Below, piece by piece: positions 1 through 64,000 of a DNA stretch of 64,000 nt (its first letter is position 1; each line of letters starts with the position of its first letter). This stretch comes from Rhea pennata (Eukaryota > Chordata > Aves > Rheiformes > Rheidae), in the NCBI RefSeq assembly GCF_028389875.1, contig NC_084682.1:6086001-6150000 (forward strand), given 5' to 3'. The notes under the pieces were generated by a model. It saw nothing but the letters and a program-made list of their open reading frames with translations. It searched no databases and was not told the DNA's origin. The position numbers were made by a program, and so were the translations under genes.

Positions 1-331
1 ACACAGACCAGCTCCTGCATACTTACTGGAAGCCTAGGTAGAGACCACTAACGCACAATAAAAAGCTCTCAAAATATCACAAAATATAGACACTTCCCAA
101 TATCACATAGAGATTGAAACTCAACCATGGTGAAGATTTTACAAAAATACGAACAAAGTCTATTTCATGCAAAACAAATAGAAAGGATGTTCAAGATCTA
201 GACATCATTGTTGCAGGCACAAGAAAGCTGAACATGTCTGCCTGGCTGTTGTTAAATGAAAAAAATAGGCAACTGAAAGATCATTATAACAATTTCTCCA
301 GACGAGGTATTTTTCTACAGTAATTACTTAC

Positions 332-2722
332 CTTCGTTGTATGGCACTGGGTTGCCAATATTCCCACCAACCATATCAGCAGTTTTCAGAACATCCAAAT
401 CCATCAGAATAACCACTCTCCTACAAACACAAAGCAGACAGTAAGATTTTCATTTCCTCTGCACATCTAACAGACTTTGAATATCCTTTGAATATCCTTT
501 GCATACAGGTAAGAGAAACAGCCAGTAGGGGTAGATTCTTTGGACAAGAGATTCAGATATAAAAGCTCTCCACTGTAACCCACTCACAAGGTACAGACAG
601 GCTTAAGAACAGTATCACATTTCATTAAAGACAGCAGCTAACATGCTGAATGGGCACACAGAAATGGCTTGAAAGAATATAGCCAGATTTTACAGATAAG
701 ATATATTCCCTGACTCAAGAAAAGTTATACTCCCTCCACAGAAACATTGAATAAAAAAAGACGCAGAACCTCAGTTACCATTCTCCAAGACTTTGCAGTT
801 TTTAAATTGTCACTTTACCCAAATCACTTGTTAGTTTTTAGTATTCTACGTCCTTCTTCTCTCAAAGTTTCATAAAAGAAAGACCAAAGACTTCCAAGTA
901 ACAGGAAAATTTCATCATTTCTTTTCTACAACAAGTGATTTTAAGTGGATTTTAACAAACCTCAGTATAACTGTGTATTGCAGCTGGTTACCTTCAACTA
1001 AACTACTGTATTAGATACATCCACATTCACTGTAATCACATTCAGTATTTTTTACTTCTGCTATTGCTTGCATTGTGTATTCTCCCTCCTGCACACTCAA
1101 GACCAATTATTCATGGACAATCCCAATCAAAAGCACTTGGCCTTTGCTTTGCTTAGTCACATAGGATGGAGTACCCGTTAGCATTACTGCAATTAAAACA
1201 ACCTGGATACCTTCCATCTTTCAGACTGTTGACAATGAATCTGTTAACCTGGCAGATACAGTGAGCTGCTAAGCGCTCCTCTTCCACAAGAGAGTTCAGC
1301 TGTGTTGCCAACATGAAGGCTGCAAAAAGTAGAAGAAAAATATTGAAACAATTACCACATGCCAGCCTTAAGAGGGGCTACCATGCATGGCCACAACTTT
1401 TCCAGTCAGTCTACTGGTGTTACATTAGATCCACAGCTTGCCCCATTAATTATGGGGCAGGAAATAGTGTAACAGCTAACAATTCACCAGCACTCAGAAC
1501 ATAAAATAAGGATTTGTTTCCCAAACTTAGGGGACTTAATCAGGCAATGATAGCCAGAATACATTAAAGAAGTTAGATGATTAAACTACTTCAAAGCCAC
1601 TGTTATGAAAACATCAGCTACAGATTTCTATGTCTTTGTTATACCCTGTAGTGAATTAATTTCTTGTAGTTCACAAAGGAGCACTGAAATGCAGTTGCGC
1701 AGTTTGGAATATGAGTGGTCCCTATTTATGTCACTCGCTCTTTCAATACTCATTTCATCACTACAAACCTAGATGTTAGATTGGAAACTATGGCAACATT
1801 AACATCTCCACACTTGCAAAAATCTCAAAGCTTGTCATACTTACAGGAAAGTGTGTTAACACCATCACTCATCAACACTCGGTAACGCGGTGGCCCATTT
1901 CCTGTAGCAATAGCCCGTGTATTCTGAAGAAAAATACCAGATTGTTAGTCCTCACTAGCTCATTCAGAAACACTTCAGAAGCGAAGACACATCTTCAGTG
2001 AATGACTCAGTCTATTTAGCTTTCTTCACAAGCACTGATACCAACAGCAGAGCTGTAGTCGTACAAAACCTACTTTTCTCAACTGCATTAGAGCTAAGTC
2101 AGCCATGCTCTGCTCCTCTGCAGAGCAAGCTCGGCTGCAGCCTGGCCCTGCTCGCGACCCTGCAAGGAAGCACACGCAGTCGCTGCTGACAGTACAAAGT
2201 AATGAGGAGTACTCACTATGACTTGGAGTACAGGCTTGGAGATGCCCTCCCCCTGCATTATGGCCTAGAGAAGAGAAAGGGAAAAAAACAAAAGACAAAC
2301 AAACAAAAAAAAACACTCAGAGAGGTGCCACCTCCTCGCTCAGGAGACCCACAGCAGAGGGGGAACCGTGAGGAAACAGCCGTGGCAACGTGACCAGCCA
2401 ACACTGCTGGGCCCAGCCGCGGCCCTCCTCTCAGGACCGGCCCGGGGCACCATGCCTGGCCTCCCCCTTCTCCCCAGGGTCAGGCCCGACCCTGGGCCTT
2501 GCTCCCCACCGCCACTCCCAGCCCCTTCCCAAAACCCGGTGCCCCCCCCCCCATCTCGGACTGGGCCCGTCCCTGGCCTCGTCCCCCCACAGCCCTCTCC
2601 CGAGCAGGGCCGACCCAACACCCGAGACCTTGTCCCCCCCGCCCCCGTCTCCTCCGGGCCGGGCGCGGCCCCGCGCGCGGAGGCCTCACCGCGATGGCGC
2701 CCTCGCTCAGCCGCACGCTCAT
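332..2722 (-). CDS. RPA1: RPA1, replication protein A 70 kDa subunit (5' part, five coding exons, partial)
   Basis: RPA1 is the large subunit of the nuclear ssDNA-binding trimer RPA, which works in replication, repair and checkpoint signalling. Coding exons on the minus strand are 2690-2722, 2217-2264, 1845-1923, 1211-1319 and 332-420. All have GT/AG borders and joining phases, giving about 119 residues. The protein opens [11 protein letters not shown] and continues with [48 protein letters not shown] and [12 protein letters not shown]. These follow human RPA1 almost residue for residue and cover the N-terminal protein-interaction OB fold (RPA70N, DBD-F). The ATG at 2722 was chosen because it aligns with the human start, although the frame stays open upstream. 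The gene continues past base 1, where the DNA-binding OB folds and the C-terminal zinc finger should lie. It is divergent from SMYD4. I am very sure of the identity; the extent is partial. Confidence 0.96.
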
Positions 2723-3294
2723 GCTGCCGCACTTGCCGCCGCGCTTCGCCGCTGCCGCCAAATCCTCCCGCCGCCCCGAGCCTGGCCCCGCTCCTTCCGG
2801 CGCGCTCTCCTTGCGTCACCGCTGCGCGCGGGCCGGCCCGAAGGCAGGCGGAGCGCGCCTATTGGCTGGGCGGCGCCGTACGGCGGAAGTGCTCGGCGGC
2901 GCGCCGCGGTGGGTGCCGCCGGGCGGCGCCATTAGCGGCAGCGCGGGCCCATGGCGCTGCCGGCGGAGGAGTGGCGGGCGGTGGCCGCCCGGTGCTGGGC
3001 CGCGCTGCCGCCGGCACTGCGGGAGCGGCTGGCGGCGGCGCCGCTGCACGACGCGGTGCGCCTGGGCTGCGGCCTCCTCAGGTGAGCGCCGGGGGCGGCG
3101 CGGCGGGGCGGGCGCGGCGCGGCGCGGCGCTGACTCGCGTGTCCTGCAGGCCCGAGGCGGAGGCGGCGCTGCGGCGGCTGTGCCGGCGGGCGCGCGCGGG
3201 CAAGGAGGCGGCGGCCGCGCGCCGCTACCGGGAGGAGGGCAACCGGCGCTTCGGGCGCCGCCAGTACGGCGCCGCCGCGCGCCTCTACTCGCAG
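2480..3294. promoter_or_regulatory. CpG-rich bidirectional promoter of RPA1 and SMYD4
   Basis: The start codons of RPA1 (2722, minus) and SMYD4 (2951, plus) are only 228 bp apart in a CpG-dense stretch, so one divergent promoter must serve both. In the gap I see an inverted CCAAT box (ATTGG near 2860), an ETS/GABP-like core (CGGAAGTG near 2884) and a YY1-like GCGCCATT near 2927. This set is common in housekeeping divergent promoters. Factor binding is inferred from motifs only. Confidence 0.75.
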
Positions 3295-6200
3295 GTAGGT
3301 GCGCGCCGGACGCCCCGGTGAGGGGGGGCCCGGTCGTGGGGGGGTGGAGGCCCCTGGTGAGGGGGGTCCAGGGACGCCCCCCTATGGGGGCGCTGGGTCA
3401 GGCTGTGGTGAGCGGGGCCTGGTTGTGTGTGGGGGGGGGGGGCTGGTGAGGTGCCTCCGTCCTGCCCCCTCGGTGAGGGGTCCCCGGTGAGGCAGTGTGT
3501 GTGGGGGGGGTCCCCGGTGAGGCAGTGTGTGTGTGGGGGGGTCCCTGGTGAGCGGGGCCCAGTTTGGGGGGGGGCTGGTGAGGTGCCTCCCTCCTGCCCC
3601 CTCGGTGAGGGGTCCCCGGTGAGGCAGTGTGTGTGTGGGGGGGTCCCTGGTGAGCGGGGCCCAGTTTGGGGGGGGCTGGTGAGGTGCCTCCCTCCTGCCC
3701 CCTCGGTGAGGGGTCCCCGGTGAGGCAGTGTGTGTGGGGGGGGGTCCCTGGTGAGTGGGGCCCAGTTTGGGGGGGGCTGGTGAGGTGCCTCCGTCCTGCC
3801 CCCTCGGTGAGGGGTCCCCGGTGGGGCAGTGTGTGTGGGGGGGGTCCCTGATGAGGCAGTGTGTGTGTGGGGGGGGGAAGGCCCCTGGTGAGTGGGGCCC
3901 GGTTGTGTGTGTGTGGGGGGGGGGCTGGTGAGGTGCCTCCCTCCTGCCCCCCCCCCCCCCCGGTGAGGGGTCCGTGGTGGGGCAGTGGGGGGGGGGGGTC
4001 CCTGGTGAGGCAGTGTGTGCGGGGGGGGGGTCCCTGGTGATGGGGAGGGTCCCCAGTAAGACAGCGTCTCTCTGGTCTGCGCAGGCAGCGTCCCACGAGC
4101 GTCCTGGTAGCCCCGAGGTATCCGTGTGCTTCGCCAACCGCTCTGCGGCCCTCTTCCACCTGGGGCACTTTGAGGTAAGCGGCTGCAGGCGAGTGGAGGT
4201 GCTGAGTCCCGTGGCTGCCAGGCTCCTCGGCTCTTGGGTTGGCTCTTGGGGCACAAGCCTGCGCTCCCAGCACGTGACCTGGGGCCTCCTGCCTAGCTGG
4301 AGGGGAGGGTTGGCCAAAGGCGATGCCAAGCCGTGAGCTAGAGCATTGCCATGTAATATTTGCATATAAGACTTCAGGTGAGTGCTTCTAGGAACCCCAT
4401 AGTAATAACTCTTTAGATACTAGCACTGCAGAATATAGACCAGATGTGGTTTTCTAGCTGTACCTAAAACTTCCATCATTATGGAGCTATTTCTGAAGAG
4501 TTCCTATTTTTTCCTTGTTCTGTGTTGTGAATTTTTATTTGCCCAACAGATTGGCTCTGGACAAGGGAATCTGCTGAACAACATGATCTTGAGTAAAATA
4601 TGTTGAATCTTTGATGCGATAGAAGAGCACAAGTCTCAACTGGTTTTCAAGTACATTTAAAAGGTCTCATCTCTGTTTCTAGGTTTGTTTGGAAGACATT
4701 GCGAGGGCTCAAAGTCATGGCTATCCAGATAGCCTTCTACCCAAGGTCTTGCTGCGGAAAGCTGAATGTTTGCTGCGTTTGGGGAGGTTACAGGATGCAG
4801 CAGAGGCCCTGAGTGCAGTGGAGAATAAAATTGCTGTGGATCAGACTATGACTAGTGCTACGCACCAAGCACTGCTAAAAAAGATAAGTCAACTGAAGAA
4901 TAAAGTACGTGAGAAAGAGAGCTGTCTAGAGCCTGCACCAGAAGCACATGGTGCCATTCAAAGAGAGCTGGAGATCTGGGAAGAGAGTGACAGTATTTCA
5001 GGTGCATCTTCATCTCTGAGCTTGAATTTTGATTTAGAGAGAGGACGTCATTTGGTAGCCTCTCAGGACATTATACCGGGACAGAATCTGCTGAAAGAGG
5101 AGGCCTTTGTAAGTGTTCTCTGCCCAGGGAAGAGTCTTCTGTTGCCTGACAGCAATGAAACTGTGTGGGACACTCAGGTCACTAATGCAGATCTTTATTG
5201 TCACCGTTGTCTGAAGCAGCTCTTAGCCTCTGTGCCCTGCAGTGGCTGTAGTTATGCAAAGTACTGTAGCCAAAACTGTGCAGATCTGGCGTGGGAACAA
5301 TACCACAGGACAGAGTGTTTCTTGGAAGCACTGCTTCTCACATTAGGGGTCTTCTGCCAAGTTGCCTTAAGGACTGTTCTGCTGGCAGGATTTGCAGAGG
5401 TTAGAAGGCTGGTGGAGCAGTCCCATGATGATGACAAGGACCTTCATAGCCCTGAGGCAAGATGTAAGCATTTCAGTGAAGCGCCGAGTACCAGAGCTGG
5501 TATCCCAGGGAAGGCAGAGCCTGCGATTCCTGGCTGTAATGACAATGGTCAATACCAGAGTTCTTACCAAGCTGTGTTCAACCTTTTGCCACATACTGAG
5601 AAGCATAGCCCTGAACATAAGTTCCTTTGCATGCTAAGTGTAGTCGCTATATGCAAAAAACTACAAGAAGTTGGTCTAGAAGCTGCTGTCTTGAATCAGG
5701 AATCATCTGAGGAGTGGTCCAAACCAAAAGCATGTGAAAATAGGTCTGACGAACTGTCTCCAGAGTTGAAGATTATGGCGGAAGCAATGCTGAGGCACGT
5801 GTTGCAGTTGCAATGTAATGCACAAGCGATCACTGTAATGCAAGAGTTGGGTAAGATTAAACACTTTAAGCCCTTTCTTCTTATCCTTGCTCATCTAGTT
5901 TGTGTGAAGCAGAGAGACTGAACTAGCAGTTGTAGAAAGTTTTTATTGCAGATGGGAATGACTACTTGTTTTTCTTAAAATTTGATGGCTTGTTCACACC
6001 TGCCTCTCCTTATTTTTGGGACACACTTAGATGGTATTCAGCTATTTTTCATTATAGCAATATGCCAGGAACTTTCCTCCTGATGCTTGTAATTGGATCC
6101 AGTGTCCATTGCATTAAGTTTGGTGGGTCACTGAGCCTTCCTTCCCAACATACTTGTTTTTCCTTTGTCTTTAGGGTCTGGAGATGGTGCTGTTGTAAAT

Positions 6201-9200
6201 AAGAAGCCCATACGCCTGGCAACAGCCTTCTTTCCTGTCCTCAGCCTTCTGAACCATTCATGCAGTCCCAATACCAGTGTGTTGTTTAGTGGGACAGCTG
6301 CCACTGTCAGGGCATCACAGCCAATCCTAAGGGGCCAAGAGATTTTTCATTGCTATGGTGAGTTTTAATTCTGTATTTGTCTCAGCATACAGACATCCTT
6401 TCACTTCTATTTGTCATGCGGACTGATTGCTAATAGGATAGTAATTTCAAGTGTAATGTTGCTCGAGTTTGTGTGTATGTATAAGTCTTGATCTAAGATA
6501 TCAGAACAAGCCCTTATCTCCAGAGCCTACTGTTCTGCTTCACAGTCTCCAGTTTAATCTTCTTGAAAAGATAGTGTGCTTAGTCTCAGTTACAACAAGG
6601 GCGGATTTTAGTCTGTTGTAGGGAACTGTATCTGTTCAGCGCTTTATATCCTTGTCCTGCGTTTGCAGGGCCTCATCGATGTAGAATGAGAGTTGCTGAG
6701 AGACAACAGCTTCTCAGACAGTATTTCTTCGAGTGTCGCTGTCAGGCATGCCTAGAGGAGATAGAGTCTGATGTCAAGAGTGTGGTGTCCACAAGAAACT
6801 CATTCTGCTGCCCTAGCTGCCAGGCTTCAATGCAGGTAATTATTCCATAATTATAACTGTATAACCATATCAGGGTATGTAACATTTGGGTCTCTGGGAA
6901 AGTCACAGTTAAAAGATCTCTGCAGAATCAAGGCACTATCTCATTGCTGTCTAGCAGCTTCCCTGGAATGTTCTTGTATGTAAATCTTCCAGCATTATAG
7001 GGAAAACATAGCCTTTAACAAGGAGTTAAAACTGTTTTGAACTTGATGAAAGAAACCTTGAGTGTCGGGGCTGTGGACTGAGGTAGCGGGGATGTTTAGG
7101 AAACAAAAATGGATGCCCAGAATCTAGAACATGGTATGTACCTATGGGGAGCTGTATGTAATGGGAGCTGTGTTATCCGTCATTCACAGGATGTAAATGA
7201 AAGCAGCATCTAGCATAAGTTAAATGGAGAAAGTCATTTTTTTTTTTTTTGAAGAAAGAAAGCAAAAGTATGTATTTTGTATGAATGGTAGTTGTGTACC
7301 TCATTAACCCCTTTTTGGCCTAGTCTTAAATGGACTCACACTGGCACATGTTATCATAACTTCCTAAAATCTGAACAATCTAATAGCAACTTATGAACAA
7401 GTTTCTTTATTTAACAAATATATCTAAGGAACTATGTAGTAGCTCTGTAATACAATACAGATATGGCAATGGAAAATAAGCTTTGAGTTGAACTTCAGCA
7501 GGAATGATGGCATGGATGCCTTCCACAGGGAGAAGACACACTTTGTTGTTCAAATGGAGCTTGTGCACTCTCAGTCAGCAGAGAGAGCCTGTCACAGCGC
7601 TTATGGGACCTTCAGCAGCAAATTAAGAAAGCATTAAAACTGCTAAGCGACAACAAGAGTGGTAAGGCTCAATTTTCTGCTTTAATGTCAGCAGCTAATG
7701 AGGACAGATTGGGAGACCTGGTCCAAGCCATGAGATGGCACTGTTGTCTATGAAATTAGGGTCTTCTGGCATGAAGCCTGCAGTCCCCTGGGAGCTGAGC
7801 TTTAGGTTTTTATATATATATATATATATATACACATATATACCACTGATCTGGATGTTAATCTAGGTCACACGCTGTTCTGTAGTGACTAAAAGAACTC
7901 AAGGTAATGTTAGAATAACATATTCCCAGACCTTGTTTTTCTGGACCATATCCATCTGACAGTGTTTTAGAATAAGCAAGGCTGCATAGGAAGTAGATGT
8001 AAAATCTTAACCAAGTCCCAATCTAATTTTGTAAGATGCAGCGATTAGATTGGATCATGGTAAGCTGGATAATGGCCAGTAAGATGAATTTTATACCTTG
8101 TTTTGTAGATCAGGCTATCAAAATGCTGCTGAAGTGTCAGATAAATGCTGGAAGTTTCTTGTCTCCAGAACATTTGCTGATGGGAGAGATGGAAGATCAT
8201 CTGGCACAGGTCTATGCTACTCTTGGTATGGTATTATCTTCTCCCTTAAGATTGTCTTTAGTTTTCTGGCCTGTGAATTTAACATTAGGGCTAGCTTTTT
8301 GGCTAGCTTTTTCACTTCTACTGCATTTCTCCAGTTTTGACAGCAGGGCTCTCAGGAGGACTGCTTTAGTCAAAACTGCCTTCCCAGCAGCCAAGGAATA
8401 ATGGTGTGATCTCATGTCCTTCTAGTTTCTCTGTACTTGGTCTTAGGATAGCAGCCTCCTAATAATGCTGTGGATATAGTTCATCATGTTTTGAATAGTA
8501 GTGTCAAATTCTTTTGGTGGCAATAGTTCCTGAATGTATTTGTTTATTGCACTCTCTTCTTGTGTTTTTGGGTTGTTTTGTTATTCCATCAGGGAAGTGG
8601 CAGGAAGCAGCCAAACACCTGCAGAGCAGTATTCGGATAGTGGAAATGCATCATGGGCCATCAAGTGTAGAAATGGGTCATGAACTCTTCAAGCTGGCAC
8701 AAATTCTCTTCAATGGGTAAATTTGCCTTCATTCTCCATCTCTTCCCTGCACCCTTCCTGAGTGTCTGACACAGTATCGTGGCTCATGGTCCTTGACACT
8801 TTCCGGGGTGTGTCCCAAGCCTTCTGAGCAGTCTGGCACAGCTACAAAAGTTGTCCCTTTCTCAAATGTAAGTTCATTGAGTGGGCCAGTGAGGTTCACT
8901 TCTATCTTATGAGCTCTCTCTTTGGACCCATTTGTGCCTGTCTGTCCTGTCTACTCTCTGGCTCTGTTTATTCCCTGTCCTATTGTTTTATTCTGGCAGT
9001 GAGTTATCCTTGAGCATTTATATCTGAGTTGTACATATATCGCTGACATATTTTCAAAAAAGGAATCAAAAACACTTTGCTCTTCTTTGGTCCCTTTCTG
9101 GGCAAGAGAATCTACCAAGTATTTCTGCAAATCTTCTAACATCATCTATGTCTTAACTGTCTGAATTTTCAGTGGGAGCTGCAGAGAGGCAGCAGTGACT

Positions 9201-9568
9201 TAGTGTCTCAAGTTTTGTCCATTTGATTACCTTTTTTCCCTATTCTCTCTTTGCAGCTAAAGTGCATGGTATTTGGCTGGTGCTGAAAGGCAGTGGAGGG
9301 TAGGATCTGTAACCATGAACAAGTTTAGTGCTTTGTTCGGGAGCGGTTGCAGGTTAGGGAAGTTAAGGGAGCTGAATTCCGTATCTCATATATTCTGTTT
9401 TTACTTTTCTACTTCAGATTTGCTGTTTCTGAAGCTCTGAGCACAATTCAAAGAGCAGAGGAGATTTTGTCAGTGCACTGTGGTCCTCAGAGTACTCAGA
9501 TCCAGGAACTAAAAGAGATGAAGACCTGTCTGTTAGAGCTTCCCAGAAGCATCCTTCAGAGGACTTAA
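2951..9568 (+). CDS. SMYD4: SMYD4, SET and MYND domain protein 4 (complete, ten coding exons)
   Basis: SMYD4 is a TPR-containing SET/MYND protein, a presumed lysine methyltransferase linked to muscle and heart development. Exons are 2951-3081, 3150-3294, 4085-4174, 4683-5850, 6175-6357, 6669-6835, 7529-7661, 8109-8225, 8593-8716 and 9418-9568. They total 2409 nt, or 802 aa (human 804). N-terminal TPR-like helices (YREEGNRRFGRRQYGAAARL, SVCFANRSAALFHLG) come first. The split SET domain begins near residue 240. A MYND zinc finger follows at about residues 295-335, with CHRC, CSGC, YCSQNC and H-C zinc ligands. The SET core NHSCSPNTS and HCYG come next, then a cysteine post-SET motif (CRCQAC) and a C-terminal TPR-like region. 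Exon 4 (1168 nt) carries about half of the protein. Start MALPAEEW matches the human start. The gene is intact and converges on SERPINF1. Confidence 0.96.
3295..4084. repeat. G-rich minisatellite in SMYD4 intron 2, period about 101 bp
   Basis: The whole second intron of SMYD4 is built from short G-rich modules such as GGTCCCCGGTGAGGCAGTGT, GGGCCCAGTTTGGGG and GGTGAGGTGCCTCC. The last module recurs near 3445, 3577, 3678, 3779 and 3927, giving two successive periods of 101 bp flanked by longer variants. Many runs of 6-13 G lie on the plus strand, so it has strong G-quadruplex potential. Lack of stops leaves long antisense frames open, which are artefacts. GGTGAG recurs and mimics 5' splice donors next to the true donor at 3295. 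Copy number may be unreliable in an assembly. Confidence 0.85.
7811..7852. repeat. (TA)n microsatellite
   Basis: A run of alternating T and A about 42 bp long, with one CACA interruption, lies in SMYD4 intron 7. It is a plain simple repeat with no sign of function. Confidence 0.9.
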
Positions 9569-9715
9569 ATTTCCCTATCAAAGGAAGCTACAATGCTGAT
9601 CTTTCATCAGAGCTAAGCTTCATGTGGTAAGGCAGTCATATAGTACAAGCTGGAAAATTGTGCATTAAGAACAACTTGAGTGAACTCTGAAATGCTCTTT
9701 AGTGAGGCTGTTGTA

Positions 9716-9721
9716 AATAAA
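9716..9721 (+). other. SMYD4: Poly(A) signal of SMYD4
   Basis: AATAAA lies about 150 nt after the SMYD4 stop codon and is the first canonical hexamer downstream. It implies a short 3' UTR ending near 9740. Confidence 0.75.
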
Positions 9722-9739
9722 ATGACCAGTCCTAATATG

Positions 9740-10281
9740 AGGAGTCTGTGTGTGGTATAGTGGAAGTTGATGCTATTGTAGAATTTCTGTGTGTATATTA
9801 GAAGGAAACATTTGAGATGGCTGTGTGTGTTTCTAGAGATGTAAATCTTCCATGTGTGGTAGCCTGCTGGTCTTGAACAAGAAGTTATTCAGACTATGCT
9901 GCCTTTTATTTCTAATGCTGTGAAGCATTTGCCTACTAGTCAGCACTTTCATTCTTGCCAGCACAAATGTTGGAATGGATGAGAGTGCAGGTTGGGAAGT
10001 ACAAACTTACAAGCTGTTTGAAGGAGACACTTCAGAACTTGGAGAGCTGCCAGAGCAGACCTGTAAGTGATGAGGAACTCAGTATGGACAGAACTGGCTT
10101 CAGCTTGGAAGACAGGAGAGGGGAAAATACAGTATACACCCGACTGAGGTTTGTATGTAGGACATCAAACCATGCTTTGGCTCAGTCTGGGGAAAATGGG
10201 TGTGTGAAGACACATAATATAGGTAGGACAGTGTTTCAAGGGAGAATACTGGGACTCACTGAAATTAACGGCAAAAGCTCT
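9740..10281. other. Convergent intergenic gap between SMYD4 and SERPINF1
   Basis: About 540 bp separate the apparent 3' ends of the plus-strand SMYD4 and minus-strand SERPINF1. A plus-strand frame is open from 9955 to 10413, but it runs into the antisense of the SERPINF1 3' UTR and resembles no protein I know. No repeat or RNA gene is recognised. Confidence 0.5.
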
Positions 10282-10287
10282 TTTATT
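10282..10287 (-). other. SERPINF1: Poly(A) signal of SERPINF1
   Basis: The minus strand reads AATAAA about 125 nt beyond the SERPINF1 stop. It predicts a short 3' UTR. Confidence 0.7.
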
Positions 10288-10409
10288 GCAGCATGTAGGC
10301 ATAAGATTTGCAAGTTGTGTCTTTGTGCAGCGGAGCAGGGAGCCAGTCATCCCTCCCGATACCACCCTTTTCATTTGGGACCCACCATTGCAGACTATGG
10401 TGAAGGAAT

Positions 10410-13400
10410 CTAAATGCTCCTGGGGTCCAGAATCTTTCCAATAAAGAGCAGGGTTCCAGTGGTATCATCTCGCAGCACAAGAAGAAAAGGTCTGTCCACA
10501 TGATACTCTATGGGGAAGGTCAGACGAGCAGCATTCACCCCAGAATTTGGTGTGGCTCTTTCCCCATCTTCGCTAAGCTCCAGAATTGCCTTGTGTTGCA
10601 CGTGAGATAGCTTAATCGGCTTGGCAGAAATCTTGGTAAAATCAGGTGATGTGAAAAGTGACTGGAGCCCTGGAGGGAAGAAAAGGAATGCCATTAGCTA
10701 AAAACAGATGTGGGTTGAGGGAGTGGTACTGCCAATGCTGTGATCCAGGAGGGCACATAGCTGCTCAGGCAGAGCTTATTGCTGGTAGCAGGGAGAAGAA
10801 GCTTACATCTGTTTGTAGTGAGCTTCTCTCTCTTAACCTCAGAGAGGTTGTGTAAACTTTGTCGGGTCTTGGATGAAGGAGGTTTAGTTGCCAGTGAGGT
10901 CTATGCATACTGACAGCAGAACCTAACTAATAACCCACCAACCTAGAGCAGGAAGCAACTTGCTTGCTGCTTTGAGCCCTTGGCAGTCTGTAGAGGGAGT
11001 TGATGTACATACTTGTCTCCTTTAGTGTGTTGCCAAGTGCCTCTTCATAGTTCAGCCTTAGTTTGGGCAGGCTTAGCACAGCATGGACTGTCTTCAGCTC
11101 CTTGTCTACATCATGGACAAATTCAGAAGTGAGACTCTCCTCAATCAGAGTCATATTCTGAGTCACCTTCGTAGGCAGGAAGAACATGGCACTGACTCCC
11201 CCTGTCAGTGGCAGCTGGGCAATCTGGAAGGCCAGTCATAAATAAGAAAGGATCATACCCATAGTAAAGTTTTTACCCTCCCAGTACCAGGCACAGGCCT
11301 GAATCTTGACTGCCTGGTCAGCCGTTCCAGCTGTATATCTTGTCTTCTCCCCATTTGCTTTTATTATACATTGTTTCCTGACTCCTGTGGTGGCCAGGCT
11401 TTCATCAACCATTGCTGTACCCTCTCTTCTATTACATGGCAAATGCTATCTCTCACCTGTTGAATCCTGTAGTGAGCTGCAGTATTGCTTTGGGGGATTC
11501 TCAGCTGGAACACCTTCTTCTGAGCTCGTGCTCCAGTGAAAATTTGTTGAAAGAGGTAGAGATTGAAAAGTTTTGGGGAGTGTGCCCTGCCCTTCTTGCC
11601 CGGCTTTGGGCAGATCATTGCAGGTGAGTAGGAGTCTGCTTGTCAAATGGTCATTGAAAAAGTACAACATTCTAAGAAGAATTAAGACACTGCCTTTCAA
11701 AGTCAAGGATCACAAAGCTAGTCTGATGGGAAAAGCAGGGCTGTCTTCTGGAATGGGTTAACAGGTAAGTGTAGCTAAGCCTGCTCCCCAGTAGGGTTAG
11801 GAGATCTTGTGCAATATTTGCTCTCTGACCTTGCAGTTGAGTTCTGAATCAAAACCATACCGCAGTATGGCTTTGGGGTCTGACATCATGGACACCTTCA
11901 CAATTCTGTCCTCATCCAGATGGAAGTCCTTCAAGGCAGTCTTCTTGGTGTCAAACTTGGTTCCCCATGTCCCTATTTAAAAAAAAATAAAACAGAGGAT
12001 TTTCTGGAATGACAGCATACGAAACCAGGGATGTGCCTGTGATTGAGTAATCTTGTGCTTTATGTATGCAGTATTTGTGCTTTAAGAGGCATAACTGAAT
12101 GATGATAGAGATGGAAATAGACTGATTGGACCTATTGATCTATTGCCACTCTTAGGCCCCTCCTTTCCATCTGAGAATTGGCTAAATGGGAAATGAAAAA
12201 CCAAGCCAGTGTATGGGTGGAGTAGCAGTTGGGAAGCTGATGTCTGCTTATGTAATTACAAAACTATTTTAAAGGGTAACAATTGTGTCAATGCACACCA
12301 AGTGCTTCTCTCCCCACCCTTTGTGTTTTGCTTGCTGTCTCTAAGTGATAATTCTCCAGGACGCTCACTTGTGTAGATATTACATTGCAGCATGTTCTAG
12401 AACAGCTCTCTAGTATCTCCCTCCATTCCCTCTGCAGTGGAACTAAGGCTCAGTACAGTCTTTACAGCTGCGCCTTCCCTAAGTGGCAATATTCTCTCTC
12501 TTGCCATTGAGTTTTACAAGCTTGATTTTTTTTTCTCTCGTCTTTTACTGCAAACAACTCAAGACTCAGCTTTCTAACAGTAGTAATTCCTTCTTCAGGA
12601 ACCATTGCATGTTCAGGTAGCATGCATTTCCTGTAGTTTATTAAGCAAATTTTTCATACTGTGTATTCAAAGACATTCTTCTGATACTTTCTCTTTGGCA
12701 CTGTTTGCTCTGTTGGCAGCAAAATCACATCCCTTCTAACACATGCTTAATAGACCCTGTCTGTAACAAAGTACACAAGGTTCTTACCCTTGAAGTAAGC
12801 CGCCCCAGCAAGGAGAATACTGACATCTGTGGGCATATCCTTCATAAATCGCAGAATCCTTCCTCTGGTCTGTTGCCGTACCCAGTTGTTGATCTCTTGA
12901 AGGTCTAATTGGGAATTGCCACTGAGTGTCCTAAGGCGCATTTTGTAGGACTTCTCCAGCTGGCTGTGAAAGCCAGTCTTCACCCTCAGTCCTGAGGAAC
13001 AAAGATCAATATTGCAACCAGCTCTCATATCAAGAGATATTTGAAGGCAGTGGCTTGCAATCACAGGCCTAGCAGCAGTTCTCTCATAAAACAGATCTGT
13101 GACTGTCTATATAGACGTTTGGTTTGAAGAAAAATGACTGAAAGTGCATGAAGGAAATGGATCCAAATCCTATAGCCAGTGATGCTGGAGTATGGGGAAA
13201 CCCTCTCATGAAAAGTAAAGATGGGAGATAAGAGCAGAAGGTTTGGACACAGCTATTTCTACATTGATCTTCCTCCTTCTTTGGCTCTCTGAGGGCAGCT
13301 TGCTCAATTTACTGAATTCTCGGAACCAGCAAGTTAACTAGCCAAAATACAGCTCTTAGCTTTCTCAGATATTCAGTGCATACTGAAAACAGACATTTTG

Positions 13401-14713
13401 AACAGTTCTGCAAGAATTTAAACAAAAGGATACAGCTGAAGACTATAACAAGTAGAAAATGCAGTTTGTGACTCCTGAGAGTTAGCAACATCTGCCAGGA
13501 AACCTACAACACAGGTAAAATCCTCACAGCAGGCTTTTTTGAGGCCTTCTGCATGCTAGTTACTCTGTCTCCAGTGTCTTTTGGCATGTAAGTCTGATTA
13601 TTTCATTTATTTATATGCACATAAACTTATCTGGAGCAGCAACAGCATTCCATGTGCTGCCTGGTTCTAGGCTCAGCAGGGTGTCAGAGCCCAGCCTGTT
13701 ACTGTGGTGTTACCTGCTGACTGTATTCTATCTGCTGCTAGTTATTTAGGTAGATTTTGATAGAGGAGAGGAAAGACTTTTACTTTTTTCCAAGATGATA
13801 CGAGAGGCACTTTTCAGGCTCTTCTCTGGTGCAGTGACACTGGTCAGTAGGTCCTTGTAGGTGTTGTGGACTTCATCTTTGTTAAGCAGATCGTAGAAGA
13901 GAGCACGGGAAATCACATCTTCTGTTCGCTCTCCAGCACCTGCCAACAACCAGAACAACAGTATGAGGGAAGACCTTTCAGGCCAAACAGCATGCAAGGA
14001 GAAGGGGTAGGAACTTACCTAGTGAGAGACCAGAAAGTGCGGTAGCCAGGCTGAATGGAGACAGTAGCACATTGGCCGTGGCTGTTCTGCTAGATTGCTG
14101 CCGATACAGGTCGTAGCCAAAGTTAGAGACTGCAGCTGCCAGCTTGTTCACGGGGCTCTTATAGAATGGATCTTCCTCTTCCACTTCACCTGCGTTGCTT
14201 CCATCAGCAGTGGCAGAGTTCTGGCAGGTACAGGGAAGCGCTTTGTTTAGACTGGCTATTTACAAAGGCAGACACAGGTGTAATAAACATCTCGAAGGCA
14301 AGCAATCTACGGATGCTCCCTTACGATCCACAGAAATACTCCCTTAATCTTACTGATAGGGAGACAGAGTAGGAACAGCAACTTCACTTTAAAGTGTCCC
14401 ACTAAAGTTGAAGGCAGTATTTGGATTGGAATCCACTGTTTCTGCCTCACGGTCATCTGTTCATGTAACTACTGTGGTTTTATCTAGATGAAGCAGGAGT
14501 TATTCTTGTTATGTTGCTAAATAAAAGCCTGGTAACTTAAGGAGGGCAGTGTTTAATGTTTCCTTAATAGTTATAAAATTAATATACCTGCTCCAATGAT
14601 CTCTCCTTCACTCTCTGCTATTATATCCTACTCACCTGCCCAGCAGCCGAGTTCTGGGATCTACTTGGGACAATTAAGAGACCCAGGAAGAGGAGAACCA
14701 CTGGAATCTGCAT
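10410..14713 (-). CDS. SERPINF1: SERPINF1, pigment epithelium-derived factor (complete, seven coding exons)
   Basis: PEDF is a secreted non-inhibitory serpin, known as an anti-angiogenic and neurotrophic factor that binds collagen and glycosaminoglycans. Coding exons are 14636-14713, 14019-14220, 13784-13939, 12788-12991, 11830-11972, 11013-11223 and 10410-10669. They total 1254 nt, or 417 aa (human 418). A signal peptide ([20 protein letters not shown]) is followed by a Glu/Asp stretch ([10 protein letters not shown]) and the serpin core. Diagnostic segments are [40 protein letters not shown] and the end [11 protein letters not shown]. The N-glycosylation site in [10 protein letters not shown] matches human. 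The reactive loop ([11 protein letters not shown]) lacks the small-residue hinge of inhibitory serpins. A splice acceptor lies just 5' of the ATG (exon start 14721), so at least one non-coding 5' exon is expected upstream. I could not place it. Confidence 0.97.
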
Positions 14714-14724
14714 GCCTGAACCTA

Positions 14725-17480
14725 AAGAGCAACATGACAGAGTGAGTTTGAATAACTGAAATATATCTCTGCCACTACTGCTCGCTCTTACTAGTTTTGA
14801 CAGGAACTGCAATGACACACACTGCTTTTTGCCCTTCCTGACTATGGCAATGATCTGAAACATGCACCTGGTCTGAGCTGCGTTTTCTTCTTCTATAGCT
14901 TGATGTATTCGGGCAGCCTGGCCCCAATGACTTTGAGAATGGAGCAAGTACACATACCTGGGTGTGCCGGAGCACAAAAGCAGATGTGTAGTCCAGTCTA
15001 CACTGGTGCTGGCAAGTGCTGAGTGCCAAGGTCCAGAAAAGCCCTACTTCATATCTTTTGAGTTTTACACCTTAAAATTCAAAATTTCAGCATTTATAGA
15101 AGGTAGCAAATTCATAGTATTGAATGGGGCAGAAGACACAGCTAGCTGGCTGCTACTCTGCTGTATCAGTTACCTGCTTCAGGCTGTGTTTTGCCATGTT
15201 TATTGTGTCTGCATATATATGGAAGGCCATACAACCGGTATTACCCTCTTCTTATGTAGCAAACAGTTGGATAAAGTAACAGTAGAAGAGTTCTCTTAAA
15301 GGAGAGTGAGGAAAGGGGCTGGAGGTAAATACCTAACATTGGGCCAGATCTAGAGAAGAGGTGAAAGGCAGAGCTTGGCTTGGTCAACATTTCTATGGGA
15401 GGCAAGCGAGAAAAGCACCAAGTTTCTCAAAGCTAATAAGCCTGTTCTTCCATGAAATCCAGTTTTAATCACTCTTGTTTTGGCATATGTGGCTCTTCAG
15501 ACAGATCTGTCTGGTGCAAAGGGCAGTGTGTAATCCAGAATTTCACCCTGGGTAAATGAAAGCTACTGCAGAAGTGTCATGCCCCTGAGAACAGACGCCA
15601 CTGAGGCTGGGCTGAAGCAATGTTTAGATTCCCAGAAATTAAAGGAAGAGGTTTGTATTTGGCTAACCCCTGTGATTCAGGCATCCAGTAAAGCAGGAGA
15701 GAGAACATATGTTTCAGATTAACTGCAGCTATAAAGAAAACATGCCTGTTGGTAGAAATACAACTTAAAGCCACGTGGCCAGAACAGCCATAGCTCTGGA
15801 ACCAGCCTGTTCAGGCAGAGGTTTTACTTCAGTGAAAGGGAGTTCACTGTTTACTTTTCTGCTGAGACCCTTACCTTCTGAAGGTAGTCCTGCTTTAGAG
15901 GAAAAGGTGTCACATGGAGATTTTAGCAACCTCCTGCTACCCTAGCTGCTGAATAGATGAGCTATTCTTGTAGAGAAGATGCATATCAAGAGGTTTTTAC
16001 TATACTGGAACAAACCAACATGTTTGGTATGGTAGTGGATGTGATGTAGAGACTGATTGCATCTCATTGCATAGTTTTAAAATAAATAGCCAGCATGCTA
16101 AAACAGAGATGACAGAAACCCTACAAGAGCCTAAGTTAAGCAGATCATTGGTAGGGCTTTGTGAGGATGCCTGCACCAAGCAGTATTCTTGCATGATGAG
16201 TGGAAGAAGTTTGGCCCAGTCTAGTTTGAAGATGAAAGTTTTCCATGGAGTGTAGCCTTTTCTCTGAAAAAAAGGCTGAACACAACCTCCACTTCCAACT
16301 ACACTGAGCTCCTGGGAGCATCTGAGCGGAGATTGGATTTCCAGATTTGTATTGTTTTTGCCAGTACTGTCACCAGCTTCATATTTCTCAGACTTTGCCA
16401 AGAAGCAATTTCCATTTTAGAAAGACAAAGCCTTTTGCATTTGAATGGGCTTGAGCATCTGGATTCTATTTGCGCCTCTGTGAGCATACAGCCAAAACTG
16501 CAGAGAGAAAAGAATTTGGTTGGAGTAGAGGTGGGATGGTTTCAGGCATATTAAAATCTCCAGCTGCCTTAAAAAAAAAAAAAAAAAAAAAAAAGAGGGA
16601 AGGAGCAGTAGCATACAGCCTGTGGTGTTACAGTCAGGAAGATAATTTAGAGAAATGAGCTGAGAAGAAACTTTCTGCCTGGGAGTGTCTATTTGAAAAG
16701 CCCTGCAGGTACATGGTGAAATATTTTGCTTTCCATCTGTAGTGGTAAAAGTCTCAAAACATTTATAAATGTTTTCTATTCTAGAGGTCCTATAAAACAT
16801 CACCCATGAGTTTAGACTTGCTGTCTATGACTGCTCCATCCCATAACACTAACTACTTCTGAAGCACCTTGGAGCCACTAGATCTAAGGGATTCAACTCA
16901 GTCTTGACCAAAATTGTTACCATTGGAGGAAAAAAAAAAAGAAAATAAAGAAAGAAACCCTACCTCCCAACTAGGAGGGCAAAACACTGCCCCAACTCCC
17001 AAGCATGCTTCTGCCCCGCAGGCAACAAGGGGCTCTCGGATGCTGGTGGCTCCCAGCCCTCGGTCGAGTTCCTTCATTTGGTTGCAGTCTCACCCAACAC
17101 CTGCAGAAGACCCGTTCCTCCCCTTTCCCAGGTCCTCTGTCAGGCCCCCAGTCTCATCCCTGTGCCCTCCTGGTGCTCCCTTTGCCGCGGGCTCTGAGAA
17201 AGGTCAGTGGAAGCAGCCTGGGCTGCCTCTTACCTCGGGCTCCTCTTGGCCACTGCCACACAGGTTCCCACCGGGGAGAATCAAGGACAGTGCAGCTTTG
17301 GTGCAGCCACATCTGCTTTTTGCTGCCTGCCTCAGCCCAGCCTTCGGCAGGCTTCAGGTTACAGCTTCCCAGGGCTCTCTTAAAGTGCTCTGCTCCCATT
17401 TTCAGGACTGCAATCCTGACACTGAATTGCTACTAACTTTTTAACCCTAGTTTGCAAAACAAATGTGCTTGGTGTGACCA
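14725..17480. other. Upstream region of SERPINF1, no gene recognised
   Basis: This stretch should contain the non-coding first exon(s) and promoter of SERPINF1, which I cannot place. A part near 16.98-17.4 kb is GC-richer and free of stops on the plus strand. It has no similarity I recognise and is probably chance. Confidence 0.4.
16571..16594 (+). repeat. A-homopolymer (24 nt)
   Basis: A clean run of 24 A upstream of SERPINF1. It may be the tail of a retroposed element, but I see no convincing body or target-site duplication. Confidence 0.7.
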
Positions 17481-17595
17481 GGGCAGTCTAGTGGTTAAAA
17501 CACAGGACTGAGAGCCAAACGATCAGTCTGCTGCTCCCTGCTGTGTTCGAGCAAGGCTTGTATCCCCTCAGTTTTGCCATGTGTCCCACAAGGGA
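17481..17595 (+). mobile_element. MIR / CORE-SINE-like fragment
   Basis: The segment starts with a tRNA-derived box A (AGTCTAGTGGTTAAAACACA, then GACTGAGAGCC) like the MIR consensus (TAGTGGTTAAGAGCACGGACT). Further on it has GCTGTGTTCGAGCAAGGCTTG and CCCCTCAGTTTTGCCATGTG. These mirror the MIR core, with its CTGTGTGACCTTGGGCAAG and CCTCAGTTTCCCCATCTG. Divergence is high, which fits an ancient insertion. It is unlikely to be a tRNA gene because no cloverleaf closes. Confidence 0.7.
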
Positions 17596-17734
17596 ACATC
17601 TTCTGTCCCAGAGGTATTGTTAACAGTACTATTTATGCAGCAGCATTTTAAGATTTAACTGAGGGACTTCTAAAGTGAAAACAGGATTCAGTTGTAGTTA
17701 AGGGAAAGCTTAAAAGTGGTTCTAGCCAGTGACA

Positions 17735-18060
17735 AAGAAGTGCTTAGCATAAATGGCCTAAATTTCTCAGTGAAGAAAGAAAGACTGAAAAGACTAGGAC
17801 TCTTAGTAAAAGAGATGAAGGAAGCAAATGATATAGGAGTTTATAGAACTATAAATCACCTGGAGAAGGGAAATGGGCTGTGCTTATTCACTGTTTCTTA
17901 CAGCAGCAGAGTCTAGGGGAGCACCCATCAGCATCAGCAAATTTAAAACAAAAATGTATTTTTCACAAGTATTAACTTAAAACTCATTGCAACAAGATAT
18001 TGCAGAAGAAGGATAAATGGATTAGAAAAAAAAATTGTGGAAGACAGGTCCACTGAAGTC
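17735..18060 (+). mobile_element. Old CR1-type LINE 3' fragment
   Basis: The order of diluted motifs follows the 3' end of amniote CR1/L3 LINEs: GAAAAGACTAGGACTCTTAG, ATAGAACTATAAATCACCTG, GAAATGGGCTGTGC, AACTCATTGCAACAAGATAT, then GGATAAATGGATTAG. In known CR1 copies the last parts read close to AACTCATTGCCACAAGATATTG followed by GGATTGGACAT. No intact reading frame or microsatellite end is left, so the copy is old and broken. Borders are approximate. Confidence 0.6.
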
Positions 18061-20917
18061 TAACATAATGGTCAGATGCGATCTCTGACTCTAGAGCTAG
18101 GAGACGTGGCTGGAGAACAGGTCTTTCTCCCTGTTTCTTGTATTCTTTGCCTAGTCATTGCTCCTGGCTTCTAATGGAGATACTGGACTAAAGGAACCTG
18201 TAGCTGGCCTGATCGAGGACATCTGTCTAAGTTTGTCTGCTTGGAAACGCTGAAAGTGAATTGTAGTCAGTAGTGCTGGTGCCCTCAGTCTAGGCTTGTT
18301 CTGAGACATCTCCTTTCTGGGTTGTCAGCCTTGCTGCCAACAGGTTAGGAGGAGGAACTCCTGCATGCTTCCACTTAGCTTATACAGTTCCTCAGCTAAG
18401 AGGAAGAGATGGCTTTGGAGAATCATAAGCTGCTGCTTTTGCAAATAGGAAAAGCAAATCAGTGAGTCTGCTTTCTGATCAGTCAGTGCTTCAGAGGTCA
18501 GCACTTTCTGAACAAGAAGAGTAACAGCTCTACTCTCGAGTATTTCTCAGCTTGCTTTGTGAGAAGTCATCTGCAGAAAGATGTTTGTACTTGTTAGTCT
18601 TCCACCATGTGCCCGGGAGTGGGAGTGCTAGCTGTGATGATATGCTCTTCTGATGTTTTTCTTCTTTTTAATACATTATTTTTGGAATCAATGTACCCTC
18701 TATGGAAGGAGAGACTTTTACATCTTCTCTGTCTTCAAACGAAACCGGATCATTTTAAATAAGGGTTTGGTTTTAAGCCATTTAAGTCTTAGTGAAAGTT
18801 GTATAGAATGTTGTTATAGTATAAAGCAAGCTTTAATCCTGTAAGGAGAGCGCATCCCTCAAACAGCGTGCTATGTATTCTAAATAGATGTAAGAGTTTA
18901 AGTCACTTCTTTTAAATCAATACCAACATTTTATGGGAACTGTTGTTTTGGTTTAGCTTCAAGATAGTAGGCCATACGTTGTCTGAACAGTGCTTGGCTT
19001 TTTGCTATGGAAGTTCAGTATGACATTCATATGAATTTACTTTAGTAAGAAGAAGTACTTCTAATACTAAACATATTGAGAAATATTTGATATTTTCACC
19101 TAGTGATGCAGATTAAGTTACAGAGCAAGGGGCCCTGTCATGTCTTTTCAGACTAGAGCTGAATCGAAATGAAGGCTTTGCTCAGGCGTTTTCACTTTGC
19201 CTTGCTGTGATGCTAATATTACTTTGCATTTTACAAACTGCCTCTTTTGGAGAGTTGGTGGAGTTAAGAGTCCTAAGGTTGGAGTAACTGATGATTTGTT
19301 GAGCAAAGCATAGTGACGGAGGGCTGCTGTTCTGTCAAATAAGATGAAATTAATAGTTTGACAAAAATAACTTGGAGGAGGAGAGGAAGAGGGATAGCAG
19401 AAAAAAAAAGGAAAATAAGAAATAAGAACCAAGCTCTTCAGGGAATTAAGAATTGAGAATGAGGGGGAAAAAATTCATAGAAGAGGGGGAGCTGGAGGAC
19501 AGAGGCAGAAAAGGAAGATTTTTGTTTCAAATTTGGGACAGGATGCAGTGCCACAAAGTGGAATTCAAGAAGATCAGAACTGAGGTTGCAGTAGCCAAAG
19601 CATGACTTACCTAAAGCGTGGGATGGTATTTCTGAATGTTAGGAATGAATCTGTATAAATAAAGGAACTAAAACGTCCCCTGTGGGCTAGAGCTTTGCCC
19701 TCGTAGTAGGGCTGCATTCTTGTGGGTTTACTTGTTAAATTACATGGCCCTATAGTTACACCCTCTTTTTGAAGGGTACATGTCATTGCACTGGTCACAG
19801 GGGTAGGTATTATCTTTAGCCATTTTCCCCTTTTAGACTGCAAAAAATGTGTAATTGCAGGTTTCAGCCAGGACTTTTTCTTCCCCAAAGTCTCCTTTGC
19901 TCCCGAAATTCATGGTTAGTGAGTCAGTCCTCCTCTTATTCCAGCAGATGGTGCAGACTATTCAGGGACGGAGGCTCCCAGAAGCATTCTGCGCCTTCCT
20001 TTGAGGGAAGGCAGACTTCCCGAATGAGGAAAACACTGCCAGAAGGACGGCCCTAGGGCTCTGTAACTGTTATTTCACAAAAACAGACACCATGTTTTTT
20101 TTTTCCTCAGAGTCTGAGTGAGTTCTGAAGCAGAGTCTCCTATGGACAGCAGTTTTATACAGAAATAGCTACAGCATGGCAGGCTATGGTGAGTTAGGCT
20201 ACACTTGGTGGGATGGAGGGTTCCCCAGAGTTATTCACAGTAGCTCGTTCCAGATGTGCACATCAGAACAAGGATCCAAGGGTTGTGCCCATCTCATACA
20301 AAACTGAAGTTGTTACCAGACATTGCTATTTTGCCAGAACATGGCAAAAACAGTGACATTCAGCTACAGGCAGCACAATCTGGAAGCTGTCACAATTGTC
20401 TGCAGTGTTGTGCTGCACACCCAGAGTATCCCAGTAGGAGGAGAGCCCACAGAGAGCAGATGCCAGATCAGCACCTTTGAAGCACCTAATGCATGTCAGT
20501 AAGGGTCACAGTTTTTGCCTCACAGAAAGATTGAGGCCTGTCATATTCCTGTATACCAGTGCCTTGATGTTCATAGGCTAAATACCCTCCTAATCCCTAT
20601 TCTGTGGAGCTCATGTCCTAATTCAAAGAAGTCTGCCCTTTTCCCAAAGCCAGCCCATTCTTCAGCTGAGATGGCCAAAGCTGACTGGACTCCATCTTTA
20701 GAGAGTCTTTACTGGTTAGTCCTCTCACTTCACATCCTCTGTTGTCCTCTGTGATCAACAGAGCTGATCCTTCTCAAGAGCCCCTCCTATCTTTATATCT
20801 TCCAGGACCAGGCTTCCCCCCCCCTAATCTTTGCAACCAGACAAGCTGGTTGCTTGTTTCCTTTCTCTGCTGTGTCTTTCAGTATAATACCTAGAACAAA
20901 TGTGCTGTGCTTCACTC
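18061..20917. other. Intergenic region between SERPINF2 3' end and SERPINF1, no gene recognised
   Basis: AT-richer sequence with short A and T runs and no exon, RNA gene or repeat that I recognise. Reading frames here are short and show no protein similarity. Confidence 0.4.
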
Positions 20918-20923
20918 TTTATT
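20918..20923 (-). other. SERPINF2: Candidate poly(A) signal of SERPINF2
   Basis: AATAAA on the minus strand about 720 nt past the SERPINF2 stop. It is the nearest canonical hexamer I found, but a closer non-canonical signal may be used. Confidence 0.35.
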
Positions 20924-21639
20924 ATTCTGCCAACATAAAAATTACTTTAAAAAACTTTATAAAATATACCTTGAAAAATCTAACATTTTCCAGGTCCCTA
21001 CCGCTTCCCAGGAAAAGGGCTGGAGATAAAGATCCAAAGGGATTCCTCTTACTGCAGACCTTCCCATAACAGATCCCAATAGCCAAGGAGTGGGAGAAAG
21101 GAATATTTGGAAAGAGCCTGTGCCTGAAAGTGGCTGTGACTCATCCCAGGGAAGACAACTGGTTACTAGTTCAGTTCATTCAGAGATCATTTTCTATGTA
21201 GGTACAAAGAGACGCAGTTTTCAGAGGAACACTTTGAGAAAGGCATGTTTGCAGGAACTGTGGAGGGAAGGGCAATATTAATATCTATGGCTGTTGTCCA
21301 AGCTGCCAGATGCTAAAGAAGATTCCAGTCTATGGGGGACACTAATAAAGACTCTAATAAGAGTCTGGGGACAAGGAAGCCTCCCTTCAGGACTAGGAGT
21401 CCTGGAAGGGAAATCCACGCATGCTTTTCAGGGTCAGCAGAGGGAACCCAACCAGGAGAAGCTTGTCAAAGCTGGCACGGGATATCCCAGGATTGGTCTT
21501 TAGAGATCTGTAAAGGAAACAGCAAAGAATTGCCTCCTATGGTCTTAGAGGGGGGTCTCCAGCAACAGGACACCTTTCTTAGCCGGTCCAAAGGGTCAGG
21601 TGGGTAGCAGTCCCAGAACTCCTAGGCTCTGCTTCTCTC

Positions 21640-24600
21640 TTATTTGGGCACAGGATACTCAGTGACATCTGTTGCATCAGGTAAGTCCTGTGTCTCTTTT
21701 ATCTGGGGAGCAGCACTGGGGTTAGGATTCTGGATGCTGCCTATAAAAAGTGGGATGCCTGTTTCTTCCTCAAAGATAATGAAGAGAAAGGGTCGGTCGA
21801 GGCTGAAGGCAGAGAGTGACCGTGACACCATGACGCTGGTAGCAGCAGATGCTTCCACCCCATCTTCTTTAAGCTCCAGTGTAGACTGGTGTTGTATACT
21901 GGATACAAAGAGAGGTTCATCTGTAATCTTCTGGAGATCTGGGTTTGTGAACAGCTCTTGGAGGCCTATGGAGAAACCAGGCAAAATTAACCTTTTCCAT
22001 TTGATGCCACGGTGTGCCACCAGCTCTGATTTTCCTCAAAGCTATCTGGAGGAAGCAATTCCCTAACCTTTGCTACATGTGTTGCTCAACACAGAGGGTT
22101 AGAGAACATGCAGGTAGCAGAAGCAAAGACTGCAGTCTAGCCAGATTCTTCAGCTCTTCACTGCATGAAAAGCTCAGAATGCCATAAACAGAACAGTTTT
22201 TACATGTCTTGTCCACCTTCTTTAGAGCAGGAGTATAAGTACTTGAGTGCTTCCTTAAAAAAACAATAAGTGTGAAATCCCTTTCTTGCTAGGCTAGAAA
22301 CACTTTTAGAAGAGAGACTGTTTTTCGGGATTTCTTTAAAATAAGTATACTGTTAATTTATTTTCATCTGGAAATGCAGAGTACAGTCAGATCTCAGCAG
22401 AGTGTTTTTCAGTAAACTCTCTCTTAATTTTAGCTTTTGTGATCTGCATTCTCTCTTTTGACAATTTATACATCCCAGACACTAAGTTAAATGACAAAGA
22501 AAGAGATTAAAGCTTGACAGACAGGAGGAAGTTGGTCTTGGCTAGAAATAAAACAGAGTTAAGGAAATAGGGCAATAGAAAGAACTCAAAGATCACAAGG
22601 AACGGTGAATGCTGCCTTCAATGATGATGTGCCATCGTCTTGTTGGAGCAAAACATTTGGTGCTAGGCAAGCAAAGAGTAAAAAGGAGGAGGAGAGGAAT
22701 GCGAGTTGAAAGGTTCTGGATGTTATCTGGAACAAGCTGTGAGGCACAGCTTTAAAAACAAGGATAGCAGTTTTGAGTATTAGTGAAGAGATGCTCTATA
22801 GATTGATCAGATACTCTTATACTGTGCAAGTCCAGTGAGAGGTCTTACCTATTTGACTGAGAACCTTGTTGAGTTCCAGCTGATAGTCTACTTTTAATTT
22901 GGGTATCTTCACTGTGGTGGGTACCTCTTTGGGGAAAAGGCTGCGTAGTTGTTCATAAGGGAAGTTCTCCAGCACATGAGAGACGTTCCAGCTAAACTGG
23001 TTTGGTACAATGGCCAGGAAACTCATGTTGCCCTTAAAGGGAAACTTGGCCACCTGAAAAAAAAAACAGTCAGAATAATTTACAGACAAGGGAGGACGGA
23101 GTCCAGAAACTGATGCTTTAATTTTTTTTTTTTTCTAATTTTATTACAGAGCCAGTCTAGCCATAGGAGGAAAACAGTCTAGTGGGAAGGAGGTGTCTGA
23201 TTTCTCCAGGGAAAGAAAGTTCTGTTGGAATAGCAGCATCCAATTTGGGTATTTAGTATCAAAAAGATTAAATACATAGGAAAAAAGTGTGCACAAACAT
23301 TGTACCTGCTCTTTCAGTAGTCACATTCTGAAGGAATTCAACTGTGCAATGCTTGGAGGAATTAATTTTCCATATTCCTCACTTCTCTAACTTGGAGCTT
23401 AAAAACTCCATTATTACCCCACTTAGTTCATATCCCTTCATGGTTTTACCAAAACTGAGAGCAAAAATTCATCATTCTTGCTAGAAAGAAGTACAAAGAA
23501 TGCTTATTAACTTTTTGTCTGTACTATCCCTGTGAAAAGTCATTTGGTTTAGGGAGAGAATAGTTGCACTGTGAAATGCAATGCAAGAGGAGCACTCCTA
23601 ATAGAGCCTTACCTGAACATCCTGGGACTCCAGTGTAAACCAACTCAGGGAGTACTTCTGGGCTTTCATCATCTCAACTGGGACCATGAAATCATTGTCA
23701 AGGTGGAATATGTCTGGCCCAGTGAGGCTAGCATCAAACTTATTCCTCCAAAACCCTATCAACATAAAAGTTGAAAATTCAACAGAGTTAAATTCAGGCA
23801 GGAAAACAGAAACTGCTTAGACAACACTCCTCCTATCATGAGTTCTCAGAGAAGACAGATAGTGATGAGACAACTAGAAATTACAGCAGAGAGAAGTTAG
23901 TACCAAGGCTGGAAAAACCCAAACAGCAGGAAGCCCTTATCTTCCAGAGAGGGACTATGGAATAACAAAGCGAACCAGAATTAATCCTCATGCCTTAGCG
24001 TGGGAGATTACTGAAGGCTATGAAGATAAAGTAATGGATGTTTGTGAAGTGCTTTGAAAAATGAAGAGTTGCCTTTGTGCTAAGTACTGTGAAACAGTGC
24101 TCCAAGAGCAAGCAAAACATTTGCAGATTTACCCAGGAAGTAAGTTTCTCTGGGTGTTTGGTCTATGTTTCCATGCATGACCCTCAGGGAATTAAAAGAG
24201 GAAAACATTCTAGACCACTGGGCTCTAGTCAGAAAGAAACCCACAGAAGCTGCCTCTGGGCTCTGTGGTTGGCGTGCAGTGAGGTGTGTGCGACCTGGTT
24301 AAGAGGAGCAGTGATGTACTGCTGCCTGGGAGCCTGAACCAGGAGGCAAAAATACTTCCGGACCCACCTGCTACATTCTGGCTCTGGTGTCAAGCAACAT
24401 TTTTAGCACATTTCAAACTGTTGAGAATCATTACTATATAGAAATCTAAGCAAGAGGAACAGCAGATGTGGGAAAAAAAAAAGAATAAGCAGGTTGACTA
24501 GCAGGAAGCAAGGAAAGAAGATGCCATTCAACTTCAGTGTCTGTGCAAAGCTAGTAGTTTTCTAACTATTCCTCAGGAAGGTCAGGCTTGAAAAGTAAGA

Positions 24601-27600
24601 CCAGTGGAGCTCACCATGGAAATGGATAGCACTAAGCAAAAGCATCACTGTGTTTCCAGGAAGCTGATGTAGAAAGGTGGGTATTTGCCCATTAGTTGCC
24701 TCCTCTACCCACTTGTTTATGGCCATAAGGTCATCCTCACTGTTCCCAGAAAGGGTCACAAGCTTTGCCCCATAGAATTTCTCTGAATCTTCCAGGAACT
24801 TCTCCTTAACCTCAAATCCTGGTAAGGGGGAAGAATAGCACATGAAGTTAGCAATCCTTGAAAAAAATGGCTCAGTCAGCCAATGCATGGCAGATGCTGC
24901 CCAGAAGAAGCACTTAGGGAAAAAAATCTGCATCTCCCTGGCGAGAGTTTGATTTTGGTGTGAGGAGGCTGCCTCTTTGCCAGCTCTCACCTTTCTGCAG
25001 GTACACACGTGAAGCAGCGCTGAGCAAGGATTCTGCAAGCCTTCTGCGCACGTTGCTTAATGTGTAATGGAGACAGGGCACTGACGTTAGATGCATCACC
25101 TCCAGCAAACGCTTCTCTGTCAGATTTGCTGCTCCTAAAAAAGTGGAGTCAAGTTCCTGTTAGTTCATAGCTCTGTACTGGAAGGCAGGGACAGTATTCT
25201 GGCTGTCTCCTTTAAGAAACACAGTGTGCCTTACGAAGAGGCTGTAGAAATCTGAGAACAGGAGCCTCAACACAGGATGCTGAGGGCAGCTCCAATTGTA
25301 ATAGAACTTAATTAAAGCTACAGGAATAAAATTTAGGGAAAGGTGCTGCATTTAATCTCCGCATTTTGCACTTTAGCTCTTAGTAGCTCCAAGACAGGGT
25401 GCTGGGAAGGGCAGGAGCTGGTGCTTTTGTAACTAATATGTTACCTAGTGCCAGGTGAGACAAGGCAAGGGTGATGCTGAGGGGAGACAGGATCACGTTG
25501 GCTCTGTTGGTTTCCAGCTGGACCTCTCTGAGGAGATCAATGCTGAATTTTATCAACCCTTTTGTTAGCCTCTGGCTTTTCTTCCAAGTCACGTCACAGT
25601 TTTTATCTTCCCCCTCATCTTCCTCTTCAGAAGAGTGAACTTCCTCTGGGCTCCAGTCATTTCTACTGCCTCTGGTGGTTGTGGTGGTGAATGGTAGCGT
25701 GGGTCGGTAAATCTCCTCCCAGGCGTCTGAGGTAGAATCCAATGCCTCAGCGTTCAGCAGGGTTGGAGCAGCTTCTGGCAGAGCACAGGGGGTATCTACA
25801 GTGTGCATGTCCAGTTGCACAGCGCCAGCCCCTTCCAGATCCTGGGAAGAAACAAGAAGAATAGCACAGAGAAAGCAGGAGTATGACACTGCCTTTCTTA
25901 ATGCTTTTACTGAAGTCACAGGCAGCTTGCACAGGAAGAGGATGGATGGGCCTCATTCATGCTGCTGCAAAGGCAGCAGCACAACTCCCTGGCTCTGTCT
26001 TTAAATGCTGGGAGGAACCTGGGTCAGCAACCAGCAACAGCCCTCCCTTGGGCCTAAGTGGTGGCTGCTCTATGGGCTGCTGAGAGAAGCATTCATGCCC
26101 TGTTCTTTGATAGCAATGGCTCCTAGGTAAGATTTGTGCTTCAGAGGAGGCTAATAAGCAGCCTGTAGCATCCAGTCTGTCTCCAAACCTTGTACGCACG
26201 TGAATGTGCCTGAATACATCTGTGAAGCGTTAGTGCAGAGAGAGCATCCAGGCTTGCATCGTATGCCAGCGCATGTTACACTGAACACATAACTGTGTTG
26301 GGATTTTCTCAGTTAACATCTCTGTTCTTTCTGTCATGTAACAGAAATTAGCATACACCAACTGACTTGACAAAACTCTCTAGCTTCTCCACTCTGGTGG
26401 TGTATTTGCCTGTTTGCCTTTTAACCCAGAGGTTAAAAATGGCAAGTTTGGAAAACAGAAGGTCTTTTATCCCAAGGAAATGGACTGAGTCAGGATCTCG
26501 CAGTGGTCCCTCTGCAAGATGGTTCCTGGCCTAGGCAAGTAAACCCAAGGGGGGCAAGAACCACCTCCTGGGCCCCAAATCCCTTCTTAGCACATGTCCT
26601 ATCCCTTAGCTGCTTATGGGTCCATGACCCTCAGCCTTGATTTCACCTCCTCCTATCATATATTTTAAGACTCTAGCTCCACCTCAAGATTGGTCTCTCT
26701 AGTGCTGCCACAGCCTTGATCTGCTTCTGCTCAAATCCTCAGCTGTCTTCTCTTTCCATGTGGTTTCATTCTGCCCCTTTTCTCTCCATATTCATTTTCT
26801 AGGCTGCAGCCTATAAGCAATTCCTTATGGAATCATCTGTTATTCTCACACATGCATGGTCTCAAACACATCCATTTTTCCTCAGACCTCTCTGTTCCCG
26901 CCAGCATCTGGATGCTGTTCCTCTGAGTGCTGCATGGTCAGAGCCAAGCTCTATGGGTAGCCTCAGACACAAGTCTTTCTTCCTCTTTCTCTCATAGCTT
27001 GTTGTTTTCTTCATCTTCCCTTTTCTAGTCAGGAATGAAATAATTCACCTGACAGGCCCTATACACATTTGCTGCTGACATTTACTCCATGTGCTGCCCA
27101 GTTACTGCAGGTTGGAGCTTCCAAAACAGAGCAAGGAGCACAGTGTCGGCAGCAGTGGAGGATGAGGCAGGGACCAACAGCTGTACAAAGATGAATTTTC
27201 TCATTCCCCTGGCACTGCTAGATTGCACTGCCTGGGCTCGTTCTAGCTCAGGATGAACTGGAAAACCATTACTAATCCCACAGCATAACTTCAGTCCCCT
27301 TGAATGGGAACCAGTCATCACTTACCTCTGACTCCACAGCTTTGTCTAAGGAGAGATGCTTCTGCTCAAAGGCATGTGTCAAAGGCAACTGGAAGGAAAA
27401 AGTCCCGGATAGTTTCCTCTGAATTACCGTGAGTTGGTCTGTTTTCCCCGACTCCTAACACGTTTCTATGGGACTGGGTCAGACACTGGCACCACCCCAG
27501 CTCTAGTAGTCTCAAGGTGTTTGCATAGCAATAGCGTGGGCAGGCTTTAGGACACAGTAACAGAGGCAGTGGGGTCCGCGGAGGGGAGGCAGAAATGAAT

Positions 27601-27930
27601 AGCAGCCCGGAGAGACTGCATACACTGTACTTATTTAAAAAGGGGGCAGGTCAGAAGTGTACAAAATAATATATCCTCTAGGGGCTAACCCCATAGCAGA
27701 GAAGCGATGTCAGCCACTGTGCTGCCTTCCAGGGCTTCTCCTGCAGAAGTCGCTCACAGAGGCTGAATGTGGCCTGGCACCGCATCACCACTTCGCTCTC
27801 CTTGCCCTTTGCAGTACTCTTATGTGCACCAGAGATGCCCCCAAGATAGCCACAGAGCGATGTGACTTACCTGTAGATGGCTGTGCAGAGCAGGCAGGCA
27901 GAGCAGCAACAGACCCCAAAGCAGCACCAT
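21640..27930 (-). CDS. SERPINF2: SERPINF2, alpha-2-antiplasmin (complete, eight coding exons)
   Basis: Alpha-2-antiplasmin is the secreted fast inhibitor of plasmin. Coding exons are 27871-27930 (signal peptide [20 protein letters not shown]), 27326-27388, 25445-25841, 24991-25134, 24615-24818, 23613-23755, 22849-23053 and 21640-21965. They total 1542 nt, or 513 aa (human 491). Diagnostic parts are [52 protein letters not shown] and [16 protein letters not shown]. The reactive loop reads [14 protein letters not shown], so an Arg sits at the expected P1 but is followed by Ser, one residue shorter than human SRMSLSSF. The C-terminal tail after NPNPSA is only about 24 residues but still ends in Lys. 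The N-terminal region holds a Thr run and an acidic [10 protein letters not shown] stretch not in the human protein. The 63-nt second exon rests on phase and splice sites alone. Confidence 0.95.
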
Positions 27931-30842
27931 GTTTCTGGAACAGAATGACCAGCCGAGAGAGAAGTGACTCCCAGCTGTCTGGCAGCAGCAAGCTGAGCCT
28001 ATTCAGGGCTACGGGGAGAAAATGATCAGGCTGGCCAAACAGGTTGGCGCAGGAGCTTGCAGAAAGCAGGAGGAAGACGAACAATGATGCAAAGAAACAA
28101 CACAAGACACCTGGGTCCAACGCCAAGGCAACGAAACCAGAGAGGAACAGAGACCAGCGCCGAGGCAGAGCTGTGTCCACAGCCTGGCTCCTACATGAAG
28201 CTCTCTTGGATTTACTCTGCTTGGAAACCCACATCACTGACCCCATCATCTCCATTCATCTGGATTGCCAATGGTATTTCCCTAATTGATCCTAAACATC
28301 CTATATCTCTGGGAGAAGGCAAGAGCTCCTTTCCCATGCAAACCCCTAAGGTATAGGCAGAGTCCTGTTAGAGGTGGGAGAAGCAGCACCCAGTCTCAGC
28401 TGTGCCCCTGCCTTGCGGGAGAAGGGATACAAACCTGCCTCCGAGGGCTGGGAGGGAATTTGCAGGTGGAAATGCAATACTAGAGCAGAGTTCCTCAGCA
28501 ATTAGTCCAGGAATATAGAGAGTCCTCCCATTCCCAGCACTCCCCTTCCCCCCATGCTGGGAAACCCTGCGTCTCCCAGCCCCTTGCTCTGGTCGCAATA
28601 GCGGAAGGTGGGAGCAGGGTTTCCAGACGAAACCCCACCCATTCCCTGGCCACTGCTTCACCCAGCTACTTTTTCCTGTTTAAGCAGAAATAACCTATCT
28701 TCTTCTTAATACAAACATTTCATTCCAAATCTAAAGCCCGGGCCTCAGGATGGCTTCTGTAACACTTAATTCCTGGGGCTTGCTTGCTGCTCTCCAAGCA
28801 GTGCCTGCTTTGAGCTATAGCAGCTGGGCTGCAGCCCCTTGTGTTCCCCTTGCCAGGAGCAAATCTTGAAGCCACTTCATTCCCCCTCTTTCCTCACCCT
28901 AAATCCTGCAGCTATGTGTAACCCTGAATGCCCCTTTCCTCCCTGATCGTCCCCAGCCTTTAACTCTCTGCCAGATTCACCCCCTCCCTGCTCATTGGAA
29001 GAGCCCCCATTTACTGCCAAATTCCAGTTCGTTTGCCCCTTACCTAAGTTTGTTAGCGTCTGTGTTGGAGCTGGTACTTGCTTTAGCTCGGCTGATAGCT
29101 CTGCACGGGGCAGACAGTCTCCTGTCTAGCCCTCCCCTTACCGCCAGCGACGACCTTCAGCACCACCCCTTATTTGAGAATTTGCAAGCAAATATTGACT
29201 CAGAGCATCCGGTTAAACATTTGTGTGGGGGGGGTAAGAGTGAATTTGTGGTGTACTTGGAGATGGGGAGACAGTTTAGGCTGCTGCACCCCAAGGTTAA
29301 GGGTAACACTGAAATGACAAGCTCTGAAACTCCCAAGAGCAGAAATAACCTGTGAAGTCTGTTGTCTCTAAGTAGTGGCTCTGCTTTCTGTATGCTCCCT
29401 GTGCTAGGAATGCCCTCTTTTATTCGTAGCCTGCAATAAAAACATGCGGGTTGGCATTTATTGCCACAGGTCTGTTTTTAGAATTTTCTTTGCAGAAAAC
29501 TCCAGATCTCCCAGCTGCTTCTACTGCAGTGAACGCAAGGCACTGATTTTTAACAGATGGCAGATGCCCGAGGCCCCGTTGCTGCGTACGCAGGCAGGAA
29601 GCCGTAATGTTCAGGCTGGGCTGAGCCAAGAGCAGCTGGTACCTCACCTGGGGCATCGCGAGCACCAGAGCCTTGCTGGGGAGGTTGGCCCTGTTGCTGG
29701 CCCCCCAACACACATACATCATTCCATTATAGAGGAAAAGTCTCAGGGAGGCACAGCCCTGGCAGGCAGTCCTCCAGCAGCTCTGCCCGGGCTCTGTTCA
29801 GTTTTGTGCCTCATGTAGAGGCAATAGTGATGCTTCCCAGTGTGGGATATGGCTTTACCCATATCCTCAGTACAACAGGAGCCACTAAGGAGCAGTGGAG
29901 AATGCTAAGTGGATTGTAAGCTTGTAGTCATCCAGGCTTCCTTGCAATAGCTTTCCCAAACTCACTGCAAGCACTGGGAAGGATTGGAGAAGAGACAGGG
30001 CTGAGGTCTTCAGCCATAAACTACTTAGGGATATGCCACTGCCACATGGGGAAGCTACTGCAAGTGGAAAAGAAAGCAAATCCATATCCCTGTTTAGGAG
30101 AGTCCTCCTACCTTCTAACATCCAGAGCATCTTCACAGCATCCCTCCTTCAGCTTTCCCAGGAACACAAGAGGCAGCTGAAGACAGAGCCAGGAAAGCCA
30201 CAGCAAACACCCCCAACCCGCTGTGTTGCACTGCACCGTGTTTGGGCCCTTCCAGCACATTCAGCCTGGCGCAGAGCTTCCCCACACACACTTCTGTGCA
30301 TCTCTTTCAAAGAGTTTATTAGAAGTAAATATTTACATCTATTGCAAATGGTTAATAGGCAGCATGGGACTGAGAGCTCCCTTAGAAAGGAAGGATAGCA
30401 AGGGCCAACTGCTCACCTCCCCACCCTCCCTGGAAGCAGAGGGCAGCCTTCCCCTCTGCAGGTGGCTCAGATGAAGTAACAGTTCCATGAAAGCCCTTTC
30501 CCCTCCCAGGACAACCCACAGCAAGCTCCTCCTCTGCCAGAGATAAAAGCTTCCCAGTCCCCTGACATTAGCTCTAACTAGGCTGAAGGATGGATGGGAA
30601 AAAGGCTGCAACAGAAGTGAGGCAACTGCTCCTATTGCTGGACCAAAGACAAGAGCAGGGAACAGACAAGTGCATCCCAGTAGGGAAGGTAAGGAGAGGG
30701 AGACCATGCTGGATTGTGCCTCCTTGGATTTCACTCTACAGGCAGGTGGAGGCAAAATTGAGCACCTTTTTGCTGTCCTATCCTCCTACTTCGCTACACG
30801 TTTGATCAGCACAAAGGGGAGTGGAGAGGATTAGAAAAAGGA
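27931..30842. other. Intergenic region between WDR81 3' end and SERPINF2
   Basis: It must contain the SERPINF2 promoter, and possibly a non-coding first exon, near 27.95-29.1 kb. No TATA box or other clear element was identified. No gene, repeat or RNA gene is recognised, and the open frames here are unconvincing. Confidence 0.4.
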
Positions 30843-30848
30843 TTTATT
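30843..30848 (-). other. WDR81: Candidate poly(A) signal of WDR81
   Basis: AATAAA on the minus strand, about 940 nt beyond the WDR81 stop. It is the first canonical hexamer found downstream. A second lies at 30315-30320. Confidence 0.45.
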
Positions 30849-31791
30849 AAGAGAAGCTGCCAGTGCAACCTTGTTCCACTGCACAAAGAGCACTTCTCAC
30901 CCCATTGATAAACATGGGTTGTGGTGTTTCTGGGGCAAGAACCAACAAGAACAGTTCATCCCTATCTCACTACTCCAGGAGCCAAAATCTTTATGGAATC
31001 ATCTAGTTCTGTCATCCCTAGAGAGTCATGTTCCCATCCCAAACTATCCCTCTGCAGCAGTTCATCCCTAAACAAACCAATGCAGCAGATGGGGCTCATG
31101 CCTTGGCTGGCTTCAATTCCTGTCTTTGCCCTAGAACCAGTTAAGGTGACAAAAGTGCTCTAGTTAACCTCTCCTCCTCCCATACAGGATCTACCTGGGA
31201 CTGCAGAACCTAAAGTTAATACAGTACCTCCTCTTGGGCCTTGAACCCACAGACCACCCAAGGAGGATATGCCCAGCACCATGCAGCTCCAAAGGTGGCT
31301 ACTAGGCCCATATTATGCTATTCTAATAAGACTGTTCAGTGGTTCAGGAGTAGGAGTGAAGGGTAAGTGCAGATGGTACTAGCTATACTGTTGTATTCTT
31401 GTCAAGGACTACCTCTTTCCCCTTCTGATGGAGGCGGAAGGATAGCCATGGTCCATATTTCTCCAGAGAGCAGCTCACAGTCCCCTGAGGAGTCAGGCAC
31501 ACATGGTATGGAAAGCTCCAGACCTCTCTGCAGGGGTCACAGTGACCTACAATGCCCAACATGTCTCCCAGCAGCAGTAGAGGTTCCTTAATTATGGCTT
31601 TTTTTTTTGTTTGTTTAAGATACAGAAAGAGGTTAGAGATGCTTTACTGAGTGCTCACTAACAAGTACATCTGCCTCCCGCATTCTGTGTTCAGCAGCAT
31701 CTAACTCTGCCTTCTCCGTAAGCAAAGCTGCCAGCTTTCAACTCTACCGTCAGAGCTGTGGAACAGCCACAAGCTCCTGGGCCAGAGGTTG

Positions 31792-34700
31792 CTATGCTAG
31801 GAGGCGTATCACGCCGTTGTCAGAACCCAGCAGCAGATGGCATTTTGTGGGCAGCACAGCCAGGCTGGTCAGAGTACCCCGGAAGTTCTCCGAGCTCAGC
31901 TTGGTTGTGCTGATGGGCAGGGCTGACGACTCCAGCATGGAGTAGACACCAATCTTGTTGGCCACAGTGCCAGTCACCACTTCGTTGCCGTAGAGGTCAA
32001 ATGCATGGATGGGCTCAGAGGCAGATTTGTAGTGGTGCAAAGGCTTCTGCTCCAGTTCTTTCCAGACAGTCAGGGAATGATCCGAAGAGGAGCTGATTAG
32101 CACATTGCCCTCTGCAGCCTGCAGGAGAAGAAGTGCCAGTGAACCAACATTGCTGCAATAAAAACTGCAAATGATATTAGCATGTAGCTGCCAACAGTCC
32201 AGTAGTCCCAGTGCTATCACTATGGACAGTCCAGCCACTTCCAAGCAGCTGGTGGTACTGGGCAGGATTAACAAGGCATCCAGGTGAACATTCTAAGCTA
32301 CAGAGCTCTCTGGTAGCTCGAATCCTCCTCTACCGCTGTCCAAGTGTCGAAGAGAAGGGCTGTCTCTTCTCAACAACATCCTGATTTGCAACATCACTAA
32401 TTTATCAGCTGCTACTACCACAATGAGTAAAGAAATTGTCACATGGTCTTCCTCTTCATTAAACCACCTGCCGAATTATCTTCCTTTTCATGGACATGGA
32501 ATTGGGAGCCCTTTTCACAGTAGGAAATACTCTGCTGAGGGCAGCAGAAGGCTGGAGCTGCCAATTAGCAGAGCTAGTGAGAGGGTAAATAACTCACAGC
32601 AGTGAACTTTGTTTAACCTACACTGTGTCGAGGACACTGCAGTCCCAACGCTGCTCCCTAAGGGTGGGTAAATATGGACAAGAGTTATTCATTAGAGCAA
32701 GGCTCTCCAAGGGCGGCTGGCAGCCCTGGGGAGAAAGCAACACATTTGCCTCTTCACAGGACACTCCCTTGCCCCTGCTGCAGAGCATGCAGACCTGCTC
32801 AGCAGGGCCTGACACTTGAGAGGGCTGCTCAAGCTGGACCATGAACACCCATGCACAGCAGTAACCAAAAGGCTGGAGGGTCTAGGCAGCATCTTAGGGA
32901 CACAGCAAGGGGTGGAGAAAAACCCAGAGGATGGCACAGATAAATCCTACCAAGCAGCAGGTTTCAGAAGGATGTACCACACCTCAGTGGCCCGTTGAGT
33001 CTCATGAAGCAGCCCCCCATTCTGATGCCTTGCATTCAATCTTTAACTGCTGTATTTTCAGCAGGGCACCCTGATCCCAGCTGAAACTCTTACCTTGATC
33101 TGCAGGATGTCTCCCTCATGGGCAGGCCACCCCCGCATGATGAGTCCTGTCCTGGTGTCTAGCAGCACAATGAACCCAGAGGAGAAGCCAGCCATAACGC
33201 TGCGCCCACTAGGACTGACAGCCAAGCAGCGGATGAGCCCAGCACTAACACCACTGGCCAGGCGAAATTCATGCTGCAAGAGAGAGAATCCAGATACTGG
33301 GAGACAAAACAACTAAGCAGTCCAGCATTGAGGGGACAAGAAACCCTGGGGCCCAGCTGGCATTCATGGAGCCATCACACCTGCCTTTGGACCAGCAGTG
33401 ATTATGTCACTAATCACACAGATGCCATGGGGCAGCCTGGAGGATGGTGGTTCACAGAGCGACAGTCTCCTTACCTGTAGTCCTGGCTTCCTGTGATCAA
33501 TGAAACGCAGCACAGAGTCTGCACTGGCCACAGAGATGCTGTGATAGGGAGGTGGCATAGTGGTCACGGCTGTGATGGGGACTTTGCTGTCTAACTCATC
33601 AAAAGTCCGGAGAAGTTTGCCTGTGAAAAATGGCAGAGAAGTTACAGCAGTAGATGTATGGAGAAGGCACACAACCAATTTCTAGTCTCTACTCTGTTTT
33701 TTAGCAGGAGCCACCAGGACTCACGATGGACCTTCTGCCTCTAAAGAGGACTGGGCTAGTACTCTAGTCAGCCATCACCCTTTCCCTTATTACCTGTGAA
33801 CTGGTCCCAGATGTGCACAGTCCCATCACAGCTCACCACGTGCTGCGATGCCTCCAGCTGGCTCACATAGAAAACAGACTTCTTGTGCTCGGTGTACGTG
33901 AACCGTGGCGGCACTTCACTGGTACCATCCCCGTAATTGTACAAGGGCCAGAGGCGGACAGTTTTGTCCTTGCTGCCACTAAGAAAGAAGTCCTCACTGC
34001 TGAGTGGTGCCAAACACTTGATGGCCCCTGAATGCCCTGAGAAACTCTGTAGCTTGATCTGGTGGAAGTGGAAGCGGGGGTCATGTTGGCTCACCCCAAT
34101 CTCATACTGCCAGTAGGCCAGCCAGTTCCCACACAACATGTGGGTGCTGCGAGGAAGGTCATGCTTCAGGGTATTTTCCTCGTTGGATGAGCTAGGAATA
34201 AAGCCATCAGTGACAGCACTGAGGCGAAGTAAGCCAAGACCCTCGCGCTGTGTGTCCACAGGAACCTGGATGCGATTCCCTACCAGCACGCTCCCAAAGG
34301 TGCCAGAATGACTGTCCTCGTGGTGGCTAGAGAATGGTTCGGCCCCTCGCATATCTTGCTCTGAGCATGCCATGCTCTGTGTTTGTTCTAGGCTAACCAC
34401 CTGCAAGTTCTTCGGGTTCACGTTCTCCAGGTAGAGGCTGGCCAGCTTCTCAACCAGCGAGTGGTTGGGCACAACCATCCTGATAACATCGCCTGAAAAG
34501 AGACAACATGGCTCCAAAGGAAGGAATTTCTCCACCACCTTCATCCTCTACCATCAGCAACACACTAAGGGTCATCACAGGACTGTGATCACAACATCCC
34601 CCCAAGCTAACCACACGCAGTTCACAGTCAAACCAGTCTGAAGTCCTGGTGGGCTCCCTGACCCAGCAAGCTGGCTGAGCCACAGCGTGGAAGCTGCAGA

Positions 34701-37700
34701 CTTCTGCCAGCAGCCCTCCAACTCACAGAGTAGTGCTGCCTGTGAGTTCATATCAAGCTCATGTACACAGAGCACACAGCAAGGAGCTCTTGGAAAGCTC
34801 AGGAAAAGGAATTAGCCAAGCCGTACCTAGCAAGCAAGAGAAGGGGATGTAGGTGATGTAGGCCATCTCAGGATTAAACACCTTCTGCAACTCTAACAGC
34901 ACTGCTGGATCCAGGGCCAGCAGCTTCCCATTCGAGAGAGGCACCTCCATCATAGGCATCTCACAACTGCTCAGTGACTCTGACGTCAATCCCTAAACAA
35001 GAGAAAACAAGCAGATTCTCAAGATCAGACACTCTCACCATATCATGAGTTACACAAACACAGCCTGGGCTGGACATTGCCAACAGCAGTACTTGCAGGT
35101 ATGCCCACCACATTCCTGCGGCTGTGTACTGGGGAATGGTGGGAGCATCTCTCACACATCACTGACCTGGTCTTCCAGCTCCTGCAGCAGTGAGAATGCC
35201 CCAAAGAAGTTTCTCACAGTGTCACTCAAATGCTGCTGTACCATCTCCTGCCCAATCCGCAGGCAGATCAAGGCAATTAGACTGATTGTCTTAACACACA
35301 GGACAATACGGGCCTGGGCACCACTGGGGAAACTGAAGAGGACATCCATTATCAGTTTGCCCCACACACAGCCCTTTTCCCCTCCTCTATTTGATGCTTC
35401 CTGCCCTCTCTGTATTTTCAGACAGAAGCCAGGGAGGTAGCATTTTCAGCAGGTCTTGGACAACACAAGCTCTACCTACGTACTATGTCCCAGTGCAAGG
35501 AGGTGCCCACTGGGGTAGGAACAGCTCCACAATCCCAGGATGTTCCCTCACAGAACTATTCCCAACCCCCAGATTTTGAGTTGTGCCAATTTTGGCTGAA
35601 GGCACAGAACACAGTAAACTGCAGCACTTACCCAACAACAGGCGAAGTGAGGGAGCCCAGCACTGGAAGCAGCACCTCCTGGGTGATCTTGGGGAGAATG
35701 TCCATGAGCGTGGTGTCCGAGAGACACACTACAATCTTCTGAGTCAGTGTCACAGCAGCCAGGAGCCCTGCTTCTTTTCGACTGTTCAGTCGGCCACCAC
35801 CAGACCCGCCACCAGGAGCAACCTGCAGAAGAAGTCCTCCAGTGCCAGAGCGCTCTCTGTGCTCAGGCCACAATCTCCCCAGCAGGACACATCAAGGGTG
35901 ATCCCAGGATCACTGGAACTCAACCTCAAAACCAGGCACAGCTGTGCTGCCTCACCTTGCAGGAGGGGAACCTCTGCAGAGAGTCTCAGTAGCAACTCTG
36001 TCCTAAGGGGTGAGCCTAAACACAAGGTCTGCTGAGCAGATTTTGATATAAGAGAGGAGCTTGGAGAAAATGGGACACAACATCCCCAAACTCACACGTG
36101 TCCTCCAGAGAGCATCTCCCTGCAGGATGCTCCTACATTTGGGAATTTCAGAGGGAGGCAGATAATCTTGAAATGACCCAAAGGATCACCTGCTTGTACT
36201 AGGACACCACAGAACATCATTTGCCAGCACAGGAAAGAGGGGAAAGCTGATACATCCGAGCAACATACACCAAGAATCAGTGTTTTCATCTCATGTCTTG
36301 TTCAACCTGGATGCACAGACTGTGGAAGAACCATCCTTGCATGGAATATCCAAGGCAAGCAGCAAACTTGCTGCTGACTTCTAGAAATCCAATTGCTGAT
36401 AACATCACAAGGGAGAAGAGTACATCCTTTTTTTGCTGACAGTGTACCAATACTGGTTACAGCAACACCAAACAGCTAACAATGCCAGCAGCAATACTAA
36501 AAGATATCTTTCTAGATTGTCCTCTTTCTTAACTAATGCTCAAAGGCAAGTCAAACACCAAAGAAAAGAGAGCCAATAACAAAAATAGCAAACAATTCCC
36601 AGTTTCCGCTATATTTCTTGTACACCTGCCATCTTCCAGCTCATCGCAGAGGCTCACAAAATATCCGCTCTGCCAAATCTTGCAAAAATGATTGACTTTT
36701 TGTCACCCTATTTGTGATCCCCAAGTTTCATTGCTTTAATAGCAGGTTGCCAAATGCTGCTCGCAGGAATATTAACGCCGCCCCCCATCGCCCCTGTGCA
36801 ATAATTTTAGTGAAAGAAAAAGCAAAGCAGAACAGCTGGAGCTATGATTGCAACTGGGTGGAGGATGATTTTGCTGAAAAATGGGATTTTTTCCTCTGAA
36901 AAATCTCCCCTTCAACACTGGAAAAACTGACAATGTTTTTTTTTTCTTTAAATGAACAGCCTCTTTCCCTCTAAGTTTTAATTATCAAAAAGCTATTGAA
37001 ATTTTCCATTTAAACAAGAATCAGTAACCAAAATGTTAATAACCACTGAAAAAAGTAATACAAAAAATGAGCCTGTTTAAAACATTCAAAATTTTGTTGA
37101 TGAAAATTTGACTTTTCAACCAGCTGCATTACACATTTTCTTCCTGCTATTCAGCTAAGAATTTCAAGATGAAAAGTCTGCAAGTCTTGCCAGCATTTTT
37201 TTTAAATTTCAGTTGAAAAACCTCCTTTAACCTCTCCCCAACCTATCCCCTATCTACCCATACAGACCTCTAAAAACACTGGCTCCAGCAATCTCACTGC
37301 AGTCTAAGCCGCTCTAACTGCTGATTATCACAATCCCACCCTTGTGCCAGCTCTAGGTTGGCATGCTCACCCAGCAGAGCAAAAGAAAAGAATATTTTTC
37401 CCTGGCTTAGTACACGCCAGCAAAGGGTCTCACAAGGAAAGCCCATTGCTGAAAGAGGGAAGGAGGGCACGTGGCAACCAGTGAAAAGATGCAGATCCAT
37501 GGTGGCCTAGGTTTGCTAAACACCACAGCCCACATATACAGCCATATGCTTTGCTGGAAGCAGTCGGGAGCTTGTGGCTGGAGGTGAAAGTGCCTCTTCT
37601 GGCTGCCTCAGCGCAGTTCTTCTCAGGCAGTGCTCCAGCACGATCGAATACAGCAAGAGCTGCTCAGCCCACACTGGCCCAGAGAGAGTTCAACCGAGCA

Positions 37701-40700
37701 CAAACTTTAATGAAGGAGGCTCCTGAAGAGGCTCACGCCAACATGCATAAGAAGAGGTGAAAAAGTAATACTAACCAGGTAGCTGATGTAAGGCAGGTAC
37801 TGGTAGGTGAGGACAGGCTCTCCATACAGGTAAGCCACATGCACAAGACAGGCCAGCACTGGCTTGGACACCTGATCTCCCAGCACTGGCCGTTTTTGGT
37901 AGATATTTCCTGCGCTCAGGGGCCCATTCTCATCATTGCTTGACACAAACTGCTGCCTGGTGGGGCCTGCCGAAAGACAACATCATGAGTTGAAGCTGCA
38001 GGCTACACTCAGCCTGGGCACTGCACGCTCTCCACAGCCGCAGCAGAGAGCAGGGCACACAGCAGATGACTTTGCAGCACAGCCCATCCCAGGATGCTGC
38101 GGTCAGAGGAGCAGACATTACCGATGTAGCAGGATGTGAGCAGACGGAGCAGGTTCCTGGCGATGAACCGTGATGTTACAGTAGGGCCCAACTTGGCTGA
38201 GAGCCACCTCACCATCTTACATGTTGTATCTGCAAAACAAAAACAGTCACAAGCACAGAGCCTGGCACGCTGCAGATTAGCTATCGCCTGGCTGCTTCTC
38301 AGACCCTGCCTGCCCAGCAGTTAGCTCCCTGGGCCAGTTTATCAGCAAACCGTGCAGAACTGTGCTTTCACCTGACACCTCCTACTGCAACAGCCTTGCA
38401 GCCATGTCAGGGTGCCCCATGCTTCAGTTTGGATCTGACCTTTTCCACTGGTTTTATTACTGTTCCCAAGCTGGGACTGCAGACACCCCTAAATCTGGAT
38501 CCTCTTTTACTAGACAGGTCTGTCTCTCCCTTTATGTCACACACTGCTTTGCTAGGTACAACAGAAAGGCTACAAGCAAACAGGGCCTTACCCAGGAGTA
38601 TTGTCTGCTCCTTGTCATCAGAGTGGTCTGGCAGCTCCTCTCCCTCTCCATCCTCTGGTTCACTGCTGTCATCACCCAGAGTGACATCCACAGAGGCACC
38701 AGCATCCACAGCCAGAGTCAACTCTATATCAACTGCAGTGTCATCATGCTCCTCTTCTTCACGCTCATCCCCCTCCCCCTCCTCCGAGTCCTCACTCTGT
38801 TTCAGATCCTGGCTGCTGTCCATTGACTTCAAGCTGCTCTTGTCCTTCTGGGAATCCCCATCCACAGGTCTGTCTTCCCCCAGTGACACTTCACTGGCGC
38901 TGCTCTTGTCACTCAGCCGCCCAAGACTGAGTGATTCCTGCTCTTGGGGCTGCAGGGACTCCCCAACATAGAGGCCGCTCTGGAAGTCCTCACTCTCAGG
39001 CAGGTAGGCTTGGTCATGGAAGCTGACACCAGAGGTATAGTCGAGGAGGTCGAGTGCAGCAGAGCTGTGGTCCACCTCCATTTTGATCTCCTCCCCAAAC
39101 ACACATGACACTGGGCTGTCCCCTCCACTTTCATCATCTTCAACTGTGCCAAGAAGAGATTTGTTCTCCTCCCGTGAGCTCTCAATGCCAATGAGAATCT
39201 GCAAGATGTGTGGCAGGAGGTTCAAGAGGAAGGATTGCAGCCCCAAGCGCACTATTAACTGGGCTACGAAACAGTCAGTGTACAGGTAGAACCTGCCATG
39301 GCGATAGCACGGGGTTTCGTATGCTCCAATCAATGGCTTGAGCAGATATTTATTGGCATTCTTGGGACCCAGGGATTTAGCTATAGGTTCAAAGAGATAC
39401 CACGCTGCGTAGACAGCGGTATTCTCCTCGGACATCAGAGATAATATAAAAGGCAGAAGAATCTCCAAGCCCTCAGGAGTGATTTCAGAAAGGATACCCT
39501 CTAGCTGCTGCCAGAGCTGGAAAACAAGTTCCCGGCCCTGACCTTCATCCTCTACCTTCTTTGCCTGGTAGGTGAAAATGAATTTGTGCAGAGTTGGGAA
39601 GTATGTGGGGAAGGGAACAATGGAGCTGAAGGGGCTGAGGAGCTGTGTGGGACAAGGTGGGGGGAGACCCTGGGAAATAGGTTCGTATTCAAATAACCAC
39701 ACCGTGCCCTTGCCCATCCTGGTTTTTAGAAGCTTCTCCACAGGCACACTCAGCTGCAGCAGGACATGCAGCACATGCTGGAGTGGGGCTGGGATCTCCT
39801 TGGGATGGTAGCGGCACAGATTACGCACCATCAGGAACCGCTCCAACAGGGATGCATCAGGCTTCAAAGCACGAATCTTTGGTGCAAATATTATCTCAGC
39901 TACCAGGATGCCCAAAGCTTGCATATCCCTTTGGAAGAAGTCCGAGAGACCCAAAGGTTGCTCTTTGCATGGCTGCTCCATCAATTGCATTTCACTGCTT
40001 AAGCCTTTAACCAAGAAATTGTCCAATTTCTCCAGTTCTTCCAAGGCCTGGAGGGGATTGAAGCCTTCAGGAAGTGTGATCTTCATGCCATCCCTATCAG
40101 CCTGATCCCCAGCACCTGCTTTGCTCCGACGAAGAGGTCGGACACCTGACATTTTGCCTTCTGTGGCATACACAGGAAGGTTGGAGGGCTGTGCTGAAGG
40201 CATAGTGGTACCAGGCTGATCAGCAGCTCTACTAGGAGCAGAAATCGAATCCAGAGCTTCTGTGCCTTGCTCTAAATCATCCTCTCCAGTGATAGGTTTC
40301 TCCCCAGACCAGCTGGTTTCACTAGGAATAGCCTCCATGACCAGCCCATTAACTGCATCAGTCACCAGGCCCTGGACATCCTCCAAAAACATAGTCTCCC
40401 TGATATTCTGGAGAAGAGGCCTAGCAATGGTAGGAGCTTCAGCAGGTGTGTAGGCAGGTCCCACCATGCGCCTGGGGTGCGGCTGGTCGAAGAGCTGCAC
40501 AACCCCATAGGTCGTCAAATGTGTGTGGTTGTCCACCAGATGTAAGCAAACATTCTTCTCCTTGACAGCATCCTTTCCCAGCAGCTTGTATCCAAAAGTG
40601 AGATCAATCCAGTGGTGGAGATCCTGAGAAACTTCCCGACTCTCAAGCAGCATGCGGTGGACTTCAATGAACTCCTCATAGGAGCCGCACCAGGATGGCA

Positions 40701-42162
40701 CATCCAGGTCAGGCATGTCGGGATGGATGGATCGGAAGATTGAGGGGTCTGTATAAAACTCAGGGATACACTCATCTGGAGTCCAGCTCTGCATGCGCTC
40801 CATGCTGGCTGGATACTCATTGGGCTCCCACTGGGACCTCACATGGCAGCACAGGACTGCCTTGGGTGTTCTCCGAGCTGTGTACACATAGTAGGTGATA
40901 TCTGAAAGGACATCAGAGATGTGATGGGGGACATGAAGCTGCTCCCCACTTGTTCCACCAGCAACAAACGCCTGCTTGGTCATCTCATAGGTGAAGTCCA
41001 GTTGCTTGTCTCCCTTGTTGAGACGGAACTTGGATTTCCTTAGGTCCCTGAACTTGCCATTTCTTGTGGTGAAGTCCACCACCCATGGAAGAACTGGGTG
41101 GTAATTTGGGTCTCCCATTCTCCTCCCTGCCAAACTGTTTAAACGCATAAGGTAGTCAAAGTTGCTAACTTGCCCATGTACCCACTGTAATACCAGGTCC
41201 CGGAGGTCCTTCTGGCAGGCTGTGCAGCCAGCATCCTTCACTTGTGCACCAGAGCTGCTTTCCTCACTTGTTCGTTTCAAACCAGTTTCCAGATGCTCTT
41301 TTTCTTTCTTTGGTCTCTCATACTCACTGAAGTTCACTCTAAGCTGGCTGCACAGCTTCTCATCAACAACCACATCACGAAGGGAGAAGGCACCACAAGC
41401 CAGACCTGCCTCGTGACAGGCCCTCATGGCCTGCAGCACATGGAAGAGGAGGAAGAGGATTTTGGCATGGCTGTTGGTCAGCTTGGCTGGGCTGAAAGTC
41501 ACAACGTCATGCAAACAGTACTGCACATAAGGGAAGATGACATACAGCATGTCGGCTGACTCCAGGAGGGCTTCTGCTTGAAGCACATTGGGGCAGGAGG
41601 GCATTCCCTTCACAGCTGCAACACTGTCTTTGGCAGGGGATGCACTGGGCCCGCTCTTGCCCACCTGAAGGACAGGGCAGCTATAAACTCTCTGGAGGGC
41701 GGCCCTGAGCGCATCCAGCGCCTGCACGGTGGGCGGCGCGTGAGCGTGGCAGTAGGGCCGCACGTACAGGCAGTGAGCTCGGCCCCACAGGTTCCGGTAG
41801 TTCTGGGAGGCAACGTTCTGCATGAACCCGTGCAGCGTCTCCCAGCTGCCGTTACGCTGGTCCGTGGGACCATGCTGCGTGCTGATGGGGTAGCTCAGCC
41901 TGTCCTTCCGCAGCCCGTGGATCTCCACCCGGGTCCAGCCGGTGGGCAGCTTCTGCACGGAGTGCCGGAGGAACGTCCTCACCTCCACGTCGCTCAGCCC
42001 CTCGGGCCGCGGGCAGAGGCTGGGCAGCACGCGGCGCTCTTTGAGGCTCGCCAGCCATTTCACGGGGACGAAGGCGGTGACGTGGGTCCCCTCCACGGCG
42101 GCAGCCAGCTGCCGGCGGTCGATGTTCAGGTCCTTCTCCGCTCTCTGAAGGAAGCCCTCCAT
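31792..42162 (-). CDS. WDR81: WDR81, BEACH and WD40 protein of endosome maturation and autophagy (complete coding region)
   Basis: WDR81 works with WDR91 on endosomes, restrains PI3K complex activity and supports aggrephagy. Human mutations cause a cerebellar syndrome (CAMRQ2). Coding exons are 38592-42162 (3571 nt), 38122-38229, 37776-37966, 35632-35822, 35167-35332, 34827-34992, 33794-34492, 33475-33620, 33094-33273 and 31792-32118. They total 5745 nt, about 1914 aa (human 1941). The giant first coding exon encodes the N-terminal part and the BEACH domain ([55 protein letters not shown]). It also encodes an acidic Ser/Glu-rich linker. WD40 repeats fill the last four exons ([56 protein letters not shown]) up to [11 protein letters not shown]. 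The start [12 protein letters not shown] was chosen because a strong acceptor (exon start 42184) lies just upstream. It aligns with an internal Met of the human protein. Confidence 0.97.
36680..37220. repeat. AT-rich block with short self-complementary motifs in a WDR81 intron
   Basis: This part of the intron between coding exons 3 and 4 is markedly AT-rich and repeats short words such as AAAATTTTG, GAAAATTTG, GAAATTTTCC and TTTTCAACCAGCTGC. The look recalls decayed non-autonomous DNA transposons of amniotes, but I cannot name a family and no clear terminal inverted repeats were found. Confidence 0.3.
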
Positions 42163-42710
42163 CCTGGCTTGGCCCCCGGCCTCCCTGCAGGAGAGACGCA
42201 GCCCAGTACAGCTATGGGTAAGCCGGCAAGCGTGGGGTGGCCCTGCCCTCCTCACCGACCCCCGTCACGCGCAGAAACCCGGATTCCCCTGCTGAGCAGA
42301 CACCACGGAGCAAAATCTCACTTCCCTCTTACAACCGGGGGGGGGGGGGGGCGAGGGGGGGAGAAAAGTAAAGGAAAAAAAGAGAAAAGCAGTTAGGAGC
42401 CTGGTCCAAGGACCTTCCATCCGGCTGCGGGGGACGTGACGCTGGCTCCGCCGGAGCCCAGGCCCGGTGGGGTGAGACGGGGCGGGGGGGGGCGGGCAGG
42501 GACGGCGGCGGAGCCCCACGGCGGTGCCCCGCACCCGCGACCCCCCCCCCCCGCCACCACCACGCGGGGACCCCCGCAGAGCCCGGCCGGGGGGGGGGGG
42601 GAACCTCCCTGCCCCCGGCACCCCACGGAGCCTGCCCGGGGCCCCGCGGGTCCCGCTCCCCCCACCCCCCGAGCTGCGGCGGGGCGCGGCCGGGCCGGGC
42701 CGGGCGTTAC

Positions 42711-42790
42711 CTGGCGGCGGCGGCGGCGGGCCGGGCCCGGCGGGCCCTCAGCCGCGGCGGGCGGCGGCGGCGGCCCCGGCCATGTTGATC
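42711..42790 (-). other. WDR81: Inferred non-coding first exon of WDR81
   Basis: On the minus strand a good donor (CCGCCAG followed by GTAACG) ends an exon at 42711. It pairs with the acceptor that opens the WDR81 start-codon exon at 42184, making a first intron of about 525 bp. The 5' edge is a guess; a transcription start near 42.79 kb would suit the CpG context. Confidence 0.5.
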
Positions 42791-43800
42791 AGGTGACGGC
42801 GGTCACATGCGGCGGCGCCATGTGGCCGCGCCGGCGCCGGCGCCGGAGCCGGGACCGGGGCGGGCAGCGCCGAGGCCCCCGGGCGGCGCTGCCCGCCCGG
42901 CGCCTCGAGGCCTCCGCGGGGCCACCCCGGCCCTCCCCGCGGGCCCCTCCGGCTCGCAGGACCCGCTCGGGCCGCGGCCCCGGGCGCGGGGCCGCCGCGT
43001 CGCGGAGGACCCGCCGGGCGCCCAGCCGGGCCCGGCCTCGCGGGGCGGGCGGGAGGCCGAGACGCGCGGTAGAGGGGCCGGGAGGGGGGGCGCGAAATGC
43101 CGCGGGCAGCTCGCCCCGCTGCGGCGGCTGCATTTCCCCCGTCTTCACCCCTCGCCGGCGGCCGCCCCCGGCGCTGACGGCCGCCCCCGCTCCTCCGCCA
43201 GAAGGTTGGGCCCGGCCGGTGAGTGGCCGGCCAGCGCGCCGCTCGCCCGGGGGCGCACGGGGGCATCGCGCCTCGGCTGCGGGCCCCGCTGCTGGTGGCG
43301 ACAGGCAGAGCCCGGGCGAGGGAAAAGGCTTCGCTCACGGAGCCGTCTGTCCTCGCCCTGCCCGGCCTCGCCGCCGCCTCGGGGCAGGGCGCTGCCCCTG
43401 GCGAGTCTCGTGGGCAGCTGGAGGCCGGGGGAGGCGCGGCCCCGCCAGGCGCGGAGCCGGGACCCTCCTGGGAGAGGACCAGCGGGCGGCGCCCGTTCTC
43501 CGCACCTGCAGCCGGGCCGCCGCCGCAGCCCCCCGGGCACCGAGGGGGCTTCCCGGCCGGGGAGGGGGGGGGGCCCAGGCCCCGCACCCGGGTGCCGGGC
43601 TCCCCCCAGCGGCCGCAGCCCGCCGGCGGAGCGGGGGGAGTTGGGACGCAGCGGGGCCCCGGGCGGCCGGGCCGGGCCGGGCCGGGGGTGGGGGCGGGGG
43701 GGGCGTTACGCAACGCCGGGGCGCGGTGCCTATACATGGGCAGGCGGCGGCGCTGGGGGCCCCCGCGCGGGCATGACGCGGCGCCGCAACCAGCCGGCTG

Positions 43801-43817
43801 AGGTCACAGTGACGTCA
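43801..43817. promoter_or_regulatory. Overlapping ERE-like and full CRE motif
   Basis: The bases read AGGTCACAGTGACGTCA. The first 15 match the estrogen response element AGGTCAnnnTGACCT with one mismatch. The last eight are a perfect palindromic CRE (TGACGTCA). It sits in the GC-rich domain upstream of the miR-22 exon and could serve either diverging gene. Function is inferred. Confidence 0.45.
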
Positions 43818-44891
43818 AAGGCGCTCCGGGCTGTCAGCTGGAATCCGGCGAGCCGCGCTGACGAGGCAGCCGGCCTTAAAGGGGTCGCCGCGGCGGGCGC
43901 AGGGCAGGTGGACCCCACAGGGGGCAGGTGAGTGCCCGGCTCGCCCCGCCCCGCCGGGGGCTGCTGACCCATAGCGGGGTTGCAGAGCCCCAGCCCCGCG
44001 GGGAGAAGGGGGGCTGAGAACCCCCATCCCCCCCCGGGTGGCCCCCAGCCCTGGGGGGGCCTTCCCTCGGATGGGCCCGGGCTTGCTGGCACTGGGGACG
44101 CTGTCCCCGATCCCGGTCCCTGCAGCCGCAGGAGGGGCCCGGCCACCCCGCCGGCTGCGGGTGTCGGAGCCCCGAGGCCCTCTAAGTGCTGAGCCTGGTG
44201 GCCGGAGCTGGGGGTGCTGGAGGCCGGGGGCTCGGAGGGCCGCTCCCTGTGGCGCGCCGCGGCCCCGCCGCACGGAGGCGAGCAGCACGCCCAGGGGGGG
44301 CCCGCCTCAGCCGGGAAGGCCTCAAACCGCTTTCCGAGCTTTCCCGCTCGGAGGCGGGCGAGTCTCCGTCTTGCCTGAGCAGGAGCCCTTCCCGGGGCTC
44401 ATCCAGCAGCGGAGCCGGGGTCGGGCTCGGACGGGGCCTGGAGAGCGGGCCGGGCGTGGAGGCCGCAGGCCAGGCCGCCCTGCCGCGGCGAGGGCAGCTC
44501 CCACTCGGCAGGCCCTCGCCCAGGCGAGCGCGGCGGCGGGTCCCGCCTCGGCGCTGCGAAGGCCTCCGGGTGCAGGCCGGGCCGCCGCGAGGGCGAGCCC
44601 CAGAGCCGCAGCGGGGACCAGGCTCGGCCCCTGCGGAGGGGACAGGCCGCAGCCCCCGGCTGGGGGCATCCCCACAGCGATGGCGGCCCCAGGGCCAGGG
44701 GCGACCCCTCGGCCTGGGCGCTCCCACCAGGCCCTGGGGGCGCCAGGGCTGCCCTCAGGGGAAGAGGCCGCGGGGCCTGGCGTGTCGGGGCGCACCCGCT
44801 CCCCGCGGCGCGGCGCCGCGGCCCCTTTAAGAGGGCGCCGGGGGCTCTAGGCGGGCAGCGCCGCATGCGGTGGCGGCGGCGGCGCGTGGGA

Positions 44892-44925
44892 GTCACGTGG
44901 GCGGGATGTGGAGCCAGCCCATTGG
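44892..44925. promoter_or_regulatory. E-box (GTCACGTG) next to an inverted CCAAT box
   Basis: GTCACGTG at 44892-44899 fits USF/MYC/TFEB-type E-boxes. Twenty-one bases on, ATTGG at 44921-44925 is an NF-Y-type CCAAT box in reverse. The pair is typical of CpG-island promoters. Which of the two diverging genes it controls cannot be told. Confidence 0.4.
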
Positions 44926-45618
44926 CCCCCCCCGCCCCCTCTCCGCGCTGCAATCAGCTGTTACTGGGGCGAAGGGCAGGAAACGTCCTTAAAGAGGCAC
45001 CGGCGCGCCCTCTCCCCCCCGCTCCCCTGCTGCCGCCCCGCGAGAATCGCCCCCGCCGGAGCGGCGGACCCCGAGCTGTGCCCGGGCCAGCTCAGCGCCG
45101 CGGCTCCGCTCGCCGTTCTGCGCCGCCCCCTCCTCCCCCCGCCCCGACGGCCGGCGCGGGCCGGGCGCGGCCCCTTTAAAGAAGTTGTCCAGTCATCGCG
45201 CGGCCGGCCGGCATTGCCAAGTCATTGGGTTCAGCTGAGTTCCTCCGGCCCCGCCCCCGCCGCGCGCCGATTGGTGCCCAGTGAGGAAGCTCACTTCTGA
45301 TTGGCCACCAACTTGGAGCAACTTCTCGGAATCGGTCTGTGTCACTAGCATAAGGTCTTAAAGGCGCAGGCGGCGCCTGCCGGAGGTCAAGAGGTGGCGG
45401 CCGACGCGGCCCGCCGTCAGCGCCGCGCCCAGCGCGTGGCATGCCCGGCTCGGGGAAGCGGGGGCGGCCGCAGGCAGGTGCCGACGGGCCATGCCCGACC
45501 CCGGGCGGCTAGCAGCGAGTGGGCTGCGGCCGGGTCTGCGGGGACTGGCCCTTTAAGAGCCGCCCCCGCATAAATCCGCTCCCTCGTTTCACCCTCTTGA
45601 AAATGCCAACTCACAGCA

Positions 45619-45678
45619 CGCGGGGCATGCCGGGAGCGCTCGTGCGGCGCCGAACTACAGCTCCCGGCATGCCCCGCG
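45619..45678. promoter_or_regulatory. Perfect 19-bp inverted repeat with ZNF143/STAF-like sites
   Basis: CGCGGGGCATGCCGGGAGC (45619-45637) is the exact reverse complement of GCTCCCGGCATGCCCCGCG (45660-45678), with a 22-nt spacer. The right arm extends leftward to ACTACAGCTCCCGGCATGCC. This closely fits the ZNF143/STAF (SBS) motif, ACTACA followed by TCCCAGCATGC. The left arm carries the motif core on the other strand, without the ACTACA part. Such sites mark CpG-island and divergent promoters. The inverted repeat is seen directly; binding is inferred. Confidence 0.7.
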
Positions 45679-48177
45679 GCGGACACCGCCCAGCCGTTTC
45701 CTAGGCAACCGCCGGTGGCTGGTTGGACAGGGCCCCGGCCAGTGCCCCGCCGCGGGGATGGGCGGGGCGGGCCGCTAGCTCTCTCCTCCCATTGGCTAGG
45801 CGGCGGGCCGTGCTGGGCCGCCACTGGCGGCGCCGAGCGGCAATCAAGGCGGGGGTGGGCGAGGCGCGGGGACGCCGTGCCGCGGGGGGGGCGGGGCGCG
45901 CGCCGTCCGTGCCGGGAGGCGATTGGCCGAGGGCGGAGCCGGTGGGTGGCTGCGTCATGACTCCACCAGCTGATCCGAGACGGGAGCCGGCGAGCGCGAG
46001 GCGCGGGGGGAGGCGGCGGCGCCGCTGCAGCGGGGCGACGCGACGCGACGGCGAGGCCGCAGCGAGATGTCGGCGGGCGCTCAGGTGGGTCCGGTAAGAC
46101 CGCGCCGCCAGGGGGCCGAGGTGGGGGCGGGCGGGCCCCGCGCGGCGCCGCCGGTGCCCCGGGCCGGGCAGGGCGGGGGGTCGAGCGCCGCCGCCGCGCT
46201 CGGGAGCCCCGCCGGCGAAGGTCACCTTCCCCCGGGCGGCGAGGCGGCGGCGGGCCGGGCTCGCCCCGGCGCGGCGCCTCCGGGGCTCCGCGGGCGCCGC
46301 CCTGGCCCGGAGACCTCGCCCGCGGTGGGGGGGGAGGGGGCTCGGGCCGGGGCGCCGCCCCGCTCCGCTCCGCTCCCCTCCGGTGGGTCCCGGTGGGGCG
46401 CCTGGGGCCGCGGCTGGGGCCACCTCGCGGCGGGCGGCGGCCGCCCCGGGGGTGACCTTCACTCCGGGGCCGGGCGGGGCAGACTTTGCCCCGGGGCCGC
46501 TCCCCGCCGTGGGCACGGACCGGAGCATCCCGGGGGGGGGGCGAAGGGACGGGGAGGGCGTCTGCCCCTCCGGCGGGGGAGGGCGGGCCGGCTTTACTGC
46601 GGCCGGCGGTGGGGCTGGCTTTCTGCTGGGGGGAGCCGGCTTTACCGGGTGGGGGCATGTCAGAGGAGGGGGAGGTGGCCGGTTTAACCGGGAGAGGGAC
46701 CCTCGGTTGGGGAAGCCTCGGTTTTATTGGGGGGGGGGGGTTTCAGAAATCATAGCTGAGCCCCTATTGCTGCCCTCCCTGCAGCCCGTTGCAGGCGGGG
46801 CCCCATGGTGCTGGGGGTCCTCCCGGTACAGGCCAGGCCCCCGCCCTGCCCTGCAAGCCCCAGCACCGGTGGGGCCCGGCGGCTCGGCAGCGGGTGCTGA
46901 TTCATGGGCCGGCGGGGGTGGAGCAGCGGCGGGACCCCAGCGGAGCTGCGCGCTGGAATCCGGACCAGATGTACCCGGCACGCCAGGAATGCGCGGCATC
47001 CCCGCCAGGCCTGGCGCCGGCCCAGCCGCCGCGCTGTGCCCCAACCCGCCGCTGCCCGCCCGCGGCCCCGCGTGCTGCTGGTGCCACCCGCAGACCCCCA
47101 CCACGATGCCCAGCCTCGGCCCTCCTGGGGTCTGGGCTTCCCCTGCCGCTGCTGGAGGCACGAGGCCAAGCAGGCGCCCAGGGCCTGGCAAGATCCCAAA
47201 TACCCTTTGGGGTGATGCCAAAGGGAGGATGCTCCGGGGGAGCCGCGTTAGCTGCTGTGTGGCCCCCTGGGTGAGAGGGGCTGGCTCTCCCCTCAGCGAG
47301 CGTGGCTGCTTGGGAGGTCCGAGCCGGCTGTAAATGCCTGGGAGTTTCCCAGAAATCAGCCCCGCAGCTGAAGTGCAGACAGGGCCGAGGCTGAGCAGAA
47401 GAGGGTTTTTCCTAGGAGGAGGGGGAAGAAGTGGGGTCCCAGGCCGGCCCGTGGGCTGTGTTGCTCACGTTCTTATAAAATGACATGAAAAAGCTCCGCT
47501 CCCTGAATTCCCCTGGTGGTCACTTGGCAGCGGAGGCCTGATGAAGTGTCTTCCTTGGCAGGCGGTGGCTGGCCCCCGGCCAGGTGGGACCCAGCCAGCC
47601 GAGATGCCTGAGGTGAGCAGCTGGGGAATGCCTTAACCTGTACCTGGTGCCACTGTCCTGTGGCTGCAGCAGGCCCCGAGAGCTGGCTGCCTCTGGTGGC
47701 TTCGGTCCTTGCCTTGGCCTTCCTGCTAGGGCCGCTCGTTCCTGCAGGAGCAAGTTGTCTTATCTCTGTTTTCCAGCAGAAATGGCCTTGATTTTTTTTT
47801 TCCCCTATGTGTTGCTGGCATTTGGTAAGTTTTAGGGCTTGCTGCGAGTGTCGGAGCAAAAGCACCACCTGATTTGGGAAAGGGGAGGGATGGCTGATGT
47901 CAAGCCTGGGGAAGGGTCGAGGGCAGAGCTGTCTCCAGGTCTCCTGTAACAGTTTTGCAGTAGCTTGCTGCTGTGGCCCACTTCGTGGCCACTCTCCTGC
48001 GAGCGCCCAGCACCGAGGAGCTTCCACAAGTGAAGGAGGAGGCAGCAGATTGGTGCTTGGTGCTGAGGAGGGGGTGAGGAGCTGGGTTGGCTCTCCCCGC
48101 GGCGGGCGAGGGGTCTGGGTGCCGTTTCAGGCTAGCAGTGTTCAATCCTGGCTCTGACGTGTGTGTTTCTTTCCCAG

Positions 48178-48590
48178 CTGCTCCCCGGCTGCCGTGCTTC
48201 TGGCTAACCAGCACCAGTTCTTCAGTGGCAAGCTTTATGTCCTCCTCTAGTAGCTAAAGCTGCCAGTTGAAGAACTGTTGAATGTAGCCACTCTCTTCTT
48301 GTCGCTGGGCTGTTGGACATCAGCTAGATCCGTGTCCTGAACAAGATGAGATGAGCGAGTCTGCAGCATCTGATGAATTAACCCTTCTGCGGGCTGAGGA
48401 TGGGCCCTGCTGGGAAGAAGAACTCTCCTTGCAGCCTCCAAACCGAGCCTCGGCAGTGGGAATGCTGGAAAGCCGTACTAGCAGGGCTGTGAAATGGGGA
48501 GTGGGGTCACCACCATGGGGTGACGCTTAACCAAGAGAACTAGAGAAGACCGTGACAGGCATATTAAACTCTGTTTTACTGTGCAGTACC
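48178..48590 (+). ncRNA. MIR22HG: MIR22HG, terminal exon of the miR-22 host RNA
   Basis: A strong acceptor (GTGTTTCTTTCCCAG) ends at 48177 and opens an exon that contains the whole miR-22 hairpin. An ATTAAA variant poly(A) signal lies at 48563-48568. In human, miR-22 likewise lies in an exon of the spliced non-coding MIR22HG, divergent from WDR81, so strand and position fit. Candidate upstream pieces are an exon at 47562-47612 bounded by good AG and GT sites, and a first exon ending at the donor at 46085. Both are guesses. No coding potential is seen. Confidence 0.7.
48201..48290 (+). ncRNA. MIR22: miR-22 precursor hairpin
   Basis: miR-22 is a conserved vertebrate microRNA. The 5p arm (48216-48237, starting AGTTCTTCAGTGG) and 3p arm (48257-48278, starting AAGCTGCCAGTTG, seed AGCTGCC) are identical to the human mature forms as I remember them. 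They fold back on each other over a short loop whose sequence differs from human. The stem is closed further out by TGGCTA (48201-48206) pairing with TAGCCA (48285-48290). Confidence 0.97.
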
Positions 48591-48599
48591 TTTTAGGAA

Positions 48600-51500
48600 G
48601 TCTGTTACCCACAGGATCCCCAGGCTCAGGACCTGCCTGATGGGGAGGATGTGGTGGATGTGGTCTTTGTGGGGCAGTGGGGAGGTTGTTATAATGTCAG
48701 AGCACTCTAGCCCCTGCCAGCGCTGCACCAGGGCAGTGCCTCGATGCCCAGAGGGAAGACGGTTGGCTTCTGGGGCCCCCTTGGTTTGGCACGAGCAAAA
48801 GGGGCTGACCTTGGGTGTTGCACTGATCAGCCCAGGGCGCAGCTAGCTTGCAGGACTGACTGGCCACCGCGTGGAAGAGTGGGGGTGGTCCCACAAGCAG
48901 CCTGTGAGCATCTAATGGCAGCGCTCACAGATGGATGCGCGGGAGGCATCACGGTGGGTTTGGCTTGGGTGCTGATGGGTGAGGAGCGAACGCCCCTTCC
49001 CAGGTGAGCAGGGGCCCGCAGCAGCCCCTCGGGAGCCTTGCGGCAGCACGGCAGGATGGGGCCGGAGGGGAGGAAGGGGCCTGGCTCCGGAAACACAAGC
49101 TGCCCTTGTGCGGGTCGGCGCTGGGTGTGGTGGAGCCAGGCTGTGCGCGGCTGACTCAGAGCACAGTCACGCACTGCCCCAGCCGTCTGTTCCAGGAACC
49201 GGCACCCCGGCTGGGCGGCCCCGTCTGCAGCCGGCTCTGCGGCAGCGCCAGGCTTGCAGGTATTTGGATGGAGTGGGCTGGGCATCGCAGTGCTGGCAGG
49301 GGTCTGGGTGAAGCTTTCTGGAGGCATCTGTGTTTTAGGCTCCGTTTCTCTGTTGGACAGAAGTGGAAAGGGGGATGTGAAGGGGACTCAGAAGCTGTTC
49401 TCTGGGGATGGAGATTTCCCCTCTCCGCCCTGCACTGGGGAAAGGGTGGGAGGGAGCAGTATAACTCGCCACGCAGGTTGGGATGGCCAAAATGTCTATG
49501 CGCAAGTGCTGTGAGGATGGAGAACAGTCCCTCGAGGCCCTTCCCTGCGCTGTGTTTGGGGGAGGATTTCTCCTTGCTGCATCTCAGCCCCCTTCCCAAG
49601 CATCTCTCCCAGGTCAGGCCACTGGGTGATGCAGCAAAGGCCGCCGCTGCCGGAGCGGCTCCCAGCCCCGTGCAGCCGGGCAGGGCTCCCCGGGCGCCCC
49701 TGTGCTGCTGGAGATGGCCTCCCCCCGCAGGGCTTGGGGACAGAGCAAGGCACTGCCTGTGCCACCGGCTCCCAGGCTGTTTTGGTGGCCGGGAAGCAGA
49801 GGAGGGTCTGGATGCTAGTGTTTGGCGTAGCCTGACAGACGGATCGCTGCCTGTCCTAGACCGGAGGGCGCACAGGGAGAAATGCTCCTGTGCCGAAATT
49901 AGTCTCAACTAAACTTTGCCTGTCCAGGCTGCAGGTGCCCAGGGCAGGATTGCTACCAAATTTTGGCACACAGCAACGTGCAGAAAGTAGCCTGGTGTCC
50001 GTTAACTCTCTGGTGTTGGGCTGGTGACGAGGGAGCACACCTTAACCGTTCCTCATCCTGGAGCCCTTCGTTTCAGCCTGTCTGATAGAAAACTGCTCCA
50101 TTTGACATGTTGATGGTTACCAGAAGCTGAGTTTTTTCATGGTTACTGCCACCCAGAGAGAGCAGAGTTGCTGAGCCCACTCGGATCGATCGCTGTTCGG
50201 AAAGGATCGTGGAAAAACACCTCCGCTTTGATCCAGAGCCAGTGTCTTCCGCAGCAGCTGCCTCGTCGCTGTACTGCAAGTTCGTACGGAGTAGCTGGCG
50301 CCTGCTCAGCGTGCCCTGGAGTGCACGGAGGGGCAAAAAATAGTAGTTGTGCGTGCAGGATGGCCCGAGGGCAAGGAGGAGCAGCTCCTGGCCACGCTTC
50401 CCAGCCCCCATGGGTGCACTGCCGCAAGGTGCTGGCAATGCTTGATACGGAGGGGAGCCGCACGCCGCTTGCACTGGTGTCCCTGCCCCTGCGTGCCTTT
50501 ACCCGCAGGCAATGCTCCGATCTGCTCCTTCCTCCTGTCACCACGCAGGACTGATGTGCTCTACCGAAAGCATGGTTCTCTTCCTGGCGAGACGTGGCTG
50601 TCTCGGGGCAGAGAGCTCCCCTGAGCAATTCAACAGCATGAAGCCTGCTGAGGTCAGGAAATGCAAAATGCAGTATTTCAGGTGAACTTCGTGTGTCAGG
50701 TGCCAGAGCAGACATGGTGATGCTGTTCTCGTTTGAAACGTACATTCCTCATTTGCTGAGCAAACAGGCTCTGCTATGCTTAGCCTACATCCATTCTAAT
50801 AGCAGAGGGATTTTAGGCTGACAAAGTAGTTGTCCCTCTGGGAACTTGCCCTGCTTTCAGAGCTTACCCTTCCTCTCACAAGGGCCATGTGATCGGTGAG
50901 TAAGTGCGGTGTTTGCAGTGTTTCCTGCAGAAAGCACAGACTTGCTTACTGGTGCTTTGCAAAATCTAGTAACTCCTTCCTCTACTAAGGAAGCACTGAG
51001 GCTGTGCTTCCTGCAGCATCCGGCTGTCTCCCCAAAGCGTCCCCCCACGCGCAGACACCGCAGGAGAAGGGACGCCACGCGGGGCTGGTGTGTATGCTAG
51101 CAAGGCTTGGATCTCTCTGGCTGCTCTGAGGTGGTGGGAAGTGCTCTCTGTGGTAGCTAATGCAATATTCAAGACTGCTGTAGCGATGCCAGCAGGTGCT
51201 GTTCACTCAAAGGTCGGATCTCAGCCGTCTGTCCTTAGGGGTAAGAACTCGCACTGAATACCTTGCACGAAGGCTACGTAGTTCCCAGCTGTGAGAGAGC
51301 AGCTTGCCTTGGCTGCGGCTCCCCTTGCTGGGAAAACATGCTTTTGGAAAGCAGAAGGTCAGTGTGACCGGCGTGCTGAATGAAAGCTCCCTGCCAACAG
51401 CAAGCTGGGGGCAGGGGGTGGGTAGAGCTGGTGTATTTACGGGCTTACGGCCTTCTCTCGCCACTCAAATCCTCAGCGGAGCAGAGCTGAGCTCCAGGGC

Positions 51501-51678
51501 TCTGGCACCCTCCCCTTTGTCCAGTGTAGCAAATCTCACTCAGAAGAGAGGGGAAAAGTGCTGCTTTGCTTTGTCCCAGCTTTCTTTGGCTGTGGTGTAT
51601 AAGTGAGCAGCCTGAAGCCAAGGGCTGACTGCAAACAGAAAACACAGGAACTGGGATCAACTTCGCTTCGCTTATGCC
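48600..51678. other. Intergenic region between MIR22HG and the AIFM3-like gene
   Basis: Moderately GC-rich DNA. I see exon-like signals (for example AG and GT sites flanking roughly 49.20-49.26 kb), but no protein similarity, RNA gene or repeat that I can name. It may hold parts of lncRNAs. Confidence 0.35.
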
Positions 51679-51684
51679 TTTATT
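51679..51684 (-). other. Poly(A) signal of the AIFM3-like gene
   Basis: AATAAA on the minus strand about 90 nt after the stop codon of the last small exon. Its closeness supports that exon as the true 3' end. Confidence 0.75.
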
Positions 51685-51773
51685 TCTCCTGTGCCAGGAT
51701 GGGAGGGTGTTGAGCTGAGAAGCGGTAACACCTGGCTGGCTCTGTGCTCTTCATGGCGGTGCATATACTGAGC

Positions 51774-54700
51774 TCAGGTGTGTGTCAGCCAGGGTATGCT
51801 GGTAGTATCACAGGCCCTGAAAACAAGAGGGGCACTGGAGACTTGCAGTAACTCATCTTGATTTCACATGTCATGAGGGGAGAGGGGGTGTCTGCTTGTG
51901 TGGGGAAAGCAGTGCAGAGTGGCCCAACAACTTGGGGTGTCACTTACTCTGCCTCTTCTTTAGAGATTTGTAATCCTGAGTATAAAACTTCTGCAATCAG
52001 AGACACCATGGGGTCATAGTTTAGGCTGGCGGCTGCAACCACATAGCCATCCCTGAAAGAGAAAGCAGAAGAATGTGGATCTTGCCAGAGCAAATAACTC
52101 TGCGTGGCAGCATCCCGGTGCTGCTGTGGGTGTAGGCCAGCTGTATATCAGAGCCATCAGGGCAGGACAGCTGATACTGCAGCATGCATGGCAACTTGCA
52201 GCAGACCACCTGGTGCTGCTGAAGGCTGGGCACCGAGTCTGAAGGCAGTGGGAGAGGGAGATGTGTCCCTGGCTCCCTGCCTGGCTGGTGTCTCTGTCCC
52301 AGGGAGTGCTAGCCTCTCCCAATTTGGTCATGGGGCCATGCGGCATCTATCCGATCTCATGGAAGCTGCTCGAAGCTCGATCTCTCCTCCTTGCCTGTCC
52401 TGCTTCATTTTTCTCTCTGTGCTCTGAAATTGTTTCACTGCCAGTCCAATGGCTGGTGGTCCCCTGGGCTGTGTAGCCACAGGAGGGTGACTTGGAGCTG
52501 TGTCCATACCAAAGAAGGCTCTGCAGGTTGTTAGGGAGAGGATTGGGCCCTGTTCCCTGAGTACTGCTGTGTCAGGGTGCAGACTGCCTGCAGGTTCACT
52601 CACTTGATGTAAAAGATCAGGAACTTCAGTTGCTCCAGGCTGCCCTTCACAACAGTGTCCGTGTATCCCTCCCCGCAGCCTGTGAGAGAAGTCATTGCAG
52701 CTTGCTCAGCGAGCTCCAGCAAGGCAGCTGCCACTGTCACCACAGTCCAACAGCGAGCGCAGGCAGGGGAGATGGGACCCCCTGGGCTGGGGCTGCGGCT
52801 GGGACGGGGATCAGGAGTGAGTTTGGAGGCCCCAGGCAAGCTGAATGGATCAGGAGGTGGAGGACTGTGTCATGACCCTGAGCCTCTACTCGGCTTGGAG
52901 AGGGAAGTTCTCCATTTGCAATTTCTAAGCCACTAGAGATCAGCAAAGAACAAGGGCTCTGTGTATCTTGTGGACCCACATCTCAGAGACAGAGCTCATA
53001 AACCCACTGTGGCAGTGCGTGCAAAGCTTGAGCTGCTTCTGTAACTGCGTCTGCCCACAGCCTGCACAAGGTCTGCATATTTATAAACCCCAGACCCAGC
53101 AATACCCAAGCAGCTCAGCTAGGAGGCAGTTCAGCTGTTCTCATCTCTTTGCTCCCTCCTACCTGCATAGCGAATGCTCTTCCCAAGCATTGTAGTCCAG
53201 AAGAAGGGGACGGTGTGCAATTGCTTCTGTTTCTTCAGCATGTTTAAGGCAGCAATGTGACCTGTGATGACCCAGCAGAGGAAATATTTTTGTTTCTTGT
53301 AGATTTTCAAAAAGTTGCTGAATTTTAAGCCTGCTCATCTCAACCCCACCTTCTGGCTTCTTGGTGCCCGAAATCACTTGTGTTAAGAGCTGATGTGGGT
53401 GGAGCACTTATATGCCTTGGTCTGGACTCACTGAAGACTGGGTGAGCAGGTGCCTGGAGAAGTCTCTCTCCCCTCCTCTCTCACACTGGTGCTGGCTCCA
53501 TGTAAGCTGTTTGTGAGGAGCCAGGCTTCTGCTCAGCGATCAGTTTACTTGCAAGGGTGTGTAGCTAGCTCATGAGGCTTGTGTGTGGGCCGTGGACCCT
53601 TCTGCCTAGCTTTGGCCTTTGGATATCCATCCAGCAGGTGGGGCCCCCCTGCATCCTGTTGTTGTCCCTTCAGCCCCACCTCCTGGATACCCCTTGCCAT
53701 GGGGAGCTAAAAGCAAGGCAGCTCCTTGTCTCACCGTGGGCCTCAGCCACCTGCTGGTGATGGATGCTGGACAGTTTCCCACTGAGCAACGCTACAGGAA
53801 AGGAAACCACATCACCCGCAGCAAAGACATTTGGGATGTTGGTTTGCATGTGCTGAGGGGACAGAAGACAGTTAGTGCAATTACAGGGGCAATGGGACTG
53901 GGTGAGGACTCTGGACACCCAGCTGGCACTTACCAGATTCACCACGATGGCACCACTGCTGTCCCTGGCAATGGAGGTGCCTTTCAGAAATGCTGAGCTG
54001 GGAGACACCCCTGTAGGAAAAGGAGCAAGGGCACACGCATGCAAAGGCAGGGAGGAAATTTGGCCTAGGCCCCTACAGCAGGCACATGCCTTTGGTGTCT
54101 GTTCGGTCTGCCTGGACCAGAGCAGCTAGCAGCAGTGACCAGTGCTTGGGCTGGCGCTGAGCTGATCCAGGGGCAATAAAACCAGGTCACAGAACAAAGC
54201 ATGCTCTGATAACACAGCAGTGACCTACAGAGCTCAGCAAATGTGCCAAAGCCAAACTCGGAGCTTGCCTCCTGCCAAGTGAGTTGACTTTTTCAGGTGT
54301 TTAGGGCAGCAGGAAGGGCTGGATAATACAGTAAGAAAGGGATTGCAAGGAATGGTGTGCATTGGGAATGGACTGGAGTGCTCTAGGATTGCTGTTTGCT
54401 TTCCCCATCTCCTGAACTGCCTCTTTCTCGTTACTGGAGTCTCTTACCTATTCCAACCACCACCACATCTACAGGTATTTTCTTTCCACTGTCCAGAACA
54501 GCCTCTGCGACCTAAGAAGCAAGAATTATTAACAAAGGGTAAAAATTCTGTCCTAATTCCCACAGCCTCCCAGTTGCCTGGTTCTTTGCTTTCCTAGGTT
54601 CAGATCTTGACTTTAAACCACTTTGTCCAACTGACATGTTACTAAGAATTAAGAGAAAATGAAGATGTTGCCTCTAATGTATAAACATGTGCTGGTGCCC

Positions 54701-57700
54701 TTTCAGCCCAGAGTTGCATGCAGTGAGGGTCTGGACATGAGAAGAGAGAGCCTAGGCGTATACCTCAGTTTGGGGGTTTTCCCCTTAAAACTATCAGTTT
54801 AGGAATCACAAGGGCATGACTGACCTTTCCATCTTTTCCTTTCAGCTCAGAGATTTTTGTTTTCATGTAAAACTTCACCCCTTTGTTTTGCAACATCTGA
54901 AAAGGAAGAGGATGCTGGTATGAGCACTCACTAGGAAAGTCGAGGCTGGTAAAAACAGCAGTACCCAGTCACAACCCAGGCAGGGAGCTTAGCTGCTGCT
55001 TCAGGCTGCAGAGAGGGTTCGTTTCCTCATCTCCCAGCTCGTGCAGGGCACACTGGAAGCTCAGCTTGGTTTTGCTCAACTATGCTGGTCAGGACCAGTA
55101 AGTGAGGTGGGCTTAGGGATATAGCTGAGCCGGGAAAGATGTGACACTTGTGTGAGGGAGATTGGGGCCAGCCTTGTATGCACACCTCACTTCAGTGAGC
55201 TGTATGTGAGAAAGGTGGCTAAACACGTAAGGTTATGACTCAGAGCAAGGGCTGGATTTCCTGGGCTGGTGCAGATCATAAGGCTGTTTGGATGGTGTGT
55301 GTTCTCTGTCCTAGAAATGAATACCAGATTTCCTAACCTTCATGGTAACACCTCCAACCTGAGAACCCAGCACATCCTGAAAAGGTAACTCCTTTTTCTC
55401 CACCACTGAGATGGCAGCAGCCTTGTCTGAGAGGAAGGCAGCTATCTCCATTCCTGCAAGCAAAGGGCATGCCCAAGGTGAGTTTGCTACAAGCATGAAC
55501 CTGCACCCTCCTCCTTGGAAATCATTTCCCCTTCTAGATGAAGAGAACAACTCTAATGTACTGCCAGCACTAAACTGCTCTTCTATGCATTTCTGGGATG
55601 ATATATTTAGCCTCCTCCCCACCATCCTCCAATTCTCTGCTCTCATGCATTGTTGACCCAGATATTAGGAACTGCAAAGAAAAGCTCCTGACTGTGTGCA
55701 AAACAGCCCCCTTTCCTTGCCTTATCCCCTTCCTTTTCCAGTGCTTCTGGGGAGTCCAGATCCCTCAAAGGACAGTAGCCTTTTCACAAACTCCTTTTCG
55801 TAAAGACCTTTCCACATTTCCCTCTGTTTAGGTCCAAGAACTGTTTACACCTCTAGAAGTTTCTGGCTATCAGAGGAATACTGCATGCTGGGTAATGCAT
55901 ACCCCTCTAGCTACAGGACTCCAGGGAGGGACCAAGCCAGGTAGCCAAAGAACATCCCTTCCCTGGGGGCCCTTCGTTAATCTGTGCACACAGCAGAAGT
56001 GAATTTCAAGGCTATTATTAACGACTTGATATCCACCCCAGCTTGGTACCTATGAACGAAGCTCCTATGATCATCAAGTTCTTGCCAGTTGCTAGCTCTA
56101 AGATTTTGTTAGAGTCTTCCGGGGTTTGGAGAAGACATATGTTCTGCAGGTCTGCGCCTGGGACTTCAAGGGTGATGGGGCTGAAAGACAGATGATCCAG
56201 ATATGTGTCGTGATTATAAATGAAACGGGGAGGAAGAGAGGCCACACAAACCTATGCAATCCCTTAGCCATCTCATCCCACCCTATCCTTTTATCTCACC
56301 CCCTATTCCCATTCCTCTCATGGGCCTCTAAAGTGCCTGATGCTACTGAAGAGCCATCTTGTCCTGTCAGAAATCTTGTGCATGGCAAGTGTTTTGTACA
56401 CTCACTGGCTGCCTGTGGCAATGAGCAGGTGATTGTACTTCTGGGAGGACCCATTCTTGAAGCGGACCTTCTGCTTCTGGAAGTCCACTGACATTGCCTG
56501 CAGGAGAAGACAGGAGGCAAAGATCAAACAAGCATCTCTGGTCGACACCAGCACTGCTGTCCTGCATGTCAATCTGTTCTGCTTGCTTGTGACCGAATCT
56601 CCTATATTCGAACACCAAGGTACGACAAGAAAATGTTAGGGTCCTGTTTCTCACTTTCCACAGGTGTTAGGCTTTGGGAACACTAAACATCACAGCACTA
56701 AATCTGGGTCCTTCTACGGGGTGCATGGAAGGCTAGTTTCAGAGGTGACTCTTTTTGCATGTGATGGGCACAACTGTCTATGTATAGTGTAGATAGACAC
56801 TACACCCAAAACACACACAGTCTCTAGCACTGGCCTTGGAGTGCTGTCCCAGGAGATAATGTGTGTATTGAAGCAGAGCCCTGCTTTCTGGAAATGTAAC
56901 ATTATGCCTGCAGATGTGGGCATCCCCTCCACACAGCAGAGACAGGAGCATTGAAAACCCTTCTGAGCTGCTCTCACACCTCTTTCTCTGTCCAGAGCTC
57001 TATGCCACGAGCATCAAGGAATTCAGGTGTCCTCAGGTAGATGTCCTCAGCCTTCAAGTTCATCTCCTGGGAACAAAACAGAAATGTAAAGTGAAGCACT
57101 TCTTCCTACTGTCAGTGACACTCTTGCAGTGTTTACAGGGAAGCATGTTTGCATAAGAGGAAAATTCTGCACTAGTGACTCACAGCTGCTCACACTGCCC
57201 CATCCCCATCATCTTCCTGTCGCCCCCTCAAAAAGCCATCAAAACAGCTCTAGCAGGGAAAATCCATCTGAAGGGGACAAAACCTCTAGCTTATGGTGGA
57301 CTTTGATGAAAGACTTTCTGAGACATTAGCTGGGAAGTATACCCTCTTTCCTCAGAGGTATCTCAGAGATCTGGCTGGCTTGGCAGAATGGATCATTTCG
57401 TCACTCAGCCTGGTCCTGAATGCGGGTCATGCCCCTGATTCACACACGATACCTGGCACAGTTCTTCCCTTTCCGCACACAAACCTTGCTCAGTTTAGTC
57501 TTGTCATACGGTATGTGTTTCTCTTTGGTGGCCATGATGATCCTGCCAGTGAAGCCCTCCTGGCGAAGTGTTTCTGCACAGACTAGGGCAGCCACACCTA
57601 CAAGAGGTGCTCAACTCAGCCCCCCTACACATCACTGTGGGCGAGGAGGGAAGAGGAAAGCCATCCCTGGAGAAGAGACTGGCAGCTCCCAGCATCTGTA

Positions 57701-59163
57701 GGGAGGGCAGAGTACAGACCACATCACTGACCTCCCCCCAGGAGCAGCACTGTGTCTTGGTTGAGAAGGCACCGCTTGCTTGTGTCCTTCACTCTCAGGC
57801 TGCTTTCAAGATCCTAGAAGAAAGTGAGAAATACTGAAATCATATCTAGCCCAAGGTGCTGGTTGTGCTTAGTGATGGCGGGTAAGGTCAATACCTTCTT
57901 TTTTGCTGTAACGAACACCTTTCCATTTTCCACTGTTACCTGAAGGGATGAAAGCAGAGTGCGTTTCAGCGCCGTGCTCGAGGCGTGGTTGCAGGAGCGC
58001 TCCTGAGCAGCTCTGCTCGAGCCAGCATACTGCTCCATGCTTTCTGGGCACACAGGGAGTGAGGGCATGGGCAGGGGGTCTGGCTTGGTGCTGCTGCTAG
58101 TGCGGGGTAACAGTGAGCTGCCACGCAGTTTAGAGCCTGGAGGGAAAGGTCTGGGACACAAAGCTAGACACCCCCTGGGAAGAAGCAGGGTGAGGGAGTC
58201 CAGCTCTAAGGAGCAAGGATCAGGTGCCGCTGGGTGTTCGTGGTGGCCCCGCTCCACTCAGCTGAACATCGGTCTCGGTGATGCCAGGGCGAGCTGTGGC
58301 AGCTCCTGTTGGTGCCAACGAGCTTGCTAGTTTTTCTCCTCATCCAGGACCACTCAGGAAAAGGTACCAATCTTGGTTTTGTTTTGTTTTTGTTTGTTTG
58401 TTTGTTTGTTTGTTTAACTTTCCTCTCCCAAAAGAGCTGTGCTGGCTCTGCGGCATGCAGGAGTGCCAGGGGGTTATGCGAACCGAGGAAACCATCCCTC
58501 GAGCAGCAACGCGTACCCAGAGCGTGGCGTTGGGAAGGGCGCCCCGAGCGCTCGCGGGAGCGAGCGGGGGAAAGCGGGTGGAGGTTTGCAGCATGAGGGG
58601 GACGCGGGCACGGCGTCACCTTAAAGCGGGGAAGACAGTCCAGGGCAGGGTACTCCTCGATATCGCCGGTTTTGATGTTAAAGCAGGCGCCGTGCCAGGG
58701 ACAGCGCAGCCGGTTGCCTTTCAGGACGCCTGCGATTAAAAGGAATAAAACCCCGCGTTAGCCGAGTCGAGCCGGGGGCTCTCGGCTGCGGGGCGGGAGG
58801 GGGGGCATTACCTCTGCTGAGCGGGGCGCCATAGTGGGGGCACCTGCTGCCCAGGGCGCTGAACTCGCTCCTGTTCCTCACCAGCAGCACGGTGTGGCCG
58901 GCCACCTCGGCCTCCCGGAGCCTGTGGGAGAGGCGGATGGGGAGGTGTGGGGTGGCCAGGGCTGGGGGACGACATGGCGGCGCGCCCACGACATGGCGGC
59001 GCGGTCGCCATGGCGACGCCTCCCGGCCTCCCGCCACCGCCGCCGCGGCCACCACAGGCCTCATGGCGCGGGGCTGGGGCCTCCCGTGGCCCGGCACTCA
59101 CTCGCCGTCCCTGATGTCGGCCTCCTCGCAGACCTCGGCCGTGACGGTGTCTCCACAGTCCAT
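51774..59163 (-). CDS. AIFM3-like (probable AIFM4) Rieske and FAD/NAD(P) oxidoreductase, complete, 18 coding exons
   Basis: This is an apoptosis-inducing-factor family flavoprotein of the AIFM3 type. Coding exons are 59102-59163, 58812-58921, 58620-58729, 57895-57939, 57732-57813, 57485-57597, 56980-57066, 56406-56497, 56050-56180, 55338-55453, 54825-54896, 54448-54511, 53934-54010, 53735-53852, 53163-53261, 52604-52679, 51948-52052 and 51774-51816. They total 1602 nt, or 533 aa in one frame. An N-terminal Rieske [2Fe-2S] domain shows both ligand pairs (CPHYG and CPWHGACFN). An FAD fold (LLLGGGVAALVCAETLRQEG) and an NAD(P) fold (MIIGASFIGMEIAAFL) follow. The second FAD motif is VFAAGDVVSFP and the C-terminal domain holds ASLNYDPMVS. 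The last 43-nt exon (IPWLTHT) aligns with the AIFM3 end SWLTGKGS. Many intron positions and residues differ from AIFM3, so a separate paralogue is likely. Start MDCGDTV is one of two options (see findings). Confidence 0.9.
58378..58417. repeat. (GTTT)n microsatellite
   Basis: About eight tandem GTTT units in the intron between the third and fourth coding exons of the AIFM3-like gene. A simple repeat. Confidence 0.9.
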
Positions 59164-59990
59164 GCCGGCGGGGCCTGCGGGCAGGCGGAGGGACGGCAGT
59201 GATGGCGGCGCCCGGAGTGCGGCCTTCCTGCTCCCCAGCGCCGGGGCGCCGCCGCCGTTCCTCCTGGCCGGCGGCAAAACCCCGAGGCTGCTCCTGGGCG
59301 TCCAGCCGGAGCAGCGATGACGCTGGGGAACGACCCGCACAGAAAACATGCATTTCTCCACTTTTTTTTTCTCCCTTTATCACCAAATTTGAAGCCCGTT
59401 CTGCAGTGCCAGGGTTTTTATGGGCGCTAGCTGCCATAAATGCAGGTAAGCCCTGCCTTAGACAGCTTCCCACCTAAAAAAATTAGGCAAAAAAACTCAT
59501 TATTGGTGTTCCTCCGGCCTTAGCAAGCCGTTTGTTAGCCACAGCTGTGGGGAAAGGTTGCTTTCCTCTCTGTTTCAGAGGGAGAAAAAAAAAAAAGGAA
59601 AGAAAAGCCAAGCACAAAAGGCTCTGTGTCGGAGGCTGCGTTGGTGTTCGCAGAACAGGCGAGAAAAGAGACGCCGCGAGGTGCAGCACCAACAGCTCGC
59701 TGCCGTGCCGCGCGCCGCGCCGGTGCCGTCCGCCCTCCCCTCCCCGGGGAAGCGCCCGCAGCTACTCACGCGCTCCCGCCGCCCGGCCGCAAAGCCCGCT
59801 GCCGTCCGGGCGCTCGCGGCGAGAACGCGCCTGGCCGCCGCGCCGCCGGCCCGCGTCCGCGCTGATGCTCCCGGGAAGTCGGGCGATGCCTCGGCGCCGG
59901 GCAGGAGCCGGAGGTGGGCGCCCTGGGCAGGAGCCCGGCGTGGGAAGGAGCCGGCCCGCGGTGCTTATTCGCTTTCTGCAATTGGTTTGG
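58590..59990 (-). promoter_or_regulatory. CpG-rich 5' region and promoter of the AIFM3-like gene
   Basis: The first coding exons lie in CpG-rich DNA. A strong acceptor (CTGCCCGCAG) opens the start-codon exon at 59174, and a donor (GCGC then GTGAGTAG) ends an upstream exon at 59770. So transcription should begin at or beyond 59.8 kb. A CCAAT box on the minus strand (59981-59985) would suit a start near 59.9 kb. Extent is approximate. Confidence 0.6.
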
Positions 59991-61666
59991 CGCATCATTT
60001 TTTTCTTTGGGGTTCGCCCGGGGTTTAGAAACTGCTTGCGAAAGCGCTGAGGTCGCTTAGGAGCTATGCCACAGGCGTGGTGCGGAGGCTGGGAGGCATC
60101 GCGTGCAACCTCGCTGGGGAAACGAAAGCCGGGTAACTAGTTTTACCCCCTCCCATTACCCCCTTTTTCTTTCTTGAAATGTGCTGTAGCTCAGCACACT
60201 GTAGTTTTGCATTACTCCTTTTTATGTATTTCTATAACATTTTAAAGGATTTAACTCATTTTTTTTGGTCCCTCCAGCTCCTGTTGATTTTAATGGGTGT
60301 GAAGCATTCAGTACCTCTGCAAATGACTTATATACAAATTCTGCTTCTGCACGTATCAGTTTTGATTAGCCGATGGCCAGGCACTGGGGTCCTATTGCTG
60401 TCTGAGCAGCGAAGACATTAGCTAAGCCTTACCAAAAGCAATACGCTACCTACCCTGGTCACTGTGCTATTTTTGCAACAGAGTGGGAGTTGCAAAAATG
60501 GGAGTAACGCCTACACTGTTCATGTCTACTCCAGTTTTTGTCTATATTTCACAGTCATTATGTCTGAAAACCTTACAATGTGCCTCAAAAGCTGGGGGGG
60601 GGAGAGTTTCTCAGCGTGTTTTTACCATCTCCCTTGCAGTGGCAGAGCTTTGCAGGGACCAACTTTTTGGAGCGCAACCCGGCCGCAAGCCCGATGTATG
60701 GGGCATGGGCAAACGAAAATCCATCGCTGCGTCTTGCGGTGGGCACGGCCCGGAGGAAAGGACGTGCGCGTGGGCATCCTGCGAGCGTGAGGTGAAGCTG
60801 CCTGGTCCTGGGGATCTGATCCAAGCCAGCTATTTGCAACGCTGCTCGCCGTGGAGGATGAGCCGTCGGTGCCCATTCCTCTGGGGCCGTGCAATATAAG
60901 GAGCGAGCGCAGCCCGAGTGTGCTGCCTGCCCGTGATGGGCACAGGTGGGAAGCGTTTTTCTCTCTCGGTGTCAACAAGCAGCTTTGCCTTCTGGCCAGG
61001 AGCCTGAGCATGAAGCAATTTGGCTGCTGAAGGGCTCTGTTTAATCTCTGTAATTATTCTCCAGAAGCAAGTTCCCACGTGGAGATGCAACAGCCCCCGT
61101 GGCGGCTTTCTCTGACTCAGCAGAATTTGCTGAAAAACGCCATTTGCTGAAAAATGCCTACAGACGACAACCGCAGCGCTCCCGCAAAGTGGCAGGTACA
61201 ACGGCTGACGCCCGGCTTTGGGACGAGCCAGGTGGCACTTGCTTCGGTGCCACGTGGTGACTTCTGCACTGCAGCTAATTTGGCTGCTGGCTGCAGCTGA
61301 GCCTGCCAGCCTCAGTGGCAGGCGAATGACTTTTGAACAGTGCAAAGGGAGGAAGAAGAAACAAAATCCTCTCCTCTGACAGTGATAAAGACAACGGCAA
61401 AGGATTCCTAACCTGTCAGGAAAATATAAAAAAGCATTGACCATAACAGTAGAGGCTCGAGACTAGCCTCTGCTTCCCTGGCAGCTAGTGCCCGGGAGCA
61501 CACAGAGATGCAAGAGGCACTCAGGGGATTCAGGGAATGGGATGGTGTTGGAGGCAGATTTTCTTGAATACACTTAGTAAGTGTCTTTTGACCCTTTATT
61601 AGGTAACCCAGAGCTAGCTATTCAGAGTGGTTCAGACCTTTGTAAAACAGAGCAGGATTAAAATTA

Positions 61667-61694
61667 GAAAGGAAGGAAGGAAGAGGAAGGAAGT
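61667..61694. repeat. Short GGAA-rich tract
   Basis: Four or five imperfect GGAA units. A simple repeat, with ETS-core words by chance. Confidence 0.6.
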
Positions 61695-63776
61695 GGTGCC
61701 CTCAAGCCCCAACAGCACACAGGTAAGCACAAGCAGTCTCTTAAAGGACCTGCCGTGGGTGTTTGGGCTGGCTCACACTTGCTGATGAGCTGGCCTCATA
61801 TTTTACTAGATCTCTTCCATTTTTCTGTGTCTTTCCAGCATTGCCTGCACTCCAGAAAATTCAGGTTCATAAGCAAAGATTTAGTGGAGGTAGCTCTCCT
61901 CCCTTCACATCCCTATTCCCATCAGCCAGCCTAGCACATTTTTTCACTCTATAACAGAGCTGTGGCTTTGTAGATGTATAGTTGTCCCTCCTCTACTTTG
62001 CCCCCAGCTTGAAGAGGTCACCGTCTTTTCCTGTCTTAGAAGACCTGCTGATTTTAACCGAGTATTACATACAGAGTCAAATATTATGGAAGAACGTTTA
62101 GGTGCAGGAAGAGGAAGCAAGGTAAAACTGTAGCAGAGCTGAAGTGATTAATGGGACATTGCTCTCAGAACAGCTCTGTTTGTGATATTAATACTGAGAG
62201 AATTCAGAAGGGAATTCAGCCGCAGGAGAAGCAGCTATGAAACTCCTGCACTTATATTCCTGATGCAGCAGTGACTGAGGGGCCTTGGCAACGTGCAGTG
62301 CTGCATGCTGGGGGTGGGGGGAGGTTGGGTGCCTGAGGCATGCTTCCACCTTGCTGGGTTCGTACTGAACCTGTCTGAATTGCAAAAACAGGTAGTATCA
62401 TAAATACCCCATGACTGTGCATTTAACCAGAAAGCACATAGATATCTATCAGGAATTACTTAAGCTTCAGAATGGTAAAAAGTGTTCCTTCAGAAGAGGA
62501 AAAAGTGTTTATCCCACAGGAGAAGAAGATGGAGAAGGAAATATTTAGTGTAAATGGATTTACTTATAGGGTAAGAATAATTATATGTGCTGTTTCATAT
62601 ATTCTTCCTGAGCATTCATGTCTGGCCATACGAGATGGGATATTAGGCAGGAGGGATACCTGACTGCACATTTCTCTGTTCTTCTGACACATGAGGAAAG
62701 GAGGAACCTGGAACCTTACTAATAGCAGCAGGTAAAAAAAATCCAATGGACAAATTTGGGGGATATCAGATCCTAAGACTGTGGGAGAAACATAAGGAAT
62801 TGAGTATGCTGCTGTGATCACAGGGCTTGTGCCTGTATCACTGCTGTGTAAGACATCACAAGGGCTCTGGAGCTTTGCAGAGTTGTGGGAAAGGTCCCAC
62901 CTGTGGCCACAGGTAGTAGTCATGCTGTGTATTTGTCAGTAGTGGAGAAGATGCTTGCAAGACTGAAAGCAACAGAAAAGCAGAAGCAGTCATGTCTGTC
63001 AGTGGAAATGGTTTTTATTCCTTGGTATAGCTGTGCAACTGGAGAGAAAGGAGAGGGCTCATTCTTTGCCCAGCTAGAATGTAACAGACGGTCCAGCTGA
63101 GCCACCAGCATCCTTAGGTATGCTACACTGTTCTCGCAGGTTTCTCCTACGGGTTCTTTGCACCAAATCCTGAGCAAAGAGCCTTCCAGTCCAGAGGAAA
63201 GAGAAGAGAATCTCCTGACAAAATAACTAGAGTCTCCAGAAGGCCCAGTTCACTTTGACCCAGCAAAGATTTAATCCTGCCACGGGCTGGTTTAACATGT
63301 AGGCCAAGCAGGCTGTGCATGGGTGGTTCTGGGTCTCTGCTGAGCGGGTTATTCCTGCACTCCAGGCTGTGAAAGGGACTGTGCCAGCATGCTGCACGCG
63401 GCCGGGCAGGGACAGGCAGCTGGCTGCTGGGAGCACAATACCCTGGCTCTGCAAAGCTCGCAGGGGATAGTGTATTATTTAAGGAGCAGTCTCCCTAAGG
63501 GTCAGTAAAGGCATCCCTGTCTGGACAGCAGGATGCACGCAGGGCTGTTCAAAATGCTGCAGAAAGGAACAGGAGTGTTTTCCCCTTGCAGGGACGAGCT
63601 CACAAGCTGGAGCAGAGGGACTGGACAGACTGCAGTGCAAAGCTAAACTACTTCTCCAGCCAGACAAGATCAAGGCCCGAGATCAGTGGTTATGTGATGC
63701 ACGCTTTGGTATTTCTTGCATTAAATCCTTCGCTTCGGGCTGTGTGGGGGAAAATGGAGCTACAGACCAGGAAAAA

Positions 63777-63782
<6 letters not shown>

Positions 63783-63808
<26 letters not shown>
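63783..63808 (+). repeat. A-homopolymer (26 nt)
   Basis: A pure run of 26 A, preceded by a shorter A run. It could be a decayed retroposon tail, but no body is recognised to its left. Confidence 0.75.
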
Positions 63809-64000
63809 GGCTCAGCGCTGCCAGTTCTGTCAGAAACCCTTCACCTGCTCACCATGCTCAGGAACTCATGTGCCTTTTTCCTGTGGCTAAGGCAAGTACA
63901 TCCATGCTGCCACCTGGAATTTATTCAGGCTCCCACAGGAACAAGGTGCTCCTGGTTGTGAGGGGTGAGCACTTGGGTGTGCAATGATTTCAGCAGTCTT

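Follow-up and report, generated by a model that had tools for sequence, protein, structure and literature searches.

An intact AIFM3-like Rieske flavoprotein gene beside miR-22 in Rhea pennata, a probable old paralogue of AIFM3

Results

An 18-exon gene between miR-22 and a TLC-domain gene

The window, the whole 64,000-nucleotide stretch of Rhea pennata contig C20 that was analysed, carries on its minus strand a gene (hereafter the window gene) whose spliced model opens with an ATG at 59163, closes with a TGA at 51774, and encodes 533 amino acids in 18 exons (Table 1). All 17 introns are bounded by GT-AG and the reading frame is unbroken across the exons. A preliminary description had proposed an 18-exon gene with one continuous frame, and its coordinates, strand, exon count, and protein length were all reproduced. 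The gene is placed between miR-22, where that description had also put it, and a TLC-domain gene, beyond which comes PRPF8. One PRPF8 frame, 80 amino acids long, gave no Pfam match; another PRPF8 frame was identified through its solved relatives.

Table 1. Features of the window, and gene families with copies on contigs C20 and C17
Feature	Position	Strand	Remarks
WDR81-like stop-to-stop frame	38410..42264	-	BEACH domain; neighbour
mir-22 precursor	48202..48288	+	80.6 bits; neighbour
Poly(A) signal AATAAA	51679..51684	-	~90 bases past stop
Exon 18	51774..51816	-	TGA stop
Exon 17	51948..52052	-	
Exon 16	52604..52679	-	
Exon 15	53163..53261	-	Reductase_C begins
Exon 14	53735..53852	-	FAD motif AAGD (398-401)
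Exon 13	53934..54010	-	
Exon 12	54448..54511	-	
Exon 11	54825..54896	-	
Exon 10	55338..55453	-	NAD-binding fold, including E296
Exon 9	56050..56180	-	NAD-binding fold begins (GASFI)
Exon 8	56406..56497	-	
Exon 7	56980..57066	-	
Exon 6	57485..57597	-	FAD-binding fold
Exon 5	57732..57813	-	Linker and FAD motif start; 82 bases vs 97 in C17 AIFM3
Exon 4	57895..57939	-	Rieske part ends
Exon 3	58620..58729	-	Second Rieske ligand pair, CPWHGACF
Exon 2	58812..58921	-	First Rieske ligand pair, CPHYGAPL
Exon 1	59102..59163	-	First ATG 59163, MDCGDTV...; further exon may precede
CpG-rich stretch	58501..60000	.	250-base windows; 5' end of the window gene
Possible upstream exon (unproven)	59770..59998	-	Donor at 59769; joins exon 1 in phase 1
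RTN4RL1	C20:6044735		RTN4R at C17:15967255
CRK	C20:6365933-6380758		CRKL at C17:11216203-11229587
PITPN genes	C20:6239817-6249974		Also on C17

The gene had further been described as not at this place in human. This claim stands in part on the human gene order around miR-22, which we take to be one without a counterpart of the window gene. It also stands on a human 17p13.3 gene table that names PRPF8, TLCD2, WDR81, SERPINF2, SERPINF1, and SMYD4; "aifm" occurs zero times in that text, and the table may be incomplete since "mir22" likewise occurs zero times (PMC5876250). In the synteny literature on miR-22, PRPF8, and TLCD2, one paper treats TLCD2 and miR-1788, not the window gene.

The CpG-rich stretch at the 5' end of the gene is likely its promoter. 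An acceptor-like site 11 bases ahead of the exon 1 ATG, together with the donor upstream, may leave room for one extra 5' exon; this candidate exon has in-frame methionines at 59998 and 59995, and its phase 1 junction with exon 1 resembles that of the AIFM3 on contig C17 (see below). The motif MGGCFSKP, with which the N-terminal extension of human AIFM3 presumably begins, is absent from both the 533-residue model and the open frame of the candidate exon. The first exon of C17 AIFM3 was likewise not located. NRF2/ARE-type sites were not enriched in the window (14 vs 13.4 expected), with none in 58501-60000 and the one nearest to exon 1 at 62411; with counts at expectation, we rejected these sites as backing for stress induction of the gene.

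The encoded protein has the organisation of the AIFM3 family

The 533-residue protein matched the Pfam families Rieske (residues 10-93, E 1.3e-20), Pyr_redox_2 (131-426, E 7.3e-61), and Reductase_C (446-519, E 1.2e-8), all of which exceed chance by far. Both Rieske ligand pairs that had been claimed are present (C48-x-H50 and C67-x2-H70). The two nucleotide-binding folds could also be recognised, with the qualification that one glycine is replaced in each motif (GGGVAA at 135 and GASFIG at 273). The serine of GASFIG is shared with C17 AIFM3 (GASFLG), whereas the alanine of GGGVAA, which stands where the FAD motif has its third glycine (G140A), is not. The protein thus has the traits of the AIFM3 family: a Rieske domain at the N-terminus, complete in both ligand pairs, a pyridine-nucleotide reductase with a reductase C-terminal domain, and, in its gene, the common exon-intron structure (see below). 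In the literature, this family is associated with a mitochondrial location and with apoptosis upon overexpression (PMC6518782).

The nearest solved sequences were bacterial rubredoxin, putidaredoxin, and ferredoxin reductases: 3fg2, 3lxd, and 1q1r aligned with residues 128-497 in a single stretch (E 2.6e-44 to 1.7e-38), left the Rieske part uncovered, and formed long branches in the tree. AIFM1, which has no Rieske domain and has the reductase part in common with the window gene, ranked lower (best E 2.4e-25, 5kvi), and its match extended over residues 131-462 at most among the matches listed. For NCBIfam, 25 matches were listed of 61 families, and all 25 fell under the family cut-offs. A scan of prokaryote contigs with the 533-residue protein, which detects close relatives only, matched 42 stretches, none of which was confirmed.

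Nine sites that are invariant across five other reductases differ in the window gene protein, G140A included. These changes would fit a decaying or non-catalytic gene that keeps its frame but is impaired in FAD or NAD binding, so that it would serve only through its Rieske part or outside redox chemistry; retention of the intron after exon 4 would moreover yield a 135-residue, Rieske-only product, and a 2011 title by Murata, cited in PMC8431184, reportedly describes a Rieske-type protein whose AIFL transcript retains intron 4. However, 40 sites are invariant across all six aligned reductases, including G135, G137, K174, G273, G278, E280, G400, and D401, and the 18 exons are free of stops and frame breaks after a split older than that of Rhea pennata and human (see below). 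We therefore regard decay as improbable.

A separate AIFM3 lies on contig C17

A Pfam Rieske search of the genome returned three places: the window gene and two loci (L001 and L002) that, by reading of their open frames, are a Neverland/DAF-36-type monooxygenase and UQCRFS1, respectively. The search missed a distinct AIFM3, we think because its Rieske domain is split over exons. This gene occupies C17:15347082-15393150, with a last exon starting near 15395818; we read 17 coding exons plus this last exon, and its C-terminus is TGDMSWLTGKGS. The window gene is thus not the sole AIFM3 of this genome, and the refuting case that the preliminary description had named does not hold. Nor is it the copy closest to human AIFM3, for which, as for human RTN4R and CRKL, all comparisons used an assumed sequence: C17 AIFM3 is 81.1% identical to it and the window gene 50.5%.

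C17 AIFM3 (AIFL) has the same Rieske and FAD/NAD reductase organisation as the window gene, although it sits on another contig. The two share 270 of 529 aligned residues (51%), equal intron phases at 17 of 17 introns, and equal lengths in 15 of 18 exons. They differ in exon 1 (214 bases in C17 AIFM3 and 62 in the window gene), in an AIFM3 N-terminal stretch that is missing from the window gene model, and in exon 5, which is 15 bases shorter in the window gene. The identity, exon lengths, and intron phases argue that the window gene is a DNA-level AIFM3 duplicate of old date, and neither AIFM3 itself nor a retrocopy. A chicken AIFM3 is listed in the literature, in a passage that gives it no chromosomal place. 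Our literature searches for an AIFM3-like, AIFM3L, or AIFM3 paralogue, and for a vertebrate phylogeny of AIFM3 with Rieske, found no report.

The split between the two genes appears older than that between Rhea pennata and human

The vertebrate sequences in the comparison came from one genome, that of Rhea pennata, plus the presumed human AIFM3. In the tree, C17 AIFM3 paired with human AIFM3 and the window gene fell outside with a support of 99; 195 of 526 gap-free columns separate this pair from the window gene. With the human sequence as assumed, this pairing means that the window gene and AIFM3 parted before the Rhea pennata and human lineages did.

A fast-evolving AIFM3 duplicate, private to this lineage or class and inserted beside miR-22, would suit the long branch of the window gene (0.43, vs 0.09 for each AIFM3) and the examination of one genome. 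However, such a duplicate should carry derived residues of C17 AIFM3, and of the 86 gap-free columns that distinguish C17 from human AIFM3, the window gene agreed with the C17 residue in 25 and with the human residue in 20 (two-sided p 0.55), so it does not lean toward the AIFM3 of its own genome. A private duplicate is also at odds with the support of 99, and would leave the paralogous neighbours on C17 and C20 unexplained. We consider it improbable too. The preliminary description had posed an old paralogue or a lineage-private insertion as alternatives; with a distinct AIFM3 on C17 and the evidence above, the old paralogue is supported and the insertion becomes unlikely. That the window gene is the genome's own AIFM3, relocated, would accord with the equal domain order and intron phases but is refuted by the separate AIFM3 on C17, with its high identity to the assumed human sequence and its own C-terminus.

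Neighbouring families are duplicated on C20 and C17

Three of three gene families (RTN4RL1/RTN4R, CRK/CRKL, and PITPN) have copies on both C20 and C17 (Table 1); they are not a random sample because they were picked from what we take to be a human 17p13/22q paralogy, and PITPN and RTN4R relatives occur on further contigs too. On C17, AIFM3 is separated from CRKL by 4.1 Mb and from the PITPN genes by 11 to 15 Mb; the paralogues there share a contig rather than one tight block. A literature search on a 17p13 and 22q11 paralogon found no report. These neighbours point to an origin of the window gene as an AIFM3 ohnologue in the genome doublings of early vertebrates.

Discussion

The window gene is a genuine old relative of a known gene, not a new kind of gene. 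Probably, it is an intact old AIFM3 paralogue, most likely an early-vertebrate ohnologue, which the Rhea pennata lineage retained and the human lineage would have lost. In the pupfish, aifm3 and aifm4 are listed as separate genes, the latter as LOC107095016, "apoptosis-inducing factor 3-like", a second AIFM3-like gene in that genome (PMC5450241). Teleost aifm4 is an expected, putative orthologue of the window gene, which is most likely the gene given that name in fish work.

We propose, by analogy with a bacterial ferredoxin reductase of the dioxygenase type joined in one chain to its Rieske ferredoxin, that the protein would take electrons from NADH, the probable donor because the acidic E296 sits where strand two of the NAD fold ends. 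Electrons would pass from NADH to bound FAD, a step expected to be common to the bacterial reductases 3fg2, 3lxd, and 1q1r, and the FAD would reduce the Rieske [2Fe-2S] cluster within one chain and then a partner. Fish reports describe increases or other changes of aifm4 under arsenic, copper, H2O2, and nitroreductase/metronidazole, and in trout a decrease at the lower of the copper doses. By extension from these fish reports, oxidative or metal stress would induce a response of the window gene, which favours a protective redox role over one dedicated to killing.

Tentatively, then, an NADH-driven Rieske carrier may have been doubled at the origin of vertebrates, remained stress-responsive beside miR-22 and TLCD2 in the Rhea pennata lineage and in fish, and been lost toward placental mammals. 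If so, models of the AIF family drawn from mammals would leave out one arm on which other vertebrates rely under oxidative and metal stress. Within this family, AIFM3 is still little understood, and a retained ohnologue lends itself to comparison: residues conserved between the two copies would point to common catalysis, and those that differ to a division of labour. Should the gene prove general in non-mammalian vertebrates, it would be a clean example of a redox enzyme lost in the mammalian lineage, and would caution against reading fish aifm4 stress data as data on human AIFM3.

An apparently complete Rieske flavoprotein gene adjoins mir-22

The window gene comprises 18 exons and 17 GT-AG introns, with a single open frame of 533 codons running to a TGA stop. 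Its coordinates and length reproduce exactly those of the preliminary description, and the unbroken frame across the 18 exons, together with the Rieske and reductase domains, confirms that the gene is real and intact. Both Rieske ligand pairs claimed there are present (C48, H50, C67 and H70). The top solved-sequence matches of the protein are bacterial rubredoxin, putidaredoxin and ferredoxin reductases (3fg2 at 2.6e-44), with AIFM1 appearing from 2.4e-25 down; the name AIFM3 is absent among the matches listed (60 of 253). A CpG-rich stretch contains the 5' end and an AATAAA lies downstream of the stop; as far as sequence can tell, the gene is complete.

Features of the window and domains of the window-gene protein
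Feature	Position	Strand	Remark
Window gene	59163 to 51774	-	adjoins mir-22
mir-22	48202-48288	+	adjoins window gene
Intron after exon 4	57814-57894	-	
Minisatellite	3434-3855		GC-rich
Rieske	residues 10-93		Pfam, E 1.3e-20
Pyr_redox_2	residues 131-426		Pfam, E 7.3e-61
Reductase_C	residues 446-519		Pfam, E 1.2e-8

The ATG at 59163 stands in a strong context (GGCATGG). A good acceptor lies 11 bases upstream of it. Splicing to that acceptor from a strong donor at 59769 would be in phase 1, as in the corresponding intron of AIFM3. The frame of this putative upstream exon stays open as far as two Mets, at 59998 and 59995, although open frames mean little where the DNA has 70% G+C. Retention of the intron after exon 4 would stop translation at 135 residues and give a Rieske-only protein; going by a cited title, a Rieske-type product reportedly arises from an AIFL transcript that retains intron 4.

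The rhea genome carries a separate AIFM3

A search of the whole 1.269-Gb assembly with the window-gene protein (E up to 10) returned 26 matches, 17 of them on C20, the contig on which the window occupies 6086001-6150000, all inside the gene itself, and nine on another contig, C17 (15352633-15393154). The C17 gene, read from stretches L019-L025 of that locus, is an AIFM3 with the C-terminus TGDMSWLTGKGS; it amounts to 587 residues, not counting a first exon that was not found in those stretches. The possibility, weighed in the preliminary description, that the window gene is the sole AIFM3 of this genome is ruled out by this distinct gene.

C17 exon borders were sought near the expected places for 14 exons, and E1, E4, E5 and E18 were located by searching and by eye. 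Both borders fell at offset 0 in 13 of the 14, and both were 3 bases off in the remaining one, owing to the search anchor. The two genes share exon lengths in 15/18 cases (E2-E4 and E6-E17) and intron phases in 17/17. A retrocopy origin of the window gene is excluded by its introns.

An intron of C17 AIFM3 (L022, ~2.1-2.4 kb; at ~32 kb once the C17 pieces are joined) holds a frame resembling part of a retroelement reverse transcriptase. A Rieske exon (CPHLGANL...CPFHGW) in stretch L001 (G000:C18:3209447-3212632) resembles a Neverland/DAF-36-type sterol desaturase gene.

The split from AIFM3 is old

C17 AIFM3 and the human AIFM3 sequence assumed here are identical at 476/587 residues (81.1%), and we regard the assumed sequence as trustworthy because this identity is high; it falls between the values for mouse (96%) and zebrafish (66%) against human in the portion of PMC4487986 available. 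Together with the size of the genome, such a value suits a land vertebrate outside the mammals. The window gene shares 270 residues with C17 AIFM3 (of 529 aligned in one comparison and of 526, or 51.3%, in the other) and 267/529 (50.5%) with the assumed human AIFM3, and 195 of 526 gap-free columns set it apart from both. At the 86 columns where C17 is unlike the assumed human AIFM3, the window gene has the C17 state in 25, the human state in 20 and neither in 41, which is the pattern that an earlier branching of the window gene would give. A tree of the reductase part (six sequences, three of them bacterial outgroups) grouped C17 with the assumed human AIFM3, with support of 99, leaving the window gene outside. 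Judged by these alignments, the split between window gene and AIFM3 predates that between the rhea lineage and human. The old paralogue envisaged in the preliminary description is thus favored over its other option, an insertion private to this lineage.

The neighborhood is consistent with an ohnologue pair

On the low side of the gene, the window holds a SMYD4-like frame with a MYND finger, a serpin frame that among solved sequences matches PEDF (SERPINF1) best, and a WDR81-like frame of 1285 aa that contains a BEACH domain. The next genes recognized on the high side, beyond the window, encode a TLC-domain protein (TLCD2-like) and PRPF8; we assigned the names SMYD4, WDR81 and TLCD2 from domain and position. 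Near the SMYD4-like gene lies the minisatellite, with periods of 101 and 132 bases and 97% matches in the 101-base array.

The human order that we take to hold at 17p13.3 is consistent with a published gene table. As far as its available text goes, that table runs SCARF1, RILP, PRPF8, TLCD2, WDR81, SERPINF2, SERPINF1, SMYD4, RPA1, RTN4RL1. The string "aifm" is absent from the text of the paper; the table may be incomplete, because "mir22" is absent as well (PMC5876250). Table and assumed order agree with the earlier statement that the gene is not at this place in human, and the rhea block therefore appears to be the human block plus the extra window gene.

Human 17p13.3 and 22q11-12 presumably share the pairs RTN4RL1/RTN4R, CRK/CRKL and PITPNA/PITPNB, and we take RTN4R and CRKL to lie near AIFM3 on 22q11. 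The accessible part of PMC4487986 places human AIFM3 in the 22q11.2 region. The human RTN4R region had its two best places in rhea at C17:15967255 (66%) and C20:6044735 (53%), with a third on C5 (151 matches counted; the others among the matches listed were weaker). For CRKL (17 matches), C17:11216203-11229587 and C20:6365933-6380758 outranked all others. PF02121 (25 matches) marked C20:6239817-6249974 and two C17 sets at 0.60-0.63 and 3.90-3.93 Mb, either of which could be PITPNB, as well as C5, C15 and C19. All three families thus have copies on both contigs, a passed test rather than a random survey, since they were picked for expected paralogy. The three C20 relatives start 41 kb ahead of the window and reach 231 kb past it. 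On C17, AIFM3 is separated from RTN4R by 0.6 Mb, from CRKL by 4.1 Mb and from the PITPN sets by 11 to 15 Mb, so that the C17 block seems rearranged relative to the assumed human proximity of RTN4R and CRKL. The data fit the view that the two genes are ohnologues dating from the early vertebrate doublings and that C17 was shuffled internally afterwards.

Relation to fish aifm4 and a proposed electron path

The window gene is expected to be the orthologue of fish aifm4. Within the portions available of the fish papers, which do not treat aifm4 evolution, pupfish has aifm3 and, apart from it, LOC107095016 (aifm4), "apoptosis-inducing factor 3-like" (PMC5450241). Expression of aifm4 was strongly up in zebrafish liver under arsenic (log2 fold change above 5; PMC10941348), twofold up at 400 ug/L copper and down at 64 ug/L in a trout gill line (PMC12656199), and up in metronidazole-treated hepatocytes, likewise prdx1, gsr, gstp1 and txn (PMC6328554). 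H2O2 treatment of wild-type and oxr1a-mutant zebrafish led to its differential expression (PMC7598701), and peripheral trauma altered aifm4 in the brain proteome (PMC9356012). Several of these stress papers take aifm4 as a pro-apoptotic marker, which counts against a protective reading; apoptosis induction is reported for AIFM3 in the accessible text of PMC6518782.

Because a Rieske ferredoxin domain is fused to its reductase, we suggest that NADH would hand electrons to the FAD, which would pass them through the [2Fe-2S] cluster to an acceptor. Judging by the family, E296, which closes the second strand of the NAD fold, favors NADH. Across six aligned reductases 40 positions are invariant, including glycines 135, 137, 273 and 278, the LSK lysine 174 and G400-D401. 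At nine positions the window gene departs from a residue that all five others share, one case being G140A of the FAD motif, and flavin binding may for this reason be lowered or altered.

Our searches of open-licence papers turned up no description of the gene from birds or other sauropsids. The gene adds a member to a known family, and its putative fish orthologue, aifm4, already has a name.
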